From Ignavibacteriae bacterium HGW-Ignavibacteriae-4 (GTDB lineage Bacteria > Bacteroidota > Ignavibacteria > Kapaibacteriales > UBA2268), in contig PGYR01000015.1 in the NCBI GenBank assembly GCA_002839765.1, forward strand, positions 1-60,990: a DNA stretch of 60,990 nucleotides. The letters run 5' to 3'. Below the pieces are notes generated by a model. It searched no databases, was not told where the DNA came from, and saw only the letters and a program-made list of their open reading frames with translations. Made by a program: the position numbers and the translations under genes. Shown here one piece after another: positions 1-60,990 of the stretch. Position 1 is the stretch's first letter; each line of letters begins with the position of its first letter.

Positions 1-1044
1 ATCAGGTAAAGCATTAGGAATCATTTCTAGAGGATATGAAGCTCTAGTATTTTCAGTTAGAGAGTCATTGTCCAAATCAACTTTTCTTGTGATAGGGTCA
101 ACTACAACATTTTCTAATACAGTACCAAATCTGCGAGTAGTCTCATAGATTTCTGGCTCACTTTCTTCGCTTAATCTTATTACTTTAGCGTAGCAACCAC
201 CTTCGTAGTTAAAAACACCATTCTTAGACCATCCGTGCTCATCGTCACCGATTAGATTTCTATTCGGGTCAGCCGAAAGAGTAGTTTTACCAGTACCCGA
301 TAAACCGAAGAATAATGCAGCGTCACCTTCTTTGCCAACATTAGCAGAGCAGTGCATAGACATTACGTTTTCTAATGGCTTGTAGTAGTTCATAACTGTG
401 AAGAAAGTCTTCTTAGTTTCACCAGCGTAGTTTGTACCAGCTACTATAGCTATTCTATCTTTGAAATTTAGAGCAATAGCCGTTTCACTTCTTGTATGAT
501 CAATTTCTGGGTCACATTGGAAACCTGGGACTGCAATAAGAGTGAATTGTGGTTTATGATTTTTGTAATCATCTTTGGAAGCAAGGTTTATAAACATATT
601 CTGAACGAATAAGTTTTGCCAAGCATTCTCAGTAATAATTCTAATAGGAATACGGTAGTCAGGGTCAGCCCCAACGAAAGCATCCATTACGAATACATCT
701 TTACCTTGTAGATAAGAGCGTACTTTATTTAAAATACTATTGAAATTATCGGGAGACATTTCAGCGTTATTATCCCACCAAACGTGTCCTTCTGAAGTAT
801 CTTCTCTAACTATATATTTATCATTAGCAGAGCGAGCTGAATGCTTGCCTGTAGTTACTGCTAGTGGACCACCTTCGGCAACAAGTCCTTCACCACGGTG
901 AATCGCTTCTTCGTAAAGTGCCGCTGCTGGCAAATTCCAGTAAACATTACCTAAGTTGAATAGCCCATGATTGTCTAATCCGTGCTTCGACTTAAAAGCA
1001 TCTGCTTGGCTAATAGCTGGAGAGTACTTAATATCTTTTGACAT
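1..1044 (-). CDS. pckA: Phosphoenolpyruvate carboxykinase (ATP), N-terminal part, cut by window edge
   Basis: My translation of the minus strand from the ATG at 1044 gives 348 residues open to the window edge. It begins MSKDIKYSPA and contains the kinase-type P-loop GLSGTGKTTLS, encoded near 290, followed by DPNRNLIGDDEHGW, both hallmarks of ATP-dependent PEP carboxykinase. The enzyme interconverts oxaloacetate plus ATP with PEP and CO2 in the cytosol, the entry to gluconeogenesis or an anaplerotic exit. The family is usually about 530 residues, so roughly the last third lies outside the window. It stands alone on its strand; the upstream subtilase gene ends 120 bp away. No frameshift or missing active-site residue was seen in the part present. 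Confidence 0.93.
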   Translation of the reverse strand, partial: MSKDIKYSPAISQADAFKSKHGLDNHGLFNLGNVYWNLPAAALYEEAIHRGEGLVAEGGPLAVTTGKHSARSANDKYIVREDTSEGHVWWDNNAEMSPDNFNSILNKVRSYLQGKDVFVMDAFVGADPDYRIPIRIITENAWQNLFVQNMFINLASKDDYKNHKPQFTLIAVPGFQCDPEIDHTRSETAIALNFKDRIAIVAGTNYAGETKKTFFTVMNYYKPLENVMSMHCSANVGKEGDAALFFGLSGTGKTTLSADPNRNLIGDDEHGWSKNGVFNYEGGCYAKVIRLSEESEPEIYETTRRFGTVLENVVVDPITRKVDLDNDSLTENTRASYPLEMIPNALPD

Positions 1045-1120
1045 GATTTTCCTGTAAGTTATTATATCAAATTATTGATTTGAAAATAGTTAAAATCGTG
1101 AATACAAAATTGCTTATTTT

Positions 1121-1135
1121 TTGAATAATATTCAA
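1121..1135. promoter_or_regulatory. 15-bp palindrome upstream of pckA
   Basis: Two 7-bp arms, TTGAATA and TATTCAA, around a single central base lie 77 bp upstream of the pckA start. No T-tract follows on the minus strand, so it does not look like a terminator; an operator is possible but only inferred. Confidence 0.2.
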
Positions 1136-1164
1136 GTAGATGTGGTCTATATGTTTATAAATAA

Positions 1165-4100
1165 TTAGTCTATAATCATGAATTTTTTGAGTGTAGAATT
1201 CTTCAATTCTATGCTATTAGTTTCGTTTGATAAGTCTGGGTTACTACCTTCTATAGTGAAGAAATATACACCTGCTTTTAGTTTATTGCCCATGTTATCT
1301 ATTAGATTCCAATTTGCTCCGCCATCACCATCGAATTCGGTGATTGACTGTATAAACTCACCTTTATTGTTGTAAACTAATATCGTTGCATTTGATGTTA
1401 GATTTGCAAATGTAATATCTTGATTTTTACTCAGCTTTAGTGGTTGCGGGTATGCATAAGCACCTTCTAATTCATCTTTGAAATAAGTGAATTGGAGGAC
1501 ACTACCTGCGCCAGTGGTCATTTTCTTCCCATTTGTAGAAATCACTTTATCAGAAGCGGTAAGAGTATATTTGAACCCAACTGCATTTTGAGTAAATACG
1601 TCCGTTTCAAAAATTAGTTGATTTGGATTATCATTTTTAACTATTGATTTTATATTTCCAATAGGTGAGAAATCATAATTGCTTATCTCAAGTCCCGAGT
1701 TACCGACCTCTTCTGAGAAATTGACTATTAGATTATTGCCGCTTCTCACACCAGAAGTGAAATATAATTCTTGTTCATCACCTTCATAATCAGATTGTAG
1801 CGTATATGAAGTGGCATTGATTAACTGCCTGTAATAATCCTCAATTTCTGGAATCACCAAAGTATATGCACCAGCAAATAACGGTTCATTGAAGTATATA
1901 TGTAACTTCTTATCTTGCGATGAAATTATATTATTTGGAACAAAAGTTTCACTCTCATTAGATAGGCTAAATCTACGAGGTTCTAACTCATAATCGGGCA
2001 TTCTAGTATCATATTCCACTACTATAGTTCTTGGTGTTACGAACTTCAGATCAACAATTTTAGCCATAGGGTGAGTAAAACAACTAACTAAGTTAGAAGC
2101 ATTATTACTAGTTGTCTCGTCACTAGCTTTGGAAATTATGAAAAAATCGTACCAAGTAAGATTTTCCAATGTATCTAATTGAAGTGAATTGAACTGCGTT
2201 TCTGCATAAAGTGTACCTTGCCCAGTATTTTGGTCGAGCAATCTATATACTTGGTAAGTTTCTGCATTTGGTGCTCTATCCCATTCGAGCTTAACTGTAT
2301 TCTCATTAACGGGACGCCCTCTGAAATTTGCTGGCGCAGTGACAGTTAGTTCATTGTCTGATATTTCGAAGAATTGGGTACCGAAGAATGTATTGACAGC
2401 CATTTCATTCCTACCATTTTTATCAAAATCGTGAACTAATGCCGAATTACTTAGTGAATAAGCATAATACCATAATGGTCTCATAGTTCCATTATTATAT
2501 TTGAACACATACAAATCAGGGAAAGTAGAAATAATTATCTCATCCCCTGGTACACCGTCCAAATTCCCACATGCAACTCCGTTCTTGTATGAGTTACTAC
2601 TGAAATTAACTACTCCCAGCTTTACACCAGAGAAAAGTTCTTCCCAAATCACCTTGAATTCATTGTCTTTGTAGTCCCATAGTTGGGCTGTCCATACAAG
2701 TTCTTTACCGCTATTACTATTATAAGCTTTCTGAATTCCAGCATTTAGCACAAGGAATTCCGAAATTCCATCATTATCTAAATCGGCAGCGCATAGATGC
2801 TGACTTGAATTACTGATGACCTTAAGCGATTCAAATTCTTTTAGAAATTCGCCATTTTTATATTCGTAAATAAACAATCGTCCAATAGAGTTAGTAAATA
2901 CCAACTCCATTTCGGGGTCATCATCTACATTTGCAAATATGGAAGACATTGAATTATCAAACCTTCCATATTCAGCAGGCATCACAATTCTATTCTTTTT
3001 TATATAGTTACCATTCTCATATTTTATTACAAAATAAGAACTATCATCATGTGCGATTATATCTTCTCGTCCATCTTTATCTATATCAACAAATTGGCTT
3101 GGCCATACAATACTGTAGTCTTCTTTGTATATAATTTTTCCGAATTTCTTATTACCTTCTGCTTCAAAAAGAACTAACTCACCATTACCCGAAGTCAGTA
3201 TCTCTTTGATTCCGTCACCATCACTATCACCGAATCCTTCAATGATTCGTGGATAATCTATAGAATCTGACTTAGTTATTTTACCATCATTGTATTCAAA
3301 GAAAGAAGTACTAACAAAATTGACTCCATTTAGCTTTGTAGAAGCAAATGTGTTACTTGACTCATCATATATTCCATTATACAAATAACTATTTTCTATT
3401 CTATATTGCTTCGATTTGAATGTAGAAGTACTTATATTCTCATTAATCTCAGGTAACCAGCCTTCATTGAATATTGTGTCAGTTGAGCTTACAGAAAAGG
3501 CCTTATACGAATATTTCTCGCCTGCTACTAGATTATCAATTACTACCGAATGATCTAAACTACTTTGGACCACTTCAGAAAAAGTATTTAAATATTTCCG
3601 ACTTTCATTATATAGTTCTACATAGAAAAGTGAATTATAAAGCGTAGTTGCAGTTAACATAACTTTTTGAATATCAGCATCATAAACTCTGACAGCTTTT
3701 GGTTCCGCCACATATTGATTACGAGTAAAAACACTCTGAGTAAAAGGTCGGAAATAGAATCTTTGCTCATAAGTGCTATTATTTAGTAAATCTATTTTCA
3801 ATCGAACTGTATATATAGAGTCTTTGAAAAGAGATTTACTAATCATAGCGATAGTGTCATTTACAACTTGATCATACATCCTAGATGAAACAGGTATCCA
3901 CTCTGTGAATGCTTCTTCGGAACGGAAATCAGATTTATTAAACGGGCTAATTCCTTTTCTAATATATAAACTATAACTTCTCATCAATGGATGAGCAACT
4001 GTCCCAATAATAGCCAAAGAATCACTATTTGATAATAAAACCGCGGCGTCATTTTCTGGGTATGTTATAGTAACTGTGCCTTTGGAGTTGCTATTCAAAG

Positions 4101-5424
4101 CTCTATTTATATTGAGTATTCCCTTACCGTAGAAAGGATCCCAACCCGGATACTCATTATCGTCGTTAGCTGAATTCTCGAGTATAAATTTGATTTCTTT
4201 TGGAGTTAGATTAGAATTTTGTTCTAAAAGAAGTGCTATAGCTGCGGTAACGTGTGGGCTTGCAACAGATGTTCCCGACTTAGCCGAATATTGATTATTA
4301 GGACTTAGTGAAGGTACGACTTGCCCTGGTGCGAGTATATCTATTCTGTTTCCATAGTTAGAAATACTAGATTTGAAGAATCTTTCCGTTATACCGCCAA
4401 CAGATATCACTTCTTCGAAATCAGATGGGTAATGCTTTTTATACCAATTATTATTTCCCGATGAGCCGACCATAGTCACTCCATTAGCATAAGCAAACTT
4501 GATTACGTCATGCAAAAGTGGAGAATAGTATTCCTCTCCGAAACTAAAATTCAGAACATTGACACCATTCATAACAGCGTAAAGCACAGCGGCTGCAATA
4601 TCATCAGACTCACCTGCTCCACTAATATCAAAAGCACGTAGTGACATTATTTTAGAATCGTAAGCAATACCAGATATTCCTAGACCATTATTATGGTTCG
4701 CCGCAATGATTCCAGCCATACTAGTTCCGTGTGATTCTTCATCATAGGGAATCGGGTCAGGATCTTGGTCATCACCAATATTCCTATCCGTAATGTTAAC
4801 GAAATCATATCCAATCACATCATCATTATAACCATTCCCATCATTGTCTATAAAGTCAAAATCACCTGGTACTCCTTCTCTTACTTCAGTGGCAGGCCAT
4901 GGATCTAATCTTCCATTACCGTTTAGATCTTCTTTCTCGTTCACCCACATCTGACCTTGTATATCTTCGTGGTCGAAATCTAAACCAGTATCTACTACAC
5001 CAACTATGATTCCTTTACCAGTAGCCTTTTCCCATGAGTCTCTAATTGATAAATACTGTAAGTTCCATTGTGAAGCAAATCTCGGGTCATTCGGTATAGG
5101 TGCTGATTCAATTCTATAAGTATAGTTAGGAGTAATACTCTCGAAATAATCGGAAGTGGACATCCTTGATAAATCACTATCCTCTATATCTAATAAATAA
5201 TAATTCTGTAATTCATCCAATCCATTCAGTGAGTTACTATTTACCTTATTTAATTTATTAGAGCTGAGATTACTAAAAATAGGTTTCAGATTTGTCTGAT
5301 TCTGTATTTGGCTATTTTTCTTGTTTGGGTTTATTTTAACTATATACTCTACTGAAAATAGGTTAGGTGCTGCGAAAGCAGCTAGCATTAGTAGAGCTAC
5401 GGTTATAACATTTCTGTGGGTCAT
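1165..5424 (-). CDS. Subtilisin-like serine protease (S8) with T9SS C-terminal sorting domain
   Basis: A 1,419-residue exported protease. Residues 1-24 are a signal peptide. The S8 domain spans about 115-445 with the catalytic triad visible: D145 in VVDTGLD, H232 in SHGTSMAG and S386 in SGTSVASPH. Between about 700 and 1040 are VCBS/FG-GAP-like segments rich in D-x-D-x-D calcium-loop patterns, then a fibronectin-III-like stretch near 1050-1140. The C-terminal ~90 residues (AYPQPLKLSKNQ... to ...KKFMIID) match a FlgD-like/type A T9SS sorting domain, so it is probably secreted or surface-anchored. Its ATG overlaps the TGA of the upstream arginase gene (ATGA), implying translational coupling. 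Substrate unknown. Confidence 0.88.
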   Translation of the reverse strand: MTHRNVITVALLMLAAFAAPNLFSVEYIVKINPNKKNSQIQNQTNLKPIFSNLSSNKLNKVNSNSLNGLDELQNYYLLDIEDSDLSRMSTSDYFESITPNYTYRIESAPIPNDPRFASQWNLQYLSIRDSWEKATGKGIIVGVVDTGLDFDHEDIQGQMWVNEKEDLNGNGRLDPWPATEVREGVPGDFDFIDNDGNGYNDDVIGYDFVNITDRNIGDDQDPDPIPYDEESHGTSMAGIIAANHNNGLGISGIAYDSKIMSLRAFDISGAGESDDIAAAVLYAVMNGVNVLNFSFGEEYYSPLLHDVIKFAYANGVTMVGSSGNNNWYKKHYPSDFEEVISVGGITERFFKSSISNYGNRIDILAPGQVVPSLSPNNQYSAKSGTSVASPHVTAAIALLLEQNSNLTPKEIKFILENSANDDNEYPGWDPFYGKGILNINRALNSNSKGTVTITYPENDAAVLLSNSDSLAIIGTVAHPLMRSYSLYIRKGISPFNKSDFRSEEAFTEWIPVSSRMYDQVVNDTIAMISKSLFKDSIYTVRLKIDLLNNSTYEQRFYFRPFTQSVFTRNQYVAEPKAVRVYDADIQKVMLTATTLYNSLFYVELYNESRKYLNTFSEVVQSSLDHSVVIDNLVAGEKYSYKAFSVSSTDTIFNEGWLPEINENISTSTFKSKQYRIENSYLYNGIYDESSNTFASTKLNGVNFVSTSFFEYNDGKITKSDSIDYPRIIEGFGDSDGDGIKEILTSGNGELVLFEAEGNKKFGKIIYKEDYSIVWPSQFVDIDKDGREDIIAHDDSSYFVIKYENGNYIKKNRIVMPAEYGRFDNSMSSIFANVDDDPEMELVFTNSIGRLFIYEYKNGEFLKEFESLKVISNSSQHLCAADLDNDGISEFLVLNAGIQKAYNSNSGKELVWTAQLWDYKDNEFKVIWEELFSGVKLGVVNFSSNSYKNGVACGNLDGVPGDEIIISTFPDLYVFKYNNGTMRPLWYYAYSLSNSALVHDFDKNGRNEMAVNTFFGTQFFEISDNELTVTAPANFRGRPVNENTVKLEWDRAPNAETYQVYRLLDQNTGQGTLYAETQFNSLQLDTLENLTWYDFFIISKASDETTSNNASNLVSCFTHPMAKIVDLKFVTPRTIVVEYDTRMPDYELEPRRFSLSNESETFVPNNIISSQDKKLHIYFNEPLFAGAYTLVIPEIEDYYRQLINATSYTLQSDYEGDEQELYFTSGVRSGNNLIVNFSEEVGNSGLEISNYDFSPIGNIKSIVKNDNPNQLIFETDVFTQNAVGFKYTLTASDKVISTNGKKMTTGAGSVLQFTYFKDELEGAYAYPQPLKLSKNQDITFANLTSNATILVYNNKGEFIQSITEFDGDGGANWNLIDNMGNKLKAGVYFFTIEGSNPDLSNETNSIELKNSTLKKFMIID

Positions 5425-6371
5425 TCTTTATTAATAATGTGAATAATATCTTCTAGTATTACTAACGAAATTTCTGCCATTCTGTTCTTATTATCTAATA
5501 ACGGATTGATTTCGCAAAGTTCCAACACCTTTATTCTCTCATCCTTCAATAGATTTGCAACTATTTCCGTTACTTCTTGAGGAGAAAGACCTCCTTTTAC
5601 TGGAGTACCTGTTCCATACGAAGTCAAATCAGGATCCATCGAATCTACATCGAGTGATATATATATAGAATCACAGTTACTTAGATAAGTTAATGCTTCT
5701 TTTACGGTTTGATTAGTACCAATTTCCCTTACTTCATTTACTAATATCTTCTTTACGTCATATTCGTCCATCAGTGATACTTCCTCAATTTCTGAACTTC
5801 TGAGACCTATAAATACTAAATCTTCTGGGTTCATCTTAGGGTTAATATCAAACAGATTTTTACATTTTTCCCAATAATCAAGAGTGTTATCAACGACTTC
5901 ATTTCTAGCCATTTTCTTGTTGTCCAAACCCATAGCCATTGCAAGTGGCATACCATGAACGTTGCCAGATGGTGTAGTGTAAGGTGTATGCATGTCCGAA
6001 TGTGCATCTATCCATATCACTCCAATTCTATTTTTGGGGTACGCTTTTTTAAGTCCAGCAATAGTGCCAGCAGCAGAAGAGTGATCACCACTAATGACTA
6101 GAGGAAAACTTCTTTCCAATAAGCTATTTGCAACTTCCTCACCTAGTACTTTAATTCTATTATATACCTGCTTTAGTCTGATAGCATGAGGTGTATCTAT
6201 ATTCTTGAATAATTTCTTATTGTTTTTAGTTAATGTGACTACTTCGTTGTCATAGAAGAGTTTTGATTTTTTGTTGATTGCAGCTATTCGTAATGCTTCT
6301 ATCCCCAGGCTAGAGCCCCTTGTGCCTGCACCTAGTTCTGATGGGTTCTCGATTATCCTAAAACTTTTCAT
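5421..6371 (-). CDS. rocF: Arginase (ureohydrolase family)
   Basis: 316 residues. The Mn-binding signatures of ureohydrolases are all visible: SGDHS at 94-98, DAHSD at 122-126 and DVDSMD at 241-246. Arginase rather than agmatinase is indicated by NVHGMP at 137-142 and GTGTPVKGGLS near 253-263. It should hydrolyse L-arginine to ornithine and urea in the cytosol. It is the first gene of a two-gene unit, overlapping the downstream subtilase start by the sequence ATGA. The pairing of a cytosolic arginase with an exported protease is unusual; arginine supply from extracellular proteolysis is a possible link but only inference. Confidence 0.85.
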   Translation of the reverse strand: MKSFRIIENPSELGAGTRGSSLGIEALRIAAINKKSKLFYDNEVVTLTKNNKKLFKNIDTPHAIRLKQVYNRIKVLGEEVANSLLERSFPLVISGDHSSAAGTIAGLKKAYPKNRIGVIWIDAHSDMHTPYTTPSGNVHGMPLAMAMGLDNKKMARNEVVDNTLDYWEKCKNLFDINPKMNPEDLVFIGLRSSEIEEVSLMDEYDVKKILVNEVREIGTNQTVKEALTYLSNCDSIYISLDVDSMDPDLTSYGTGTPVKGGLSPQEVTEIVANLLKDERIKVLELCEINPLLDNKNRMAEISLVILEDIIHIINKE

Positions 6372-6730
6372 ATATATTAGTTAATATTTATTTGTGAGTT
6401 AACAAAAATAGAAAACGGTTAACCATTTTAAAAATTATGTTGATTCATTCTTTATTATTTCTTGATACTTTATTTTAATTTGAAATAATTGGAAAATATA
6501 AAATTTTAGTTAACCTAATACTAAATTGTCATTTTAATTTGAACAATATAAAGAAAACACATCAAATATAAATGATAGACATTTGATAATTCACATCTTT
6601 GAAGTTTTATATTCTATTAATTGACACTTTTTAAAATAATAATTTATTTTTTTAGCACTACGTATAACTTTTAGAAAAACATACGTAATAATAAAGTTGA
6701 ACTTTTTTTAATTATTAGTTGGGGTTATAC
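6372..6730. other. AT-rich divergent intergenic region
   Basis: About 360 bp between the arginase gene (minus) and the DUF4389 gene (plus), so it must hold promoters for both. It is very AT-rich. A TTGACA box occurs near 6621, and TACGTA occurs twice, near 6660 and 6683, as a short inverted pair. No RNA gene or ORF was recognised. Confidence 0.4.
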
Positions 6731-7366
6731 ATGATTTTTGAAATACGACATCAAGAAAGCTATTCACGAGGAGAATTAATCCTCAGAACCTTATTCGGTT
6801 CATTGTATATAGCTTTACCGCACGCTTTTCTTCTATTCTTTCTATCTATATGGTCTTCAATTATTGGATTTATAGCATTCTGGAGCATCCTATTCACAGG
6901 ACGATATCCTGAGAGTTTCTTTGAGTTTCAAACTCAATTTATCAAATGGGAAATGAGAGTTAATGCTAGAATGATGAACCTTATAGATGGATATCCAGCT
7001 TTTGGGTTAGACGTAGAAGATGAAAGTATCAAATTCTATGTTCCTTACAAAGAAGATATAAGTAGAGGGAACGCAATATTAAAGTTCTTATTTGGTTGGT
7101 TATATGTTGCAATTCCTCATGGTTTTGTTCTATTTTTTAGAGTCATTGGAATGATATTTGTTCAATTTGCAGCATTTTGGATTGTATTATTCACTGGTGA
7201 ATTTCCGAAGAAGATGCACGATTTTATAGTTGGTACACAAAGATGGGCTCAGAGAGTCAATCTATACTTAGCTTTTATGACTGACGAATATCCTCCTTTT
7301 ACTGGATTTAGACAAGAAGACGAACTTGGATACGAGTTTGACAGAAATGTACCAGATAACAATTAA
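6731..7366 (+). CDS. DUF4389-like membrane protein with internal duplication
   Basis: An integral membrane protein of 211 residues from the ATG at 6731; an in-frame TTG at 6719 would add four residues but is less likely. It consists of two similar halves. Each carries RG-x-x-IL, then a hydrophobic pair of helices with a PHxF/V core (LYIALPHAF and LYVAIPHGF), then LFTGxxP and a soluble RVN segment ending in YPxF. This is the arrangement of the DUF4389 family, whose function is not known to me. It heads a plus-strand run with a DUF4870-like protein, an M48 peptidase and an HDAC-like enzyme, with 18, 9 and -4 bp between them, so they are probably co-transcribed. Confidence 0.75.
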   Translation: MIFEIRHQESYSRGELILRTLFGSLYIALPHAFLLFFLSIWSSIIGFIAFWSILFTGRYPESFFEFQTQFIKWEMRVNARMMNLIDGYPAFGLDVEDESIKFYVPYKEDISRGNAILKFLFGWLYVAIPHGFVLFFRVIGMIFVQFAAFWIVLFTGEFPKKMHDFIVGTQRWAQRVNLYLAFMTDEYPPFTGFRQEDELGYEFDRNVPDNN

Positions 7367-7384
7367 TAATAGTAGAGAATAAGA

Positions 7385-7870
7385 ATGAGTACAGATTACT
7401 ACCCGATTCAACAGCCAGAGGATTTGCCTGCAAGGGAACGAGAAGATGCAATGGGAGCATACTTTATGATGTTTGCATCATTGGCTGCTGGACTACCTCT
7501 GCCTATTATAAATTTAATCGCTGCAATTATATATTACCATGTAAACAAGCATAAAAGTAGATTTGTACGATTCCATTCGCTCCAATCATTGCTTTCGCAG
7601 CTACCTGTCAGTTTATTGAATGCAGGTCTTGTAGTTTGGGCTATTTCATTTTTCAAATATGATTTTAACTTTAACAATACTTTTCTTTCATATCTGATTG
7701 TGGTTATTTTAGCAAATTTGTTATATTTGGGATTCAGTATTGCAGCAGCTATAAAAGCTAGGCAAGGGCTAATGTATTACTTCCTGTTTTTTGGTAAACT
7801 CTCGTATGAGATAGTTTATAAAGTCAGAGAAGAAGAAGAAAAAATTTATAGAAATAATCCTCCAATTTAG
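7385..7870 (+). CDS. DUF4870-like small membrane protein
   Basis: 161 residues with an acidic N-terminus (residues 1-25) followed by about four hydrophobic segments. The pattern PLPIINLIAAIIYY then KSRFVRFHSLQSLL resembles DUF4870/Tic20-like proteins, in which a helix pair precedes a short conserved F-H-x-x-Q motif. The C-terminus is charged (YKVREEEEKIYRN). Function is unknown. It lies 18 bp after the DUF4389 gene and 9 bp before the peptidase gene, suggesting an envelope-related operon. Confidence 0.68.
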   Translation: MSTDYYPIQQPEDLPAREREDAMGAYFMMFASLAAGLPLPIINLIAAIIYYHVNKHKSRFVRFHSLQSLLSQLPVSLLNAGLVVWAISFFKYDFNFNNTFLSYLIVVILANLLYLGFSIAAAIKARQGLMYYFLFFGKLSYEIVYKVREEEEKIYRNNPPI

Positions 7871-7879
7871 AAATTGATT

Positions 7880-8626
7880 ATGAAAAAAAGATTGTGGCGA
7901 GATTTTTTAATACTACTAGTATTATTTTTAGGTGTATGGATATTCTTCGTTTACTTCCCGATTGTTGACTCGGACGAAGTGAAAGTAACTTACAAGTATA
8001 AAGAAAATGAAATCAAACAGAAGTTAATAGAGCTGATGGATTTCAAGCAAGCGGATAGTGATACAACTCAACTATTGCGTTCTTTAGGTGAACTAAAACA
8101 CTTGGTCAGCGATAAAGATGTAGAATATGAGCTATATTATAGCGATAACCGCGAGATAAACGCCTATGCACTCCCGGGAAATATAATAGTACTTAATCGT
8201 GGTATTATATTGGAATGTGATACTCCAGAAGAACTAATAGGTGTAATAGCTCACGAATTAGGTCATTTAAAAATGAATCATCATTCAGATCAACTCATTA
8301 CGACATTAAGCATAGAGCTACTTCTTGTGGGAAGTGGATCTACCGCTAGTGAAGTGACTAAGATATTAACTCAGAATGCTTTTTCTAGAGAAATGGAAAC
8401 TGAAGCAGATGATTATGCAATAAAGAAGATGAAAGAGCTAGGAATATCACCTAATTATCTTGCAAAGCTTTTTAAGAAGATGTATAAAAGATCTGATATG
8501 ATTCCAGAATTTCTCAATTCACACCCTGGTATGAACGAACGAATTAGTAAGTTCTCTAAATTCCCTTATGAAGAAAGTAAGTTAACTTATACATTCGATT
8601 GGTTACAAGTGAAAAACAGCCTATGA
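7880..8626 (+). CDS. M48-family zinc metallopeptidase, membrane anchored
   Basis: 248 residues from the ATG at 7880; a TTG six bases upstream is in frame but less likely. Residues 9-26 form one membrane helix, so the catalytic part is probably outside the cytosolic membrane. The zinc motif HELGH is at 125-129, preceded by the typical LECDTPEELIGVIA, and the third ligand Glu lies in METEADDYA near residue 175. This layout fits the single-helix M48B/BepA-like or OMA1-like subgroup, acting in envelope protein quality control. Its stop overlaps the start of the next gene (ATGA), indicating translational coupling with the HDAC-like deacetylase. Confidence 0.87.
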   Translation: MKKRLWRDFLILLVLFLGVWIFFVYFPIVDSDEVKVTYKYKENEIKQKLIELMDFKQADSDTTQLLRSLGELKHLVSDKDVEYELYYSDNREINAYALPGNIIVLNRGIILECDTPEELIGVIAHELGHLKMNHHSDQLITTLSIELLLVGSGSTASEVTKILTQNAFSREMETEADDYAIKKMKELGISPNYLAKLFKKMYKRSDMIPEFLNSHPGMNERISKFSKFPYEESKLTYTFDWLQVKNSL

Positions 8627-9525
8627 TTCATATAGCTTATCATGAATCTTATAGACACGAGCTGCCAGATAATCATAAATTCCCAATGAAAAAATACAGC
8701 GAGTTGGCTAAACGGCTCGTTGAACAGAATATTTATACTCCCTCCAACTTCTTTGTTCCCAATATTATGGAAGAAGAAATCCTCTATTTAACACACGATA
8801 CTGAATACATAGAAAGAGCAAAAACACTCCGATTAGAAAAAGCCGAGGCAAGGAGATTGGGTTTCCCTCAAAGTAATGAGCTATACGAGAGAGAGTTAAG
8901 AATAGCTTATGGTACATTGCATGGAGCAGAACTAGCACTACAAGATGGACTTTCTTTCAACATAGCAGGTGGTACACACCATGCTTTCACTAACAAAGGT
9001 GAAGGTTTTTGTATGTTTAACGACATAGCAGTAAGTGCTAATTACCTCATTAACAAAGGATTAATTCGAAAAGCATTAGTCATAGATTTAGATGTTCACC
9101 AAGGGAACGGAACCGCTGAGATTTTTACAAACAACCCAAGTGTATTTACATTCAGTGTACACGGAAAGAATAATTATCCTGTAAAAAAAGAAATCTCAGA
9201 TTTGGATATAGAGCTTGACGATTTGACTGGCGATGAGGAATATTTGAACATAGTCGCTGAGAATGTACCCAAACTAATAGCGGTAGAAAAGCCCGATATA
9301 GTATATTATATAGCTGGTGCCGACATATTAGAAACTGATAAATTTGGAAGACTATCTGTAAGCATTGCTGGTGCAAAGCGAAGAGATGAAATAGTATTTG
9401 GTGAATGCAAAAGACACGAATTACCTGTAATGTGTGTAATGGGCGGTGGCTATTCCAAAGACTTAGAAGTAATACTAGAAACTCACCTCAACACATTCAA
9501 AGTTGGAAAGGAATACTACAGCTAG
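8623..9525 (+). CDS. Histone-deacetylase-like family zinc hydrolase
   Basis: 300 residues from the ATG at 8623, chosen because it overlaps the preceding stop; an in-frame GTG at 8599 would add eight residues. Class I/II HDAC-like features are complete: catalytic His pair GGTHHAF (119-120), zinc ligands D157 and H159 in IDLDVHQGNGT, D234 in AGADILE, and the glycine-tyrosine loop GGGYS near 274-278. Bacterial members include AcuC, acetylpolyamine amidohydrolases and uncharacterised deacetylases; the substrate cannot be told from sequence. Its 3' end overlaps the convergent glycosyltransferase gene by 4 bp. Confidence 0.86.
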   Translation: MIHIAYHESYRHELPDNHKFPMKKYSELAKRLVEQNIYTPSNFFVPNIMEEEILYLTHDTEYIERAKTLRLEKAEARRLGFPQSNELYERELRIAYGTLHGAELALQDGLSFNIAGGTHHAFTNKGEGFCMFNDIAVSANYLINKGLIRKALVIDLDVHQGNGTAEIFTNNPSVFTFSVHGKNNYPVKKEISDLDIELDDLTGDEEYLNIVAENVPKLIAVEKPDIVYYIAGADILETDKFGRLSVSIAGAKRRDEIVFGECKRHELPVMCVMGGGYSKDLEVILETHLNTFKVGKEYYS

Positions 9526-10652
9526 ACCAATTCTCGGAGCTGCTTATTTACTTTTGCAATTGAGTTATCCCAAGTGAAGTTCTGATTATAATGATTGAAA
9601 GCATTGATTGATTTTTCGTTATAATTGCCACTGCTAATAGATTCGTGGATTTTTGCAGCCAGTTTCTTCGGTGATTGTTTGATATCTATAAGCTCGCCAT
9701 TCACGCCATTGATTATAATATCTGTAATACCCCCCAACTCGCTACCAAAAGTCGGTAAACCGTACGAATTGGCCTCACAGAAGACTATACCGAACGCTTC
9801 AGCTCTTGTAGGCAATAGGAAGTAATGCGATTGTTGGAAAAGGGAGATTAGCTTTTTGTTCTGCTCGTTATCTGATTTTTTCAGAAATCCGTGGAAACGA
9901 ACCCCGTCAATTATTGGGATTTTCTCAGGAGAGCTACCAACTACTTCTAGTTCATATTTATCCGAGTGTAATCTCAACTCTTGGTAAATATCCAAAAGCA
10001 AGTCTCCCCCTTTCTTGTACCAATCAACCCCTACGAAAAGTAGCTTTACTTTGTCTTTTGGCTTTGCTTCATTCAATTTTGCTAAATCAGTAATTGTAAA
10101 TCTTTCATTCAGATTCGACCCGAATGGAATAACCTCAACTTTGGATGTGGGAATATTATAGTGGGATAAAGCAGATTTAGCAGCCCAAGTAGTTGAGAAA
10201 ATGATTTTCTGAATATTATCCAACGCGAGTTTTTCTAATTCGTTACCTATCTCTATTTCATTTTTCGTCATTTTAGAATATTGAGGATATGTATCAACCA
10301 AACTAGCGAAAGTAGCATCAGCCCATACAATGATTGGTTTACTAGCTTTCAGATAAGATACATATAACGTTCCAGGAGCAAAGATAATATCGTATTCTTT
10401 ACCTGCTAATTTCTTCTCTATTCTTTTAGCAATAGATTTCATAAAGAATTTGTTACGACGGAAATCAGACGTAAACCCAAACCACGATTTTAACTTCGGA
10501 ATAATCTTGAAGATAATATCCCACGGACAACCAAGATTATCAATCGGGATAATCTCATTATCATTAGATAGATTTTTGGCGATATGAGCTATAGTCCCAG
10601 ACCAAGCACTGATATCATTAGAATCTTCGTAAGCTATATATGCTATTTTCAT
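9522..10652 (-). CDS. Glycosyltransferase family 4-like (GT-B)
   Basis: 376 residues. The C-terminal nucleotide-sugar domain is clear: LFVGVDWYKKGGDLLL starts the Rossmann half near 210, and EAFGIVFCEANSYGLPTF with GGITDII follows near 290-320, including the E-x7-E motif of retaining GT4 enzymes. The N-terminal half is more divergent but has the expected alternating pattern. It probably transfers a sugar from a nucleotide donor in cell-surface glycan or glycolipid synthesis. No other glycan gene is adjacent. It ends convergently against the HDAC-like gene with a 4-bp overlap. Confidence 0.86.
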   Translation of the reverse strand: MKIAYIAYEDSNDISAWSGTIAHIAKNLSNDNEIIPIDNLGCPWDIIFKIIPKLKSWFGFTSDFRRNKFFMKSIAKRIEKKLAGKEYDIIFAPGTLYVSYLKASKPIIVWADATFASLVDTYPQYSKMTKNEIEIGNELEKLALDNIQKIIFSTTWAAKSALSHYNIPTSKVEVIPFGSNLNERFTITDLAKLNEAKPKDKVKLLFVGVDWYKKGGDLLLDIYQELRLHSDKYELEVVGSSPEKIPIIDGVRFHGFLKKSDNEQNKKLISLFQQSHYFLLPTRAEAFGIVFCEANSYGLPTFGSELGGITDIIINGVNGELIDIKQSPKKLAAKIHESISSGNYNEKSINAFNHYNQNFTWDNSIAKVNKQLRELV

Positions 10653-10700
10653 TAATTTTTTATGGAGTGATATATACTAGATACAAAGATAAGGAATTGT

Positions 10701-10731
10701 AAATAAAAATAGCCCTTCCGAAAAAGAGCTA
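10701..10731 (-). terminator. Rho-independent terminator of tmRNA
   Basis: On the minus strand an 8-bp stem TAGCTCTT / AAGGGCTA (one G-U pair) with a 6-base loop is followed by a T-rich run encoded at 10701-10709. It lies just beyond the 3' end of the tmRNA. Confidence 0.8.
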
Positions 10732-10737
10732 AAATTG

Positions 10738-11106
10738 TGGAGGTGGTGGGATTTGAACCCACGTCCGAAGAACTTCATCTGACGCTTCTACATTTATAGT
10801 CGTTCTATGAGTTCTCGTTTAGCAGTAACCGATCGACAGGTTGTACTAAATATATTGACTAATTTATTTCGCATTGGTACTTGTCAACCGCACCGCAGCT
10901 ATCCTAAAAGGGTTTCGACACCTTATGAAAGAGCGTTTAGGCCCACTCTAACTAAGATGGGACGCGTAAGTAATATTTACTTAGGCAGCCATTGCAAAAT
11001 TATCTTCTGCATTTGTTGTTTTACCGGTTGTATTAACGTGCGTCACCAGTAGAGCACGAAATGCGACAATCAAATTCCGACACTTCGTCGAATCCAAGTC
11101 ACCCCC
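10738..11106 (-). ncRNA. ssrA: tmRNA (transfer-messenger RNA)
   Basis: Read on the minus strand, the 5' end GGGGGTGACTTGGATTCGAC and the 3' TPsiC-like segment GGGTTCAAATCCC followed by CACCTCC are classic tmRNA sequences. The first seven bases (GGGGGTG) pair with CACCTCC at the 3' end as a tRNA-like acceptor stem. The 3' CCA is not encoded, since the discriminator A is followed by CAA. The resume codon GGT begins the tag GKTTNAEDNFAMAA and ends at TAA (10981-11025). The tag ends AMAA, close to the usual ALAA/AMAA degron. Length about 369 nt. It rescues stalled ribosomes together with SmpB, which is not in this window. A rho-independent terminator follows. Confidence 0.97.
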
Positions 11107-11197
11107 AATTTTCAAAGAATTTTTTTACTGAACTTGAATAATAAATGTATATTACAAAACTATTCTTATTCAATTGTAAGACGGCAAAATTACGAAA

Positions 11198-12427
11198 TTA
11201 TTTTACTTTATCATACTCTAATTGTAGCAATTGCCTCTCTGAGTCAGTAAGCTGCTTACCTCTTCTCTGCATTACTATCTCGCATACTTCGATTGCTTTT
11301 GAGTATTTGTAGGTTGGTGACGTTTGCAATCCGCCCCAAGAGAATGATTTTATATGATTCGGCAAGAATCCCGGGCGTACTAATATACCGCAAACTCCAG
11401 CTATTGTGCCTGTGTTGAACTGTGTATTGATAGCAGATTTGGTGTGATCACCACATATTAACCCTAAAAACATAGTTCCTGTCTTCACTTCATTATCTCT
11501 TTGCAACACAGTGATTTCCGAATATGTGTTTTTCAAGTCAGAGGTGTTAGTATCGGCACCTAGGTTAACCCATTCACTTATAAACGAATGCCCCAAAAAG
11601 CCATCGTGTTGCTTATTGCTGTATGATTGGATTATAGAACCTTCTACTTCTCCCCCAACTTTGCAGACTTCACCTATCGAGGTATTACCATATATTTTTG
11701 CTCCTACCTTGATAGTCGAGTTCTTACCTATATAGCAGGGGCCTAGTATCGTTGAGCCAGCCATAATTTTCACATTCTTGTCTAATATAACAGCACCGTC
11801 AGTAGCATCTATAACCACGTTCGGGTGGATTTTGACAGATTCGTGGATGAAGATTTGAGATGATTCTATATAATGAACACCTTTGGAGTAATCTTCTTTT
11901 GGTGAAGGCCATTGACGATAATAATGAGCATCATCTAATAGCACAGTTTCATTGAAGCTAATAGCATCCCAAATATAATCCATATACTTTACTTCTGAGT
12001 TCAACTCAACTCTTGTGTAATCATCAGCGGCTAGATTTTCTAATTTGTCCAAACCCACTATACTATCATCCGTATAATAGCCAACTATTTTGTCGTCCAA
12101 AATAAATGTATAATTCTTCGAAGTAACTTCTATTAGGTCATCAAGCTGAGATATTAGCTCAGTATTTGGTAGCAATTGCGAGGAAAGTATTAGACTTTTC
12201 TTAGATTTATTTGGCTCATTTTTGATTGAGAATCTTTCTAAGAATGATTCTAAAATCAAAATATTAGAAGAGTAAAAAGAAATCGAAGAAGTATCAAACA
12301 CTCTTTGATACTTCTCGAATATACGCATTGCTCCGACTCTCAGTTCCCACACGGGATGTAGCACTGAAAACGGATAGAAATTTTCATTGTCATTAGATTC
12401 GAATAATATTATTGAATCTAATTTCAT
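11198..12427 (-). CDS. GlmU-like sugar nucleotidyltransferase/acetyltransferase
   Basis: 409 residues. The N-terminus (IILFESNDNENFYPFSVLHPVWELRVGAMRI) matches the Bacteroidota-type GlmU-like family, in which P-x-S-x-x-H-P-x-W-E-L-R-x-G replaces the canonical pyrophosphorylase P-loop. The C-terminal half (about 190-370) has left-handed beta-helix hexapeptide repeats such as VKIHPNVVIDATDGAVIL and AGSTILGPCYIG. It is thought to make UDP-GlcNAc for peptidoglycan and LPS. Its ATG shares one base with the TAA of pyrG (TAATG), so the two are translationally coupled. Actual substrates are inferred from the family. Confidence 0.83.
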   Translation of the reverse strand: MKLDSIILFESNDNENFYPFSVLHPVWELRVGAMRIFEKYQRVFDTSSISFYSSNILILESFLERFSIKNEPNKSKKSLILSSQLLPNTELISQLDDLIEVTSKNYTFILDDKIVGYYTDDSIVGLDKLENLAADDYTRVELNSEVKYMDYIWDAISFNETVLLDDAHYYRQWPSPKEDYSKGVHYIESSQIFIHESVKIHPNVVIDATDGAVILDKNVKIMAGSTILGPCYIGKNSTIKVGAKIYGNTSIGEVCKVGGEVEGSIIQSYSNKQHDGFLGHSFISEWVNLGADTNTSDLKNTYSEITVLQRDNEVKTGTMFLGLICGDHTKSAINTQFNTGTIAGVCGILVRPGFLPNHIKSFSWGGLQTSPTYKYSKAIEVCEIVMQRRGKQLTDSERQLLQLEYDKVK

Positions 12428-14058
12428 TATACTTCACTGTTTTTCTTATTTTTTAGAACTGCTTTCACAAAGTCAGTAAATAAAGGATGACCAGATACAG
12501 CTCTCGATTTCAATTCTGGGTGGAATTGAACACCAACGAACCACGGATGGTCTTCTAATTCAATAATCTCAACCAAGTTACCATCAGGTGAAAGTCCTGC
12601 AAGTTTCAATCCATTCTCTTGTAACACTTCTCTGAATTGATTGCTCACTTCGTAGCGGTGACGGTGACGTTCAGATATTTCTTCTGTGCCATAAGCGGCA
12701 TACGATTTAGAACTTTCCTCCAATTTACATGGGTAAGCACCAAGCCTCATAGTCCCACCTTTATCTTCTACGTTCACTTGATCAGCCATTAGGTCTATTA
12801 CATTCTGATCATTTTTCTCAAATTCAGATGAATTAGCTTGCCCCAATCCACAAACATTTCGTGCAAATTCGATAACTGCACATTGCATACCCAGACAAAT
12901 ACCGAAGAAAGGTATCTTGTTCTCACGAATATATTTGATAGAGTGCAACTTACCTTCTATTCCTCTATTACCAAAGCCTGGGGCTATAAGTACACCATCA
13001 TATTCTGAAAGAAGTGTTTTAGCTGTAGAATCATCTAATATATCCTCCGAGTTTATCATATCCAACTCTACTTGCGTATTGTTGATTGAGCCAGCATGTA
13101 TAAAAGCTTCAACTATACTCTTATAAGAGTCCTCGTACTTAGTATATTTACCAACTAAAGCAATTTTCACAGTATATTTTGGATGTTTTATTCGCTTTAC
13201 GAACTTAGACCAAGTATCCAGATTTATCTCATTTGGTTCTATGTCTAGTTTTTCTAATATAGTCTCAGTAAGACGCTTACGAGCATAAAACAAAGGTACT
13301 TCGTATATAGTATCTACGTCTCTAGCTTCGAATACTGCATCTTCATCTACATTACAAAAAAGAGCGATTTTATCTCTCGTGTCTTTTAATAATGGATGCT
13401 CACTACGGCAAAGCAACACATCTGGCTTTATTCCATATTGCATTAGCTGACGTACAGAGTGCTGAGTTGGCTTAGTTTTCAATTCCTTAGCGGCAGCAAT
13501 ATAAGGTACATAAGTCAGGTGGATATTCAGGTAATTACCTAGTCCCAACTCATAGTTCAGCTGTCTTTGTGCTTCTAAGAATGGTAGCGATTCTATATCC
13601 CCTACCGTTCCACCTATTTCGATTAGAACAAAGTCTTTTTCGCCATCGAAAGACTTCATTCTGTTTTTAATTTCATTTGTTATATGAGGTACAACTTGGA
13701 CTGTCTTTCCTAAGTATTGCCCTTTTCTTTCTTTTTTGATAACATCATAGTAAACTCTACCAGCCGTGAGATTATTTTTTTGAGAAAGCGATTCATCTAA
13801 GAAACGCTCATAGTGCCCCAAATCTAAATCTGTCTCAGCTCCATCGTCTGTAACGTACACTTCACCGTGTTGAGTGGGGTTCATTGTACCTGGATCTATG
13901 TTGATATACGGATCCAACTTAAGGATTGTAACGCTGTAACCCCTTTGCTTTAACAAGAAAGCAATAGAGGACGACGCAATCCCTTTACCTAATGAAGATA
14001 AAACTCCACCCGTAACGAAAAGGTATTTCGTTTTATTATGTTTTTTTGCTTGAGTCAT
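12427..14058 (-). CDS. pyrG: CTP synthase
   Basis: 543 residues, the normal length. The synthetase domain begins [21 protein letters not shown] (ATP P-loop) and includes [13 protein letters not shown] and [23 protein letters not shown]. The class I glutamine amidotransferase domain has the nucleophile Cys in FFGICLGMQ and the catalytic His/Glu in QFHPELKS. It aminates UTP to CTP using glutamine and ATP. It is the first gene of a pair with the GlmU-like gene, overlapping it by one base, which joins nucleotide and UDP-sugar precursor supply. All key residues are present. Confidence 0.97.
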
Positions 14059-14177
14059 TTAAAATGATGTGATTTTAGTAAATTTGAATAAATTAATTTC
14101 AAATATAGCCAAATTGGTTAAAAGTGTCAAAAATAACTTATTCAACGTTTGATTAAATTTAAGAATAAAGGAAGATA

Positions 14178-15371
14178 ATGAAGAAGATTTTAGTAGTATT
14201 ATTAGTAGCCGTGGGACTTTTAGTTAGCTGTGGGGAAAAAGAAAATATCGATTCAAAGAAAATCACTTTTTGGCATTTTTGGAGTGAGCCGTACCAAAGA
14301 ACAGTTGTAGATTCCTTAATCAAAGAATTCGAGAAGCAAGAAAAGGTCGAAGTAGAAGTTACAGAACTAAGTTGGGGCGACGGAAAAGTTAAGCTATTAG
14401 CTGCATTCAACTCGAATACTGCACCCGATGTACTAGAGCTTGGCTCGGATTGGGTTTCGCAATTCTCTTCCGCTGGAGTGCTTACAGACATTAGCAATAG
14501 TGTAGAGATGAGCAAATTCCTCGATTTCGCACAAGAGCCTTGCCGCTGGGAAAACGGAATTTACGCATTGCCGTGGATAGTTGATACTCGTGTACTATTT
14601 GTAAATATGGATTTGTTGAAAGCCAATGGCTTTGAAAACCCACCAACTACTTACGCTGAAATGCTAGAAATGAGCAAAGTGATAAACAAAGGTGATATAT
14701 ACGGATTCGGGATTAATGGCTCGGATAAACATAGATTATACAAGAAAGTGCTGAGCTTTATTTGGTCAGAAGGTGGAAGTATATACGATGGAAAGAACTT
14801 TCAGTTCGACTCGCCGCAAGTAATAGCAGGAGTGCAGAAGTATAAAGAACTTGCACAATACGGCATAGTTGATACTCAAAAAGAGCTGGATAATTACTTC
14901 GCAAAGGGAAGATTGGCTTTTTGGATTTCTGGTAGCTGGTTACTAAAGACTGTAAATGAATTCGCAAAAGTGAAAGATATGAAATTAGTAGAAATCCCAG
15001 ATTTCAGCCAAAAAGGAATATCTTTCGCTGGTGGAGAGTATCTATCAATCAGTAAAAAATCTGAGAATCAAGAGTTAGCATTGAAGTTAGTTAAGTTCCT
15101 AACGGATGGAAAAAACTCAGTCGAATTTTGCCGAAATATTCCAGAAGCAGGTTTTCCAGCAGACAAAGAATACTATTCTTCGGACTTTTACGACAGTGAG
15201 TACAAGGCAGTATTCGCAAAGCAGCTAGAAAGCTCAAAAATGACACCAATGCACCCGAAATGGCTGGAAGTAGAAGAGCTATTCGAAGGAGCTGTGGAGC
15301 AAGTGCTATACGATAGAATGACAAGCGAACAAGCTATGAATGACCTACAATCGAAAATGAAAGGATTATAA
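14178..15371 (+). CDS. Sugar-type extracellular solute-binding lipoprotein
   Basis: 397 residues. The N-terminus is a lipoprotein signal with lipobox LVSC and the lipidated Cys at 18, placing it in the envelope. The fold signature of family 1 (maltose/sn-glycerol-3-P type) binding proteins is clear: TFWHFWSEPYQRTVVDSLIKEFEK, then NSNTAPDVLELGSDWV, GIYALPWIVDTRVLFVN and FWISGSWLL. It would bind a sugar or related solute for an ABC importer. No permease or ATPase gene is adjacent; instead a zinc-type CDF exporter gene follows after 2 bp. Ligand unknown. Confidence 0.87.
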   Translation: MKKILVVLLVAVGLLVSCGEKENIDSKKITFWHFWSEPYQRTVVDSLIKEFEKQEKVEVEVTELSWGDGKVKLLAAFNSNTAPDVLELGSDWVSQFSSAGVLTDISNSVEMSKFLDFAQEPCRWENGIYALPWIVDTRVLFVNMDLLKANGFENPPTTYAEMLEMSKVINKGDIYGFGINGSDKHRLYKKVLSFIWSEGGSIYDGKNFQFDSPQVIAGVQKYKELAQYGIVDTQKELDNYFAKGRLAFWISGSWLLKTVNEFAKVKDMKLVEIPDFSQKGISFAGGEYLSISKKSENQELALKLVKFLTDGKNSVEFCRNIPEAGFPADKEYYSSDFYDSEYKAVFAKQLESSKMTPMHPKWLEVEELFEGAVEQVLYDRMTSEQAMNDLQSKMKGL

Positions 15372-15373
15372 GA

Positions 15374-16327
15374 ATGGGACACAACCACGATCAAGAACAT
15401 TCACACGACCATTCGCATAGTCACTCGCACGGACATCACCATCATCATGGTGATCTGAGTGGGAAGCGACTTGGTTTCTCTGTAGTTCTGAATCTGACCA
15501 TCACAGTAGTGCAAATAGTGGGTGGAATCCTCTCTAACTCGCTATCACTACTATCCGATGCAGTACATAACCTCAGCGATGGTGTGGCTCTATGGATAGC
15601 TTATATAGCCAACAAGGTAGCAAAGAAAGTAGCTAATAAGGAAATGACTTTCGGGTATAAGAGAGTAGAGATACTAGCTGCATTTGTTAATGCCTTAACC
15701 CTAGTTCTGATTTGTGGTTATTTGGTATATGAAGCAGTGTTCAAGTTTGCAAACCCTGAGACTATAGACGGCTCGCTAATGCTGATAATAGCAACAATCG
15801 GTCTTCTGGCAAATCTTATCTCGGTTGTTTTACTCCAAAAAGATAAAGACCACAATATCAACATAAAAGCAGCTTACGTTCATCTTATGGGTGATACGCT
15901 TTCTTCGGTAGCTGTTATCATAGGCGGTATTCTGATATGGCTGTATGATGTGTATTGGGTTGACCCAATTGTTACGTTACTAATATGCGCATATATATTC
16001 TACCACTCTATAGATATACTAAAGGAGAGCGGGCGAATACTAATGCAGAGCAAACCCCACGGTATGTCAGTAGAAGAAATCAGCAAATACATTTGCTCAT
16101 TCGATGAAGTGGAAAATGTGCATCACATACACTTATGGTCACTCGGCGACAACGACACATATATGGAATGCCACGTAGATCTAAATCAAGACCTAAAGCT
16201 GAGTGAAGTTGACGAGGTTCGCCACAATATAGCTCATGGATTGGAAGACAAATTCCACATACACCACGCGACTATACAAACAGAATACAACTGCTGCGAA
16301 GAAAAGGACTTGATTAGTGGGCATTAG
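15374..16327 (+). CDS. Cation diffusion facilitator (Zn/Co/Cd exporter), His-rich N-terminus
   Basis: 317 residues. Residues 1-27 are extremely rich in His, Asp and Ser-His repeats and form a likely metal-binding cytosolic tail. Six membrane helices follow, with the CDF metal sites LSDAVHNLSDG in helix 2 and HLMGDTLSS in helix 5, then a cytoplasmic domain ending near HHATIQTEYNCCEEKD. It should export Zn2+ (or Cd2+/Co2+) by proton antiport, like ZitB/CzcD. It starts 2 bp after the solute-binding-protein stop, so the two are co-transcribed. A Cys pair near the C-terminus may add a metal site. Confidence 0.92.
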   Translation: MGHNHDQEHSHDHSHSHSHGHHHHHGDLSGKRLGFSVVLNLTITVVQIVGGILSNSLSLLSDAVHNLSDGVALWIAYIANKVAKKVANKEMTFGYKRVEILAAFVNALTLVLICGYLVYEAVFKFANPETIDGSLMLIIATIGLLANLISVVLLQKDKDHNINIKAAYVHLMGDTLSSVAVIIGGILIWLYDVYWVDPIVTLLICAYIFYHSIDILKESGRILMQSKPHGMSVEEISKYICSFDEVENVHHIHLWSLGDNDTYMECHVDLNQDLKLSEVDEVRHNIAHGLEDKFHIHHATIQTEYNCCEEKDLISGH

Positions 16328-17312
16328 ATTTTACATATTGATATTAATTTCTATATTTATTATGCTTCAAGCTAGAGCAAATGAAGATATTATTGAGTCT
16401 ACAGTTTCAACTGAAGAATACAGACGAGATAGTCTTTATTTATATCATACTGGACAGGAATTCTTTAAATATAGTATTGATGGTTTTTATTTTAATTTAA
16501 AGAAAGAATATCTAAGATATAAAAAAGAAAATGATTCGAACTTAGTTTATAAGATTATTCCTCAAAAGATATTTTATAATAAAGATAGTACATTATTATA
16601 TTCTTTTGTTATCTATGCGGTAGGATTGAGTGAAAAAGCTATTTGGCCAGAGGAGTATGACCACTTTTCAACAGTTAATATGGTCGGATTTAGAAACTCG
16701 AAATGTGAGCCCTGGAAAATCTATCCATTTGATGTAATAGGTCTTTATGGTGCACCCAATTTAGACACTCTAACCAAAGATTTATATAAATTCTACTTTA
16801 AAGACATTTCTGATAAATCATATTACTTAGATACTAATGGCAATGGTGAATTTGAATATGTTAAATCAAAGTATAATCTAGGAGATGTCCTCTTTTGGGA
16901 AAAATTCCCAGAATTTCAAAAAGGAAGAGAAGGTGTTGATTCTTTGTATAGCTTTCAGTATGAATATGATAACCCACATGTTGAAACATTTAAAATGGAA
17001 GGTTTTAGATATTTCTCAAAATTAGTAAATTCTGATTCAGTTGAAGTTATAAATAAGAATAATCCCTTTGATGAATTTACAGTTGAAAGGCAAACTTATT
17101 TATTAAATCAGGTTAAAGATTTAGGACTCAATCTTCAATATGTTTCTGATTCTAAAGATAGTTTATATTTATATTTAATTAATAGATTTTCAGATAAACT
17201 AGTAACTCTAAATGACGTTATAATAAAAGGAATTGATTATTATACTTATAAACCTGAAATAGATTCGGTAAGTTACCCTGACTCATTATTAAAAATGTAT
17301 GAATGTAAGTAG
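16317..17312 (+). CDS. Hypothetical exported protein
   Basis: 331 residues from a GTG at 16317 overlapping the CDF stop by 11 bp; this start is preferred because it gives a clean signal peptide (GIRFYILILISIFIMLQARA), which the next in-frame ATG would remove. The mature part is rich in Tyr, Asp and Lys with no motif I recognise and no further membrane segment. The overlap suggests it is translated with the CDF gene. Base composition is more AT-rich than the CDF gene, possibly a separate origin. Function unknown. Confidence 0.6.
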   Translation: MGIRFYILILISIFIMLQARANEDIIESTVSTEEYRRDSLYLYHTGQEFFKYSIDGFYFNLKKEYLRYKKENDSNLVYKIIPQKIFYNKDSTLLYSFVIYAVGLSEKAIWPEEYDHFSTVNMVGFRNSKCEPWKIYPFDVIGLYGAPNLDTLTKDLYKFYFKDISDKSYYLDTNGNGEFEYVKSKYNLGDVLFWEKFPEFQKGREGVDSLYSFQYEYDNPHVETFKMEGFRYFSKLVNSDSVEVINKNNPFDEFTVERQTYLLNQVKDLGLNLQYVSDSKDSLYLYLINRFSDKLVTLNDVIIKGIDYYTYKPEIDSVSYPDSLLKMYECK

Positions 17313-17351
17313 AATGAAACCACTGTCCCACCCCAGAAAGTAAACATATAC

Positions 17352-17456
17352 CTTTACTTTTTTATCTTTTTATCAACTTATAAGTTGACTTTTTGTACTT
17401 TTTGTAAAGCTATAAGTTTACTTTTTATTATATTTGTAAAGCTATAAGTTTACAAA
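17352..17456. promoter_or_regulatory. Three operator-like palindromes in a 32-bp tandem repeat
   Basis: Centres at 17380.5, 17412.5 and 17444.5 are exactly 32 bp apart, three helical turns. The first is a perfect 16-bp palindrome, TCAACTTATAAGTTGA (17373-17388). The second (17404-17421) has GTAAA/TTTAC arms. The third (17433-17456) has 8-bp arms TTTGTAAA/TTTACAAA. The intervening sequence also repeats (ACTTTTT...), so the unit is a 32-bp direct repeat. It ends 22 bp before the HTH gene start and probably binds that protein. Confidence 0.7.
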
Positions 17457-17478
17457 AGTAAATATTTGGGTTAATACA

Positions 17479-17940
17479 ATGAGAAATCAAAGAAAAATAT
17501 TAATTGATCAGTTAGATCAAAAGCTAAAACACTTCCAAATGGCGAGTACTGTTATAGTACCAAGTGGTGGGTGGATAAAGACGATTCGTACTACGCTCAA
17601 TATGACGTTGGAGCAACTTGGAAAAAAACTGAATATAACCAAGCAGGGTGTCAAGTCAATAGAAGATAGTGAAGTTAAAGGTACAATAACTATTAACTCC
17701 TTGAAAGAAGCTGGTGATGCTTTGGGTATGAAATTTGTTTATGGATTTGTGCCCAATGATGGATCAATTCAAGAATTAATAGACATTAAAACTGTAGAAT
17801 TGGCACGTAAGATTGTGCTTAGGACTGACCAAAGCATGAAACTAGAAGACCAAGGAATTGGACAAGAAAAAATAAATGAATCAATCAAAAATTTGGCTGA
17901 TGAGATAAAAAGAGAAATGCGAAAGTCATTATGGGATTAG
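17479..17940 (+). CDS. Mobile mystery protein A, XRE-type HTH regulator
   Basis: 153 residues. An XRE-like helix-turn-helix at about 42-70 (MTLEQLGKKLNITKQGVKSIEDSE) sits after an N-terminal helix, and the C-terminal third is a coiled charged region ending EIKREMRKSLWD. The combination with the following Fic gene matches the paired families named mobile mystery protein A and B, which occur together and often near mobile DNA. It overlaps the Fic gene by 10 bp. It probably represses the operon through the three 32-bp-spaced palindromes upstream and may also restrain Fic activity, as in other Fic/antitoxin pairs; that part is inference. Confidence 0.85.
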   Translation: MRNQRKILIDQLDQKLKHFQMASTVIVPSGGWIKTIRTTLNMTLEQLGKKLNITKQGVKSIEDSEVKGTITINSLKEAGDALGMKFVYGFVPNDGSIQELIDIKTVELARKIVLRTDQSMKLEDQGIGQEKINESIKNLADEIKREMRKSLWD

Positions 17941-18527
17941 ATTTGCAATATCAAGTGGGACAAACTCCACTTAATAAAAACGAAATGAGCGGTTTGAAAA
18001 TAAAGTCTATCACCACGCAAAGTGAATTAGATGAATTGGAACAACTGAATATAGAAAAAGCAATAGAATGGACCATAAATACTCGGCTGAAAACTGAGAG
18101 AATACTAACAGAGAAGTTTGTAAAAGACTTGCATAAAAGAATGTATGGTGACGTATGGAAGTGGGCTGGTGAATTTAGGAAATCTGATAAGAATATTGGA
18201 GTTCAGTGGACTCAAATTCGTTTGGAATTGAAGAATACCATAGATGATACTATATATTGGATTGAGAATAATACTTATTCATCAGAAGAAATTGCAATTA
18301 GATTTAAGCATAGAATCGTTTCAATACACTGCTTTCCTAATGGAAATGGCAGACATTCAAGATTGATGGCTGATATAATTATGGAGTTTGTCTTCAAAGA
18401 CAAGATCTTTACTTGGCACAAATCAAATATGCTCAAAGCCGACGAAGTAAGGAAAAAGTATATTGAAGCATTAAGAAATGCCGACAATAGAGAAATACAA
18501 CCATTGATTGATTTTGCGAAAAGTTAG
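17931..18527 (+). CDS. Mobile mystery protein B, Fic-domain AMPylase-like
   Basis: 198 residues. The Fic catalytic motif HCFPNGNGRHSR is intact at 133-144, preceded by the family segment KRMYGDVWKWAGEFR near 69-83. Fic enzymes transfer AMP or other nucleotidyl groups to protein hydroxyls and often act as toxins. The motif has Cys where Pro is common (HPF), a tolerated variant in this subfamily. No S/T-x3-E-G/N inhibitory helix was noticed here, so any control must come from its HTH partner, whose gene it overlaps by 10 bp. Confidence 0.88.
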   Translation: MGLDLQYQVGQTPLNKNEMSGLKIKSITTQSELDELEQLNIEKAIEWTINTRLKTERILTEKFVKDLHKRMYGDVWKWAGEFRKSDKNIGVQWTQIRLELKNTIDDTIYWIENNTYSSEEIAIRFKHRIVSIHCFPNGNGRHSRLMADIIMEFVFKDKIFTWHKSNMLKADEVRKKYIEALRNADNREIQPLIDFAKS

Positions 18528-18599
18528 GTGTCAAAAAAAACTTTCCCCCATAACTTCGCAACGTATTTACAACTTCCTTATCAACAAATCACTACTACT

Positions 18600-19751
18600 A
18601 TGACATACAAATACATAACGACCCTGTTCCTAGTAATTGTGCTATCTACTCCGCTTTTATCGGAAGAGGTTAATAAGGAATATTACCTGCATTCTATAGT
18701 CCAACAAACGATAAGAGAGGACAAGCAAAAAGCTCTTGATTTGTGGATTGACTTCCTCTACGAGACTAATGATACGATTAGGAGAAGCAATTGGGTTGCG
18801 TCCGACATTGATAAATATGAAGATGATTATTGTCTATTTCAGAACTCATATTTTCAGTTTGATAGGGTTACACAGCTTTCCTATTTTGTGCCGTTTATAC
18901 TATCTATTGAGAAGAATAATTCGGACTATACAATCCGTACAATGTTCATGCAAAAGGAAGTAAAACTCAGCGATATAGGTAAAGATAATCAGCAAATAAC
19001 TTCCATAGTCAAGGTGAAAGTCGTAGAAGAAAACGGCAGATTATACCTTAAAAATGTGATTGATGATGAAGTCAAAAAATGGAATAAGTATAGTACCAAA
19101 AATATCAACTACATCGTAAATAATGATATTGCAATAGATACAGCCAAATGTAATGAAGCACAGAAGTTTCTAGATGAAACTAGTAAGATTTGGGAAAAAC
19201 CACTGACCCAAAGCGTTGACTATTATGTGAGCAACTCACCAGAATCTATTAATCGGATTGTGGGCTTTGATTTCTCATTCTATGGTGGTTTTGGGAATGG
19301 TATGGCTGGTAGAAACGGTAGGTATCTATTCGTTGGGAATGGGGATTTCACATACTATCATGAATTAGTACATCTTGTCTTTAACGGTGCTGCTAACCGT
19401 TTACTTTCAGAAGGTATCGCTACATATTTGGGTGGTACTAATGAGAAAACTTACGCTGAGGTTAAATCAGATTTTCAGAAAGAACACTATCCATTAGATT
19501 CCGCAAAGATTACTGAAATTAGTATTTATCCAGGACAAAGAAGCTACTATGTACTAGGAAGTATTATCTGTGAGTTAGTAGTAAATGAAAAAGGTATAGC
19601 AGGTATAAAATCGATTTGGGACACTGCCGGCTATGACGATTTCAGTAACGGATTAGCAGACTATAATACTCTAAGAGAAAGAACTCAGCAGTTATTGGAT
19701 ATAGACGAAACTGAGTTATATAAGCGAGTTAATAATATTTTAAGTCAATGA
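18600..19751 (+). CDS. Exported putative zinc metallopeptidase (HEXXH, gluzincin-like)
   Basis: 383 residues from the ATG at 18600, chosen because it begins a clean signal peptide (TYKYITTLFLVIVLSTPLLS); an upstream in-frame GTG at 18528 would bury it. The motif HELVH at 254-258 followed by LSEGIATYLGG, with Glu 271, gives a zinc site of the gluzincin type (HEXXH ... E). The N-terminal half shows no recognised domain. It may be an envelope or periplasmic peptidase or a cell-wall hydrolase. It follows the Fic gene by 72 bp and ends convergently against lpxD. Confidence 0.65.
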   Translation: MTYKYITTLFLVIVLSTPLLSEEVNKEYYLHSIVQQTIREDKQKALDLWIDFLYETNDTIRRSNWVASDIDKYEDDYCLFQNSYFQFDRVTQLSYFVPFILSIEKNNSDYTIRTMFMQKEVKLSDIGKDNQQITSIVKVKVVEENGRLYLKNVIDDEVKKWNKYSTKNINYIVNNDIAIDTAKCNEAQKFLDETSKIWEKPLTQSVDYYVSNSPESINRIVGFDFSFYGGFGNGMAGRNGRYLFVGNGDFTYYHELVHLVFNGAANRLLSEGIATYLGGTNEKTYAEVKSDFQKEHYPLDSAKITEISIYPGQRSYYVLGSIICELVVNEKGIAGIKSIWDTAGYDDFSNGLADYNTLRERTQQLLDIDETELYKRVNNILSQ

Positions 19752-19817
19752 TATTAAATAGAATAAATTTATCTTAATTTTCATTTATAGTTATAATATT
19801 GAAGACTAATCTAGAAA

Positions 19818-20840
19818 TTACTTCTTATCTTTTAACTTAGCTAGTTCTCTAGCTAATTCTGGTAGATTGTTTAGTACAGCTTCTATTTTGAATGCTTGCA
19901 TTTGAGGTCTAGCAGGAGATCCAAAGTAAACACCGCCTTTTGATATTGATTTGTTTGTGCCTGATTGCGCGATTAGAGTTACATCGTCGCCAATTTTTAG
20001 GTGCCCAGCTATTCCTACTTGTCCACCTAAGCGTACTCTCTTGCCGAGGTTAGTTGAGCCAGCAAGTCCTGTTTGTGCAGCTATACCAGTATTCTCTTCT
20101 ATTACACAGTTGTGCCCTATTTGACATAGATTGTCGATTTTGACACCATTGCCTATGATTGTACTGCCTACTACAGCTCTGTCGATTGTAGTGTTACAAC
20201 CGATTTCCACATCGTCACCGATTATTACATTACCGATTTGAGGTATTTTAGTGTAAGAGCCGTCTTCTCTGTTCTCTGTGAAACCGAAACCATCACCACC
20301 GATGATAGCGCCAGCGTGAATAATACAGTTAGAGCCGATTATTACATCTTTGTAGCACACTACACTAGGGTATATGCGATTGTTTTTACCTATTTGTACA
20401 TTATCTTGGAGTGTACAGTTTGCTTCTATTATCGTGCCTTCTTCTATACGGCAATTATTACCAATTACGCAATTTGGTCCTATAGATACAGATTCGTCAA
20501 CGAAAGTATTCTCACCAACTACAGCAGATTTGTGTATCCCAGTTGATGCTTCTTGTGAGATAAAATCAACAAGTTTTATAATCTTGATAAATGCTGAATA
20601 AGGATCATCAACTTTGATATAAGTCTGTCCGGATTCTGGTTTTCTATCTAGATCTTTTGGTACTATGATACAAGTTGCATTTGATTGTTCTAATGCTTCT
20701 AAAAACTTAGGGTCAGAGTAGAACGTGAGTTCTCCTTGAGTCGCGAATTCGATTCTATTTAGATTGAATATAGAAACATCATCACCAACTATCTCGCCAT
20801 TGACTGTCTCAGCTATTTCTGAACATTTGATTGATTTCAT
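19818..20840 (-). CDS. lpxD: UDP-3-O-acylglucosamine N-acyltransferase
   Basis: 340 residues, the normal length. The N-terminal uridine-binding domain (about 1-100) is followed by a long left-handed beta-helix of hexapeptide repeats, including IIHAGAIIGGDGFGF and the catalytic-His region IGCNTTIDRAVVG and IGHNCVIEEN, then AGSTNLGKRVRLGGQVGIAGHL. It adds the second acyl chain of lipid A at the inner membrane. It is the last gene of the cluster uppS-bamA-ompH-ompH'-ompH-lpxD on the minus strand, a typical outer-membrane assembly block. About 34 bp separates it from the upstream OmpH-like gene. Confidence 0.94.
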   Translation of the reverse strand: MKSIKCSEIAETVNGEIVGDDVSIFNLNRIEFATQGELTFYSDPKFLEALEQSNATCIIVPKDLDRKPESGQTYIKVDDPYSAFIKIIKLVDFISQEASTGIHKSAVVGENTFVDESVSIGPNCVIGNNCRIEEGTIIEANCTLQDNVQIGKNNRIYPSVVCYKDVIIGSNCIIHAGAIIGGDGFGFTENREDGSYTKIPQIGNVIIGDDVEIGCNTTIDRAVVGSTIIGNGVKIDNLCQIGHNCVIEENTGIAAQTGLAGSTNLGKRVRLGGQVGIAGHLKIGDDVTLIAQSGTNKSISKGGVYFGSPARPQMQAFKIEAVLNNLPELARELAKLKDKK

Positions 20841-20874
20841 ATTCTTTTCTATTTCTTTAGTTATTATCTAATTA

Positions 20875-21492
20875 TTATTGACGACGTACTCTACGCGGAT
20901 TTTTCTCTTGCTCTTGCTGATTACGAGGGTCTGTGTCGATTTTTTGTTTTAGTTCATCTTCCATTTTCTTAACGTCAACACCTAGCTCTTTTAGAACTTT
21001 AACCGTTAGGTCATACTTGAAATTGGCATAAGCTAATGGCTGAACACTTTGGTCTAAAACAATATCAAACCCCTCTTCCGCAGATACTTTCTGAACCGCA
21101 GCATATATTTTTGACTCTACCGGTACTTGGATTTGTTTTACCGTTTTGTCGAATTCGCCACCTGGTTGGAATTTATCAGTAGCATAATCGCTTTTCTTAC
21201 TAGTTAGTTTTTGCAAATCTGATTCGTTCTTCTGTCTCTCTTCGTCTGACCAGATTAATCGATTTTTCTTTATCTCATATTCCAGCTTGTTAATCTGCTC
21301 TTGCATTGCTTTTATCTCACGCTTCCACTCATCTACTATTGTTTGGATGCGTTGTTCTGCTTGTGAAGCTTCTTCGAATTTCTGTCTTATAGTTTCCGAA
21401 TTGAAAAACCCTACTCTTTGTGAAAAAAGAGATGGACTTGCCATTGCGAAAAGGCAGAGTATCAGCAATATTTTGTATCTATTCAAAAGCAT
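20875..21492 (-). CDS. OmpH/Skp-like periplasmic chaperone, full-length copy
   Basis: 205 residues. Signal peptide 1-24, then a coiled-coil helical hairpin rich in K, E and Q (about 35-120), a hallmark of Skp/OmpH chaperones that hold unfolded outer-membrane proteins. The C-terminal domain contains AEEGFDIVLDQS and a long charged tail, DPRNQQEQEKNPRRVRRQ. It is nearly identical in its first 128 residues to the truncated copy immediately upstream (98 of 128 identical by hand count), so the two are a recent tandem duplicate. It lies directly before lpxD in the envelope cluster. Confidence 0.87.
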   Translation of the reverse strand: MLLNRYKILLILCLFAMASPSLFSQRVGFFNSETIRQKFEEASQAEQRIQTIVDEWKREIKAMQEQINKLEYEIKKNRLIWSDEERQKNESDLQKLTSKKSDYATDKFQPGGEFDKTVKQIQVPVESKIYAAVQKVSAEEGFDIVLDQSVQPLAYANFKYDLTVKVLKELGVDVKKMEDELKQKIDTDPRNQQEQEKNPRRVRRQ

Positions 21493-21569
21493 ATTAACTT
21501 GGGGATTATACGGTTAATTTATACCGTTATTATTTAGTTGTTGCCTCTAATAAGCATTTCAAATCTTTC

Positions 21570-21986
21570 TTATTCTGACATTTTTTCAAAAGAGTCATTT
21601 AATTTTACTTCTACAGGCTCTTGGATTTCCTTTACTATTTTATCGAATTCGCCTCCAGCTTGGAATTTCTCCTTCGCATAGTCGCTTTTCTTTTTAGTAA
21701 TCATTTCCAATTCCGATACATTCTTTTGTCTTTCTTCGTCTGACCAGATTAATCGATTTTTCTGAATATCTGATTCTAATTTGTTAATCTGCTCTTGCAT
21801 AGCTTTTATCTCAAGCTTCCATTCATCTACAATAGTTTGGATGCGTTGCTCTGCATGTTTGGCTTCTTCGAATTTCTGTCTAATAACTTCAGAATCAAGA
21901 ACCCCTTCTTCTTGTGAAAAAAGAGATTGGCTTACCAAAGCGAAAAGACTGAGTATCAATAATATTTTAAATCTATTCAAGAGCAT
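21570..21986 (-). pseudogene. Truncated OmpH/Skp-like duplicate
   Basis: 138 residues, aligned to residues 1-~138 of the 205-residue neighbour with 98 of the first 128 residues identical by hand count. After the stop at KMSE, the frame reads E-R-F-E-M-L-I, a weak match to E-G-F-D-I-V-L in the intact copy, so a stop plus loss of about 65 C-terminal residues explains the truncation. Signal peptide and coiled coil remain, so a short chaperone arm could still be made, but the C-terminal strand region is gone. It lies 37 bp after the third OmpH-like gene and about 78 bp before the intact copy. Confidence 0.75.
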
Positions 21987-22023
21987 ATTAACTTGAAATT
22001 GTTAGGTTATTTACCTTTATTAT

Positions 22024-22548
22024 TTACTTGCCGCCTCTTTTAAGCATATCAAGTACTTTGAAAGTAATATCTAGTGCGTCGTCAGCAAAAAGAACTGATT
22101 CAGTACTACTATCAAGCACTAAGCTCAATTTTTCAGCAGCAGATACTTTGTCTATAGCTTCTTTTATCTTGTTTCTAAGTGGTTGCAATAGTTCTAATCT
22201 TTTCATTTGCAATTCACCTTGTTGACCGAATTTCGCTTGTTGAAATTGCAATACAGTTTGGTTTAATGCTTGTAATTCTTGTTCTGTAGCTAATTGTTGT
22301 TCTTGAGTCATCATACCTTTTTGCTTTTGGTAAGTTTGGAATTTTGATTCCAGATCACCTTGCATTTTCAACAATGAATCTTGATATTTCGTAGCCATTT
22401 CTTTTATTTCAGTATCTATTTTTTTAGCGTCTGGTAATTGCTCTACTACCATTTGTAAGTTAGCAACACCAATTTTAGATGATTGCGCGTTAGCAAATCC
22501 AAAAGTTCCAAATAACAATACGATCAAAAGTAATTTTAAGTTTTTCAT
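22024..22548 (-). CDS. OmpH/Skp-like periplasmic chaperone
   Basis: 174 residues. Signal peptide about 1-21 ending FANAQ, then IGVANLQMVVEQLPDAKKID and an Ala/Gln/Lys-rich coiled coil, and the closing domain KVSAAEKLSLVLDSSTESVLFADDALDIT. This is a normal Skp/OmpH protein, more divergent from the two neighbouring copies than they are from each other. It is expected to escort beta-barrel proteins across the periplasm to BamA, whose gene ends 74 bp upstream. Its presence explains how the adjacent duplicate could decay. Confidence 0.9.
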   Translation of the reverse strand: MKNLKLLLIVLLFGTFGFANAQSSKIGVANLQMVVEQLPDAKKIDTEIKEMATKYQDSLLKMQGDLESKFQTYQKQKGMMTQEQQLATEQELQALNQTVLQFQQAKFGQQGELQMKRLELLQPLRNKIKEAIDKVSAAEKLSLVLDSSTESVLFADDALDITFKVLDMLKRGGK

Positions 22549-22622
22549 TTATTCCTCGAAAAGTTCTAATATTTAGTTAAACATAAGTTTGCAAGTTAAA
22601 ATTATTGCTTTGTATTTCAAAA

Positions 22623-24989
22623 TTATTGCCCGATTTCAAATAAGAATTTCCAACCTGGTACATTGCCGAATTGTGTAGTTGGGTCAAACCCATATCCATA
22701 ACTGAATCCAATTATACCAATTGGGTTTAGCAACATTTTCAGCCCTACACCTGCGGAACGTTTCAAATCAAATAAATCGGCACCACCGAAACCATCCCAA
22801 ACATTACCTGCCATAGCAAAACTATAGAAATAAATTGGCATAGGGTTTAGTGTAATCGCAAATCTCATTTCAGCTGTGAATTTGGCGTGTAGCTTACCAC
22901 CAATATTTTCCAAATCTCCATCACCATAACCTCTAAAAGGAATAGTACCGAAGTTAGAAAGACCAGCTCCACCCATTCTATATAGCTCGATTGGTGCTAT
23001 AGTAGTATCATTTTTGATACCGTCTATATATCCCATCTGAGCACCTAAGTAAAGTACTACCCTATCTTGCTCTTCAAGTTTGTATAGAGTATTGTAAAAG
23101 TCAAAGTAAATTTCAGACTTGAAAAAGTCAGTCTGTCCTATACCTACGGCTCCAAGGGCCCAATTGTTCGTAAATCTGAATTTTGACCCTTGTGAAGGGA
23201 AGAAAAGTTCATTCGTATTATTACGAGAAATACTACCACCGACAGTTATTTCATTGTATTTACCCGGTCTATAGAACTGGCTATTAACACCAGATTGCTG
23301 ACTTATATCATTAAGCTGGAATTGAAAACTACCATCTATTCTGAAATAATCATCAGGCCATTTCACACGTCGACCGATATTTATACGGAAACCTTGTCTT
23401 TGTAACTTTAGAGTAGAGAAATTATAATATATATCGAATACATTGAATCCGACAGTAGTTGGCTCATCAAAAAGCCATGGCTCAGTGAACCCAAGTGAGA
23501 AATTACGATATCTATTAGATTGACCAAATTCCCAATTGAAGTTAAACACTTGACCTGCACCACCATTAAGTGGTTCTAGTATTGAGAAATTATTAAATGT
23601 AAGTCCTACTGAGCCTGTAAGTCCAAAACTACCAGCAAATCCGATTGAAGCATTGAAAGTATCAGTAGAGCGTTCTTCTACATTATATATCAAATCAACT
23701 GAAGTATTATCATTGTCAACTTGTTTTACGTCAGGACGAAGTTTCTCTGGATTAAAATACCCCATAACTCCTAGCTCTTTCACTGAGCGGACAATAGCAG
23801 CACGGTTAAAATAATCACCAGGACGTGTGTAAAGAGTACGTCTTATCACCTTGTCTTTAGTCTTGGTATTACCAGATATTATTACTTTTCTAATCTTGTA
23901 TCTATCACCTTCCAAAGTACTAATTACTATATCTACCGAATCGGCTGCTACTTTTACTTCTTGTGGTGCGAACCTAGTTTGCAAATATCCTGTATTATTA
24001 TAGAGTGAAAGTGCATCTGAAAATTCTTGATTTCCATTCAAATTCATAATGAATTTTTCTTTATTATATACTTCACCTTTTGGGAAGTCTAGTCTAGCTA
24101 CCAAAGCTTCGTCTGGGAATACAGTATTTCCTTCGAAAGTTATATTACGTACATAGTAACGTTTACCTTCTTTTATATTCACCGTAATATGTACAGCTTG
24201 ATTATCTTCATCATATTCTACAGAATCAGATAAGAACTCATAGTCCATAAATCCTTCATTTGCATAGAATTTTGATATTAGTTCTTTATCTTTCTTATAA
24301 TCTTTTTTATCAAATTTAGACGATGACCAGAATTCGTACCATGATTTTGTATGAGTTTCATCGAATACGGAAGCTAAATCACTATTACTATATTCAGAAT
24401 TACCATTGAAATTAATAGATTCAACGTAAAATTCTGAACCTTCTTCCACATATATCTTCAAATCTATATATACATCAGAAGAATCGGACTGTAAAATCTC
24501 AGGAAAGACCTTAGCGAAAGTAAGTCCTTCTTTATCATATAAATCTTTAATATCCTTTTTAATAAGATATAAATCATATTCTGTGACTATATCACCTTTG
24601 TTCTTACCAACCGCTTTTTTGATTTCTTCTGAAGTGAGTTCGTTGTTATTGAATACTTTAATAGCTGATAAACGTTTGTTCTCTTCTACTACAATAGTTA
24701 GAAATACACCATCTCCAACTACTTTATCTACTAATACATCTACATTTGAAAATTGACGGCGATCCCAAAGTGCCTTAAGAGACACGTTTAGATTCTCGTC
24801 ATACGGATAAGAGATAGTCTCTCCCTCTTTCAATCCAGTCAAAGCAATAATAGTAGAGGCATCTGCACTACGTGCTCCCTCTACCTCAATACCAAGAATC
24901 TTGTATTTGGTAGTACTTTCTTGAGAAAAAAGAGAAGTAGTGAATGTAAATATTAATATGAGAATGAGTTTACTTGCGTTTGATAACAT
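22623..24989 (-). CDS. bamA: Outer-membrane assembly factor BamA
   Basis: 788 residues. Signal peptide about 1-23, then five POTRA-type repeats spanning roughly 30-420 (e.g. YKILGIEVEGARSADASTI, YRNITFEGNT-like RNITFEGNTVFPDEAL, IRKVIISGNTKTKDKVIRR), then the Omp85 beta-barrel starting near 440 (ERSTDTFNASIGFAG). The barrel contains RGYGDGDL, the region of the conserved VRGF/Y-like tip loop, and ends with aromatic Phe and Gln (LFEIGQ). It inserts outer-membrane proteins. Its start overlaps the end of uppS by 20 bp, so they share an operon. Confidence 0.95.
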   Translation of the reverse strand: MLSNASKLILILIFTFTTSLFSQESTTKYKILGIEVEGARSADASTIIALTGLKEGETISYPYDENLNVSLKALWDRRQFSNVDVLVDKVVGDGVFLTIVVEENKRLSAIKVFNNNELTSEEIKKAVGKNKGDIVTEYDLYLIKKDIKDLYDKEGLTFAKVFPEILQSDSSDVYIDLKIYVEEGSEFYVESINFNGNSEYSNSDLASVFDETHTKSWYEFWSSSKFDKKDYKKDKELISKFYANEGFMDYEFLSDSVEYDEDNQAVHITVNIKEGKRYYVRNITFEGNTVFPDEALVARLDFPKGEVYNKEKFIMNLNGNQEFSDALSLYNNTGYLQTRFAPQEVKVAADSVDIVISTLEGDRYKIRKVIISGNTKTKDKVIRRTLYTRPGDYFNRAAIVRSVKELGVMGYFNPEKLRPDVKQVDNDNTSVDLIYNVEERSTDTFNASIGFAGSFGLTGSVGLTFNNFSILEPLNGGAGQVFNFNWEFGQSNRYRNFSLGFTEPWLFDEPTTVGFNVFDIYYNFSTLKLQRQGFRINIGRRVKWPDDYFRIDGSFQFQLNDISQQSGVNSQFYRPGKYNEITVGGSISRNNTNELFFPSQGSKFRFTNNWALGAVGIGQTDFFKSEIYFDFYNTLYKLEEQDRVVLYLGAQMGYIDGIKNDTTIAPIELYRMGGAGLSNFGTIPFRGYGDGDLENIGGKLHAKFTAEMRFAITLNPMPIYFYSFAMAGNVWDGFGGADLFDLKRSAGVGLKMLLNPIGIIGFSYGYGFDPTTQFGNVPGWKFLFEIGQ

Positions 24990-25800
24990 CTATAACTTTT
25001 TTTAAATATGATTGTTCAGTTGATTCATTGATCTGGCTCGAAGTTTTGCCAAATCGACGCTCCCTATGAGCATAATCCATTAATGCAGAATACAATTCAT
25101 CACGTCGAAATTCCGGCCAAAGCTTTTCGGTGAAGTAAATCTCCGAGTATGCCAACTCCCATAATAGGAAATTGCTAATACGGTATTCGCCACTAGTTCG
25201 GATAAGTAAGTCAGGGTCTGGTATATCAGCAGTTTGCAAATATCCTGAGAAAAGCTCTTCTGTAATATCTTCAGGAGATAGTTTACCTCCCCGAACATCA
25301 AGAGCAATCATCTGAATAGAACGCATTATGTCCCAACGTGAGCCATAGCTAATAGCCAAATTCAGATGCATCCCTGTATTATCTTTTGTCTTTTCATAAG
25401 ATTCACGAAGAATTTTCTGTACACTTTTCGGTAAAGCATTGGTTTTACCTATAGTGTTGATAACTACTTGATTCTCATTAAGTTCTTTGAACTCTTTTTG
25501 CAAGAAAATCTCTAACAACTTCATCAAACCATTGACTTCCATGGGTGGTCTTTTCCAATTCTCTATACTAAAAGCATATAAAGTAATGTGTTTCACACCA
25601 ATTAAAGAAGCGGCATTCACTATATCGCGAACGCTCTCTATCCCTTCTCTATGACCGAATAGACGTTGTTTGCCATGTTGGTTAGCCCATCTTCCATTGC
25701 CATCCATAATGATAGCAATATGCTGAGGAATCTTACCCGTAGCTTTTATTAATTCTTGCTTGTCTTTATCTTCAAGACTTTGTTCTTTTATCCAAGACAT
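24970..25800 (-). CDS. uppS: Undecaprenyl diphosphate synthase (cis-prenyltransferase)
   Basis: 276 residues from the ATG at 25800; the TTG at 25815 is in frame but less likely. The hallmark IIMDGNGRWANQHGK (catalytic Asp in MDGNG) and RLFGHREGIESVRD lie near the N-terminus; SIENWKRP and the PDPDLLIRTSGEYRISNFLLWE motif lie further on. It makes the C55 lipid carrier for peptidoglycan and O-antigen from FPP and IPP. It is the first gene of the envelope cluster and overlaps bamA by 20 bp. Confidence 0.94.
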   Translation of the reverse strand: MSWIKEQSLEDKDKQELIKATGKIPQHIAIIMDGNGRWANQHGKQRLFGHREGIESVRDIVNAASLIGVKHITLYAFSIENWKRPPMEVNGLMKLLEIFLQKEFKELNENQVVINTIGKTNALPKSVQKILRESYEKTKDNTGMHLNLAISYGSRWDIMRSIQMIALDVRGGKLSPEDITEELFSGYLQTADIPDPDLLIRTSGEYRISNFLLWELAYSEIYFTEKLWPEFRRDELYSALMDYAHRERRFGKTSSQINESTEQSYLKKVIDVIKRK

Positions 25801-25977
25801 ATTGTATTTGTACAATTAATGAGTTACAAAAATAGTTTTAATATATAGAAATAAAAATTATTACCATATAATTTATTAAATTTTAGATAGTTGCTTTGTT
25901 TTTTAATATTTGCGTTCGTATATTTGCTTCCCTTAACGGATTATTATTTAATATTGTTTCATAAACGGAAAAAACAA

Positions 25978-26295
25978 GTGAACAACAAAAATATAACGAA
26001 AGCAGATATCGTAGAAGTTATAGCTAGCAATACGGGTCTAACTAAAGTGGAAACCAAAGCAGTAGTAGAAGGTTTCATAGATACAATAATCTCAACTATC
26101 GCAGATGGAAAGCGTATAGAGCTAAGAGGTTTTGGTGTATTCAAACACAAAGCTAGAAAACCAAGAATGGCAAGAAACCCTAAAACTGGTGAAGAAGTTA
26201 AACTTGACAAACGATATGTACCTGTTTTCAAAGTTTCTCCTGACTTCTTTGACAGAGTAAATGTCGCAATTAAGAATGAAAAAGGCGAAAAGTAA
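25978..26295 (+). CDS. HU/IHF-family DNA-binding protein
   Basis: 105 residues from a GTG at 25978, the only start that gives a family-sized protein; longer in-frame reading would prepend an unrelated hydrophobic stretch. The fold signature is complete: NITKADIVEVIASNTGLTK, then IELRGFGVF and the DNA-contact arm KARKPRMARNPKTGEEV. It bends DNA as a dimer and compacts the nucleoid. A short C-terminal tail (NVAIKNEKGEK) extends past the usual HU end. It is divergent from uppS and precedes the 30-residue ribosomal protein gene by 24 bp. Confidence 0.92.
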   Translation: MNNKNITKADIVEVIASNTGLTKVETKAVVEGFIDTIISTIADGKRIELRGFGVFKHKARKPRMARNPKTGEEVKLDKRYVPVFKVSPDFFDRVNVAIKNEKGEK

Positions 26296-26319
26296 ATTTA
26301 ATTAAACAAAGGGTGATAT

Positions 26320-26412
26320 ATGCCAAGTGGTAAAAAGAGAAAGGGCAAGAAAATGTCCACTCATAAGCGTAAGAAAAGATTACGTAAGAACAGACACAAG
26401 AAAAAGAAATAG
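26320..26412 (+). CDS. AURKAIP1/COX24-type (mS38-like) small ribosomal protein
   Basis: 30 residues, too short for usual gene calls. It is almost all Lys, Arg and His: it begins MPSGKKRKGKK, continues MSTHKRKKRLRKNRH and ends KKKK. This is the short basic protein annotated in Bacteroidota as AURKAIP1/COX24 domain, related to mitochondrial ribosomal mS38; it is expected to bind rRNA in the small subunit. The start ATG follows GGGTGAT. It is 24 bp after the HU gene. Family identity rests on the sequence pattern I recognise; ribosomal placement is from family knowledge. Confidence 0.8.
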   Translation: MPSGKKRKGKKMSTHKRKKRLRKNRHKKKK

Positions 26413-26440
26413 ACTAAACTAAAAGTCTAAAGTAATTATA

Positions 26441-26495
26441 AAAACTGCCGATATTAACTAGTATGACAAGTACAGTTTCAAATATCGGCAGTTTT
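26441..26495 (+). promoter_or_regulatory. 15-bp perfect hairpin holding a start codon in its loop
   Basis: The arms AAAACTGCCGATATT (26441-26455) and AATATCGGCAGTTTT (26481-26495) are perfectly complementary around a 25-base loop. The ATG of the 127-residue ORF (26463) lies in the loop, and the right arm encodes its residues 7-11. The right arm is followed by a T-rich run (AATTTTAA), so it could also terminate the ribosomal-protein transcript. Either way it must affect expression of the ORF. Confidence 0.7.
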
Positions 26496-26846
26496 AATTT
26501 TAACCCCAAATCTGAGGCAACTGCTTCGGAAGCACTGTCGCTAGCCAAAGACGACCTGAAAGACTTATCAAAAAGCTCATTCTCCAAAGTATTCAACCGA
26601 GTGGATAATTTCCTCGACTTCGGTACTACTAAGAACTTCGATTTCAGCAACTTCGACAAAGAAGAGATGAAGTCATTCCTAAAAGTAATGTCAACCCTAA
26701 TGAAAAAAGGAATAGTCGGTTACGAATACTACGAGGTAAATGGCAAGACTGAAAAACACTTTATGACTACATCCCTGGGTAATCGTCGCTTATATAATGC
26801 CGAATGGAAGAAACGCGAAGACAGCCGTGGCGGCTGGTTGGTGTGA
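26463..26846 (+). CDS. Hypothetical protein, start inside a hairpin loop
   Basis: 127 residues, not recognised. The N-terminal third is Ser/Asn/Asp-rich (SKDDLKDLSKSSFSK-like), the rest is charged with FDKEEMKSFLKVM, KKGIVGYEYYEV and a C-terminal RGGWLV; no membrane segment or signal. Its second and later codons form one arm of the 15-bp hairpin at 26441-26495, suggesting control of translation or an attenuation-like readthrough gene. It lies 50 bp after the small ribosomal protein and is convergent with the TIR-like gene downstream. Confidence 0.6.
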   Translation: MTSTVSNIGSFNFNPKSEATASEALSLAKDDLKDLSKSSFSKVFNRVDNFLDFGTTKNFDFSNFDKEEMKSFLKVMSTLMKKGIVGYEYYEVNGKTEKHFMTTSLGNRRLYNAEWKKREDSRGGWLV

Positions 26847-26865
26847 TGTTTGAGTTGTTGCTACT

Positions 26866-26889
26866 TAACTTGAGTAAACTTTCAAGTTA
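26866..26889. terminator. Candidate bidirectional terminator hairpin
   Basis: Perfect 8-bp arms TAACTTGA and TCAAGTTA around an 8-base loop sit between convergent genes; the right arm overlaps the stop codon of the TIR-like gene. There is no long T-tract, so termination is plausible but weak. Confidence 0.4.
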
Positions 26890-27495
26890 GCCTAAACTCT
26901 TATCAATATATTTCATAAACTCAGCAATTGAAAGCCTATCCAAATCTTTGGGTTTAAATCCGTTATTTATTCTATCTTCATATAAATCAGCATGAAAAGT
27001 ATTATAGTCATCCCATAGTGAACTTCCACTGGGAATCTCAATGTCTGTATTTTCTACGAACCATTCCCTAACTTCATCTACTAAATCTTCTTCTTCCCCA
27101 TTATGACATTTACAATCGGCAAAAGAAAGATCAGATAATACTTTATGAATACTATATTTCTCTTCTTCTAAAATTAAAATTTTCTTTGATTTATAGTCTT
27201 TGTTAGAACTAAAATCTCTACAACCCAAATCCAAACCTAATTCAAAAGGCATATTCTGTCTTGAATATTCTCCAATTTCTTTTGACTTTATTCGACTTAA
27301 ATCGTGGATAGAGTATTTAGAAGACTCTATTAATTCTTTTATTTTATCTAATCTTACTTCACCAGAATCACTGCGTTCGAGAGCGATTCGTGGATTATAA
27401 CCTATTTTCTTAATTACATATAGGAGGGTTTTGAGCATTGGTAAATACTCTTTATCGAAGGGACAATTTATAAAGATATTCTTATCAAAACTCAA
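26887..27495 (-). CDS. TIR-like / STALD-like nucleotide-binding domain protein
   Basis: 202 residues. The start KNIFINCPFDKEYLPMLKTL and the following IALERSDSGEVRLDKIKELIESSKYSIHDLSR match a widespread small bacterial family whose fold is related to TIR and nucleoside deoxyribosyltransferase domains (beta-strand, polar loop, helix, then S-x-x-S-I-x-D-L). FELGLDLG and KKILILEEEK continue the Rossmann-like pattern. C-terminal Cys pair CKC near 127. Such domains often act in nucleotide-signal or NAD-linked defence, but no catalytic activity can be proven here. The DUF2188 gene lies 11 bp upstream. Confidence 0.6.
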   Translation of the reverse strand: MSFDKNIFINCPFDKEYLPMLKTLLYVIKKIGYNPRIALERSDSGEVRLDKIKELIESSKYSIHDLSRIKSKEIGEYSRQNMPFELGLDLGCRDFSSNKDYKSKKILILEEEKYSIHKVLSDLSFADCKCHNGEEEDLVDEVREWFVENTDIEIPSGSSLWDDYNTFHADLYEDRINNGFKPKDLDRLSIAEFMKYIDKSLG

Positions 27496-27506
27496 TGTAG
27501 AAATCC

Positions 27507-27713
27507 CTATCTAATCCATTCTTGAATAGATCCGTCGGCTTTATGAACGACTAAGACAACACCTTTTTTGCGTGATTCTTTTGCAGCTTTTATTGCTTCA
27601 AGTTTGGACTTATAAAGTTTTGTAGCCCTTTTAGCTCCTTCTTTTTTTATAGCCCAACTTGATTCACGTTTGATAACGTGGGTTCTTTTTGAGTTTGTTG
27701 TTGCCTTTTCCAT
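27507..27713 (-). CDS. DUF2188 protein
   Basis: 68 residues, strongly basic. The DUF2188 pattern is clear: HVIKRESSWAIKKEGAKRATKLY, then EAIKAAKESRKK and VVLVVHKADGSIQEW. Function of the family is unknown to me, but small members often sit beside nucleotide-binding or restriction genes. It is the first gene of a pair, 11 bp before the TIR-like gene, so the pair is probably co-transcribed and may be a two-component module, for example an adaptor or antitoxin with its effector; that is inference. It ends at IQEWIR without any membrane segment. Confidence 0.78.
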   Translation of the reverse strand: MEKATTNSKRTHVIKRESSWAIKKEGAKRATKLYKSKLEAIKAAKESRKKGVVLVVHKADGSIQEWIR

Positions 27714-27836
27714 TTTATTCTCAATAAATAAATTTCATTACATGATTTGTTTTTATAATCTAAAATACTAATTTCTTATATATATAACAATTTTGTTGCG
27801 ATTGTATTGCACAAAAAGGCAAAGGAATAAGTTATA

Positions 27837-29285
27837 TCAATACTCCCCACCCATCCCATCTTCCAACAACTCAAGTATTATATCAAGATGATATTTATGT
27901 GTACGGAAAGAAAGAACGGCTATTCGCATCCAAAACTCTCCTCCTAGTGTGGTTGATGATATAAATACTCGTCCGTCATTATGTATTATACTTAGTAGCT
28001 TTTTATTCAGCTCATTGGCATCTCCCGATTTGGGTACGTAACGGAATGCAGCAACGGTTAATTCTGGCTCAGGTCCAACTTCAAATCCTAGCTCCTGTAC
28101 CTTTTCATAGAAATAACGAGTAAGCCATATCTTTTCGCTGAGACACGCACGGAATGGTGCAATACCATGCAATTTCATCGGAACCCACATTCGTAAACCA
28201 CGGAAATGACGACTCAATTCGGGTGACAAATCGGCGGGGGAATACTCTTGTTGATAGTCCTTGGTGTCTTGCATATAGTTAGCATCATAAGAGTTAGCAT
28301 CAAGTAGATGCTTTACATCTTTAACCAGTACAATTCCAACTCCATAGGGCAAGAACATTCCTTTATGAGGGTCTAGTATTACGGAATCAGCCCTGTTTAT
28401 ACCTTTGAGCTTAACTTTCGTCTCATCACAAAGTAGGAAGAATCCACCATAAGCGCCATCTATGTGGTACCACAAATCATATTTCTCGGCTATATCTGCT
28501 AACTTATCAAGTGGGTCAATTGCTCCTACATCAGTTGAGCCAGCAGATGCTACTAACATAAATGGATTTAGGCCTTCAGCTTTGTCTTGTTCAATTTGCT
28601 CCGCAAGTAATTCGGGAATCATCCTATACTTACTATCCATCGGGATATATCGAAGCTGAATTTCATGTAGCCCAACTATTTTCAGAGCTTTAGTAACGCA
28701 GTGGTGAGCTTGCTTTGTTAGGTATATTGTACTGTTTTCTATATCCTTTGACGTGATATTCTTTGCAATTCGTGCCGTCGAAATAGCAATCAGATTTGCC
28801 ATACTACCTCCAGAAGCTAGATTACCACCAAAGCCCTTTTCATAGCCTACTAACTCCCCCACCCATTCTATTATCTGATTCTCGATTCGGACTGCACCCG
28901 GTGTAGCATAAAATACTCCAGCGTATCGATTCATCACAGCAGCTAAGTAATCACCCAGAGCAGCACCATATATACCACCGCCCGGTATATACCCAATATG
29001 ACCACCAGAGGCAGGGTTTATCCCAGCTCTATCTACGTTCTGTTTTAGGAAATCTATTACTTTGTCTGTATTAGTAGGTGCTTCTTCGAAAGGGAAATTG
29101 TCGAATGCTCCATCATTTGCGAAGTCATTTACAAATGCTTTTTTACTGTGGATATCATCTAAAAATTGCTCAGTATAATTAGAGACTTTGCTCATATACC
29201 CGTTTCTTTTTTCTCTATCTGGTTCTAATTCTAGTCCTTCTTTCTCGTATCGGCTAATTAACTGTTCTATTTCTTCTAATTTCAT
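27837..29285 (-). CDS. Group II pyridoxal-phosphate decarboxylase (aromatic L-amino acid type)
   Basis: 482 residues. The PLP lysine is in DSVILDPHKGMFLPYG, preceded by HIDGAYGGFFLL with the cofactor-contacting Asp and by AHHCVTKALKIVG. The N-terminal half has FPFEEAPTNTDK and the GGxxANLIA-type loop LASGGSMANLIAIS. This is the AADC/glutamate-decarboxylase group II fold; the exact substrate (tyrosine, tryptophan, DOPA, aspartate or glutamate) cannot be told. Length matches the aromatic subgroup (about 480). It is 18 bp upstream from the GNAT gene's stop in the minus direction, so the two share an operon. Confidence 0.86.
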   Translation of the reverse strand: MKLEEIEQLISRYEKEGLELEPDREKRNGYMSKVSNYTEQFLDDIHSKKAFVNDFANDGAFDNFPFEEAPTNTDKVIDFLKQNVDRAGINPASGGHIGYIPGGGIYGAALGDYLAAVMNRYAGVFYATPGAVRIENQIIEWVGELVGYEKGFGGNLASGGSMANLIAISTARIAKNITSKDIENSTIYLTKQAHHCVTKALKIVGLHEIQLRYIPMDSKYRMIPELLAEQIEQDKAEGLNPFMLVASAGSTDVGAIDPLDKLADIAEKYDLWYHIDGAYGGFFLLCDETKVKLKGINRADSVILDPHKGMFLPYGVGIVLVKDVKHLLDANSYDANYMQDTKDYQQEYSPADLSPELSRHFRGLRMWVPMKLHGIAPFRACLSEKIWLTRYFYEKVQELGFEVGPEPELTVAAFRYVPKSGDANELNKKLLSIIHNDGRVFISSTTLGGEFWMRIAVLSFRTHKYHLDIILELLEDGMGGEY

Positions 29286-29303
29286 TTTTCACGTTTATGT
29301 TTT

Positions 29304-29786
29304 TTATTCTTTGACAACATAATATTTTATCATCTTATAATTTGTCAATTTCACACCATTACGCTCTACTTCTTGCTTTTCTAATTCTTCAAATCCTTTT
29401 GACAAGAAAAAAGGTACAGCCGTAATGCTAACATCAGCATCAATTTTTTCAAATTTATATATCTTGGCAGCTACTAACATTTGTTCTAGGAGTAGTGTAC
29501 CTACCCCGTTTCGTTGGTGGGTAGTACTGGCATAAAGTAAATCCAAATAACCATCTTTAGTAATCGATGAAAAGCCGAGTAGCTCTTTTAATTCGTTCAC
29601 ACAAACATAGAAAAGCTGTTCATTAATCTTAGCCAGAAACCGCTCGGGTCTAGATTCATCATCTAACCATGCCTCGATTTGCTCGGGTGAGTAATGCTTT
29701 GAATTAATGATTTTGACTGTATCATAGTAAAGACTAAGTACAGCATCTAAATCATTTTCAATTGCTCTTCTTATAGAAATTTTCAT
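29304..29786 (-). CDS. GNAT-family N-acetyltransferase
   Basis: 160 residues with the GNAT acetyl-CoA motif: LYASTTHQRNGVGTLLLEQML near 85-105 (Q/R-x-x-G-x-G loop), then FFLSKGFEELEKQEV, the usual end of the fold. It transfers an acetyl group from acetyl-CoA to an amine; substrate unknown. It precedes the PLP decarboxylase by 18 bp on the minus strand. Acetylating an amine produced by its neighbour is possible but only suggested by proximity. Confidence 0.88.
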   Translation of the reverse strand: MKISIRRAIENDLDAVLSLYYDTVKIINSKHYSPEQIEAWLDDESRPERFLAKINEQLFYVCVNELKELLGFSSITKDGYLDLLYASTTHQRNGVGTLLLEQMLVAAKIYKFEKIDADVSITAVPFFLSKGFEELEKQEVERNGVKLTNYKMIKYYVVKE

Positions 29787-29845
29787 ACAAATAATTTATT
29801 TTTTTCGTAACTTTTAAAAATCTATAATTAAAATAAGGAAAAACA

Positions 29846-31822
29846 ATGAGAAATAGTATACTTTTTTTAATAATCTGCTCATTTTTATTCGTGACGGAAT
29901 CCTCAGCTCAGGTAGGTAAAGATCAGACACTATTCGTTGAGACGCAATACAATCAAGATGGCACACTAACACTAAGTTGGGAGAAAGATGAAGCTTTCGA
30001 TGGTATATACTACATATATGAGAATAGAGCTAAGTTTAAACAGGACTATAAATATATAGCCAATGTCACAAAAGATGCAAATGAATGGACTGACCCAACT
30101 TACATCAATGGTCAAATCAAAGAATATAAAGTTGAAAAGAAAAACGCTAGCAATCAAATAGTTTCTTATGATTTTATAACTGCTGGTACTGACGTAAATA
30201 GATATGGCTTCTCTGGAAATATACTAATACTAGTTGACGATACTCATTTCCAAAACCTAACAACAGAACTAGATATATTAGTCAATGATTTGAAAGGAGA
30301 AAATTGGGAAGTGACAGTACAGCCAGTATCAAGGGATATGACTCCACCACAAATTAAAGAATTGATAAAAGTAACTAATGAATCTAGTAAATTCATGCTT
30401 ACTACTTTGTATCTAATTGGTCATGTACCTGTTCCTTATAGCGGGCACTTCAGTACTACTGGAGCTGCGTATCCTCCTGACGGACACACAGAAGGCTCAG
30501 GCAATCACACTGGGGCTTGGCCTGCTGATTTGTACTATGGGGATTTGGATGGAGTATGGACAGATGCTACTGTCACTTACGAAGCAAGTGCTCAAGAAAG
30601 AAATAACAACAGACCTGGTGACGGCAAGTTCGATCAAACGAGATTGATTAGTAATGTTGAATTAGAAATAGGCCGGGTAGATTTCTACGATATGCCTGCT
30701 TTTGCGGATGATGAGCTAACATTGCTCAAAAATTATTTGAATAGAGCTCATTTATGGAAGACAGGTCAATTAGAATCAATAGACCGAGGTTTAATTGATG
30801 ATAATTTCAAAGGTTATATAATCGGGAATACTGGTTACAAAGCGATGGGTGCACTCATTGGTACGGACTCACTATTCGAAGATAGAGATTATATGACTTC
30901 ACTAAGAGAGGGTAAGTATATACTTAGCTTCGGTATGGGCGGAGGTTCATATAGTAGTTGTGGAGGAGTTGGGACTACTGCCGATTTCGCCGCGGAAAAT
31001 ATTAATGCAATCTTCACAGGAATAGCTGGTAGCTACTTCGGTGATTGGGATACAAAGAACAATCTACTTAGAGCTGCGTTAGCATCAGGTGCATTGTCTA
31101 GCTTTTGGGGCGGAATACCCAACTGGTACTTACATCCGATGTCAGTAGGTGAATCTATCGGCTATTGTGCTAGATACTCTATGAACGCTTCTTATGCCTC
31201 ATTTAACAGTAGTCAGCAATTGATACACGTAGCACTAATGGGTGACCCAACACTTAGGTTCCGCCCAATTGCTCCATCTGGGGAATTACGACTAACTAAT
31301 TCAGTTGACGGTATTTTATTAGAATGGGATAAAGTAAACAAGGACATAGATGGATATAATCTTTATAGAATAAACAACGAAACACTTGAAAGCGTAAAAA
31401 TAAATGATGAGATACTAACAGAAACATCATATTTAGATTTGGGTTGCCCTACTGGTCAATACTACTATCAACTAAGAACAACTAAAAAAGTAATGACAGC
31501 ATCAGCTAACTATTATGCTTTAGGTGTTGGTTCGGCTAGTGAACCTATAGACTATATTACTTCTGTTGCTTACAACTCTAACGACGGATTTGGTATTGCT
31601 CCTAACCCATCTTCGGGTCATTTCAGATTGCAGTTACCAAAAGATATAGTTAGTGTCGATAAATTAGTAATTCAAGATTTGACAGGTAGAAATGTGCTAG
31701 AATTAGATGGTAACTTCACTACACAAAGCACAATAAATACTGGCTTACCAATGGGAACTTACATGTTATTAGCTAATACTAACAAAGTTCAGTTCGTTGA
31801 GAAGATACAGGTTATTAGGTAG
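29846..31822 (+). CDS. T9SS-exported protein with caspase/gingipain-like core
   Basis: 658 residues. Signal peptide about 1-21 ending SSAQ. The middle resembles C25/caspase-like domains: NILILVDDTHF, LTTLYLIGHVPVPYSG (200) and a DLYYGDLDG segment near 228-236, then MGGGSYSSCGGVG with Cys 372 and FTGIAGSYFGDWDT. This is the layout of gingipain-like folds, but I cannot fix the catalytic pair with confidence. A fibronectin-III-like stretch follows (about 475-560). The last ~80 residues, from APNPSSGHFRLQL to VEKIQVIR, are a type A T9SS sorting domain. It is probably surface or secreted. Confidence 0.7.
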   Translation: MRNSILFLIICSFLFVTESSAQVGKDQTLFVETQYNQDGTLTLSWEKDEAFDGIYYIYENRAKFKQDYKYIANVTKDANEWTDPTYINGQIKEYKVEKKNASNQIVSYDFITAGTDVNRYGFSGNILILVDDTHFQNLTTELDILVNDLKGENWEVTVQPVSRDMTPPQIKELIKVTNESSKFMLTTLYLIGHVPVPYSGHFSTTGAAYPPDGHTEGSGNHTGAWPADLYYGDLDGVWTDATVTYEASAQERNNNRPGDGKFDQTRLISNVELEIGRVDFYDMPAFADDELTLLKNYLNRAHLWKTGQLESIDRGLIDDNFKGYIIGNTGYKAMGALIGTDSLFEDRDYMTSLREGKYILSFGMGGGSYSSCGGVGTTADFAAENINAIFTGIAGSYFGDWDTKNNLLRAALASGALSSFWGGIPNWYLHPMSVGESIGYCARYSMNASYASFNSSQQLIHVALMGDPTLRFRPIAPSGELRLTNSVDGILLEWDKVNKDIDGYNLYRINNETLESVKINDEILTETSYLDLGCPTGQYYYQLRTTKKVMTASANYYALGVGSASEPIDYITSVAYNSNDGFGIAPNPSSGHFRLQLPKDIVSVDKLVIQDLTGRNVLELDGNFTTQSTINTGLPMGTYMLLANTNKVQFVEKIQVIR

Positions 31823-31938
31823 GTAAAAGGCATAAATAGAATTTGGTTTGCTACTGATTAAGGTGTAATTTTTACTAATGTGGGAATTGGTTTTACTGCT
31901 AGTATATATTTATGGTGAGTTATTAGAAGTGGTCAATT

Positions 31939-32061
31939 ATGAGTGCTAAAAGTTTTATTTATTTACTTTCTATTATATTCGTATCTGGTTTATTCTTATT
32001 AATTGTTTATAATTTAGTAGGGTCTGGGACTGGAGTTGAGTTTGTTATTCATAAACTATAG
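31939..32061 (+). CDS. Possible small single-helix membrane protein
   Basis: A 40-residue reading frame: MSAKS, then a strongly hydrophobic helix (FIYLLSIIFVSGLFLLIVY), then a short tail ending VIHKL. It has no clear Shine-Dalgarno and overlaps the DUF7660-like gene tail-to-tail by 17 bp. The hydrophobic profile is compatible with a small membrane protein, but chance cannot be excluded in AT-rich DNA. Confidence 0.3.
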   Translation: MSAKSFIYLLSIIFVSGLFLLIVYNLVGSGTGVEFVIHKL

Positions 32062-32281
32062 CTTTTAACAATAACTCTGCAATATATGACCAAGTTGGTT
32101 CAATTTTAGATTCTTCTTCAGTTGTACTGTTATTACTACCACTTAAAGCTTCAAGATATGATTCTAATGTATCATTCTCCCAATACTCATGTTTATGTAA
32201 GAACTCATTGTATAATAGCTCAAGGAAAAAATCAAAATCCTTCTTATTCTCTATTGTTTTATAATAATCATGTATATTCAT
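32045..32281 (-). CDS. DUF7660-like small acidic protein
   Basis: 78 residues, acidic. The pattern NKKDFDFFLELLYNEFLHKHEYWENDTLESYLEALSG, then PTWSYIAELLLKAIVYE matches a small family (DUF7660-type) seen as stand-alone or near toxin/immunity genes; function unknown to me. No membrane segment. It lies between the exported caspase-like gene and the long HEXXH/TolB/barrel gene, about 140 bp from the latter, and does not overlap either. Confidence 0.6.
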   Translation of the reverse strand: MNIHDYYKTIENKKDFDFFLELLYNEFLHKHEYWENDTLESYLEALSGSNNSTTEEESKIEPTWSYIAELLLKAIVYE

Positions 32282-32423
32282 TTGTAGTTATTCCCCATAT
32301 GATATTAATTTTTACCCCTTATTCTTATGCTAGTTCCATCTGTTTTTCCAGAATCATAATCTTTAAATTTATATAGCTCTACTTTAGGTACTCTATTAAG
32401 TCAAATAAAAAGAGACGCCCCCC

Positions 32424-35400
32424 CTAAAAATCATATCCTAAAGAGAATAGATACTGTGGAGTTGACCAATTATCATAAGACTTAGCCCATGCTATATCTA
32501 CTTTAACAGGTAATCCTAGGAAATAACTTCTGATACCTACACCAGATGATATTAGCAAATCATCATATTCTTTTTGGAATGTTAGTGGGTTTACAATCCT
32601 AGTTGGATTGAATGTATCATCCCAAGCTGCACCGACATCTAAGAAAACAGAGCCCATAACCCCTTGTATTAATATAGGCAATGGGCCAGCTACTAGCGCA
32701 GTAAGCAGTGGAAAACGGAACTCAGCATTCGTAACGAAATATTTACTACCACCAATTTGAGCTATAGAATATCCACGTATAGGGTATTTGAAGTTCATGA
32801 ATGCGAAGTCTTCTGGATTATTGAATGGCAAAGTATTATTAGTAAATGTTCTATTAAGCCAATTATCAGTACCACCTAAGTAGAATGATTGTGCATTAGT
32901 ACCGAAACTAGCACCACCAGTGAATTTGAAGGCAAAACCCATATAATCACTTACGGGGTGATAAGTCCTAATATCCGTTTCAAAAGTATAGAAGTTCAGA
33001 CCATCATCGAATAATTTCGGACTCATTAGAGCTCTGAAATTGTATCTAGTTCCTTCACTTGGTCCATAAAGTCCGAAAAGCACATCATCGTGTATATATT
33101 TGAATTCGGGAACAATAAGTGTACGTGTAACTTCGGGAATTCCCACTATTCCAATCTCTGCTTTAGAGAGGTTGTAGAATGTCATATTCAGCTCAGCCCT
33201 ATTGAACAAATCAAAAGGATATTGCGATGAGATAGTCGCTCCGTAGCTTCGGAATCGTTCTAGCGACCCGAAAGAACGAGCAGCAAACCCGGCATATTGG
33301 AAAGCCGAGAACTGATAATCTATTATCCCAGTAAGGTAGCTATATGCCCCGAAGAAATTACTATTCCGCAAATCTATTAGGAAGTTCGCAGAGAAATAAA
33401 GCTGATGATTCCCCAGCTCATCACTGAAAAGCATCTGGGTGCTACCTTGCGGCCCAAAGAATGTGCTATAACCTGGGTTAGCTAATATCAAATCTGGTGT
33501 GAATTTGATAACATAATCCTTTATCTTGAAATCTCGGCTGATTGTAGTATCTTTTGTTTCAGCTATATTTTGTATTTTGTCGTTTGGCTTAACTAATTCT
33601 TGATTCTCGAAATCAATATTAAAATCACCGTAACTAATCAATTTATCATCTTCAGTTTCTACTAATGAGTCTTTTTCAATATTCGCAATTGCGTTTATTA
33701 GACTATCTTTCTTGAATATTGATTGCTTATATTGTGTAAGTGGCAATTCAGCCATCTCTAATTTTCTATCGAAGGGATAGTCAATCTCGAAAATATCGTA
33801 ACCACCCTTTATCTGAGTACCGAATAGAACTTTACTATCATCTGGTGAAAGCGATATCTGAGTGATTTCTTGTAGAGAGTTCGTCAAAGGACGTGAGGAT
33901 TTGGCAACCAAATTAAACTCATACAAGTTACCAATACCGTTTCTATCTGATACTATTAGTAGCTTTTTCTCATCTGAGGAAACCGCTATAGAAGTTTTAT
34001 TGTTCTGAGGATCGTTTGTTATTCTCTCGGCTGTTTCTGAACCAATCTCTATTCTATATACATCATTTACTTTATAGTTGAAGTCCCACATATCTAGTTT
34101 ATTAGAGCTAACTCTCGCATTAGTCTTATCTCCTCTATCAGATATGAAATAGATGCTTTTGGAGTCTGGAGACCACTTAGGAGCTTCATCGCTAAAAATA
34201 TCATCAGTAATTTTTGTCAGAGTCTTTGATTCTAGTTCATACATAAACAAATCACTTTGTTCATTTTCAGAACCAACGAAAACAAGCTTTTTACCATCAG
34301 GTGACCACTGAACAGATTGAATAGATTTAATTCCCCAAGTTAGCTTATTGTAAGCGCCTGTCTCTACATCTGTTATAAATACTGCATCTTGGCCACCAGC
34401 TTTAGCTGATATAGCCAATTTAGTGCCATCGGGGTTCCAAGATATCCCAGGAGCTAACATATTCAAATCTTCAAAATCTTGCTTTCTGAAACTAGAAGTC
34501 AAAGTTCTAATCTCATTATTTTTTTTCAGATCATCCATTACAGCTATTACAAAGACCCCATCTTCCTCTGAAATAAATGCCATTTTCTTACCATCAGGTG
34601 AAATAGAAGGCCCAGAATTGTAGAAATTCTTTAACTTTTCTCTATCCGTAACTCGTCTAGATATCTCAGGCAGTGATTTGTATTTACTCAAATCTGGCCA
34701 ATATATTCGTTTTATGTCCCGTTCCCACATCTCGTTGAATTCCTTCAAGTCCATATCGAAACTACTTTTGAATGCAATTTCTAGATTCTTATGTATATAC
34801 AATCTATTTATAAAATCGGCAACTTTCTCTTCACCATATTTATCAGCTACATACCAATAGAAAGTCTGCCCCACTCTGTATTGTGCATACCCACTAATCC
34901 GCTGTAACTCTGGCAAATCCTCGCTCATAGTCACATCACGCATGAACATATCGGTCTTGGTATCCATACCCTTGTTACTCAAATACTCGCAAAGCCCTTC
35001 GTTTAGCCACCCCGGTATGAAATATCCACGGTTCTGAATAGATGATTGCAACGTACCGCCGTGAAAAAGATCATTCACTACACCGTGCACTAGCTCATGA
35101 TGAATAACATGACGAAACTGTGTATAAGACCCTTGGAATGGAACTACAATTCTATTCTTGAAAAGTTGTGTAACCCCACCTATATTTTCAGAGAGAAACG
35201 AGTTTATAATATTATTTTGTTGGAATTGGTTGTGAGAGTTGAAAACAATGAATGTAATTCTTCTTTTCAGATCATATTTCAGATTTTCTTCTATTGAGAT
35301 TAAAGCACGCTCTGCTTCGATAGCAGCGAATTTGGCTAAGTATTCGCCTCCTTGGTGGAAGTAAATATCAAAGTGTTTTGTCTCTATATACTTCCATTCA

Positions 35401-35522
35401 AACTCTTGATATTGGACTCTGTTTTTCCCAAACTGGGAGAAAAGAGAGCTAGTAGTAAAGATAAAAATAGCTATAAAAATAATACTTTTTAGGAATTTCA
35501 TATTCAGTTTTTGTGTGTTCAT
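32424..35522 (-). CDS. Fusion: HEXXH peptidase-MA-like + TolB-type repeats + outer-membrane barrel
   Basis: 1,032 residues. Signal peptide about 8-30 (MKFLKSIIFIAIFIFTTSSLFSQ; an internal ATG at 35501 would also work). The motif HELVHG (zinc site at 142-146) with LNEGLCEYLS (Glu 175) is a peptidase-MA-like N-terminal domain. From about 290 to 620 come WD40-like beta-propeller repeats with the PDGKKMAF / PDGTKLAIS / PDGKKLVF / PDSKSIYF pattern. From about 665 to the end is an Omp85/surface-antigen-type beta-barrel, ending in aromatic DF. A surface or periplasmic protease with a membrane anchor is likely; substrate unknown. Confidence 0.82.
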   Translation of the reverse strand: MNTQKLNMKFLKSIIFIAIFIFTTSSLFSQFGKNRVQYQEFEWKYIETKHFDIYFHQGGEYLAKFAAIEAERALISIEENLKYDLKRRITFIVFNSHNQFQQNNIINSFLSENIGGVTQLFKNRIVVPFQGSYTQFRHVIHHELVHGVVNDLFHGGTLQSSIQNRGYFIPGWLNEGLCEYLSNKGMDTKTDMFMRDVTMSEDLPELQRISGYAQYRVGQTFYWYVADKYGEEKVADFINRLYIHKNLEIAFKSSFDMDLKEFNEMWERDIKRIYWPDLSKYKSLPEISRRVTDREKLKNFYNSGPSISPDGKKMAFISEEDGVFVIAVMDDLKKNNEIRTLTSSFRKQDFEDLNMLAPGISWNPDGTKLAISAKAGGQDAVFITDVETGAYNKLTWGIKSIQSVQWSPDGKKLVFVGSENEQSDLFMYELESKTLTKITDDIFSDEAPKWSPDSKSIYFISDRGDKTNARVSSNKLDMWDFNYKVNDVYRIEIGSETAERITNDPQNNKTSIAVSSDEKKLLIVSDRNGIGNLYEFNLVAKSSRPLTNSLQEITQISLSPDDSKVLFGTQIKGGYDIFEIDYPFDRKLEMAELPLTQYKQSIFKKDSLINAIANIEKDSLVETEDDKLISYGDFNIDFENQELVKPNDKIQNIAETKDTTISRDFKIKDYVIKFTPDLILANPGYSTFFGPQGSTQMLFSDELGNHQLYFSANFLIDLRNSNFFGAYSYLTGIIDYQFSAFQYAGFAARSFGSLERFRSYGATISSQYPFDLFNRAELNMTFYNLSKAEIGIVGIPEVTRTLIVPEFKYIHDDVLFGLYGPSEGTRYNFRALMSPKLFDDGLNFYTFETDIRTYHPVSDYMGFAFKFTGGASFGTNAQSFYLGGTDNWLNRTFTNNTLPFNNPEDFAFMNFKYPIRGYSIAQIGGSKYFVTNAEFRFPLLTALVAGPLPILIQGVMGSVFLDVGAAWDDTFNPTRIVNPLTFQKEYDDLLISSGVGIRSYFLGLPVKVDIAWAKSYDNWSTPQYLFSLGYDF

Positions 35523-35925
35523 TTATAAAGTTGACGAAAAATGTTCGTAAACCTTTTCTATATAAAACGAAATATACCTAAATGGTTACAATTTGATACA
35601 GTTCATTCATATATACTTTATTATTAAACACTTATTAAATTTATTAAAAATAGTTAGGACATTATTTAGGACATATTTAAATTATCTATATAATTCTAAT
35701 TGCAAATTATCAGTTATTTTAATAATACAATTTGCCATATTAATAAGTACAATTCTAATTTTGTTTAGTTACAAATTAGTCATTTTTTTTCAACAACAAC
35801 CCATAAAACCATACATAAAACAAACATAAAACAAACATGAATCAAATCATCGCTTGGATTGTATAATATCGAAGCCTATATTTGAACTGTAAATAAAAGT
35901 AAATACTAATAAAATAGAGTTTTAT
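35523..35925. other. AT-rich intergenic region at the left edge of the accessory island
   Basis: About 400 bp, very AT-rich. It holds a TTAGGACAT pair near 35654 and 35667 and a run of direct repeats at 35802-35846 described separately. No RNA gene, ORF of substance or terminator was recognised. It separates the host beta-barrel gene from the excisionase-like HTH gene, so it probably marks the island's left border. Confidence 0.4.
35802..35846. repeat. Four ~11-bp CATAAAAC direct repeats
   Basis: CATAAAAC-type units start at 35802, 35814, 35825 and 35836 (the last is CATGAATC), spaced 12, 11 and 11 bp, one helical turn. They lie 80-120 bp upstream of the HTH gene and could be its binding sites. 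Confidence 0.5.
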
Positions 35926-36216
35926 ATGGAAAACACAAGTACCAATAAATATTCAAAAAGTGAACTATTCAATGAAATTGTGTTAGCAATCGAAAATGCG
36001 ATGAAAAACGAATCAAGTAAATTTAAAACTGATAATTCAAATAATCACAATCCAGTTCTATACACAATTAAAGAAGTCTTGGTATTATTAAAAATATCGA
36101 AACCAACATTATATAGTTTATTTAAATCAAACAAATTAAAACCCAGCAAGATTGGTAGAAGATCATTTATTCATCATAAAGAACTTGATCGTTATTTAGA
36201 ACAGTTGAATTCATAA
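35926..36216 (+). CDS. Excisionase-like (MerR-type) helix-turn-helix protein
   Basis: 96 residues. The C-terminal half is the winged-HTH excisionase/DNA-binding domain: YTIKEVLVLLKISKPTLYSLFKSNKLKPSKIGRRSFIHHKELDRYLEQL. The N-terminal half is polar and of no known fold. This family includes excisionases of integrative elements and single-domain regulators. No integrase is nearby, so it may be a leftover of an integrative element or a regulator of the island genes. Helical-turn-spaced repeats lie upstream. Confidence 0.75.
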   Translation: MENTSTNKYSKSELFNEIVLAIENAMKNESSKFKTDNSNNHNPVLYTIKEVLVLLKISKPTLYSLFKSNKLKPSKIGRRSFIHHKELDRYLEQLNS

Positions 36217-36341
36217 TAATTCAAAACATACTGCTTGAATCTTATTTAAATATTAATATTTACGGAAAACTGTTTCCACTTTGTTTATATAGTCAGATAA
36301 ATAATACAAGATTAATCTCAGCATTACAGACCATCATAAAG

Positions 36342-36360
36342 ACCCCCTAAGGGGTTTTTA
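36342..36360 (+). terminator. Rho-independent terminator candidate
   Basis: ACCCC / GGGGT arms around a CTAA loop are followed by TTTT A. It lies 126 bp after the HTH gene stop. Short stem but clean T-run. Confidence 0.6.
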
Positions 36361-36376
36361 TACCGAAAGGCATAGT

Positions 36377-36577
36377 TTACCCTTCTGAACTTTCTAATCT
36401 CATGTTATATTTGCGTCTGCTTTCTAGTATTTTCTCTACAGCAAGTAAAAAATTAACTTTCGAAACGTAGTTAATTAGCTTATCAAAGTATCTCAAAGGT
36501 ATTCTCTCTGAGTTCCCTAGTGTTTCTCTTATCCATGTATAAGAATGATCTGCCGTATAATTCGTAAATTCTTTCAA
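36377..36577 (-). CDS. Doubtful 66-residue ORF, possible gene remnant
   Basis: Its only start is TTG, with no Shine-Dalgarno. The frame stays open for eight further codons upstream of that TTG (reading ILKICSYN) without an ATG before a stop. The sequence has some protein-like character (SYTWIRETLGNSERIPLRYFDKLINYV), so a decayed gene is possible. No family recognised. Confidence 0.25.
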   Translation of the reverse strand: MKEFTNYTADHSYTWIRETLGNSERIPLRYFDKLINYVSKVNFLLAVEKILESRRKYNMRLESSEG

Positions 36578-36799
36578 ATTATAGCTACATATCTTTAATA
36601 TTTACCTTAACTCATATCCAGAAAGGATTTTTTTTCTATATCTATTGGGTTTTGTCTCATTTTGACCTCGAAAATTATAAAATATTACCTTTATATTCTG
36701 CTCTTATACCGTTACTAACTGCTAAAATAATGGAATGTACTATAATACATAAACGATTAATAAACGAATAGATTTTTGTTGGTCTGACAGTAGTTCATT

Positions 36800-36908
36800 T
36801 TGGGGCTTTTTACAACGATTTACTGATTTTATTCCTAGCCCATAGTAATTCCAGCGAAAATATAAAAAAATCTCGTCCGTGCCTCATGTATAGAAAAGCC
36901 CCCAAAAC
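36800..36908. repeat. Imperfect long inverted repeat
   Basis: TTTTGGGGCTTTT (near 36799) and its near complement AAAAGCCCCCAAAA (near 36894) are about 80 bp apart. Part of the repeat-rich non-coding segment upstream of the DUF262 operon. Meaning unknown. Confidence 0.35.
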
Positions 36909-36935
36909 AATTACGACAACCTATTTTTAACGGTC

Positions 36936-37216
36936 TAATTCCTAATTCTTCTATATCTTTATATATTACATTCATTTATCAATTAGGAATTAGTTAGGAA
37001 TTAGTAGGAATTAAGCGGAATTAGTAGGGAATAGACTATTAAAAAAGTGATTATTAATATTATTTAACTTTACATAGGTTTATTAAAAAAAACGGCTTAT
37101 TTATCTCCCTAACAATTCCCTAAAATGCCCGACAGTTAAGTCTATGATTTTAAATGAATAAAAAATTGTCGTAGGGATTACATTTCTAATTCCTAACAAT
37201 TCCCTAAATGCTCCCT
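36936..37216. repeat. Iteron-like GGAATTA repeats in both orientations
   Basis: Five direct GGAATTA-type units (four GGAATTA, one GGGAATA) begin at 36986, 36997, 37007, 37017 and 37027, spaced 11, 10, 10 and 10 bp. Inverse-orientation TAATTCC/TTCCCTAA units occur at 36936, 36943, 37106, 37116 and in 37187-37216. A 17-bp direct repeat, CCTAACAATTCCCTAAA, occurs at 37108 and 37192. This is the arrangement of iterons or a multi-site operator; no replication initiator gene is visible in the window. Confidence 0.65.
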
Positions 37217-37534
37217 ACCCTGATACTGTTAGTGTTGAGTACATTTATGAACGAGTTTATTAGATGAATAAAAATGGGGTGACTCCGTTTCGGTGGACTT
37301 CTAGAAATTGCAACCTTAATTCATTATTTCTTTATTGAGGTATGATCTTACTAGATGGATAGTTTGAATTTGCTTGAAGCCGTTATTGAGATTATTGGTA
37401 TTTTTATTATATTGAAAATATGAAAAAAGAAAATAATAAATATTAAACTGAAATTATAAGAAACGGAAATTCGTATTTTTTACGCACTTGACTTTTCAGA
37501 TTTCAAAAACAAATTATAATAGAATTTTAAATAT
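37217..37534. other. AT-rich region before the DUF262 operon
   Basis: About 320 bp between the iteron-like cluster and the DUF262 gene. No ORF, RNA gene or clear hairpin was recognised. It should carry the promoter of the three-gene DUF262 operon. Confidence 0.3.
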
Positions 37535-38908
37535 ATGAATATAGAATTCAAAATAAAGGACGAAAGCACCATACTTCTAAAGCCTGTCAAAAAGGAACTA
37601 GAAAACAATTTAGTTCATTTTGAATTAGTTGATAATGAAAAAAATGTTTGGCTTGAGTTGGAATTAATTGAACACGGGTTAAATATCATTTTTATATCTA
37701 TTGAAATAATTGATGATAAAGAATTCATTGAATCGAAACTAGATGAATTGTATTCTCAAATTATTGAAGTTGAAAAATCAGGAGCTGATAGTTATTTTGA
37801 AAATGAAGAAATTGAGTTAAACCCGTATGACCCTGAAAAAATCAAAGTTCGCTCTGACAAAATCCCAATAACACTTATTGCTCAAATGATTGACAATGGC
37901 GATATAGATATGACGCCTGATTTTCAACGTCATCTAGTATGGAATAATTATCAAAAATCTTTACTCATAGAATCCATACTTTTACGAATCCCTTTACCAA
38001 TGTTCTACTTTGCTGAAGATAAAGAAGGAAAGCTTTCAATAGTCGATGGTTTACAGAGAATCTCTACGATTAAAGAATACATGGATAATAAATTCCCATT
38101 AAAGAATTTACAATACCTAGAAGCAAATTGTGGTGGAAAATATTATAAATCAGAGGGGAATAAAAAAGGTCTTGATTCTAAATATTTAAGATGGTTTAAC
38201 CTTACAAATCTATCTGCAAATATAATTGACCCAACCTCACCTTTCAAAGTTAAGTATGATATTTTCAGAAGAATCAACACTGGAGGAAAGCCTCTGAATA
38301 ATCAAGAAATTAGAAACTGCTTAACTGGACAAGGTTTAAGAGATGTTTTAAAAGAGATGGTTAAACTACCTGAATTCTTATCTGCAACTGATAAAAGTAT
38401 TAAAAGTACTAGAATGGATGATCAAGAAATTGCTTTACGGTTTCTAGTGTTCTATTCTATGTTTGAAAAGTATGGGAACATTGACAAATACACGGGATAT
38501 ATGGATTCGACACTTGATGAATTTACAGAACTAAATATCAAAAGTAAAAGTCAAGAGTTAGTAAAATTCATTCCTCACTTTTCTAACTCTATGAAAAATG
38601 CTGAATATTTACTGGGTAAAAAATGTGCATTTAGAAAGATATTACCGAAAGACACAAAGCCTGACTCTTACAAACAATTGATAAATAAAGCTCTGTTTGT
38701 TTGTATGTCAATACTTTTTGCAAAATATGATTACAGTAAACTTAAAAAATTGAATTTAGAATTGAAATTACAAGAACCAGTTGCAAACAAAATTAATGCT
38801 GATAAAGATTTATTTGCATATCTGTCTTATGGTACAAATGGTAAAGCTAATTTGACTTATACTTTCAAAGTATTGCAAGAACTATTCAACCAACATATAA
38901 ATTATTAG
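37535..38908 (+). CDS. DUF262 (GmrSD/ParB-like) protein with N-terminal extension
   Basis: 457 residues. Residues 1-105 form a polar, beta-rich extension I do not recognise. The DUF262 domain begins near 108 (IPITLIAQMIDNGDIDMTPDFQRHLVW), with FQRHLVW at 130-136 and the signature DGLQR at 171-175 (family DGQQR). DUF262 relates to ParB/Srx nucleotide-hydrolysing folds and is frequent in defence genes such as GmrSD. The C-terminal half is helical, without an HNH signature. It starts a three-gene operon (5 bp to the ATPase gene, which overlaps the third by 4 bp). Confidence 0.82.
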   Translation: MNIEFKIKDESTILLKPVKKELENNLVHFELVDNEKNVWLELELIEHGLNIIFISIEIIDDKEFIESKLDELYSQIIEVEKSGADSYFENEEIELNPYDPEKIKVRSDKIPITLIAQMIDNGDIDMTPDFQRHLVWNNYQKSLLIESILLRIPLPMFYFAEDKEGKLSIVDGLQRISTIKEYMDNKFPLKNLQYLEANCGGKYYKSEGNKKGLDSKYLRWFNLTNLSANIIDPTSPFKVKYDIFRRINTGGKPLNNQEIRNCLTGQGLRDVLKEMVKLPEFLSATDKSIKSTRMDDQEIALRFLVFYSMFEKYGNIDKYTGYMDSTLDEFTELNIKSKSQELVKFIPHFSNSMKNAEYLLGKKCAFRKILPKDTKPDSYKQLINKALFVCMSILFAKYDYSKLKKLNLELKLQEPVANKINADKDLFAYLSYGTNGKANLTYTFKVLQELFNQHINY

Positions 38909-38912
38909 AAAG

Positions 38913-40067
38913 ATGATTCTAAACATTAAAAACTTTAAATGTTTTAAAGACATTGATATACGTATAAATCAACTTACTGTCTTTGCAGGTGCAAACGGAA
39001 ATGGGAAAAGTACAGCAATTCAATCACTCTTATTTCTAAGGAGAACAATTGAACATTGTGCAATTTGGGAAAAGTCATATTTCAATTTGAGAATATTAAA
39101 CGGTCGAAATGTAGAATTAAATGGTGTTTATTGCTTGAATCTTGGGAATAGTGCTTATGTGTTGCCCGTTGATTTCGATGAAACTGATATTAGAATTGGT
39201 TTAACAGATAAAAACGGCGAATTTAGTGTAACTTACAGCACAAATACTGGGAAAGAATTATGGCTTACACCTATTGAGCCACTAGTAAATAACCTTACTG
39301 ATAACCCTCTCTATTTCCAACAGTTTTATTATTTGAATGCAGAGCGTATTGGTCCTAGACTTTCACAAGGTATAAAGTTCTATGATTACCCTAATGTTGG
39401 TTTCAAGGGAGAGTATACGGCACAAGTAATTTCTGATTTGAATTATAGCTATAAAGCTGAAGAAGAAAGAGTAAATTCAGATTTTTTAAAAGGTAATCGT
39501 TTTGAACATCATATTAATGCTTGGTTAGAATATATTATTGAAGGTGCATCCATTATACCACATTTTGATGATAAAACTCACACGGCAAGGCTTGAAGTTC
39601 AAAACATCTATTCCAAAGGAAACCCTATTGTACCAACAAACACAGGATTTGGTATAAGTTACGCCTTACCAATTATAGTTACTGGCCTTATCGCTTTAAA
39701 GAATAGGATCTTAATTGTAGAAAACCCCGAGGCACATTTACATCCCCAAGCACAATCCAGAATGGGGTACTTTCTTGGTGTTATTGCAAATGCAGGTGTA
39801 AGAGTTATCATTGAAACACACAGCGATCATATTATTAATGGCTTACAATTAGCCGTTGCGAAGCAAAAGATTAAGAACTCTGACGTTTCAATCAACTACT
39901 TTAATAAGTTATTGAACTCAAATGCTGAAAACCTTGAAAATAATAGTCAACCTAATGTTCTATCAATCGGCATGACGGCAAAAGGTGAACTTACAGAATG
40001 GCCTTCAGGTTTTTTTGACCAAAGTCAAATTGATTTTGCTGAATTATTTAAAATCAGGAAAGGATGA
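38913..40067 (+). CDS. AAA ATPase of the DUF3696/OLD-SMC-like group
   Basis: 384 residues. Walker A GANGNGKST is at 26-34, Walker B ILIVENPEAHLHP at 266-278, and the H-loop ETHSDH at 301-306. The C-terminus (GELTEWPSGFFDQ, about 358-370) is the DUF3696 signature. An ABC-type ATPase without nuclease domain is expected; it may gate the DUF262 protein. Its start lies 5 bp after the DUF262 stop and its stop overlaps the third gene start (ATGA). This DUF262-plus-DUF3696 pairing occurs in known defence loci. Confidence 0.85.
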   Translation: MILNIKNFKCFKDIDIRINQLTVFAGANGNGKSTAIQSLLFLRRTIEHCAIWEKSYFNLRILNGRNVELNGVYCLNLGNSAYVLPVDFDETDIRIGLTDKNGEFSVTYSTNTGKELWLTPIEPLVNNLTDNPLYFQQFYYLNAERIGPRLSQGIKFYDYPNVGFKGEYTAQVISDLNYSYKAEEERVNSDFLKGNRFEHHINAWLEYIIEGASIIPHFDDKTHTARLEVQNIYSKGNPIVPTNTGFGISYALPIIVTGLIALKNRILIVENPEAHLHPQAQSRMGYFLGVIANAGVRVIIETHSDHIINGLQLAVAKQKIKNSDVSINYFNKLLNSNAENLENNSQPNVLSIGMTAKGELTEWPSGFFDQSQIDFAELFKIRKG

Positions 40068-40759
40068 GTAAGTTCTTTTTAAATAATAACTCAATTAATA
40101 GTGTTACGAATTACAATGAATTTAAAGAGGGGTTGCTTGAACTCATTGCTGTAAATAAACAGCCGAGTCACATTTTCTATAAACATGAATCCATCTACGC
40201 TCTAAAAATATTAGTTGATGGCTTATATACGGTACAACAAGGCAAAGACGAGCAGGAAATTTATCGTTTCCTAGAGCATTTATCTCCATGTGACAAGCTA
40301 GTTGAGACAGAAGATGAAGCAAATACTTATTGCGCTTCAACTATTAATGGTTTCTTTGGCATTAACTTCAAAGATAGCAATATTATTCCTAGTAAACAAT
40401 TAACTGATAATGATGATTATAAGAAATGGTGTTTTGCATTTTTAGACAATAATGACTTTTTCTTATCTAAAACAACTATTCCGATTATTGATAAGAACAT
40501 ACATTTGTCTGACCATCACGGCAAAAAAGAGTTAGATAATTTTTGTAATAAAATTAAAATCAGTCCATATGTAGAAGAAATGAAATCTACGGATTGGGGT
40601 GGTAAGAAATTCATTAGGAAAGTAGAGGCAAATGGTTGGATAGAACTTGTACTTTATAAAACAGACCGACAATATGCTTTAAAAGTTAAAACAACTGGAA
40701 AAGACCAATTAGAAACAGAAGCAATTTCTGAAATTTTAAGAAAAAAATATTATATTTAG
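40064..40759 (+). CDS. Unrecognised third protein of the DUF262/ATPase operon
   Basis: 231 residues, translated with the ATPase through an ATGA overlap. No signal peptide or membrane helix and no motif I recognise. The N-terminal half is mixed; the C-terminus KSTDWGGKKFIRKVEANGWIELVLYKTDRQYALKVKTTGKDQLETEAISEILRKKYYI looks beta-rich. Acting with the DUF262 and ATPase proteins, it may be an effector or sensor; that is inference. It ends 5 bp from the convergent hsdR. Confidence 0.7.
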   Translation: MSKFFLNNNSINSVTNYNEFKEGLLELIAVNKQPSHIFYKHESIYALKILVDGLYTVQQGKDEQEIYRFLEHLSPCDKLVETEDEANTYCASTINGFFGINFKDSNIIPSKQLTDNDDYKKWCFAFLDNNDFFLSKTTIPIIDKNIHLSDHHGKKELDNFCNKIKISPYVEEMKSTDWGGKKFIRKVEANGWIELVLYKTDRQYALKVKTTGKDQLETEAISEILRKKYYI

Positions 40760-40764
40760 CCTAA

Positions 40765-43638
40765 CTACCCTGCTATTCCATTAATAAAAGTCTCAACGAA
40801 ATCTATTATTTTACTTGTTATTCTGTCCCCTATTGTGGCACGATCATTCAATGATGGTCGTTTGTTTAGAACATCAATAATATCATTTCTTAGAGGTTTC
40901 TTTTCTGTAAACAAATAGTTACTGATTAGTTTTTCTAGTCCTTCTGAGTTAAGGTCTTCTTGTTCACTTATCTCTTCTAATGCTTTTTTTCGTTCTTTTA
41001 CCCAGAATACCTCAAAAATCTCTGGTATATCGTCAGAATTTTCAATGTAAGGTAGATTTTCTTCTATAAATCTTTCTATTAATTCTCGTTTACTTCTTAG
41101 AAGTGAGTCTCCAGCGATTTTATCAAGAATTTCTTTTTTCTTTTCGTCTTGCTCTACACTTGTTTTAGAATCTTTCAACTTGGCTAATAGATTCAATATA
41201 TAAGCTACATTGATTTCATCTTTGTGAATTAGTTCTAATTCGAAGTCAATATCATTAAGTATTGATACTTTTTCTTTACTGTTATTTGTTTTTACTTTAT
41301 CCGAAAGATCAAGGTACTTGCTCTTGTAATCAACAAATGATTGCTCATTCATTGAAAGATCAGAAAATTCAAACTCTGTAAAAGTGGAAAGCGTATTTTT
41401 CAATCGCATTAATTCACGAAACGCTTTGATAAATTCAAACTCTTCGATTTCACTTGCTAGTTTATTTACACTGTCGTGAGTTGGAGCTATCATTAGTAAA
41501 GCTATAAACGCTTGATTGAATTTGGCAACATACTCTTCGTAAGGTTGCATTATTATTTCGTCTTTGGAACTCAGGTCTGAGAATAGCGTTATAGCGTCGT
41601 CAGTAGCTGATTTTAGATTTCTAAAGCATACTATATTTCCTTGCGATTTGACCTCGTTGAGGATTCTGTTAGTTCTAGAATATGCTTGTACTAGACCATG
41701 ATGCTTTAAGTTCTTATCTACATATAGTGTATTTAGGTACTTACTGTCAAAACCAGTTAAAAACATATTAACTACTATTAAAACATCAATTTGCTGTTGT
41801 TTAACTCTAGTAGCTATGTCATTGTAGTAGTTGTAATAAGACTTACTATCCTTACTAGTAAAATTAGTGCTGAATTGCTCGTTGTAGAGTTGGATAAAAT
41901 TCTCTAATTCGTCACGGGTGTGACTTGTAGCATATTCAGTTTTTGGTTCAGCAGCCAATCCAATACTATATTCATCAGTTTCTAGAAAATCATCATCGTC
42001 AACAAACCCGATTGCATCTTTATCTCCTTCATTTGCTTGGTATGAGAATATGGTAGCGATTCGTAAATTATGTAATCCTTGTTCTTTCTTCTTATGGAGT
42101 ATTTTGAAATATTCAATTAGTATTGCTACTCTAGATACGCAGAAAATAGCTGTAAACTCACCACTATGGGTTTTTCTGTTATGATTGGTTATAATATAGT
42201 CAGCTATGTCATTTAATCGTTTAGGTGCTTCCATTACCTCAGTTTCATCTATAGCTTCTACGTTTATATCTACGATATTTTCTTTCTTTTTGAAAGTGCT
42301 TATATACTCAATTGAGAATTTGAGTACGTTACCATCTCGGATAGCATCAGTTATTACATATTTATGCAATTCTTCTTCGAAAAGCATATCAGTTGTACGC
42401 TTCCCGTACTCATTTGTACCTGCATTATCTTTGAATATTGGTGTACCTGTGAAACCAAACATCTGACAGTTAGTAAAGAATTTCTTGATGTCATTATGTG
42501 TTTTACCGAACTGACTTCTATGACATTCATCAAAAATGAAAACTACTTTTTCTTCTTTCAGAGCCTCCATTTTACTCAAATACCTTTTCTTGCTTATAGC
42601 TGTATTTAGTTTTTGGATTGTAGTTACTATTAGCTTATTGTCGCCTATCAACTGCTCTACTAATGTTTTAGTATCTGTTGTTCCGTCTATACTGCCTTTG
42701 CTGAATGAGTTGAACTCCTTAGTTGTTTGGATATCCAAATCTTTTCTATCTACTACAAATACTACCTTATGGACAGTTGGAAGATTAGTAAGTATCTGTG
42801 CAGTTTTGAATGAGGTTAGTGTTTTACCTGAGCCAGTTGTGTGCCATATATATCCATACTTCGGAGTTGTCATTACCCTTTCTACTATTGCCTCTACTGC
42901 ATAGAACTGATAAGGTCGTAAAACCATTAGTTTTTTCTCTGTTTCGTTTAGGACTACATATTTCGTTATCATCTTAGTCAGATGACAAGGTTCTAGAAAT
43001 ATATCAGAGAATTTGACTAGTTGAGTAATCAACACGTTTTTCGAATCTGCCCAAAAGAAAGTTTGCTTGAATGAACGTCCCTTTATCGTACTATTAGCAT
43101 AGTATTTAGTGTTGACTCCATTGCTTATCACAAATATCTGAATAAACTGGAATAACCCATGACCTGCCCAATAAGAATGCCTCTCATATCGGTTTATCTG
43201 GTTGAATGCTTCTTTTAGTTCCAAACCTCTTCTTTTCAATTCCACTTGTACTAGTGGTAAACCGTTGATTAGTATAGTAACATCGTAGCGATTCTTATAG
43301 CTACCTTCCATAGATACTTGCTGAGTTACCTGAAATTCATTCTTGCACCATTCTATCTGGTTGATTAGCTCAACTGTTCGCATCTCACCCTTAGAGTCGG
43401 TATATGGTACTCTATCACGTAGTATTTTAGCTCTTTCGAATACATTCCCTTTATTGATAAAGTTAAGTATTTGCTTGAACTCTGTATCTGTTAGCTTGGT
43501 TTTGTTGTGCTTTTCTAACTGAGATTTGAAATTGGAAAGTAAGTCATCTTCATCAGTTATAACTACTTTGCTATAGCCCAATTTTTCTAATTGGGCTACT
43601 AAGTTGTTTTCTAATATTTGTTCGGGTTGAGTTGTCAT
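40765..43638 (-). CDS. hsdR: Type I restriction endonuclease subunit HsdR
   Basis: 957 residues. The N-terminal PD-(D/E)XK-like nuclease core has D119 in NRYDVTIL and E133-x-K135 in VQVELKRRG. The translocase has the P-loop TTGSGKT (267-273), DECH (370-373) and the helicase motif YSRTNR about residue 655. With hsdM and hsdS it makes a complete type I enzyme that cleaves unmodified DNA at a distance using ATP. It is the last gene of the hsdM-hsdS-hsdR operon, 2 bp after hsdS, and no frame disruption was seen. Confidence 0.93.
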   Translation of the reverse strand: MTTQPEQILENNLVAQLEKLGYSKVVITDEDDLLSNFKSQLEKHNKTKLTDTEFKQILNFINKGNVFERAKILRDRVPYTDSKGEMRTVELINQIEWCKNEFQVTQQVSMEGSYKNRYDVTILINGLPLVQVELKRRGLELKEAFNQINRYERHSYWAGHGLFQFIQIFVISNGVNTKYYANSTIKGRSFKQTFFWADSKNVLITQLVKFSDIFLEPCHLTKMITKYVVLNETEKKLMVLRPYQFYAVEAIVERVMTTPKYGYIWHTTGSGKTLTSFKTAQILTNLPTVHKVVFVVDRKDLDIQTTKEFNSFSKGSIDGTTDTKTLVEQLIGDNKLIVTTIQKLNTAISKKRYLSKMEALKEEKVVFIFDECHRSQFGKTHNDIKKFFTNCQMFGFTGTPIFKDNAGTNEYGKRTTDMLFEEELHKYVITDAIRDGNVLKFSIEYISTFKKKENIVDINVEAIDETEVMEAPKRLNDIADYIITNHNRKTHSGEFTAIFCVSRVAILIEYFKILHKKKEQGLHNLRIATIFSYQANEGDKDAIGFVDDDDFLETDEYSIGLAAEPKTEYATSHTRDELENFIQLYNEQFSTNFTSKDSKSYYNYYNDIATRVKQQQIDVLIVVNMFLTGFDSKYLNTLYVDKNLKHHGLVQAYSRTNRILNEVKSQGNIVCFRNLKSATDDAITLFSDLSSKDEIIMQPYEEYVAKFNQAFIALLMIAPTHDSVNKLASEIEEFEFIKAFRELMRLKNTLSTFTEFEFSDLSMNEQSFVDYKSKYLDLSDKVKTNNSKEKVSILNDIDFELELIHKDEINVAYILNLLAKLKDSKTSVEQDEKKKEILDKIAGDSLLRSKRELIERFIEENLPYIENSDDIPEIFEVFWVKERKKALEEISEQEDLNSEGLEKLISNYLFTEKKPLRNDIIDVLNKRPSLNDRATIGDRITSKIIDFVETFINGIAG

Positions 43639-43640
43639 AT

Positions 43641-44813
43641 TTACACAAACATTTTTTGGAGTAATCCTTTTTTGAATTCTTTCGATATATCTAACTCTGT
43701 TTCTAATGATTCTATAGCTTTTTCAATTGCACTTAAAAATGAACCAATTTTTTGTTGCTCTACAAAAGAAGGTAAACTTACTATTAAGTTCAAGATATCA
43801 CGTTTTTGGATATTTGGTAAACCTGATCCTACTCTTAATCTCATCAACTCATTCTGATTGAATTTTAAAAAATGAAATAAGAATTTTTTTTCTGTAAAAG
43901 CTTTTATTTCTAACAGAGCATAGCAGTGACCACCACACCAAAACTTAGATTTAAGGAAATTCACATAACCGCAAGAATTACCACCTTCACTTATAGTTAT
44001 AGTATTTTCGATTGTGTTAAAATTATTAGTAAAGCCTGAAGGTTCTATCCCACCATTTTGACAAGGATACTTACCAGATTCAGTAAGCTCTGTTTTATTT
44101 AGTTGCTGACCTTTCGATATATTACACACCTCCCCCAATCTCTTCTCTTCCCAATCAGGAAAATCATTCCCATTTTCAGGCTTAAATCTTATCTCTCGGG
44201 AAAATATTTTCTGCATCACGCCTTTTTTGTATTCCTCTAATGCTCCTTTTTTCTTTTGAAGTAGTTGTATTCGTTGGTCAACGGCCGTTAGGAATGAAGC
44301 GATTTTTTGTTGTTCTTGGGGTTCTGGTTGATTAATTTTTAAAGTTTTTAATTGACTAGAGTAAAGATGAACAACAGATATACCTTGTGATAATCTTGCA
44401 ATCTCTAACTTTCTAGCATTATTTAAATAATATGATAGAAAAATACCATTTAATGAACTTCTAATGATATTCAAATCACCACTTAAAGCAATTCCATCCC
44501 TCAAGACACAAGATGCCGTAGCAATATCTATTTGTGTCTCACCTGATGCAGGAATTATCACATCATTTTCTTCACTCAAAACTAGTTCTTTAGGATCAAT
44601 ATTTGTTTTCGATACAGTTTCATCGATTATTTCGGAATAGACCGTGTACAGTTCGCCATAACGAATACAATCAAGCGTTCCATTTTCAACTATATCTGAT
44701 TTGGAAATACTTTTACCCCTACTGAAAGTGGCAATTTCCCCTAGTCTTCCATTCTTCCATTCCCCTTCAAACTCAGGAAATCTCAACTCAGGTATGTTTT
44801 TTTCTTTTGTCAT
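43641..44813 (-). CDS. hsdS: Type I specificity subunit HsdS
   Basis: 390 residues. Two target-recognition halves are separated and closed by conserved helices: EPQEQQKIASFLTAVDQRIQLLQKKKGALEEYKKGVMQKIF near 160-200 and SFVEQQKIGSFLSAIEKAIESLETELDISKEFKKGLLQKMF at the end. The second recognition half begins WEEKRLGEVCNISKGQQL. It determines the DNA target of the complex; the bipartite site cannot be predicted from sequence. It lies 3 bp after hsdM and 2 bp before hsdR on the minus strand. Single copy; no inverted spare hsdS was noticed. Confidence 0.93.
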   Translation of the reverse strand: MTKEKNIPELRFPEFEGEWKNGRLGEIATFSRGKSISKSDIVENGTLDCIRYGELYTVYSEIIDETVSKTNIDPKELVLSEENDVIIPASGETQIDIATASCVLRDGIALSGDLNIIRSSLNGIFLSYYLNNARKLEIARLSQGISVVHLYSSQLKTLKINQPEPQEQQKIASFLTAVDQRIQLLQKKKGALEEYKKGVMQKIFSREIRFKPENGNDFPDWEEKRLGEVCNISKGQQLNKTELTESGKYPCQNGGIEPSGFTNNFNTIENTITISEGGNSCGYVNFLKSKFWCGGHCYALLEIKAFTEKKFLFHFLKFNQNELMRLRVGSGLPNIQKRDILNLIVSLPSFVEQQKIGSFLSAIEKAIESLETELDISKEFKKGLLQKMFV

Positions 44814-44816
44814 CGA

Positions 44817-46385
44817 TTAGAATGGAGTTGGTATATTAAGTTCAGCACAAAATTCGGCAATAGTATTGTTCGCTTTTTCTAGCTCAGATTCGATTGATTT
44901 TAGTTCTTTCGAAACTTCAACTAAATCTATTGGTTCTTCTTCCTCGAAAGTATCTACATAGCGAGGTATATTCAGATTATAGTCATTTTCAGCAATTTCT
45001 GATAGTGGGACTGCATTACTATATTTGTCTATTGACTTACGGCTTTGGTATGTATTGACTATCATTTCTACGTCTTCATCACGCAATACATTCTGATTGC
45101 CTTCTTTTACAAAGTGGTCGTCGCCGCTAGCATCTATGAAAATTACATTATCATCAGCTTTACGGCATTTTTTCAAGACCAAAATACAAGTAGGAATAGA
45201 AGTACCATAGAATATATTGGCAGGTAAACCAATAACGGCATCTAACCAATTTTTCTCTTTTATTATATACTCACGTATGTGTCCTTCTGCCGCCCCTCTG
45301 AATAGTACCCCATGTGGGAATACACTAGCCATAGTCCCATTGTCTGCCAAATGGTAGAGCATGTGAGTCAGAAAAGCATAGTCAGCTTTAGTTTTGGGAG
45401 CTAATCGACCATACTGACTAAATCGCTCATCCGAATTGAACAAAGGGTTTTTATCACTTTTCCAATGTGCCGAAAACGGAGGATTAGCAACTATAGCTTC
45501 AAATCGTTTATCCAGATGTCGAGGGTTTTCTAGAGTGTCTTCCTGCTCTATATTAAATTCACGATAATGCACATCGTGCAATATCATATTCATTCTTGCT
45601 AAGTTATAAGTAGTTCTGTTCAGTTCTTGCCCATAGAACTCACTAACATCAGCCTCTCTAGCAACTCGCAAAAGAAGTGATCCAGAGCCACAGGTCGGGT
45701 CATACACTGACTTAATCTTTGTTTTGCCAGTAGTTACTAGTTTAGCAAGTATTTTAGAAACTTGCTGGGGAGTATAAAACTCACCCGCTGACTTACCTGC
45801 ACCTGCTGCGAATTTCGCTATCAGATATTCGTAAGCATCGCCCAAAACATCAGATTCTAGCTCTTCTAATTTGAAATCAATCTTATCAAGCTGAGTAAGA
45901 ATCTTTACTATTATTTCGTTTCTAGCACCTACAGTTCTTCCAATTTTGGTAGAACTCAAATCCAAATCTTCGAACAAAGCGTTGAAATCCTCTTCCGATT
46001 CAGTCCCCATAGTGCTTTGTTCTATGTGGTTAAGGACTTCTTTTAGGTCTTCTAGTATGTAGTTGCTTTCGCTCTCAGTATCTGCATTACCTTTCGCAGC
46101 CAATACCGAAAATAATTGCGATGGCTCTAGATAATAGCCCAATTTGAGTAGTGATTCTTCTTTGATAGCATTCAGATTGGCTTTGTCAGTTACTTTTTTG
46201 AAATCTTTTACTGACTCAGTTTCTAAAAGTTCGTTTGCGAATAAATATTGTTTTTCGGATAAGTACTTATAGAATATAAACCCTAGAATATAGTCCCTGT
46301 AATCATCAGCACTGATTTTGCCCCTTAGCAAATTAGCGATACCCCATAGCTGACCTTGTAGAATTTTCTTTTGTTCTTCAGACAT
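44817..46385 (-). CDS. hsdM: Type I DNA methyltransferase subunit HsdM
   Basis: 522 residues. SAM motif VYDPTCGSGS (DPTCGSGS 229-236) and catalytic NPPF (301-304, ANPPFSAHW) are intact, so it is an N6-adenine methyltransferase. The N-terminal HsdM domain (QLWGIANLLRGKISADDYRDYILGFIFYKYLS) is also present. It modifies host DNA and pairs with HsdS. It is the first gene of the hsd operon; 143 bp upstream lies the AbiC-like gene on the same strand. Confidence 0.95.
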   Translation of the reverse strand: MSEEQKKILQGQLWGIANLLRGKISADDYRDYILGFIFYKYLSEKQYLFANELLETESVKDFKKVTDKANLNAIKEESLLKLGYYLEPSQLFSVLAAKGNADTESESNYILEDLKEVLNHIEQSTMGTESEEDFNALFEDLDLSSTKIGRTVGARNEIIVKILTQLDKIDFKLEELESDVLGDAYEYLIAKFAAGAGKSAGEFYTPQQVSKILAKLVTTGKTKIKSVYDPTCGSGSLLLRVAREADVSEFYGQELNRTTYNLARMNMILHDVHYREFNIEQEDTLENPRHLDKRFEAIVANPPFSAHWKSDKNPLFNSDERFSQYGRLAPKTKADYAFLTHMLYHLADNGTMASVFPHGVLFRGAAEGHIREYIIKEKNWLDAVIGLPANIFYGTSIPTCILVLKKCRKADDNVIFIDASGDDHFVKEGNQNVLRDEDVEMIVNTYQSRKSIDKYSNAVPLSEIAENDYNLNIPRYVDTFEEEEPIDLVEVSKELKSIESELEKANNTIAEFCAELNIPTPF

Positions 46386-46528
46386 ATACTTATTTCGTTT
46401 TATTAGTTTCCTGTAGTGCTAATATAAGGAAACTTAGAGATATTGCTAGGGGGTTGTAGTTAACTAAAGTAAACATAGGTTAGTGGTGGTTAAGTTTGGG
46501 AGTGATTGGTTAAAATATATCTATTAAT

Positions 46529-47299
46529 TTAATCTTTTTTCATTAGATCATTATAGAAATAGTTATTAATTGTATTACATAATGCAACTATTTGAAGTGA
46601 TTCTTCAGTATCAAAAGTATCATGTCTATTAGGGTTACTTTTTAAATCAAGTAAATATTCTTTAGTTCCTTTGGTTAAAGTCAAAACTCGTTCTGGTAAT
46701 TTATTCACAGATAAACTTATCAAATTATCTTTATCTTTTCTGTCTTTACAAATAAATTCTAGTCTCTTAAAATACCTATTTAACTCCCGAATGAAAGGGA
46801 ATAAATCCTCTCTAATTTCATCAAACCTGTCTTTGAAATTTGCTACTGTATGTATTGAGTCATTTAATAAATTTTTATTTTCAATATCACTTGACATAGT
46901 CTCAATATATTTACTAAGTTCCTTTACATTTTTCTCATAATAGATTACGTGATTTATAATCGAATCCGTCTCACGATACAATAAGTCAAAAGTTCTAGCT
47001 GTCCTTATTTCTTCACTCTGTAGATTTATCAAATTCTTTTGCTCAACTAGTTCTTTCTTCTGAGTATAATAAGTCTGAGCTACTAGAATAACGGTAAATA
47101 TTGAAACCAAAGTTCCAAGGTATCCCCCCAAAAAATCACCTAATTCTGAAGCAGTAAAGTCCCCACAAATTATTTGATTAATAATGTATACTACTGTAGT
47201 TAATACATATACTACAACTATCAGAACTAAAACAGGTTTGGTGTATCTAATTATCTTAGTGTCAAAATCAAATTTTAATCCATTGTCATTCTCACTCAT
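46529..47299 (-). CDS. Putative AbiC-like phage abortive infection membrane protein
   Basis: 256 residues from the ATG at 47299, which has AGAAGG seven bases upstream; an earlier ATG at 47320 is in frame. Two N-terminal membrane helices (VLVLIVVVYVLTTVVYIINQ and FLGGYLGTLVSIFTVILVAQTYY) with the linker LGDFLGG and a long cytosolic helical tail match the putative AbiC (putative phage abortive infection) family. It may sense infection or membrane damage. It sits between the OLD gene (35 bp upstream) and hsdM on the minus strand, in a defence cluster. Confidence 0.7.
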   Translation of the reverse strand: MSENDNGLKFDFDTKIIRYTKPVLVLIVVVYVLTTVVYIINQIICGDFTASELGDFLGGYLGTLVSIFTVILVAQTYYTQKKELVEQKNLINLQSEEIRTARTFDLLYRETDSIINHVIYYEKNVKELSKYIETMSSDIENKNLLNDSIHTVANFKDRFDEIREDLFPFIRELNRYFKRLEFICKDRKDKDNLISLSVNKLPERVLTLTKGTKEYLLDLKSNPNRHDTFDTEESLQIVALCNTINNYFYNDLMKKD

Positions 47300-47334
47300 T
47301 TTTTTTCCTTCTAAAATCATAAGGTCGCTGTTAA

Positions 47335-49224
47335 TTAAGCTAATTTAGATAATATTTTGAACCAAAGTTCTAGTTCTTCTTTACCATTATTTTGTTCTAA
47401 TCTTTCAATTGTCATTTTTTTAACGGCTTGAGTATTTAGAACTTTTTTAACTTTTGACTCTTTTCTCTTTTGTTCAGATTTTTCAAGTTCTTCCCAATCT
47501 TTTAATGAAACTAATTCATGTAAAGCTCTAGCTACAATTAGTGGTACATCATCATTATCACCAAAGTCAGGTATACTAACTAAAGTTCCATTTTCCTCAT
47601 AAGCTTCTTGAATTGCATCTTTAGATAAATAGTTTTCTAACTCTCTTTTTGACGTGTTGAATGCTTTTTTTCTTGGATTATTTTCTAAGTTAATCTGCTC
47701 AACATAATTTTTATATTCATCGACATCATTATCATAAATATGTAATTCTGCTTTTCCTAAACCACTTAAATATTTATTTTGAATGTAGAATTTAAGATTT
47801 GATCCACCTGCAATTACATAAGCTATTTGTTCAGTTTTATTTAAATCAATTATTGAATTATCATTCTCATTGAGAATACGGCTATATTCAAATAGAGCAC
47901 TAATATCATGATTACCTTCAACATAAAGTATTTTCTCAACAGAGTCTCGTGGATTAGGCAAAACACCAAGTGATTTAATAATTTTATCCAGTGTTTCTTC
48001 GTTTAAAATGTAATCATCTTCATAAGAACCATAGTTAATATTAAGCCTATCATCATCGTTGGAAATATAAATTAATGAGGAAATCGGTATTTCTTTAACA
48101 AGGTTTGAACTATGTGTAGTAAAAAGTACTTGAATATTATCTTGTTCACTTAAATCTTGTAATGATTTAATAAGGATTAACTGATGGTTGGGGTGTTGTG
48201 ACGTTTCGGGTTCTTCAATTGCGTATATTATTGAAGGTGAATTGTTATCAGCTTTCTTTTTCTCTGCTTGTGCTTGAAAGAAGCTTAATAGTACAAGTCG
48301 CTTAACTCCACTTCCTCTTTTGTTTAGAGGGATATTTTTTTCATTTAGTAATGTTAAATCAAATATTTTATCCCAGCTAGGACTTTTACTAAAATCTGAC
48401 TTTAGTTTCTCTGCTAGGCTTTCATCTAGGTCTTTTAGTTTTTCAATTGTTAATTCTGCAACTTCAGTTGACTTTTCTTTAACTTCTTTTTCAATTTCTT
48501 CTAATAATTCAACAATTCTAGGTAATGCTAATGACTCTTTAATAGCATGTTTCATGGGATCTTGAACATCTTTATCTTTGTCGTCTATATTCTTATCAAC
48601 TTTAAAAATTGAAAATATTGGAAGATATGTTTTAAGTTTTGACCAAATAGTTTTTAAATTACTATCTGAATCAAGGCTCCCATCAACTTTAATTTCAATC
48701 TCTTCCTTCTCACTTTCGATTGAATCTCTAATTGCTTTTCTTAGTGGTGGATTTTTAGTCTTGTTAATACCATCTAAATCTACATCTAATTCCTTTGCTA
48801 AATTCTTTAATGAAGTATTCTTAAGGCTAAGTATTTCCACAAGTTTTTCATTAGTGGGGTGTAAGGCTATTATGAAAGTCGATTTGGAAATACTTTTTCC
48901 GATTTTAAATATTCTTTTTATTTCAAGATGTCCATTAGAGTTCAGAATGTGTTCTTCAGAAGGACTAGACTCTACTGATGAGTCTAAAACAAGACTTTTA
49001 GGTATTTCATCAAATACACAAGTAATCTCTATTGTACCAGTTTCAAGATCAGTATTTAAATCTCCTTTGTCAACATTATCGTTAAAGAAGCCATCTAACG
49101 CCTCAAGAATTGTCGACTTACCAACATCATTCTTGCCAAGTATACACGTTAAGTCATTTATACGAATAGAAGTTATATTCTTATAACATCTGAAATTTTT
49201 TAATTTTAGTTCAATTAGTCTCAT
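47335..49224 (-). CDS. OLD-family ATPase-TOPRIM nuclease
   Basis: 629 residues. ABC-type ATPase: Walker A GKNDVGKST (30-38), signature-like NKRGSGVKRLVLLS (301-314), Walker B YAIEEPETSQHP (334-345) and H-loop FTTHSSNLV. C-terminal TOPRIM: E436 in LYVEGNHD and D498/D500 in IYDNDVD, then KRELENYL near 526-533. OLD nucleases cut or nick DNA and act in phage exclusion. No UvrD-like helicase (GajB) is adjacent, so a Gabija arrangement is not supported; it may act alone or with the MBL and AbiC-like neighbours. Confidence 0.9.
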   Translation of the reverse strand: MRLIELKLKNFRCYKNITSIRINDLTCILGKNDVGKSTILEALDGFFNDNVDKGDLNTDLETGTIEITCVFDEIPKSLVLDSSVESSPSEEHILNSNGHLEIKRIFKIGKSISKSTFIIALHPTNEKLVEILSLKNTSLKNLAKELDVDLDGINKTKNPPLRKAIRDSIESEKEEIEIKVDGSLDSDSNLKTIWSKLKTYLPIFSIFKVDKNIDDKDKDVQDPMKHAIKESLALPRIVELLEEIEKEVKEKSTEVAELTIEKLKDLDESLAEKLKSDFSKSPSWDKIFDLTLLNEKNIPLNKRGSGVKRLVLLSFFQAQAEKKKADNNSPSIIYAIEEPETSQHPNHQLILIKSLQDLSEQDNIQVLFTTHSSNLVKEIPISSLIYISNDDDRLNINYGSYEDDYILNEETLDKIIKSLGVLPNPRDSVEKILYVEGNHDISALFEYSRILNENDNSIIDLNKTEQIAYVIAGGSNLKFYIQNKYLSGLGKAELHIYDNDVDEYKNYVEQINLENNPRKKAFNTSKRELENYLSKDAIQEAYEENGTLVSIPDFGDNDDVPLIVARALHELVSLKDWEELEKSEQKRKESKVKKVLNTQAVKKMTIERLEQNNGKEELELWFKILSKLA

Positions 49225-49373
49225 ATTTAATTCAATTATTGCAGTTTTATTAATTTTAACACTATTAGGCTGTCTTTTATTAGAGAATAGAGCTTTATTT
49301 AGAAATATGAATATCCAATATTGTTTTCAAAAACAATGCTCATCTTATTTATATTGTAATTAATCGTAATAGT

Positions 49374-50426
49374 TTAACAAGAACATTTTAAAGAATTTGT
49401 ACTAAATTGTCCATTTCTCAATACTAGTTGCACTTTCTGCTTTTTGGTCTTATTCCTACAAACTGTACAATATTTAATATTTTGATCTATATAATCTTGA
49501 CAAGGTCTTTTAACTTGAGATCTATCACTTCTTACGAAAGTCAAGTTAGAGCCACTTATTTTAGAGTATGCTAAAGAACTACTTTGTGCACCATGATGTG
49601 GTGCCGTTACAATTGAATTGTCATTTAATTCAATTGTATTCTTAACAAATGATAAATCAGAATCTGCCGTAAATAGAATTTCTGGTTTTTCAGGTTCCAT
49701 GTACTTGAAGACAAGACTTCTTTCGTTAATTGTGGTTAAATATAAAGCCATATCTAAGTCATCAGCATTGTACTCTGTTAACCCTGTTTCGATGCAATTC
49801 AAAGCCCATAGATTGTGATTTACTTTTGTAGCATCCATATTATCAATAAAACTAAACCATCTAATATATGAACCTGATTCAAGACTTAACTTTAATAAGT
49901 TAGTTATTTTCCGTAAATTTAAATGGATTCCTTGTAAATCATCACTGTAATAATGAAAATGATGCTTCATTTCATTTTTTAAATGTTTATATGTGTTTCG
50001 CACTACATTGTAATTCAGTTTTTCTAGATCATTTTCAAAGTTTTCTTTTTTACGTTCTTGTTCTCTTCCCTTAAATCCCCTAATATTCATTTCAACCTCT
50101 TCATGGTTATTATACTTTCTTAGAATTTCAAGAATAGATAACTTCTTTTTAGAAATTGTATATCCTATAGAGCCTAGTATTTCAGGCATCCAAAGCTCTT
50201 TAAAAGTATACTTTTTAGACTTCAGTATTCCAATAATCCCATAAAGGTGATCCGCATCATAATGTGTACAGATTAATACATCGAAATGATTATCGGGAAT
50301 TTTTTCATCATCTAATAATTGGATAATTTGTTTTCTGCTCAATCCACCATCAACTAGAATATTCTTTCCTTCATCCTCTAAATAAAACGAATCGCCCACG
50401 TTTACTGGCAATGCTGTGAATTTCAT
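49374..50426 (-). CDS. Metallo-beta-lactamase-fold hydrolase with C-terminal Cys cluster
   Basis: 350 residues. The metal motif CTHYDADH at 53-60 (H-x-D-x-D-H) and the later APHHGAQ near 275 fit the MBL/ComEC-like hydrolase fold. The last 33 residues hold a CxxC (C320, C323) and a CxC (C348, C350) knuckle that the core family lacks, suggesting a structural zinc or a nucleic-acid contact. It lies upstream of the OLD gene on the same strand (149 bp) and uses the same strong leader sequence as the kinase-like gene. Function unknown; a nuclease or phosphodiesterase is plausible. Confidence 0.75.
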   Translation of the reverse strand: MKFTALPVNVGDSFYLEDEGKNILVDGGLSRKQIIQLLDDEKIPDNHFDVLICTHYDADHLYGIIGILKSKKYTFKELWMPEILGSIGYTISKKKLSILEILRKYNNHEEVEMNIRGFKGREQERKKENFENDLEKLNYNVVRNTYKHLKNEMKHHFHYYSDDLQGIHLNLRKITNLLKLSLESGSYIRWFSFIDNMDATKVNHNLWALNCIETGLTEYNADDLDMALYLTTINERSLVFKYMEPEKPEILFTADSDLSFVKNTIELNDNSIVTAPHHGAQSSSLAYSKISGSNLTFVRSDRSQVKRPCQDYIDQNIKYCTVCRNKTKKQKVQLVLRNGQFSTNSLKCSC

Positions 50427-50443
50427 AATTCCTCCTCTTGAAA
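50424..50443 (-). promoter_or_regulatory. Strong Shine-Dalgarno leader, copy 1
   Basis: The minus strand reads TTTCAAGAGGAGGAATTATG, ending at the MBL start codon. The same 20 bp occur unchanged before the kinase-like gene at 51527-51546. Such a full GAGGAGG is rare in this window and suggests foreign or deliberately strong translation. Confidence 0.75.
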
Positions 50444-50461
50444 TTTAAAATTTTATTTCAT

Positions 50462-51529
50462 CTAATCAGGCAAACTCACAGTAAACTCAGCGCCTTTGCC
50501 TTCTCCTAAGCTCTCTGCTTCTATTGTACCTGAGTGCTTGTCTATAATCTTTCTGCTAAGGTAAAGTCCTAGTCCTGTTGTGCTTTCACCTGTTGTTCCT
50601 CTTCTTCTTACTTTCGTGAACCTATCGAATATCAGATCCTTGTTCTCTGTTGTAAACCCAACACCTTTGTCTATCACTTTTACAAGGGTGTTTGTACCCA
50701 TTCTAGATGAGTTGACTACTATCTCACCACCCACATTTGAATATTTTATAGCGTTACTGATTAGGTTAGTAAACGCTTGTTTTAGTAGTGCTTCCTTACC
50801 ACTGATAAGTCTAATATCTCCAATCATCTCAATCGATAATTTCTTCCTATGTATCTCATCGGCAAATTGCTCTTTGATACTGTTGAACATCGTTTCTAGT
50901 TCTATTTCTTGCTTCATAGATTTAGTAACAAAGACCTCTTCCATCTCTAGCATCCCTTTTACTGAGTCTATTAGTTCTATTTGTTCTAGAGAAGCAGCTG
51001 CAATCTTGGTCTTTAGGTTCTGCTTTTTCTCATCTGTGTCTGCTTGAGTTATCATCTCAGAGTAGTTATAAACCGCAGTGATTTTGTTTCTTAAATCAAG
51101 TGAGATTATATCTAGCATGTCTTTCTTTTCTTTATGTAGCTCATCAATAGACTTTACAGAGTACTGAACTTTACGCATTAGCCTACCTATATCATCATCG
51201 AGATTCGTTGGCAGGTTCGACATCCTTTTATTCACTATAAAATCATCTAGTGATGTTTCAGTGAGTAATAGAGGTTCTATCAAATTCCTTTGTATAAATA
51301 GTGTTAAAACAATACTACCCAATGTTACAACTAGGATTAGAGCAACTAAAACACTAGTATTACCTTCATTTACATCAAAGAACTTCCAAATTCCAATTGC
51401 AGTGATTATTGGAATCAATATTCCAAGTAAAGTGATTGCGTAGAACTTGTAAGCATAATTCTTAAAAAAACTAAACCGTGATAGAAATTGATATATTTTT
51501 AATTTGAATTTTGAACTATCTACTGTCAT
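50462..51529 (-). CDS. Histidine-kinase-like protein lacking the phospho-acceptor His
   Basis: 355 residues. Two membrane helices (about 30-47, 58-80) precede a HAMP-like linker and the dimerisation helix. There, the usual S-H-D-L-R-N is S-L-D-L-R-N: residue 144 is Leu (codon CTT at 51098-51100, one base from CAT). The ATPase domain is intact: NLISNAIKYS (255-264), DKGVGF (287-292), TTGLGLYLS (317-325). It cannot autophosphorylate at the normal site and may be a pseudo-kinase or signal via another enzyme. No response regulator is adjacent; two small unknown genes lie upstream in the same operon. Confidence 0.82.
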   Translation of the reverse strand: MTVDSSKFKLKIYQFLSRFSFFKNYAYKFYAITLLGILIPIITAIGIWKFFDVNEGNTSVLVALILVVTLGSIVLTLFIQRNLIEPLLLTETSLDDFIVNKRMSNLPTNLDDDIGRLMRKVQYSVKSIDELHKEKKDMLDIISLDLRNKITAVYNYSEMITQADTDEKKQNLKTKIAAASLEQIELIDSVKGMLEMEEVFVTKSMKQEIELETMFNSIKEQFADEIHRKKLSIEMIGDIRLISGKEALLKQAFTNLISNAIKYSNVGGEIVVNSSRMGTNTLVKVIDKGVGFTTENKDLIFDRFTKVRRRGTTGESTTGLGLYLSRKIIDKHSGTIEAESLGEGKGAEFTVSLPD

Positions 51530-51546
51530 AATTCCTCCTCTTGAAA
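51527..51546 (-). promoter_or_regulatory. Strong Shine-Dalgarno leader, copy 2
   Basis: Identical 20 bp to the leader of the MBL gene (50424-50443), ending at the ATG of the kinase-like gene. Confidence 0.75.
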
Positions 51547-51547
51547 A

Positions 51548-51754
51548 TTATTGATTTCTACCACTATTTAGAACTGATTTACCTTTTACTGTGAGTTTAT
51601 ATAAACCAACTTCATCGCCTCTGTGTGGAATAACTGTTTTGAATAATATTCCTTCATAGATTTTACAGAATTTAATCTCTGACTCTTCTTCTAATAGTAG
51701 AGTATTTGTTTCTTCTATCTTTTGTAATATATTATTTACTATCTCTCGATTCAC
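51548..51754 (-). CDS. Small hypothetical protein upstream of the pseudo-kinase gene
   Basis: 68 residues from a GTG at 51754 with GGAGG nine bases upstream. Acidic helical N-terminus (QKIEETNTLLLEEESEIKF), then a polar region GDEVGLYKLTVKGKSVLNSGRNQ. Not recognised. It lies 19 bp after the 85-residue gene and 18 bp before the kinase-like gene, so the three probably form one operon and it may be a regulator or partner of the pseudo-kinase. Confidence 0.55.
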   Translation of the reverse strand: MNREIVNNILQKIEETNTLLLEEESEIKFCKIYEGILFKTVIPHRGDEVGLYKLTVKGKSVLNSGRNQ

Positions 51755-51773
51755 TTCGAACCTCCGAGTTTAT

Positions 51774-52031
51774 TTACCTTTCTAGCCAATATCTAATCAG
51801 TGAATTATCAAAATACTCACCCGTTTTACCTGCTATGTATAGCTTCTCTTTCTCTTCTTTAAAATATTTAACACCGACTATTAGCGTCAACAAGGAACGT
51901 GATCTTTCTGAATCGACGTTAAGCTCCTGCTGAATTTCTTCAAGCAGGTCATCTTTCATAACGAATCCACCGATACCATACTTCTGTATGGCATGTTGGT
52001 GGAAAACGTCTGTTTGAATTTTTGTTATCAT
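51774..52031 (-). CDS. Small hypothetical protein, first gene of the pseudo-kinase operon
   Basis: 85 residues. It starts MITKIQTDVFHQHAIQKYGIGGF, then an acidic helical middle DDLLEEIQQELNVDSERSRS, then IAGKTGEYFDN and ends WLER. No family recognised and no membrane segment. It lies 19 bp before the 68-residue gene. Divergent from the CI-like gene at 52382, across a 350-bp intergenic region, so it probably has its own promoter there. Confidence 0.55.
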   Translation of the reverse strand: MITKIQTDVFHQHAIQKYGIGGFVMKDDLLEEIQQELNVDSERSRSLLTLIVGVKYFKEEKEKLYIAGKTGEYFDNSLIRYWLER

Positions 52032-52381
52032 AAAATCTGAAATTCTTTGTTATATCAAACATAAAAATATTATTTATAATTCTTCTGATGGCAAACCGAA
52101 AGTATAAAAAAAGTCTTTAAGGTATTGATATTAGCTATTGTAGTTAATATATGAAACCTATTTCCTATTCTATTATTAACTAAACATATGAATTGTGTCA
52201 AAATTTTCAATTGTTGAGTTGCGACGTAACCTTATGTTGTATAGGTACATAAATCAGATTATACTTAATAGTTATAGAACTATTTTCGTACTTACGGGCA
52301 GACCGTAAGATATTTATTTTAATTATTATTAGTTTAATAGCAATTGATTTATGTTAATCAGAAATAATAAGAAAATTGATT
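52032..52381. promoter_or_regulatory. Divergent promoter region with hairpin element
   Basis: About 350 AT-rich bases between the pseudo-kinase operon (minus) and the CI-like operon (plus). It contains the 33-bp element at 52284-52316, described separately, and a 7-bp perfect hairpin within it (CTTACGG/CCGTAAG). No small gene recognised. Confidence 0.55.
52284..52316 (+). repeat. 33-bp direct repeat element, copy A
   Basis: 28 of 33 bases match copy B at 54589-54621 (core GTACTTACGGG[C/T]AGAC ... AAGATATTTA). Copy A contains a perfect 7-bp hairpin, CTTACGG-GCAGA-CCGTAAG, followed by ATATTTATTTT. It is 66 bp upstream of the CI-like start and 2.3 kb from copy B. Confidence 0.65.
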
Positions 52382-52894
52382 ATGGGTAGATTAGAAGAAT
52401 CGCTACGATTATACGAAATGATACTAGCAACTGGCTTGCGTAAAGCTAAATTTTCAAGTGTAATAGGAATGTCTCAGCAGTCTCTAAATGATTATTTAGA
52501 CGGCACTTCTGATATTAAAATAATATCAAGGAAATTATTCAGAAAAGGATTTAGTATTGACTGGTTATATTCGGGTAGGGGAAATATGTACTTTTCACCA
52601 GATAGATTCGAAGAGCAATTCAGTTTACCGAGCATTCACGACATCAACAAACAAAAGGTGAGGATCAAAGAATGGATAATAATAAATTTCGAGAGCCTTG
52701 AAAACTTCCAAAACGAAAGGAATGTAGATGTTGAGTTATTGGATAGCTTATACAATGATGATGTTATTCAACATGACCTGCTAGTTAAATTAGAGAATGC
52801 AGGATGTAATTTAAAGTGGACTGTAACAGGAATCGAACCGATGTACATAGATAATTTTAACGGAAAGAAATTAATTAGAAAGGGTAATAAATGA
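52382..52894 (+). CDS. Tandemly duplicated CI-repressor-like HTH protein
   Basis: 170 residues from the ATG at 52382; a TTG six bases upstream is in frame. Residues about 14-70 are a CI-type HTH: RKAKFSSVIGMSQQSLNDYLDG, then the characteristic GFSIDWLYSGRGNMY (56-70). Residues about 93-156 are a second, diverged copy ending in AGCNLKWTVTGIEPMY, where W-L-x-G becomes W-T-V-T-G. It may bind DNA as a regulator of the operon and of the divergent pseudo-kinase genes. It overlaps the TPR gene (ATGA). Confidence 0.68.
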   Translation: MGRLEESLRLYEMILATGLRKAKFSSVIGMSQQSLNDYLDGTSDIKIISRKLFRKGFSIDWLYSGRGNMYFSPDRFEEQFSLPSIHDINKQKVRIKEWIIINFESLENFQNERNVDVELLDSLYNDDVIQHDLLVKLENAGCNLKWTVTGIEPMYIDNFNGKKLIRKGNK

Positions 52895-54288
52895 AAAAGT
52901 ATATTTTAATTCTGATAGCCGTTTGCTTGCTCCCGATGAACCTAATGTCACGTGATTGTTTAGATAAATCATGGAAACAATATAAAAATCACGAATATCA
53001 GCAAGCGATCGAAAGTATTAATTCTTGTTTAGATGATATAATATCAGACGGTAAACCTAAAGAAATGGATTATGCGTTCTTTGGATTAGCAAATAATTAT
53101 ATAAAGCTAGGAGATGTAGATTCAGCCTTGAAGTATATTCTCATAGCGTATGATTTAGAAAAGAAATATGAATTAGATCAATCAAAGACATTAAATGAAT
53201 TAGGTCTAATTTATATCGAAAAAGGGATGAATCACCAAGCAATATATTATTTAAAGAAAGCAAAGGAATTAAATTTAAATTCTAATAATAAAATAGAATA
53301 CAAAAGGAACTTATCCAACTTAGGTTTTGCTTATACAAACTTGGAAATGAAGGATTCTGCAACAGCTTATCTAAATTCTGCCCTTAAAATGTCTGATGAT
53401 GAATTAAAAACAAATCCGATGCTTTTAAATTATTTAGCAGTTTCATTCTTTCAAAATAAGGATTATTCAAAATCATTATACTATTTGGAACAATCTTTCA
53501 AAAATTTGACTACTAAGAATAACCAATTAGAAATCTTTATTATTAGTACTAATCTTGAATTAGTAAAATTGTATAATAATATGGAAATTAATAGTTCTAT
53601 TTTTAAAGAATACCTCACATTCACAAAAGCAAAACAAAACTCAAGATATTTTGCAGATGCTAATTATAAGATGTCTATTATAGTATCTAAAGAAAAGGAT
53701 TTAAAAGAAGGTACACGTTATCTTAACGTAGCTAATTCGATATATGTAGAATTAGGGAATATTCTAAAGGCAAAGGAAATAACGAAAACATTTCTATTAG
53801 CAAACAAGATAAGTAAGGTTTCAAATTTGAAATATTCTGAGAATGAACTTACAGAGTTGTTAAATATAGAGTATTCGAAACAATTAGAAAAAGATTTAGA
53901 AGCTAGAATTTCTTCAGATTCATATATTGTAAATATGAAAGAAGAACTTTATTATTCTGAAATTTCATTTTACATGGTTTTGTCTATTTTGATCTCAGTA
54001 TTATTTACAATAGGTATTGCAATTTATAGAATCCGAAAGAATAATTACATCAAGATGCTAATTGAAAGTTATAATAATTATTTGGAATTAATATATCAAT
54101 TGGATTCAAATAGATTAAAGCTTAATCTTTCAAAAATAACAAACTATATGGCTCTTGATAATACTTTTAGAGAGAAACAAATATTCACGGAGTTAGTAGA
54201 TGAAGTCGTGAAAGATACTAATATGATTCGTAAAACCGTAAAAAGCGGTATTGATTTTCAACAAAATAAGAGGTTAAATAATGTCTAA
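52891..54288 (+). CDS. TPR-repeat membrane protein
   Basis: 465 residues. Signal peptide about 1-20, then TPR-like helical pairs from about 25 to 310 (e.g. AFFGLANNYIKLGDVDSALKYILIAYDLE, LNELGLIYIEKGMNHQAIYYLKKAKEL). A single membrane helix lies at 365-383, followed by a cytosolic helical tail with no HATPase domain. The layout resembles TPR-sensor kinases that stop before the dimerisation/ATPase parts, which fits the pseudo-kinase next door. It overlaps both neighbours (ATGA start; 8 bp at the end). Confidence 0.68.
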   Translation: MKKYILILIAVCLLPMNLMSRDCLDKSWKQYKNHEYQQAIESINSCLDDIISDGKPKEMDYAFFGLANNYIKLGDVDSALKYILIAYDLEKKYELDQSKTLNELGLIYIEKGMNHQAIYYLKKAKELNLNSNNKIEYKRNLSNLGFAYTNLEMKDSATAYLNSALKMSDDELKTNPMLLNYLAVSFFQNKDYSKSLYYLEQSFKNLTTKNNQLEIFIISTNLELVKLYNNMEINSSIFKEYLTFTKAKQNSRYFADANYKMSIIVSKEKDLKEGTRYLNVANSIYVELGNILKAKEITKTFLLANKISKVSNLKYSENELTELLNIEYSKQLEKDLEARISSDSYIVNMKEELYYSEISFYMVLSILISVLFTIGIAIYRIRKNNYIKMLIESYNNYLELIYQLDSNRLKLNLSKITNYMALDNTFREKQIFTELVDEVVKDTNMIRKTVKSGIDFQQNKRLNNV

Positions 54289-54556
54289 TACTCCACCACC
54301 ATCAAATTACCAATGGATAGGTAATACCTTAAGTTATACTTTAGCACCTGAAGTTGTAGGTCTAAAGTTAGAATATAAAAGAGAAGGTGAAACGATCACT
54401 CATTTAATATTTGATGATAAAACTTCAGCACCAACTAGTGTGGTTCTATCTTCCTCTCTGGGGCCCAAAGGAACCATTACAGGTATTACTGGAGAGGGTG
54501 ACCATTCGGTGTGGGGTCCTCCAGGTACGGAAGAAATAACTAATCAAACAGTATAG
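54281..54556 (+). CDS. Small hypothetical protein of the TPR operon
   Basis: 91 residues, overlapping the TPR gene by 8 bp. It starts MSNTPPPSNYQWIGNTLSY, then VGLKLEYKREGETITHLIFDD, and is rich in Gly, Ser, Thr and Pro at the end (GPKGTITGITGEGDHS, WGPPGTEEI). Predicted beta-rich and soluble; no signal. Not recognised. It closes the operon just before the second 33-bp element. Confidence 0.5.
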   Translation: MSNTPPPSNYQWIGNTLSYTLAPEVVGLKLEYKREGETITHLIFDDKTSAPTSVVLSSSLGPKGTITGITGEGDHSVWGPPGTEEITNQTV

Positions 54557-54588
54557 ATTAAATTTTATCTGCCCGTGATTACAACTTT

Positions 54589-54621
54589 TTTTGTACTTAC
54601 GGGTAGACTTCAAGATATTTA
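54589..54621 (+). repeat. 33-bp direct repeat element, copy B
   Basis: 28 of 33 bases match copy A at 52284-52316. The local 7-bp hairpin of copy A is broken here (CTTACGG versus CTTCAAG), but ACGGGTAG can pair with an upstream CTGCCCGT (54569-54576) with one G-U, so copy B may act as a terminator of the upstream operon. It follows the 91-residue gene by 32 bp. Confidence 0.65.
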
Positions 54622-54691
54622 AAATAATTTTTATTAAGTTTAACAAATCGAATTAATAAATATTCATATACAACTAATATAGGAGGAAAGT

Positions 54692-54724
54692 ATGGGGAAT
54701 AAAAAAAGGTCAGAAAAACCTTGA
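54692..54724 (+). CDS. Possible 10-residue leader peptide
   Basis: ATG preceded by AGGAGG; reads MGNKKRSEKP then TGA. Its last five codons overlap the left arm of a hairpin (54707-54714). The strong ribosome site makes translation likely if transcribed; a leader peptide is inference. Confidence 0.35.
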   Translation: MGNKKRSEKP

Positions 54725-54842
54725 GAGTTAAATCTGACCTATAACGTCAATTAAAAATTCTGACATCCTTGATTGACAGTTACAAAAATAAAAAATAAAA
54801 CTCTCATAATTAAATTTTAATAATTTTATTACGAGGTTTACG

Positions 54843-57800
54843 ATGAAAGCGATGCTTTTATTATTTACAATTGTCTCTTTCCTAGCGATGAATAATAATT
54901 TAATGGCTGGTACTGAGACCAAAGACGCAGAATCATATCTAAAGAATTCTAAAACATTCTTTATAGAAAACAAAGGACAAATTAAAGACACAGAAGGTAA
55001 TGTGAGAGAAGACATTAAATACTACATCAAAGGAAAAGGGATGGACATCTACTTTAGAGATGAAGGTATTAGTTATGTCATGTATAAATCAACACATCAG
55101 ACAAATGGAGATATTAGTTCTCAAACGCAACGAGTTGATTTAGAATTTGGTGATGGTATTCATAAATTCAAAATCGTCCCTTATGATGAGAATCTTGCAA
55201 AACTAAGTGTTTTAAAAGGGGATTTGAATCTAAAAGATATAAGAACATACAGTAAGTTAGTTTATGAAAATGTTGCCGAAGGTATTGATTTGGTTTATTA
55301 TCCTACTCCAAAAAGTATCAAATACGATTTTGTAGTTAAGCCAAATGCTGATTTAAGTAAGTTAAACATAAAGTATAATGGTGTTAATTCATTAGAAAAA
55401 GTAGATAATACTTCTTTCAAGATCAGTACTGATTTAGGTGATATTATTGAAGATGTACCATCCACCTACCAAATGATTGATAATAAGAAACGGGAATATA
55501 CCGCTGACATATTAATCAAAGATAATAATCTACAATTCGATGTAGGTAACTATGACAAAAACTATGAACTAGTAATAGACCCAGAACTATACTGGTCGAC
55601 TTACATTGGTGGTGGTTCAACTGAACTTGTTGGAAGATACCCTACAACTGAATACACACCTAATCTCTCTTCTGGAGTACCTAGTGGCTATGCTAGTGGA
55701 GGGATAGACGTTGATGATGAAGACAATGTTTACATAGTTGGTTCAACACTTTCGAATGATTTTCCAAAAGATCTAGGTCAAATTAATAGCTGGGGTAATT
55801 GGGATATTTTTATTCAGAAGTATGAAGAAGATGGAACACTTGTATATTCTCATATGATAGGTGGCGATGATCATGATTTTGGACTTGATTTAGAACTAGA
55901 TGAAGATTTTGATCCAATTATTTGTGGGGCAACAAAAAGCTCCAACATATTCACAACTGGTCGAGCTTATACAGGTGGGTATGATTATTACATTTATGAG
56001 CATAGAACATTCCCTCAAGCGGCTTGTTATGGTGGTACTGATGATGACTTTGCTAGAGGTTTAACACTTACAAGAGACTTATCTGGTAACACTGGAATTA
56101 TTGTCACCGTTGGCGAGACTATGAGTTCTGATGCATATATGTATAATTCATGGGATTTCACAATGAACGGAAATTCAGATGTTTACATAGTTGCACTTTA
56201 TAGCACATTCGCTACTAAATGGACTAGATATCTTGGTGGAGATGGTGATGAGATTGGAATGGATGTAGCTTACAACCGTTTTAAATCGCCAGAGAACGAG
56301 AATATCAATGAATTAGTTATTATTGGTGCTACGGACAGTAAAACCAATTTCCCATTTACTGTGAGCATGCCTTATCAAAATGTCTTAAACAGGGATATTA
56401 CAATTAGTAATGTTCAAGATGGATTCTTAATGGATGTGTTTGCAAGCAATGGTAGGGATAGAGCAGGGACTTTGTTTGGTGGCAAAGGGACAGATTTTCT
56501 TACCGATATTGAATACATCGATGATGATATATTATTTGTTTCTGGATATACTGAAAGTAATCAAACAACAGATTTATTTCCATGGATACCGATAGGTAAT
56601 TCTAGAGTATATGATTATGGAGGTGTAAGTGATAAAGGTGATGGATTTATTGCAGCCTTTGGTTATAGTGGGAATTTTGCTTTGATACATAATGCCTATA
56701 TTGGAGGAAAAGATCAAGATATTGTATCAGACATAAAATATGATGATGAAAATAATATGATTTATGCCACTGGTTATACTAAAAGTGATAATTTTGATTT
56801 ACTACATGAATATACAAATGAAATGAATAGAGGTGCAATGACAGGTAGTATTGATGCGTTTCAATCACAATATGACTATAATCTTAACAATATTAACTCT
56901 ACTTACTTTGGTGGAGGAGATGATGACTATGGTCTAGCTACAACAATCAATAGTCATAAAAGACCTATAATATATGGTGAGTCGTTTGGTACTACAAAAG
57001 CCTTTCCAGGTTCTAGCTTACCTGCTATCACTATCCCTGAACTAAATCATAATCAGCCTGCTTACGGGGGAGGCGACAATGATGCCTTCCTAACTACTTT
57101 CTATTCTGAAACAGATGTAGATAATATTCGTTGGGGAACTTTCTTTGGTGGAGATGATACTGATTCAATATATGCTATGTCTGTTGATAAATTTGATTAT
57201 GTATATATAACTGGTAAAACATACTCTGATACTTATTCCGAATCGTTTCCTGCTACTTCAGGAGTTGTTAGTAGTACCGAAAGTGGAGACGGAGATATAT
57301 TCGTAACTAAATTTAATAAGTATGGAAAAAGGATTTGGACAACTTACCTCGGTGGTTCAGGTGATGACGCAGCTTTAGATATGGATGTTTATAATGCTCT
57401 TCTACAAGAAGATGTAAAAATATATTTAACAGGTTACACTTCTTCCTCTGACTTTAAAACTCAAGCTACTAGTTTAGGTGAGCATACAGATTTATCTGGT
57501 GGGTACGATGCATTCGTTGCGAAACTTTCCGCTGATGGTTCTGACTTAGAAGCATTCTCTTATCTTGGAAGTGCATCTTTACATATTGATAATTCTGTAG
57601 TTTATAGAGATGAAGATGGTAGAACAATTGATGTAGATCAATCTACAGGTATAGTATATACAGGAGGTAGATTAAATGCTATTCATCATACTGGTTTAAA
57701 TAATCCTTATGATACTTGGTTAGATACAACTGCAGCGATAGGTAATCCTAACTGGCGGTGGAATCCTATGAGTTTCTATAATACTTATCCAGTTGACTTT

Positions 57801-58985
57801 TTTGTTGGATATGTTGTTAAGTGGGATGAGGATTTATTCTTAGAATGGGGTCGTTGGATTGGTTCTTATGTTTCAGATTTAGATTATAACGAGACTAATG
57901 ACAGATTGTTAATATGTGGAAATGGAAACGATAATATTTTGACCAGTTACTTAACAACGAATAGCTATTTTGACAAAGGTCCATCTTATACACCATCTCA
58001 AGACATACAAGCATGGCTAATGGTTCTTGAATCAGACACAATTCCTTATTATGGTACATATCTAACTGGATACGAAAGAGATTATCTAGACTCTAGTGGA
58101 CATGTAGCATGGGATGATGCAAATAATAAATTCTATTATGTGGGAACAACCGAGAATTATAATTATATTGGAGGTGGGTGGCTCAATACTTTTCCTGATA
58201 AACCATATTCATGGAATAATTATGATTTAATTGCATTTAGTTTTGATAATAACATGACAACTAGATATACTAACGAAAAAGTCGCAGTCTATGGTGATGA
58301 TTATCATATTAATGTTAATGATCTTAAATTACAAGAAGACTATTTATACATTGTTGGCTCGACTACAGAAGATTCAGATATTGGGTATAAACTAAACGGA
58401 ATAGATCCTGTTTTTGCTGAAAACAAGTATAATAGTACTAGTTATGAAGAAGGGTTTGTACTTAGTATATTCAAAATTGGTCTTTCTAAATATTGGGGAA
58501 GTTATGTTTCTAATGATGTAGGCACAATAGGAAATCTAACCGTTTCTGATGTTGCCTTTCAAAAAGATGGAAGAATGCTAATTAGTAGCACAACTAACTA
58601 TACTGAAATGAATGATTATAATCCTTCAAATGCATTTCAGCAGAATTTAGCTGGTACATCGGATGGATGGATTGGTAGATATGTTATTAGACCTACAATT
58701 GTAGAAAGGGGGAAGTATAGTTTTCCTAAAGTCGAAAATATTGTAAAAGTTGACCCTGTAACTTTATCACCTAACCCTGTTAAATCGGATTTGAATATAA
58801 ATTTAGATTTTGATGTTAATAAAGTTAACAATGTTAGAATTGCAGATGTGACAGGCCGAGAAGTTTATAATAATAGTAGATTTGAATCCTCTATGAATTT
58901 GAACTACTTAATTACTGGTACATATTACTTACAAATACAGTTAGATGATAATACTGTAATAAATAGAGTATTCGTTAAGAATTAG
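54843..58985 (+). CDS. DUF7948 / SBBP-repeat exported protein with T9SS sorting domain
   Basis: 1,380 residues. Signal peptide about 1-23. The DUF7948-type N-terminal domain spans roughly 33-250 (FFIENKGQIKDTEG..., DIKYYIKGKGMDIYFRDEGISYVMY). From about 255 to 1,280 come SBBP-type repeats with the YLGG / YIGG / FFGG + GDD pattern, e.g. YLGGDGDEIG, YFGGGDDDYG, FFGGDDTDSI, YLGGSGDDAA. The last ~75 residues (SPNPVKSDLNINLDF to INRVFVKN) are a type A T9SS sorting domain. It is a large surface or secreted structural/adhesin-like protein. A terminator follows. Confidence 0.88.
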   Translation: MKAMLLLFTIVSFLAMNNNLMAGTETKDAESYLKNSKTFFIENKGQIKDTEGNVREDIKYYIKGKGMDIYFRDEGISYVMYKSTHQTNGDISSQTQRVDLEFGDGIHKFKIVPYDENLAKLSVLKGDLNLKDIRTYSKLVYENVAEGIDLVYYPTPKSIKYDFVVKPNADLSKLNIKYNGVNSLEKVDNTSFKISTDLGDIIEDVPSTYQMIDNKKREYTADILIKDNNLQFDVGNYDKNYELVIDPELYWSTYIGGGSTELVGRYPTTEYTPNLSSGVPSGYASGGIDVDDEDNVYIVGSTLSNDFPKDLGQINSWGNWDIFIQKYEEDGTLVYSHMIGGDDHDFGLDLELDEDFDPIICGATKSSNIFTTGRAYTGGYDYYIYEHRTFPQAACYGGTDDDFARGLTLTRDLSGNTGIIVTVGETMSSDAYMYNSWDFTMNGNSDVYIVALYSTFATKWTRYLGGDGDEIGMDVAYNRFKSPENENINELVIIGATDSKTNFPFTVSMPYQNVLNRDITISNVQDGFLMDVFASNGRDRAGTLFGGKGTDFLTDIEYIDDDILFVSGYTESNQTTDLFPWIPIGNSRVYDYGGVSDKGDGFIAAFGYSGNFALIHNAYIGGKDQDIVSDIKYDDENNMIYATGYTKSDNFDLLHEYTNEMNRGAMTGSIDAFQSQYDYNLNNINSTYFGGGDDDYGLATTINSHKRPIIYGESFGTTKAFPGSSLPAITIPELNHNQPAYGGGDNDAFLTTFYSETDVDNIRWGTFFGGDDTDSIYAMSVDKFDYVYITGKTYSDTYSESFPATSGVVSSTESGDGDIFVTKFNKYGKRIWTTYLGGSGDDAALDMDVYNALLQEDVKIYLTGYTSSSDFKTQATSLGEHTDLSGGYDAFVAKLSADGSDLEAFSYLGSASLHIDNSVVYRDEDGRTIDVDQSTGIVYTGGRLNAIHHTGLNNPYDTWLDTTAAIGNPNWRWNPMSFYNTYPVDFFVGYVVKWDEDLFLEWGRWIGSYVSDLDYNETNDRLLICGNGNDNILTSYLTTNSYFDKGPSYTPSQDIQAWLMVLESDTIPYYGTYLTGYERDYLDSSGHVAWDDANNKFYYVGTTENYNYIGGGWLNTFPDKPYSWNNYDLIAFSFDNNMTTRYTNEKVAVYGDDYHINVNDLKLQEDYLYIVGSTTEDSDIGYKLNGIDPVFAENKYNSTSYEEGFVLSIFKIGLSKYWGSYVSNDVGTIGNLTVSDVAFQKDGRMLISSTTNYTEMNDYNPSNAFQQNLAGTSDGWIGRYVIRPTIVERGKYSFPKVENIVKVDPVTLSPNPVKSDLNINLDFDVNKVNNVRIADVTGREVYNNSRFESSMNLNYLITGTYYLQIQLDDNTVINRVFVKN

Positions 58986-58995
58986 AATTATTAAT

Positions 58996-59030
58996 AAACG
59001 GGGGCTTTCATTGCCCCCTGTTTATTTAAT
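58996..59030 (+). terminator. Rho-independent terminator
   Basis: GGGGGC / GCCCCC arms around a 7-base TTTCATT loop, followed by TGTTTATTTAA. It lies 15 bp after the SBBP gene stop and before the next gene start. Confidence 0.85.
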
Positions 59031-59040
59031 CATAAATATT

Positions 59041-59478
59041 ATGAAAACACTACTAAAAATATTACTCCTATTACTCCCGTCACTTTGTGTAGCACAATAC
59101 CATGACGCACAATGGATATGGTCAGATTATAAAATGGATTTCAGAAGGAATAATGACTCTGTCGTTGTTTTTCACGGTAGAATGCACATGCTTGATACTG
59201 CGACTATTGGTGGTTATGATATGGTTAATTATAATTATAAAAATGGTGATTTATTTTTACATATTAATAGGGATTCAACTTGGATTAATGATTCTGTATT
59301 ATCTAGTTTGGAACATACCGATTATTATAACTTTTATGACCCAAGAATAACTGATCCTAATGGTTTTGAGAGTGAAGAATACGGAGTTAGAATGTTCTCA
59401 GGTTTTCAATCCTTAGACTCTGTTTATATAGAATATTCTATGAACGATATAAATATGAAGGGTTTCATGGGATTTTAA
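59041..59478 (+). CDS. Exported protein, 5' part, broken by a frameshift
   Basis: 145 residues from the ATG at 59041, chosen because it gives a clean signal peptide (KTLLKILLLLLPSLCVAQ). The reading stops at TAA (59476-59478). The same protein continues in the -1 frame (see next feature): GFMG then ILTYDDIKLDRNQ. Restoring a C (TTC-CAT-GGG) would read GFHGILTYDD smoothly, so a one-base loss near 59464-59471, a sequencing error or a programmed shift are all possible. Confidence 0.75.
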   Translation: MKTLLKILLLLLPSLCVAQYHDAQWIWSDYKMDFRRNNDSVVVFHGRMHMLDTATIGGYDMVNYNYKNGDLFLHINRDSTWINDSVLSSLEHTDYYNFYDPRITDPNGFESEEYGVRMFSGFQSLDSVYIEYSMNDINMKGFMGF

Positions 59479-60990
59479 CCTATGATGATATAAAACTAGA
59501 TAGGAATCAACAGAGAATTAGACATAAATTCAAATTTGGAATTGATTCAATAAGCGATTTTACAATTTTGTCTCATTCCGACCCTAGCAAACATTGGATA
59601 GTTGGACATAATGTTAGTAAGCATTTATTAAATACTTATTTAGCTGATAAAGACGGAATAGATACTATACCTAAAAGCAGTTTTAACTTAGAGGAAAATG
59701 GTTTAGATTTTGCACAAGGGCTTCAACCATATTATTTTGAATTCAAACCATCACCAGATGGGAAAAAATTATTAGCTTGCAATTGGGAAGCCGCTGGTCC
59801 AGAAGTTTATCTATTTGCTTTTGATAACAAGAATGGCAAATTAGATTATGTAACTAATTTCAAATATATTGATGATAGAATAATTGCCAATTATGACAAA
59901 CTCTTTAATTTCTCTCCAAACTCAAGATATATTTATACCCAAGCAAATAAGAAATTATTTCAATATGATGTTTCAGATTTAGATTCTATAAAAGAATCTG
60001 AAACAATAGTTGCTGAATTAGATACAAATTTGAATATCTATAACCGAGGTAACCCTAGTTATATGGGAACTAATTTATTGATTGCACCAAATGGTAAAAT
60101 GTATTACAGAAATCCTCAGTTCTCAATGACTCATCCCAATCCTGAGTACGCTTATCAATATTTTTCGATTATAAACAGACCAGATAAAAAAGGAAATAAA
60201 GCAGACTTTAAATTAAAGGAACTAAGGTTTGATTATGATAGAGCATTTCCTAATGCAAAGCCTACTCAACCTCGCATAGATGTAATTTGGAATCGATCAC
60301 AGTACCCATCCCAAATGATAGGACGTACGGTCAGTTACTGCGAGGGTGAAGATGCATATCTAAATAATGTATGGGAAGACAGATTTGTTGGTACTAACTT
60401 CAAGTGGGAACTGCTTAATCTAGAAAGCAATGATACTTTATTAGCAGCGGAGATAAACAAATACTTCGAAGACAATCCAGATATCAAAGACCCATTCTTT
60501 TCTGATGCTAATCACAACTATGAAGGAAAGTATTATATTACTTGGACAGATACACTTGGCTATAATAGAGAAAGAATAGTAAATCTATACGTCGATACAC
60601 TACCCAAGGTAGAGATAGTATCAACCAAATTGACGACAGAATGTGAAAGAGAAAGGTATAGATTAGAAGCTAGGAATATAATAGAAAGATACGAATACAA
60701 ATGGAGCACAGGAGAAACCTCACCTATTATAGAAGTAGATAGAGCTGGAAATTATACGTTATACGTTACTTCATTCCAAGGCTGTGTTGATTCAAGTAGT
60801 ATCAATATACAATTTGAAGATGAAGAGCTTTATTTAGAAATACTCGGTGGAAATAAACTATGTTATGGTGGAGAGCTTACTTTAAGTGCAAACCAAGATT
60901 ACATTAGCTACCTCTGGAACACAGATGAAACGAGCAAGTCCATCGAAGTAAATGAAACTGGAAGATATATACTAACAGTAGAAACAAGTA
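59472..60990 (+). pseudogene. Exported Ig/PKD-like protein, 3' part, open to window edge
   Basis: I translated this frame from 59472 to the end: about 506 codons without a stop. It contains WD40-like stretches (e.g. PSPDGKKLLACNWEAAG and FSPNSRYIYTQANKK) and repeated Ig/PKD-like units with YKWSTGETSP, AGNYTLYVTSFQGCV, YISYLWNTDETSKS, typical of exported Bacteroidota proteins, usually ending in T9SS or gliding-type C-terminal domains outside this window. It has no start of its own in frame before 59478 and is the continuation of the preceding 145-residue ORF. Confidence 0.7.

Follow-up and report, generated by a model that had tools for sequence, protein, structure and literature searches.

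The window, that is the whole stretch of DNA that was analysed (60,990 nucleotides, contig C76 of the source genome, G000), carries on its minus strand a run of genes encoding, in this order, a protein of 85 amino acids (51774..52031), a protein of 68 amino acids (51548..51754), a histidine-kinase homologue here named HK-B (50462..51529), an MBL-fold protein (49374..50426), an OLD-like ATPase whose C-terminus appears by eye to be TOPRIM-like, a 263-residue protein, and the type I restriction subunits HsdM, HsdS and HsdR; the Hsd names were assigned from the sequences, the specificity subunit being recovered also by a PADLOC search. The frame of HK-B is free of internal stops and encodes 355 amino acids, arranged as a membrane hairpin (residues about 25-85; 51275..51457), a HAMP-like linker, a DHp region (residues 131-200; 50930..51139) and a CA, or ATPase, region (residues 201-355; 50465..50929), all on the minus strand and with borders chosen by us from the predicted model. 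Judged from its sequence, HK-B is a predicted membrane-anchored histidine-kinase homologue, a paralogue from which the acceptor His has been lost.

Where HisKA-type sensor kinases carry the phosphoacceptor His, HK-B has Leu144, encoded by CTT (51098..51100, minus strand), in the DHp helix DIISLDLRNKITAVYNYSEM (in a second rendering of the same helix, EKKDMLDIISLDLRNKITAVYNYSEM). This replacement had been pointed out in an earlier, sequence-only reading of the locus and is borne out both by the translation and by the alignment with HK-A, the canonical kinase of the same genome, in which the codon is CAT. Immediately downstream, the motif D145-x-x-N148 (51086..51097, minus strand), of the E/DxxT/N phosphatase type, is kept, and is followed by a Lys at position 149 (AAA, 51083-51085, minus strand) where HK-A has a Pro. 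A second His is also replaced: codon 38 (51416..51418, minus strand) is TTG (Leu) and falls within the 'GIHIPL' motif of the first hydrophobic helix, where the 26 other members of the full-length alignment described below all have His and HK-A has CAT. The constancy of this membrane His in the other members (26/26) suggests that it might serve in the sensing of a metal, of haem or of protons. A substitute acceptor was sought near position 144 and rejected: the nearest upstream His, H132, lies 12 residues away, by eye in a different helical register, and in the alignment, again by eye, is not kept in the HK-A proteins.

The N, G1, F and G2 boxes of the ATPase are all intact in the alignment, and Pfam HATPase_c (PF02518) is matched over residues 245-354 with 77.2 bits (cut-off 26.4), in agreement with the earlier claim that the ATPase boxes had survived. 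HisKA (PF00512), matched over residues 135-189, reaches 13.7 bits, below its cut-off of 26.9; HK-A scores 44.5 bits, and the low value was not retained as a sign of decay because a His-bearing homologue (L057) scores equally low (13.2 bits). HAMP is not matched by Pfam in HK-B, the linker being named by eye. In four phmmer alignments, L144 stands opposite the acceptor His of SrrB, of a CovS/VicK-like kinase and of KdpD, and opposite the Tyr of DivL. The structural model (mean pLDDT 77.5; below 50 for residues 310-317) predicts helices at 25-51, 58-100, 113-162 and 166-195 followed by the CA fold, and appears to leave no room for a folded extracellular domain; its best Foldseek match, spanning DHp-CA, is the DivL chain 4q20 (E 6e-16), followed by HK853. 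The sensor part of the DivL family bears PAS domains, and the family binds DivK~P and exerts control over CckA; HK-B has no Pfam PAS match at E <= 10 and carries Leu, not Tyr, so that it does not belong to that family.

How unusual is a His-less acceptor site can be estimated at several levels. Within the source genome, all of the 26 HisKA matches at E <= 0.01 (20 of them above the Pfam cut-off; HK-A is in this list and HK-B is not) carry the His; it is likewise present in 39 of 39 other kinase loci aligned as the best matches among those listed, ten of which come from the source genome, and so overlap with the 26, and 29 from relatives (locus L010 was omitted from this set because its match stops short of the DHp). 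Three further, partial loci (L058, L059 and L063) have His when aligned, the partial loci L060-L062 and L064-L066 lying outside the alignments. In a published survey, 722 of 76,471 HisKA domains, or 0.9%, are reported to be without the His, and a pseudo-histidine kinase is defined there as a kinase homologue that lacks a residue needed for a core function (PMC12632262). HK-B corresponds to this definition, its acceptor His being absent and that of its 26 homologues retained; a single His-less protein alongside 26 normal ones, uncommon as it is, is nothing extraordinary, and HK-B is thus unusual at about the 1% level only.

The family to which HK-B belongs was examined in an alignment (A3) of HK-B with 26 full-length homologues, comprising 25 distinct sequences; 12 of the homologues come from a single genus, so that the rows are not independent, and four of the sequences, as well as the distant homologue L056, belong also to the set of 39 loci. 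Columns 144 and 38 both read His in 26 rows and Leu in HK-B alone, column 149 reads Pro in 14 rows, Phe in 12 and Lys in HK-B alone, column 145 is Asp in 27/27, and of the 27 rows 17 have Asn at column 148 and 6 have Thr there. In a sample of 395 genomes from across the phylum, at least 17, source genome included, have full-length members (E <= 1e-36), a lower bound since only the five best candidates per genome were scored; in the organism's own family they are found in 4 of 54 genomes, all of one genus (E <= 1e-32), and among named records in Bizionia, Winogradskyella, Nonlabens, Algoriphagus and Kapaibacterium (19 loci, of which L048-L050 are HK-A genes already counted). The cut-offs of these homologue searches ranged from 1e-20 to 1e-36.

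The canonical kinase HK-A is present in all four genomes of the genus (G000:C107, G001:C402, G002:C96 and G003:C88) and, together with proteins of other Bacteroidota, forms a clade of orphan membrane HisKA kinases homologous to HK-B over the full length, in which membrane hairpin, linker, DHp and CA follow one another as they do in HK-B. HK-B is 42-46% identical to the HK-A proteins of the genus, depending on the alignment, and 26-35% identical to members outside it. In the tree, HK-B and its remnant in a sister species (G001, see below) join the HK-A clade of the genus (support 99/94), and their stem measures 1.71 changes per column as against 0.58 for HK-A; the tree program warns that long branches meet at this very grouping. 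With such a stem and such a position, HK-B has the look of a paralogue that diverged long ago, not of a fresh copy. The sequence-only reading had allowed that His in the homologues, with a single mutation or error in this strain, would undo the case. The homologues do carry His (26/26); this does not reduce the matter to a typing error, because they are canonical kinases, among them a separate paralogue in the same genome. The reading of HK-B as a pseudo-kinase is therefore supported, the His being gone from a diverged paralogue in which H38 and P149 have changed too.

The changes are unevenly distributed along the protein. Of the hallmark columns (at least 96% identical among the other rows of A3, the set differing slightly by row), HK-B has changed 10/27 in residues 1-85, 1/8 in the linker, 1/7 in the DHp, where the sole column lost is the acceptor His itself, and 2/27 in the CA; for the membrane part against the rest, Fisher's test gives p = 0.012 when the columns are treated as independent, which they are not. 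The other rows have lost 0-2 such columns in 25 of 26 cases; the remaining one, the distant L056, has lost 15, spread more evenly (7/27, 0/8, 2/7 and 6/27 in the same order), and has kept its acceptor His. Identity between HK-B and HK-A is likewise lowest in the membrane part (24/76, compared with 34/70 in the DHp and 71/155 in the CA), which in two HK-A proteins compared with each other is the part most alike (73/76, CA 120/154); the membrane part is thus remodelled in HK-B relative to the HK-A clade. On these losses and identities taken together, HK-B resembles a conserved ATPase core to which a new input part has been fitted and from which the acceptor is missing.

Lacking its acceptor His, HK-B should be unable to autophosphorylate at position 144 or to donate phosphate from there. 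The explanation to which we incline, at a confidence somewhat short of even, is that HK-B arose by duplication of HK-A, the canonical orphan membrane kinase, and acts as a regulatory pseudo-histidine kinase, a negative or modulatory partner in the HK-A pathway. HK-B would bind ATP through its intact boxes and dimerise through its DHp; it could then modulate, or act negatively in, the pathway of HK-A by dephosphorylating a response regulator, with the H+4 residue and not the His as the main determinant and ATP as a cofactor, and/or by forming heterodimers with HK-A that would dampen or redirect the autophosphorylation of the latter, while the remodelled hairpin may let it respond to a different signal.

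By analogy, published work on other proteins supports each of these putative steps. In HisKA proteins the conserved His is reported to contribute to phosphatase activity, yet not to be essential for it (PMC12632262), and the acid at H+1 to serve the kinase reaction, the Thr or Asn at H+4 governing the phosphatase, which in DrBphP needs ATP (PMC8292422). The E/DxxT/N motif, defined in PMC11502775 and PMC8292422, is reported for 11 of the 12 HisKA proteins of one streptococcus (PMC11502775), and D145-x-x-N148 has the form expected of a dedicated HisKA phosphatase. RetS, described as unable to autophosphorylate, is reported to act as a phosphatase and also to inhibit GacS (PMC5992135); the native paralogues HrrS and ChrS of Corynebacterium glutamicum heterodimerise, and ChrS, when dead, promotes the signalling of HrrS (PMC9491836). 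The same sources hold points of the opposite sign: phosphatase activity as a general explanation of pseudo-histidine kinases is argued against on grounds of frequency (PMC12632262), DrBphP with Asn or Thr at H+4 has its phosphatase activity abolished (PMC8292422), so that D145-x-x-N148 alone proves nothing, and heterodimers in C. glutamicum are reported for native ChrS and not for the truncated pseudokinase (PMC9491836). A literature search on EnvZ H243V found nothing. Three features of the locus itself also count against the modulatory role: residue 149 is Lys; none of the 33 receiver-domain matches of the genome lies on C76 or on the HK-A contig C107; and two of the three regulator-specificity positions (H+8, H+11 and H+15, chosen from the titles of HK853 mutant structures and compared by eye) differ between HK-B and HK-A (T to N, L to M).

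Among known systems, HK-B would work, in principle, most like DivL or RetS, being a member of neither. DivL of Caulobacter shares with it the DHp-CA fold and an acceptor position without His; DivL is reported to have lost kinase activity and to have retained dimerisation and regulator binding, its Tyr-for-His site going with poor ATP binding and with the binding of DivK~P, by which it senses a phosphorylated regulator (PMC4211667), whereas HK-B combines Leu with a full set of ATP boxes. RetS of Pseudomonas aeruginosa, a kinase-dead protein that controls another kinase, keeps a phosphatase-type motif, as does HK-B; as described, it has an H-box, a degenerate HATPase and receiver domains (PMC5992135), and HK-B is its reverse, with no His, intact HATPase boxes and no receiver. 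The ChrS pseudokinase variant of C. glutamicum is the dead member of a paralogous kinase pair, obtained by a laboratory-evolved frameshift in the CA, and its truncated form gave no heterodimer in the two-hybrid assay reported (PMC9491836); HK-B is natural, and has lost the acceptor His instead.

The main rival of a regulatory pseudo-kinase is a dispensable paralogue in the course of losing its function, whose His was lost by drift and so recently that the CA is still intact; we consider this a real possibility, if a somewhat doubtful one. It draws on the long stem of HK-B, on the changes at H38, P149 and the 10/27 hallmark columns of the membrane part, and above all on the state of the gene in the genus, intact in one of the four genomes, a remnant in another and undetected in two. 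In the sister species G001, all that contig C36 retains of HK-B is 236 bases from the 3' end (83% identical, about 74 codons), downstream of counterparts of the 85-residue and 68-residue genes (84% over 494 bases), and two other small open reading frames sit where the 5' part would lie; in G002 and G003 HK-B has no match at E <= 1e-20, a threshold that a shorter remnant could escape. The gene can therefore be lost, and no other result speaks so strongly against a vital role; HK-B looks dispensable. Three features do not fit a protein that is decaying: the frame is open over its full length behind an AGGAGG leader (51526..51550, minus strand), 25 of the 27 CA hallmark columns are kept, and, over the 71 codons in which the CA can be compared with the G001 remnant, pN is 0.079 and pS 0.442, giving a dN/dS of 0.124. 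Such a ratio points to purifying selection on the ATPase end during a large part of the period after the two HK-B copies separated; the remnant, the sole close copy found, lacks the DHp and with it the acceptor region, so that the low ratio cannot be dated against the loss of the His. Only this pair was used, synonymous sites between HK-A and HK-B being saturated.

It is unlikely that HK-B is a working second kinase in which CTT reflects an error of sequencing or assembly, or else a mutation that this strain acquired very recently. One base separates CAT from CTT, and the assembly consists of 110 contigs with a contamination estimate of 3.42%; codons 149 (AAA against CCT) and 38 (TTG against CAT), however, differ from those of HK-A at all three bases, and the tree makes the entire gene a diverged paralogue. 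Since H38 and P149 have changed in that same paralogue, the idea of a normal kinase hit by one recent error has little to commend it.

Catalysis in trans, whereby HK-B and HK-A would pair and the CA of the former phosphorylate the His of the latter, seems to us more improbable. The intact CA boxes would allow it, and the DHp is the region in which HK-B comes closest to HK-A (34/70); the mixed HK-A/HK-B dimer is, however, hypothetical, and in many HisKA kinases the reaction runs in cis, according to the handedness of a loop.

The surroundings of HK-B raise a further candidate function: with the adjacent MBL-fold protein and OLD-like ATPase it would form an anti-phage system, serving as its membrane sensor or as an ATPase subunit. 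In PADLOC searches the MBL-fold protein matches LmuA (E 8e-15), RTasMBL (1.5e-13) and Avs1a (1e-9), the OLD-like protein matches the AriA, Old and GajA models, and the proteins encoded at 37535-40759 match NsnA, NsnB and NsnC; HK-B and the MBL-fold gene lie on the same strand, 35 bases apart, and the 25-base leader of HK-B is 96% identical to that of the MBL-fold gene (50423-50447). On the other side, no PADLOC family matches HK-B at E <= 0.001; among 100 genomes searched the MBL-fold protein occurs in the source genome and in 0/99 others (E <= 1e-10), and it has no match in plasmid records; the G001 remnant of HK-B adjoins other genes; and the G+C content of the MBL-fold gene (0.30) and of the OLD-like gene (0.289) is below that of HK-B (0.349; window 0.336). 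An anti-phage component would be expected to match a defence model or to show conserved linkage, and HK-B does neither. That it is such a subunit is very improbable, and the same holds for its more specific form, in which HK-B, with its intact ATPase and changed hairpin, would be the ATP-gated sensor and trigger of an anti-phage operon for the two neighbours; were it true, a His-less two-component core would have been recruited to trigger such an operon.

The occurrence of the MBL-fold protein in one genome, with the low G+C of its gene and of the OLD-like gene, makes HK-B seem the resident and the defence genes the newcomers that landed beside it. The stress that had been laid on an unusual kinase within a defence island stands as regards the place, since type I restriction, Nsn, OLD-like and MBL-fold genes adjoin it, and as regards rarity, at about 1%; it does not stand as regards function, the MBL-fold gene being confined to one genome in 100, lower in G+C and absent beside the G001 remnant. 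The link of HK-B with defence is positional only; the MBL-fold protein is its neighbour, and we do not claim that the two belong to one system. An origin of HK-B from viruses or plasmids was also considered and rejected: viral contigs, searched for two N-terminal peptide patterns, yielded no relative, and of the 3,850 plasmid records that match none reaches 60% identity, the 15 matches listed being 26-32% identical to HK-B; of these, 14 are annotated (as kinases, ATP-binding or CHASE3 proteins) and one is not. A scan of promoter-like sites (47 against 34.8 expected) and terminator-like sites (2 against 2.0) was uninformative on the operon.

Several other features of the window may be recorded here. 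The nearly identical 25-base leaders might mean that the MBL-fold gene joined downstream by way of a copied ribosome-binding stretch. The genes at 46529-50426, for the 263-residue protein (no Pfam match over its cut-off), the OLD/AriA-like ATPase and the MBL-fold protein, stand beside the type I restriction genes and could form an undescribed defence set. Upstream of HK-B, 51548-54556 is a divergent unit, with the 85-residue and 68-residue genes on one side and those for a 172-residue protein, a 465-residue TPR protein and a 91-residue protein on the other. This unit recurs in the genus: it is complete at G000:C54, is found at G001:C283 with the 91-residue gene not seen, at G003:C46 with the 85-residue gene degraded, and at G003:C90 with the 68-residue gene not seen, where its 85-residue side faces Cas6, Cas5b and Cas3 genes; the unit may act as a module at which variable cargo, some of it defence genes, lands or is controlled. 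At L046 (G001:C36, 4013-6806) the start of the 85-residue gene, together with DNA adjoining it, recurs amid other genes: a stretch of 262 bases occurs twice (92%), and one of 85 bases occurs three times (92% and 76% to the reference), a pattern that would be expected had genes been inserted beside such copies. Within the window, the 172-, 465- and 91-residue genes lie between two direct copies of a sequence of about 64 bases (81%; 52275-52337 and 54580-54643), the first of which holds a terminator-like hairpin. At 21102-22052, two neighbouring genes which we take to be OmpH/Skp-like are covered by a tandem duplication whose adjacent units, of about 460 bases each, share 80% identity.

As for the regulatory pseudo-histidine kinase, silent kinases of this sort are uncommon and of a kind already known, to which HK-B adds one. 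What distinguishes it is the sharpness of the change, the His being lost while the ATP boxes and the phosphatase-type motif are kept and the membrane sensor has diverged most. A natural pseudo-histidine kinase and its canonical paralogue in one genome lend themselves to asking what a kinase core can do without phosphotransfer, and the proposal of a kinase turned phosphatase or dimer partner is directly testable against HK-A; HK-B would thus be a good example and a clean test, and not a new principle.
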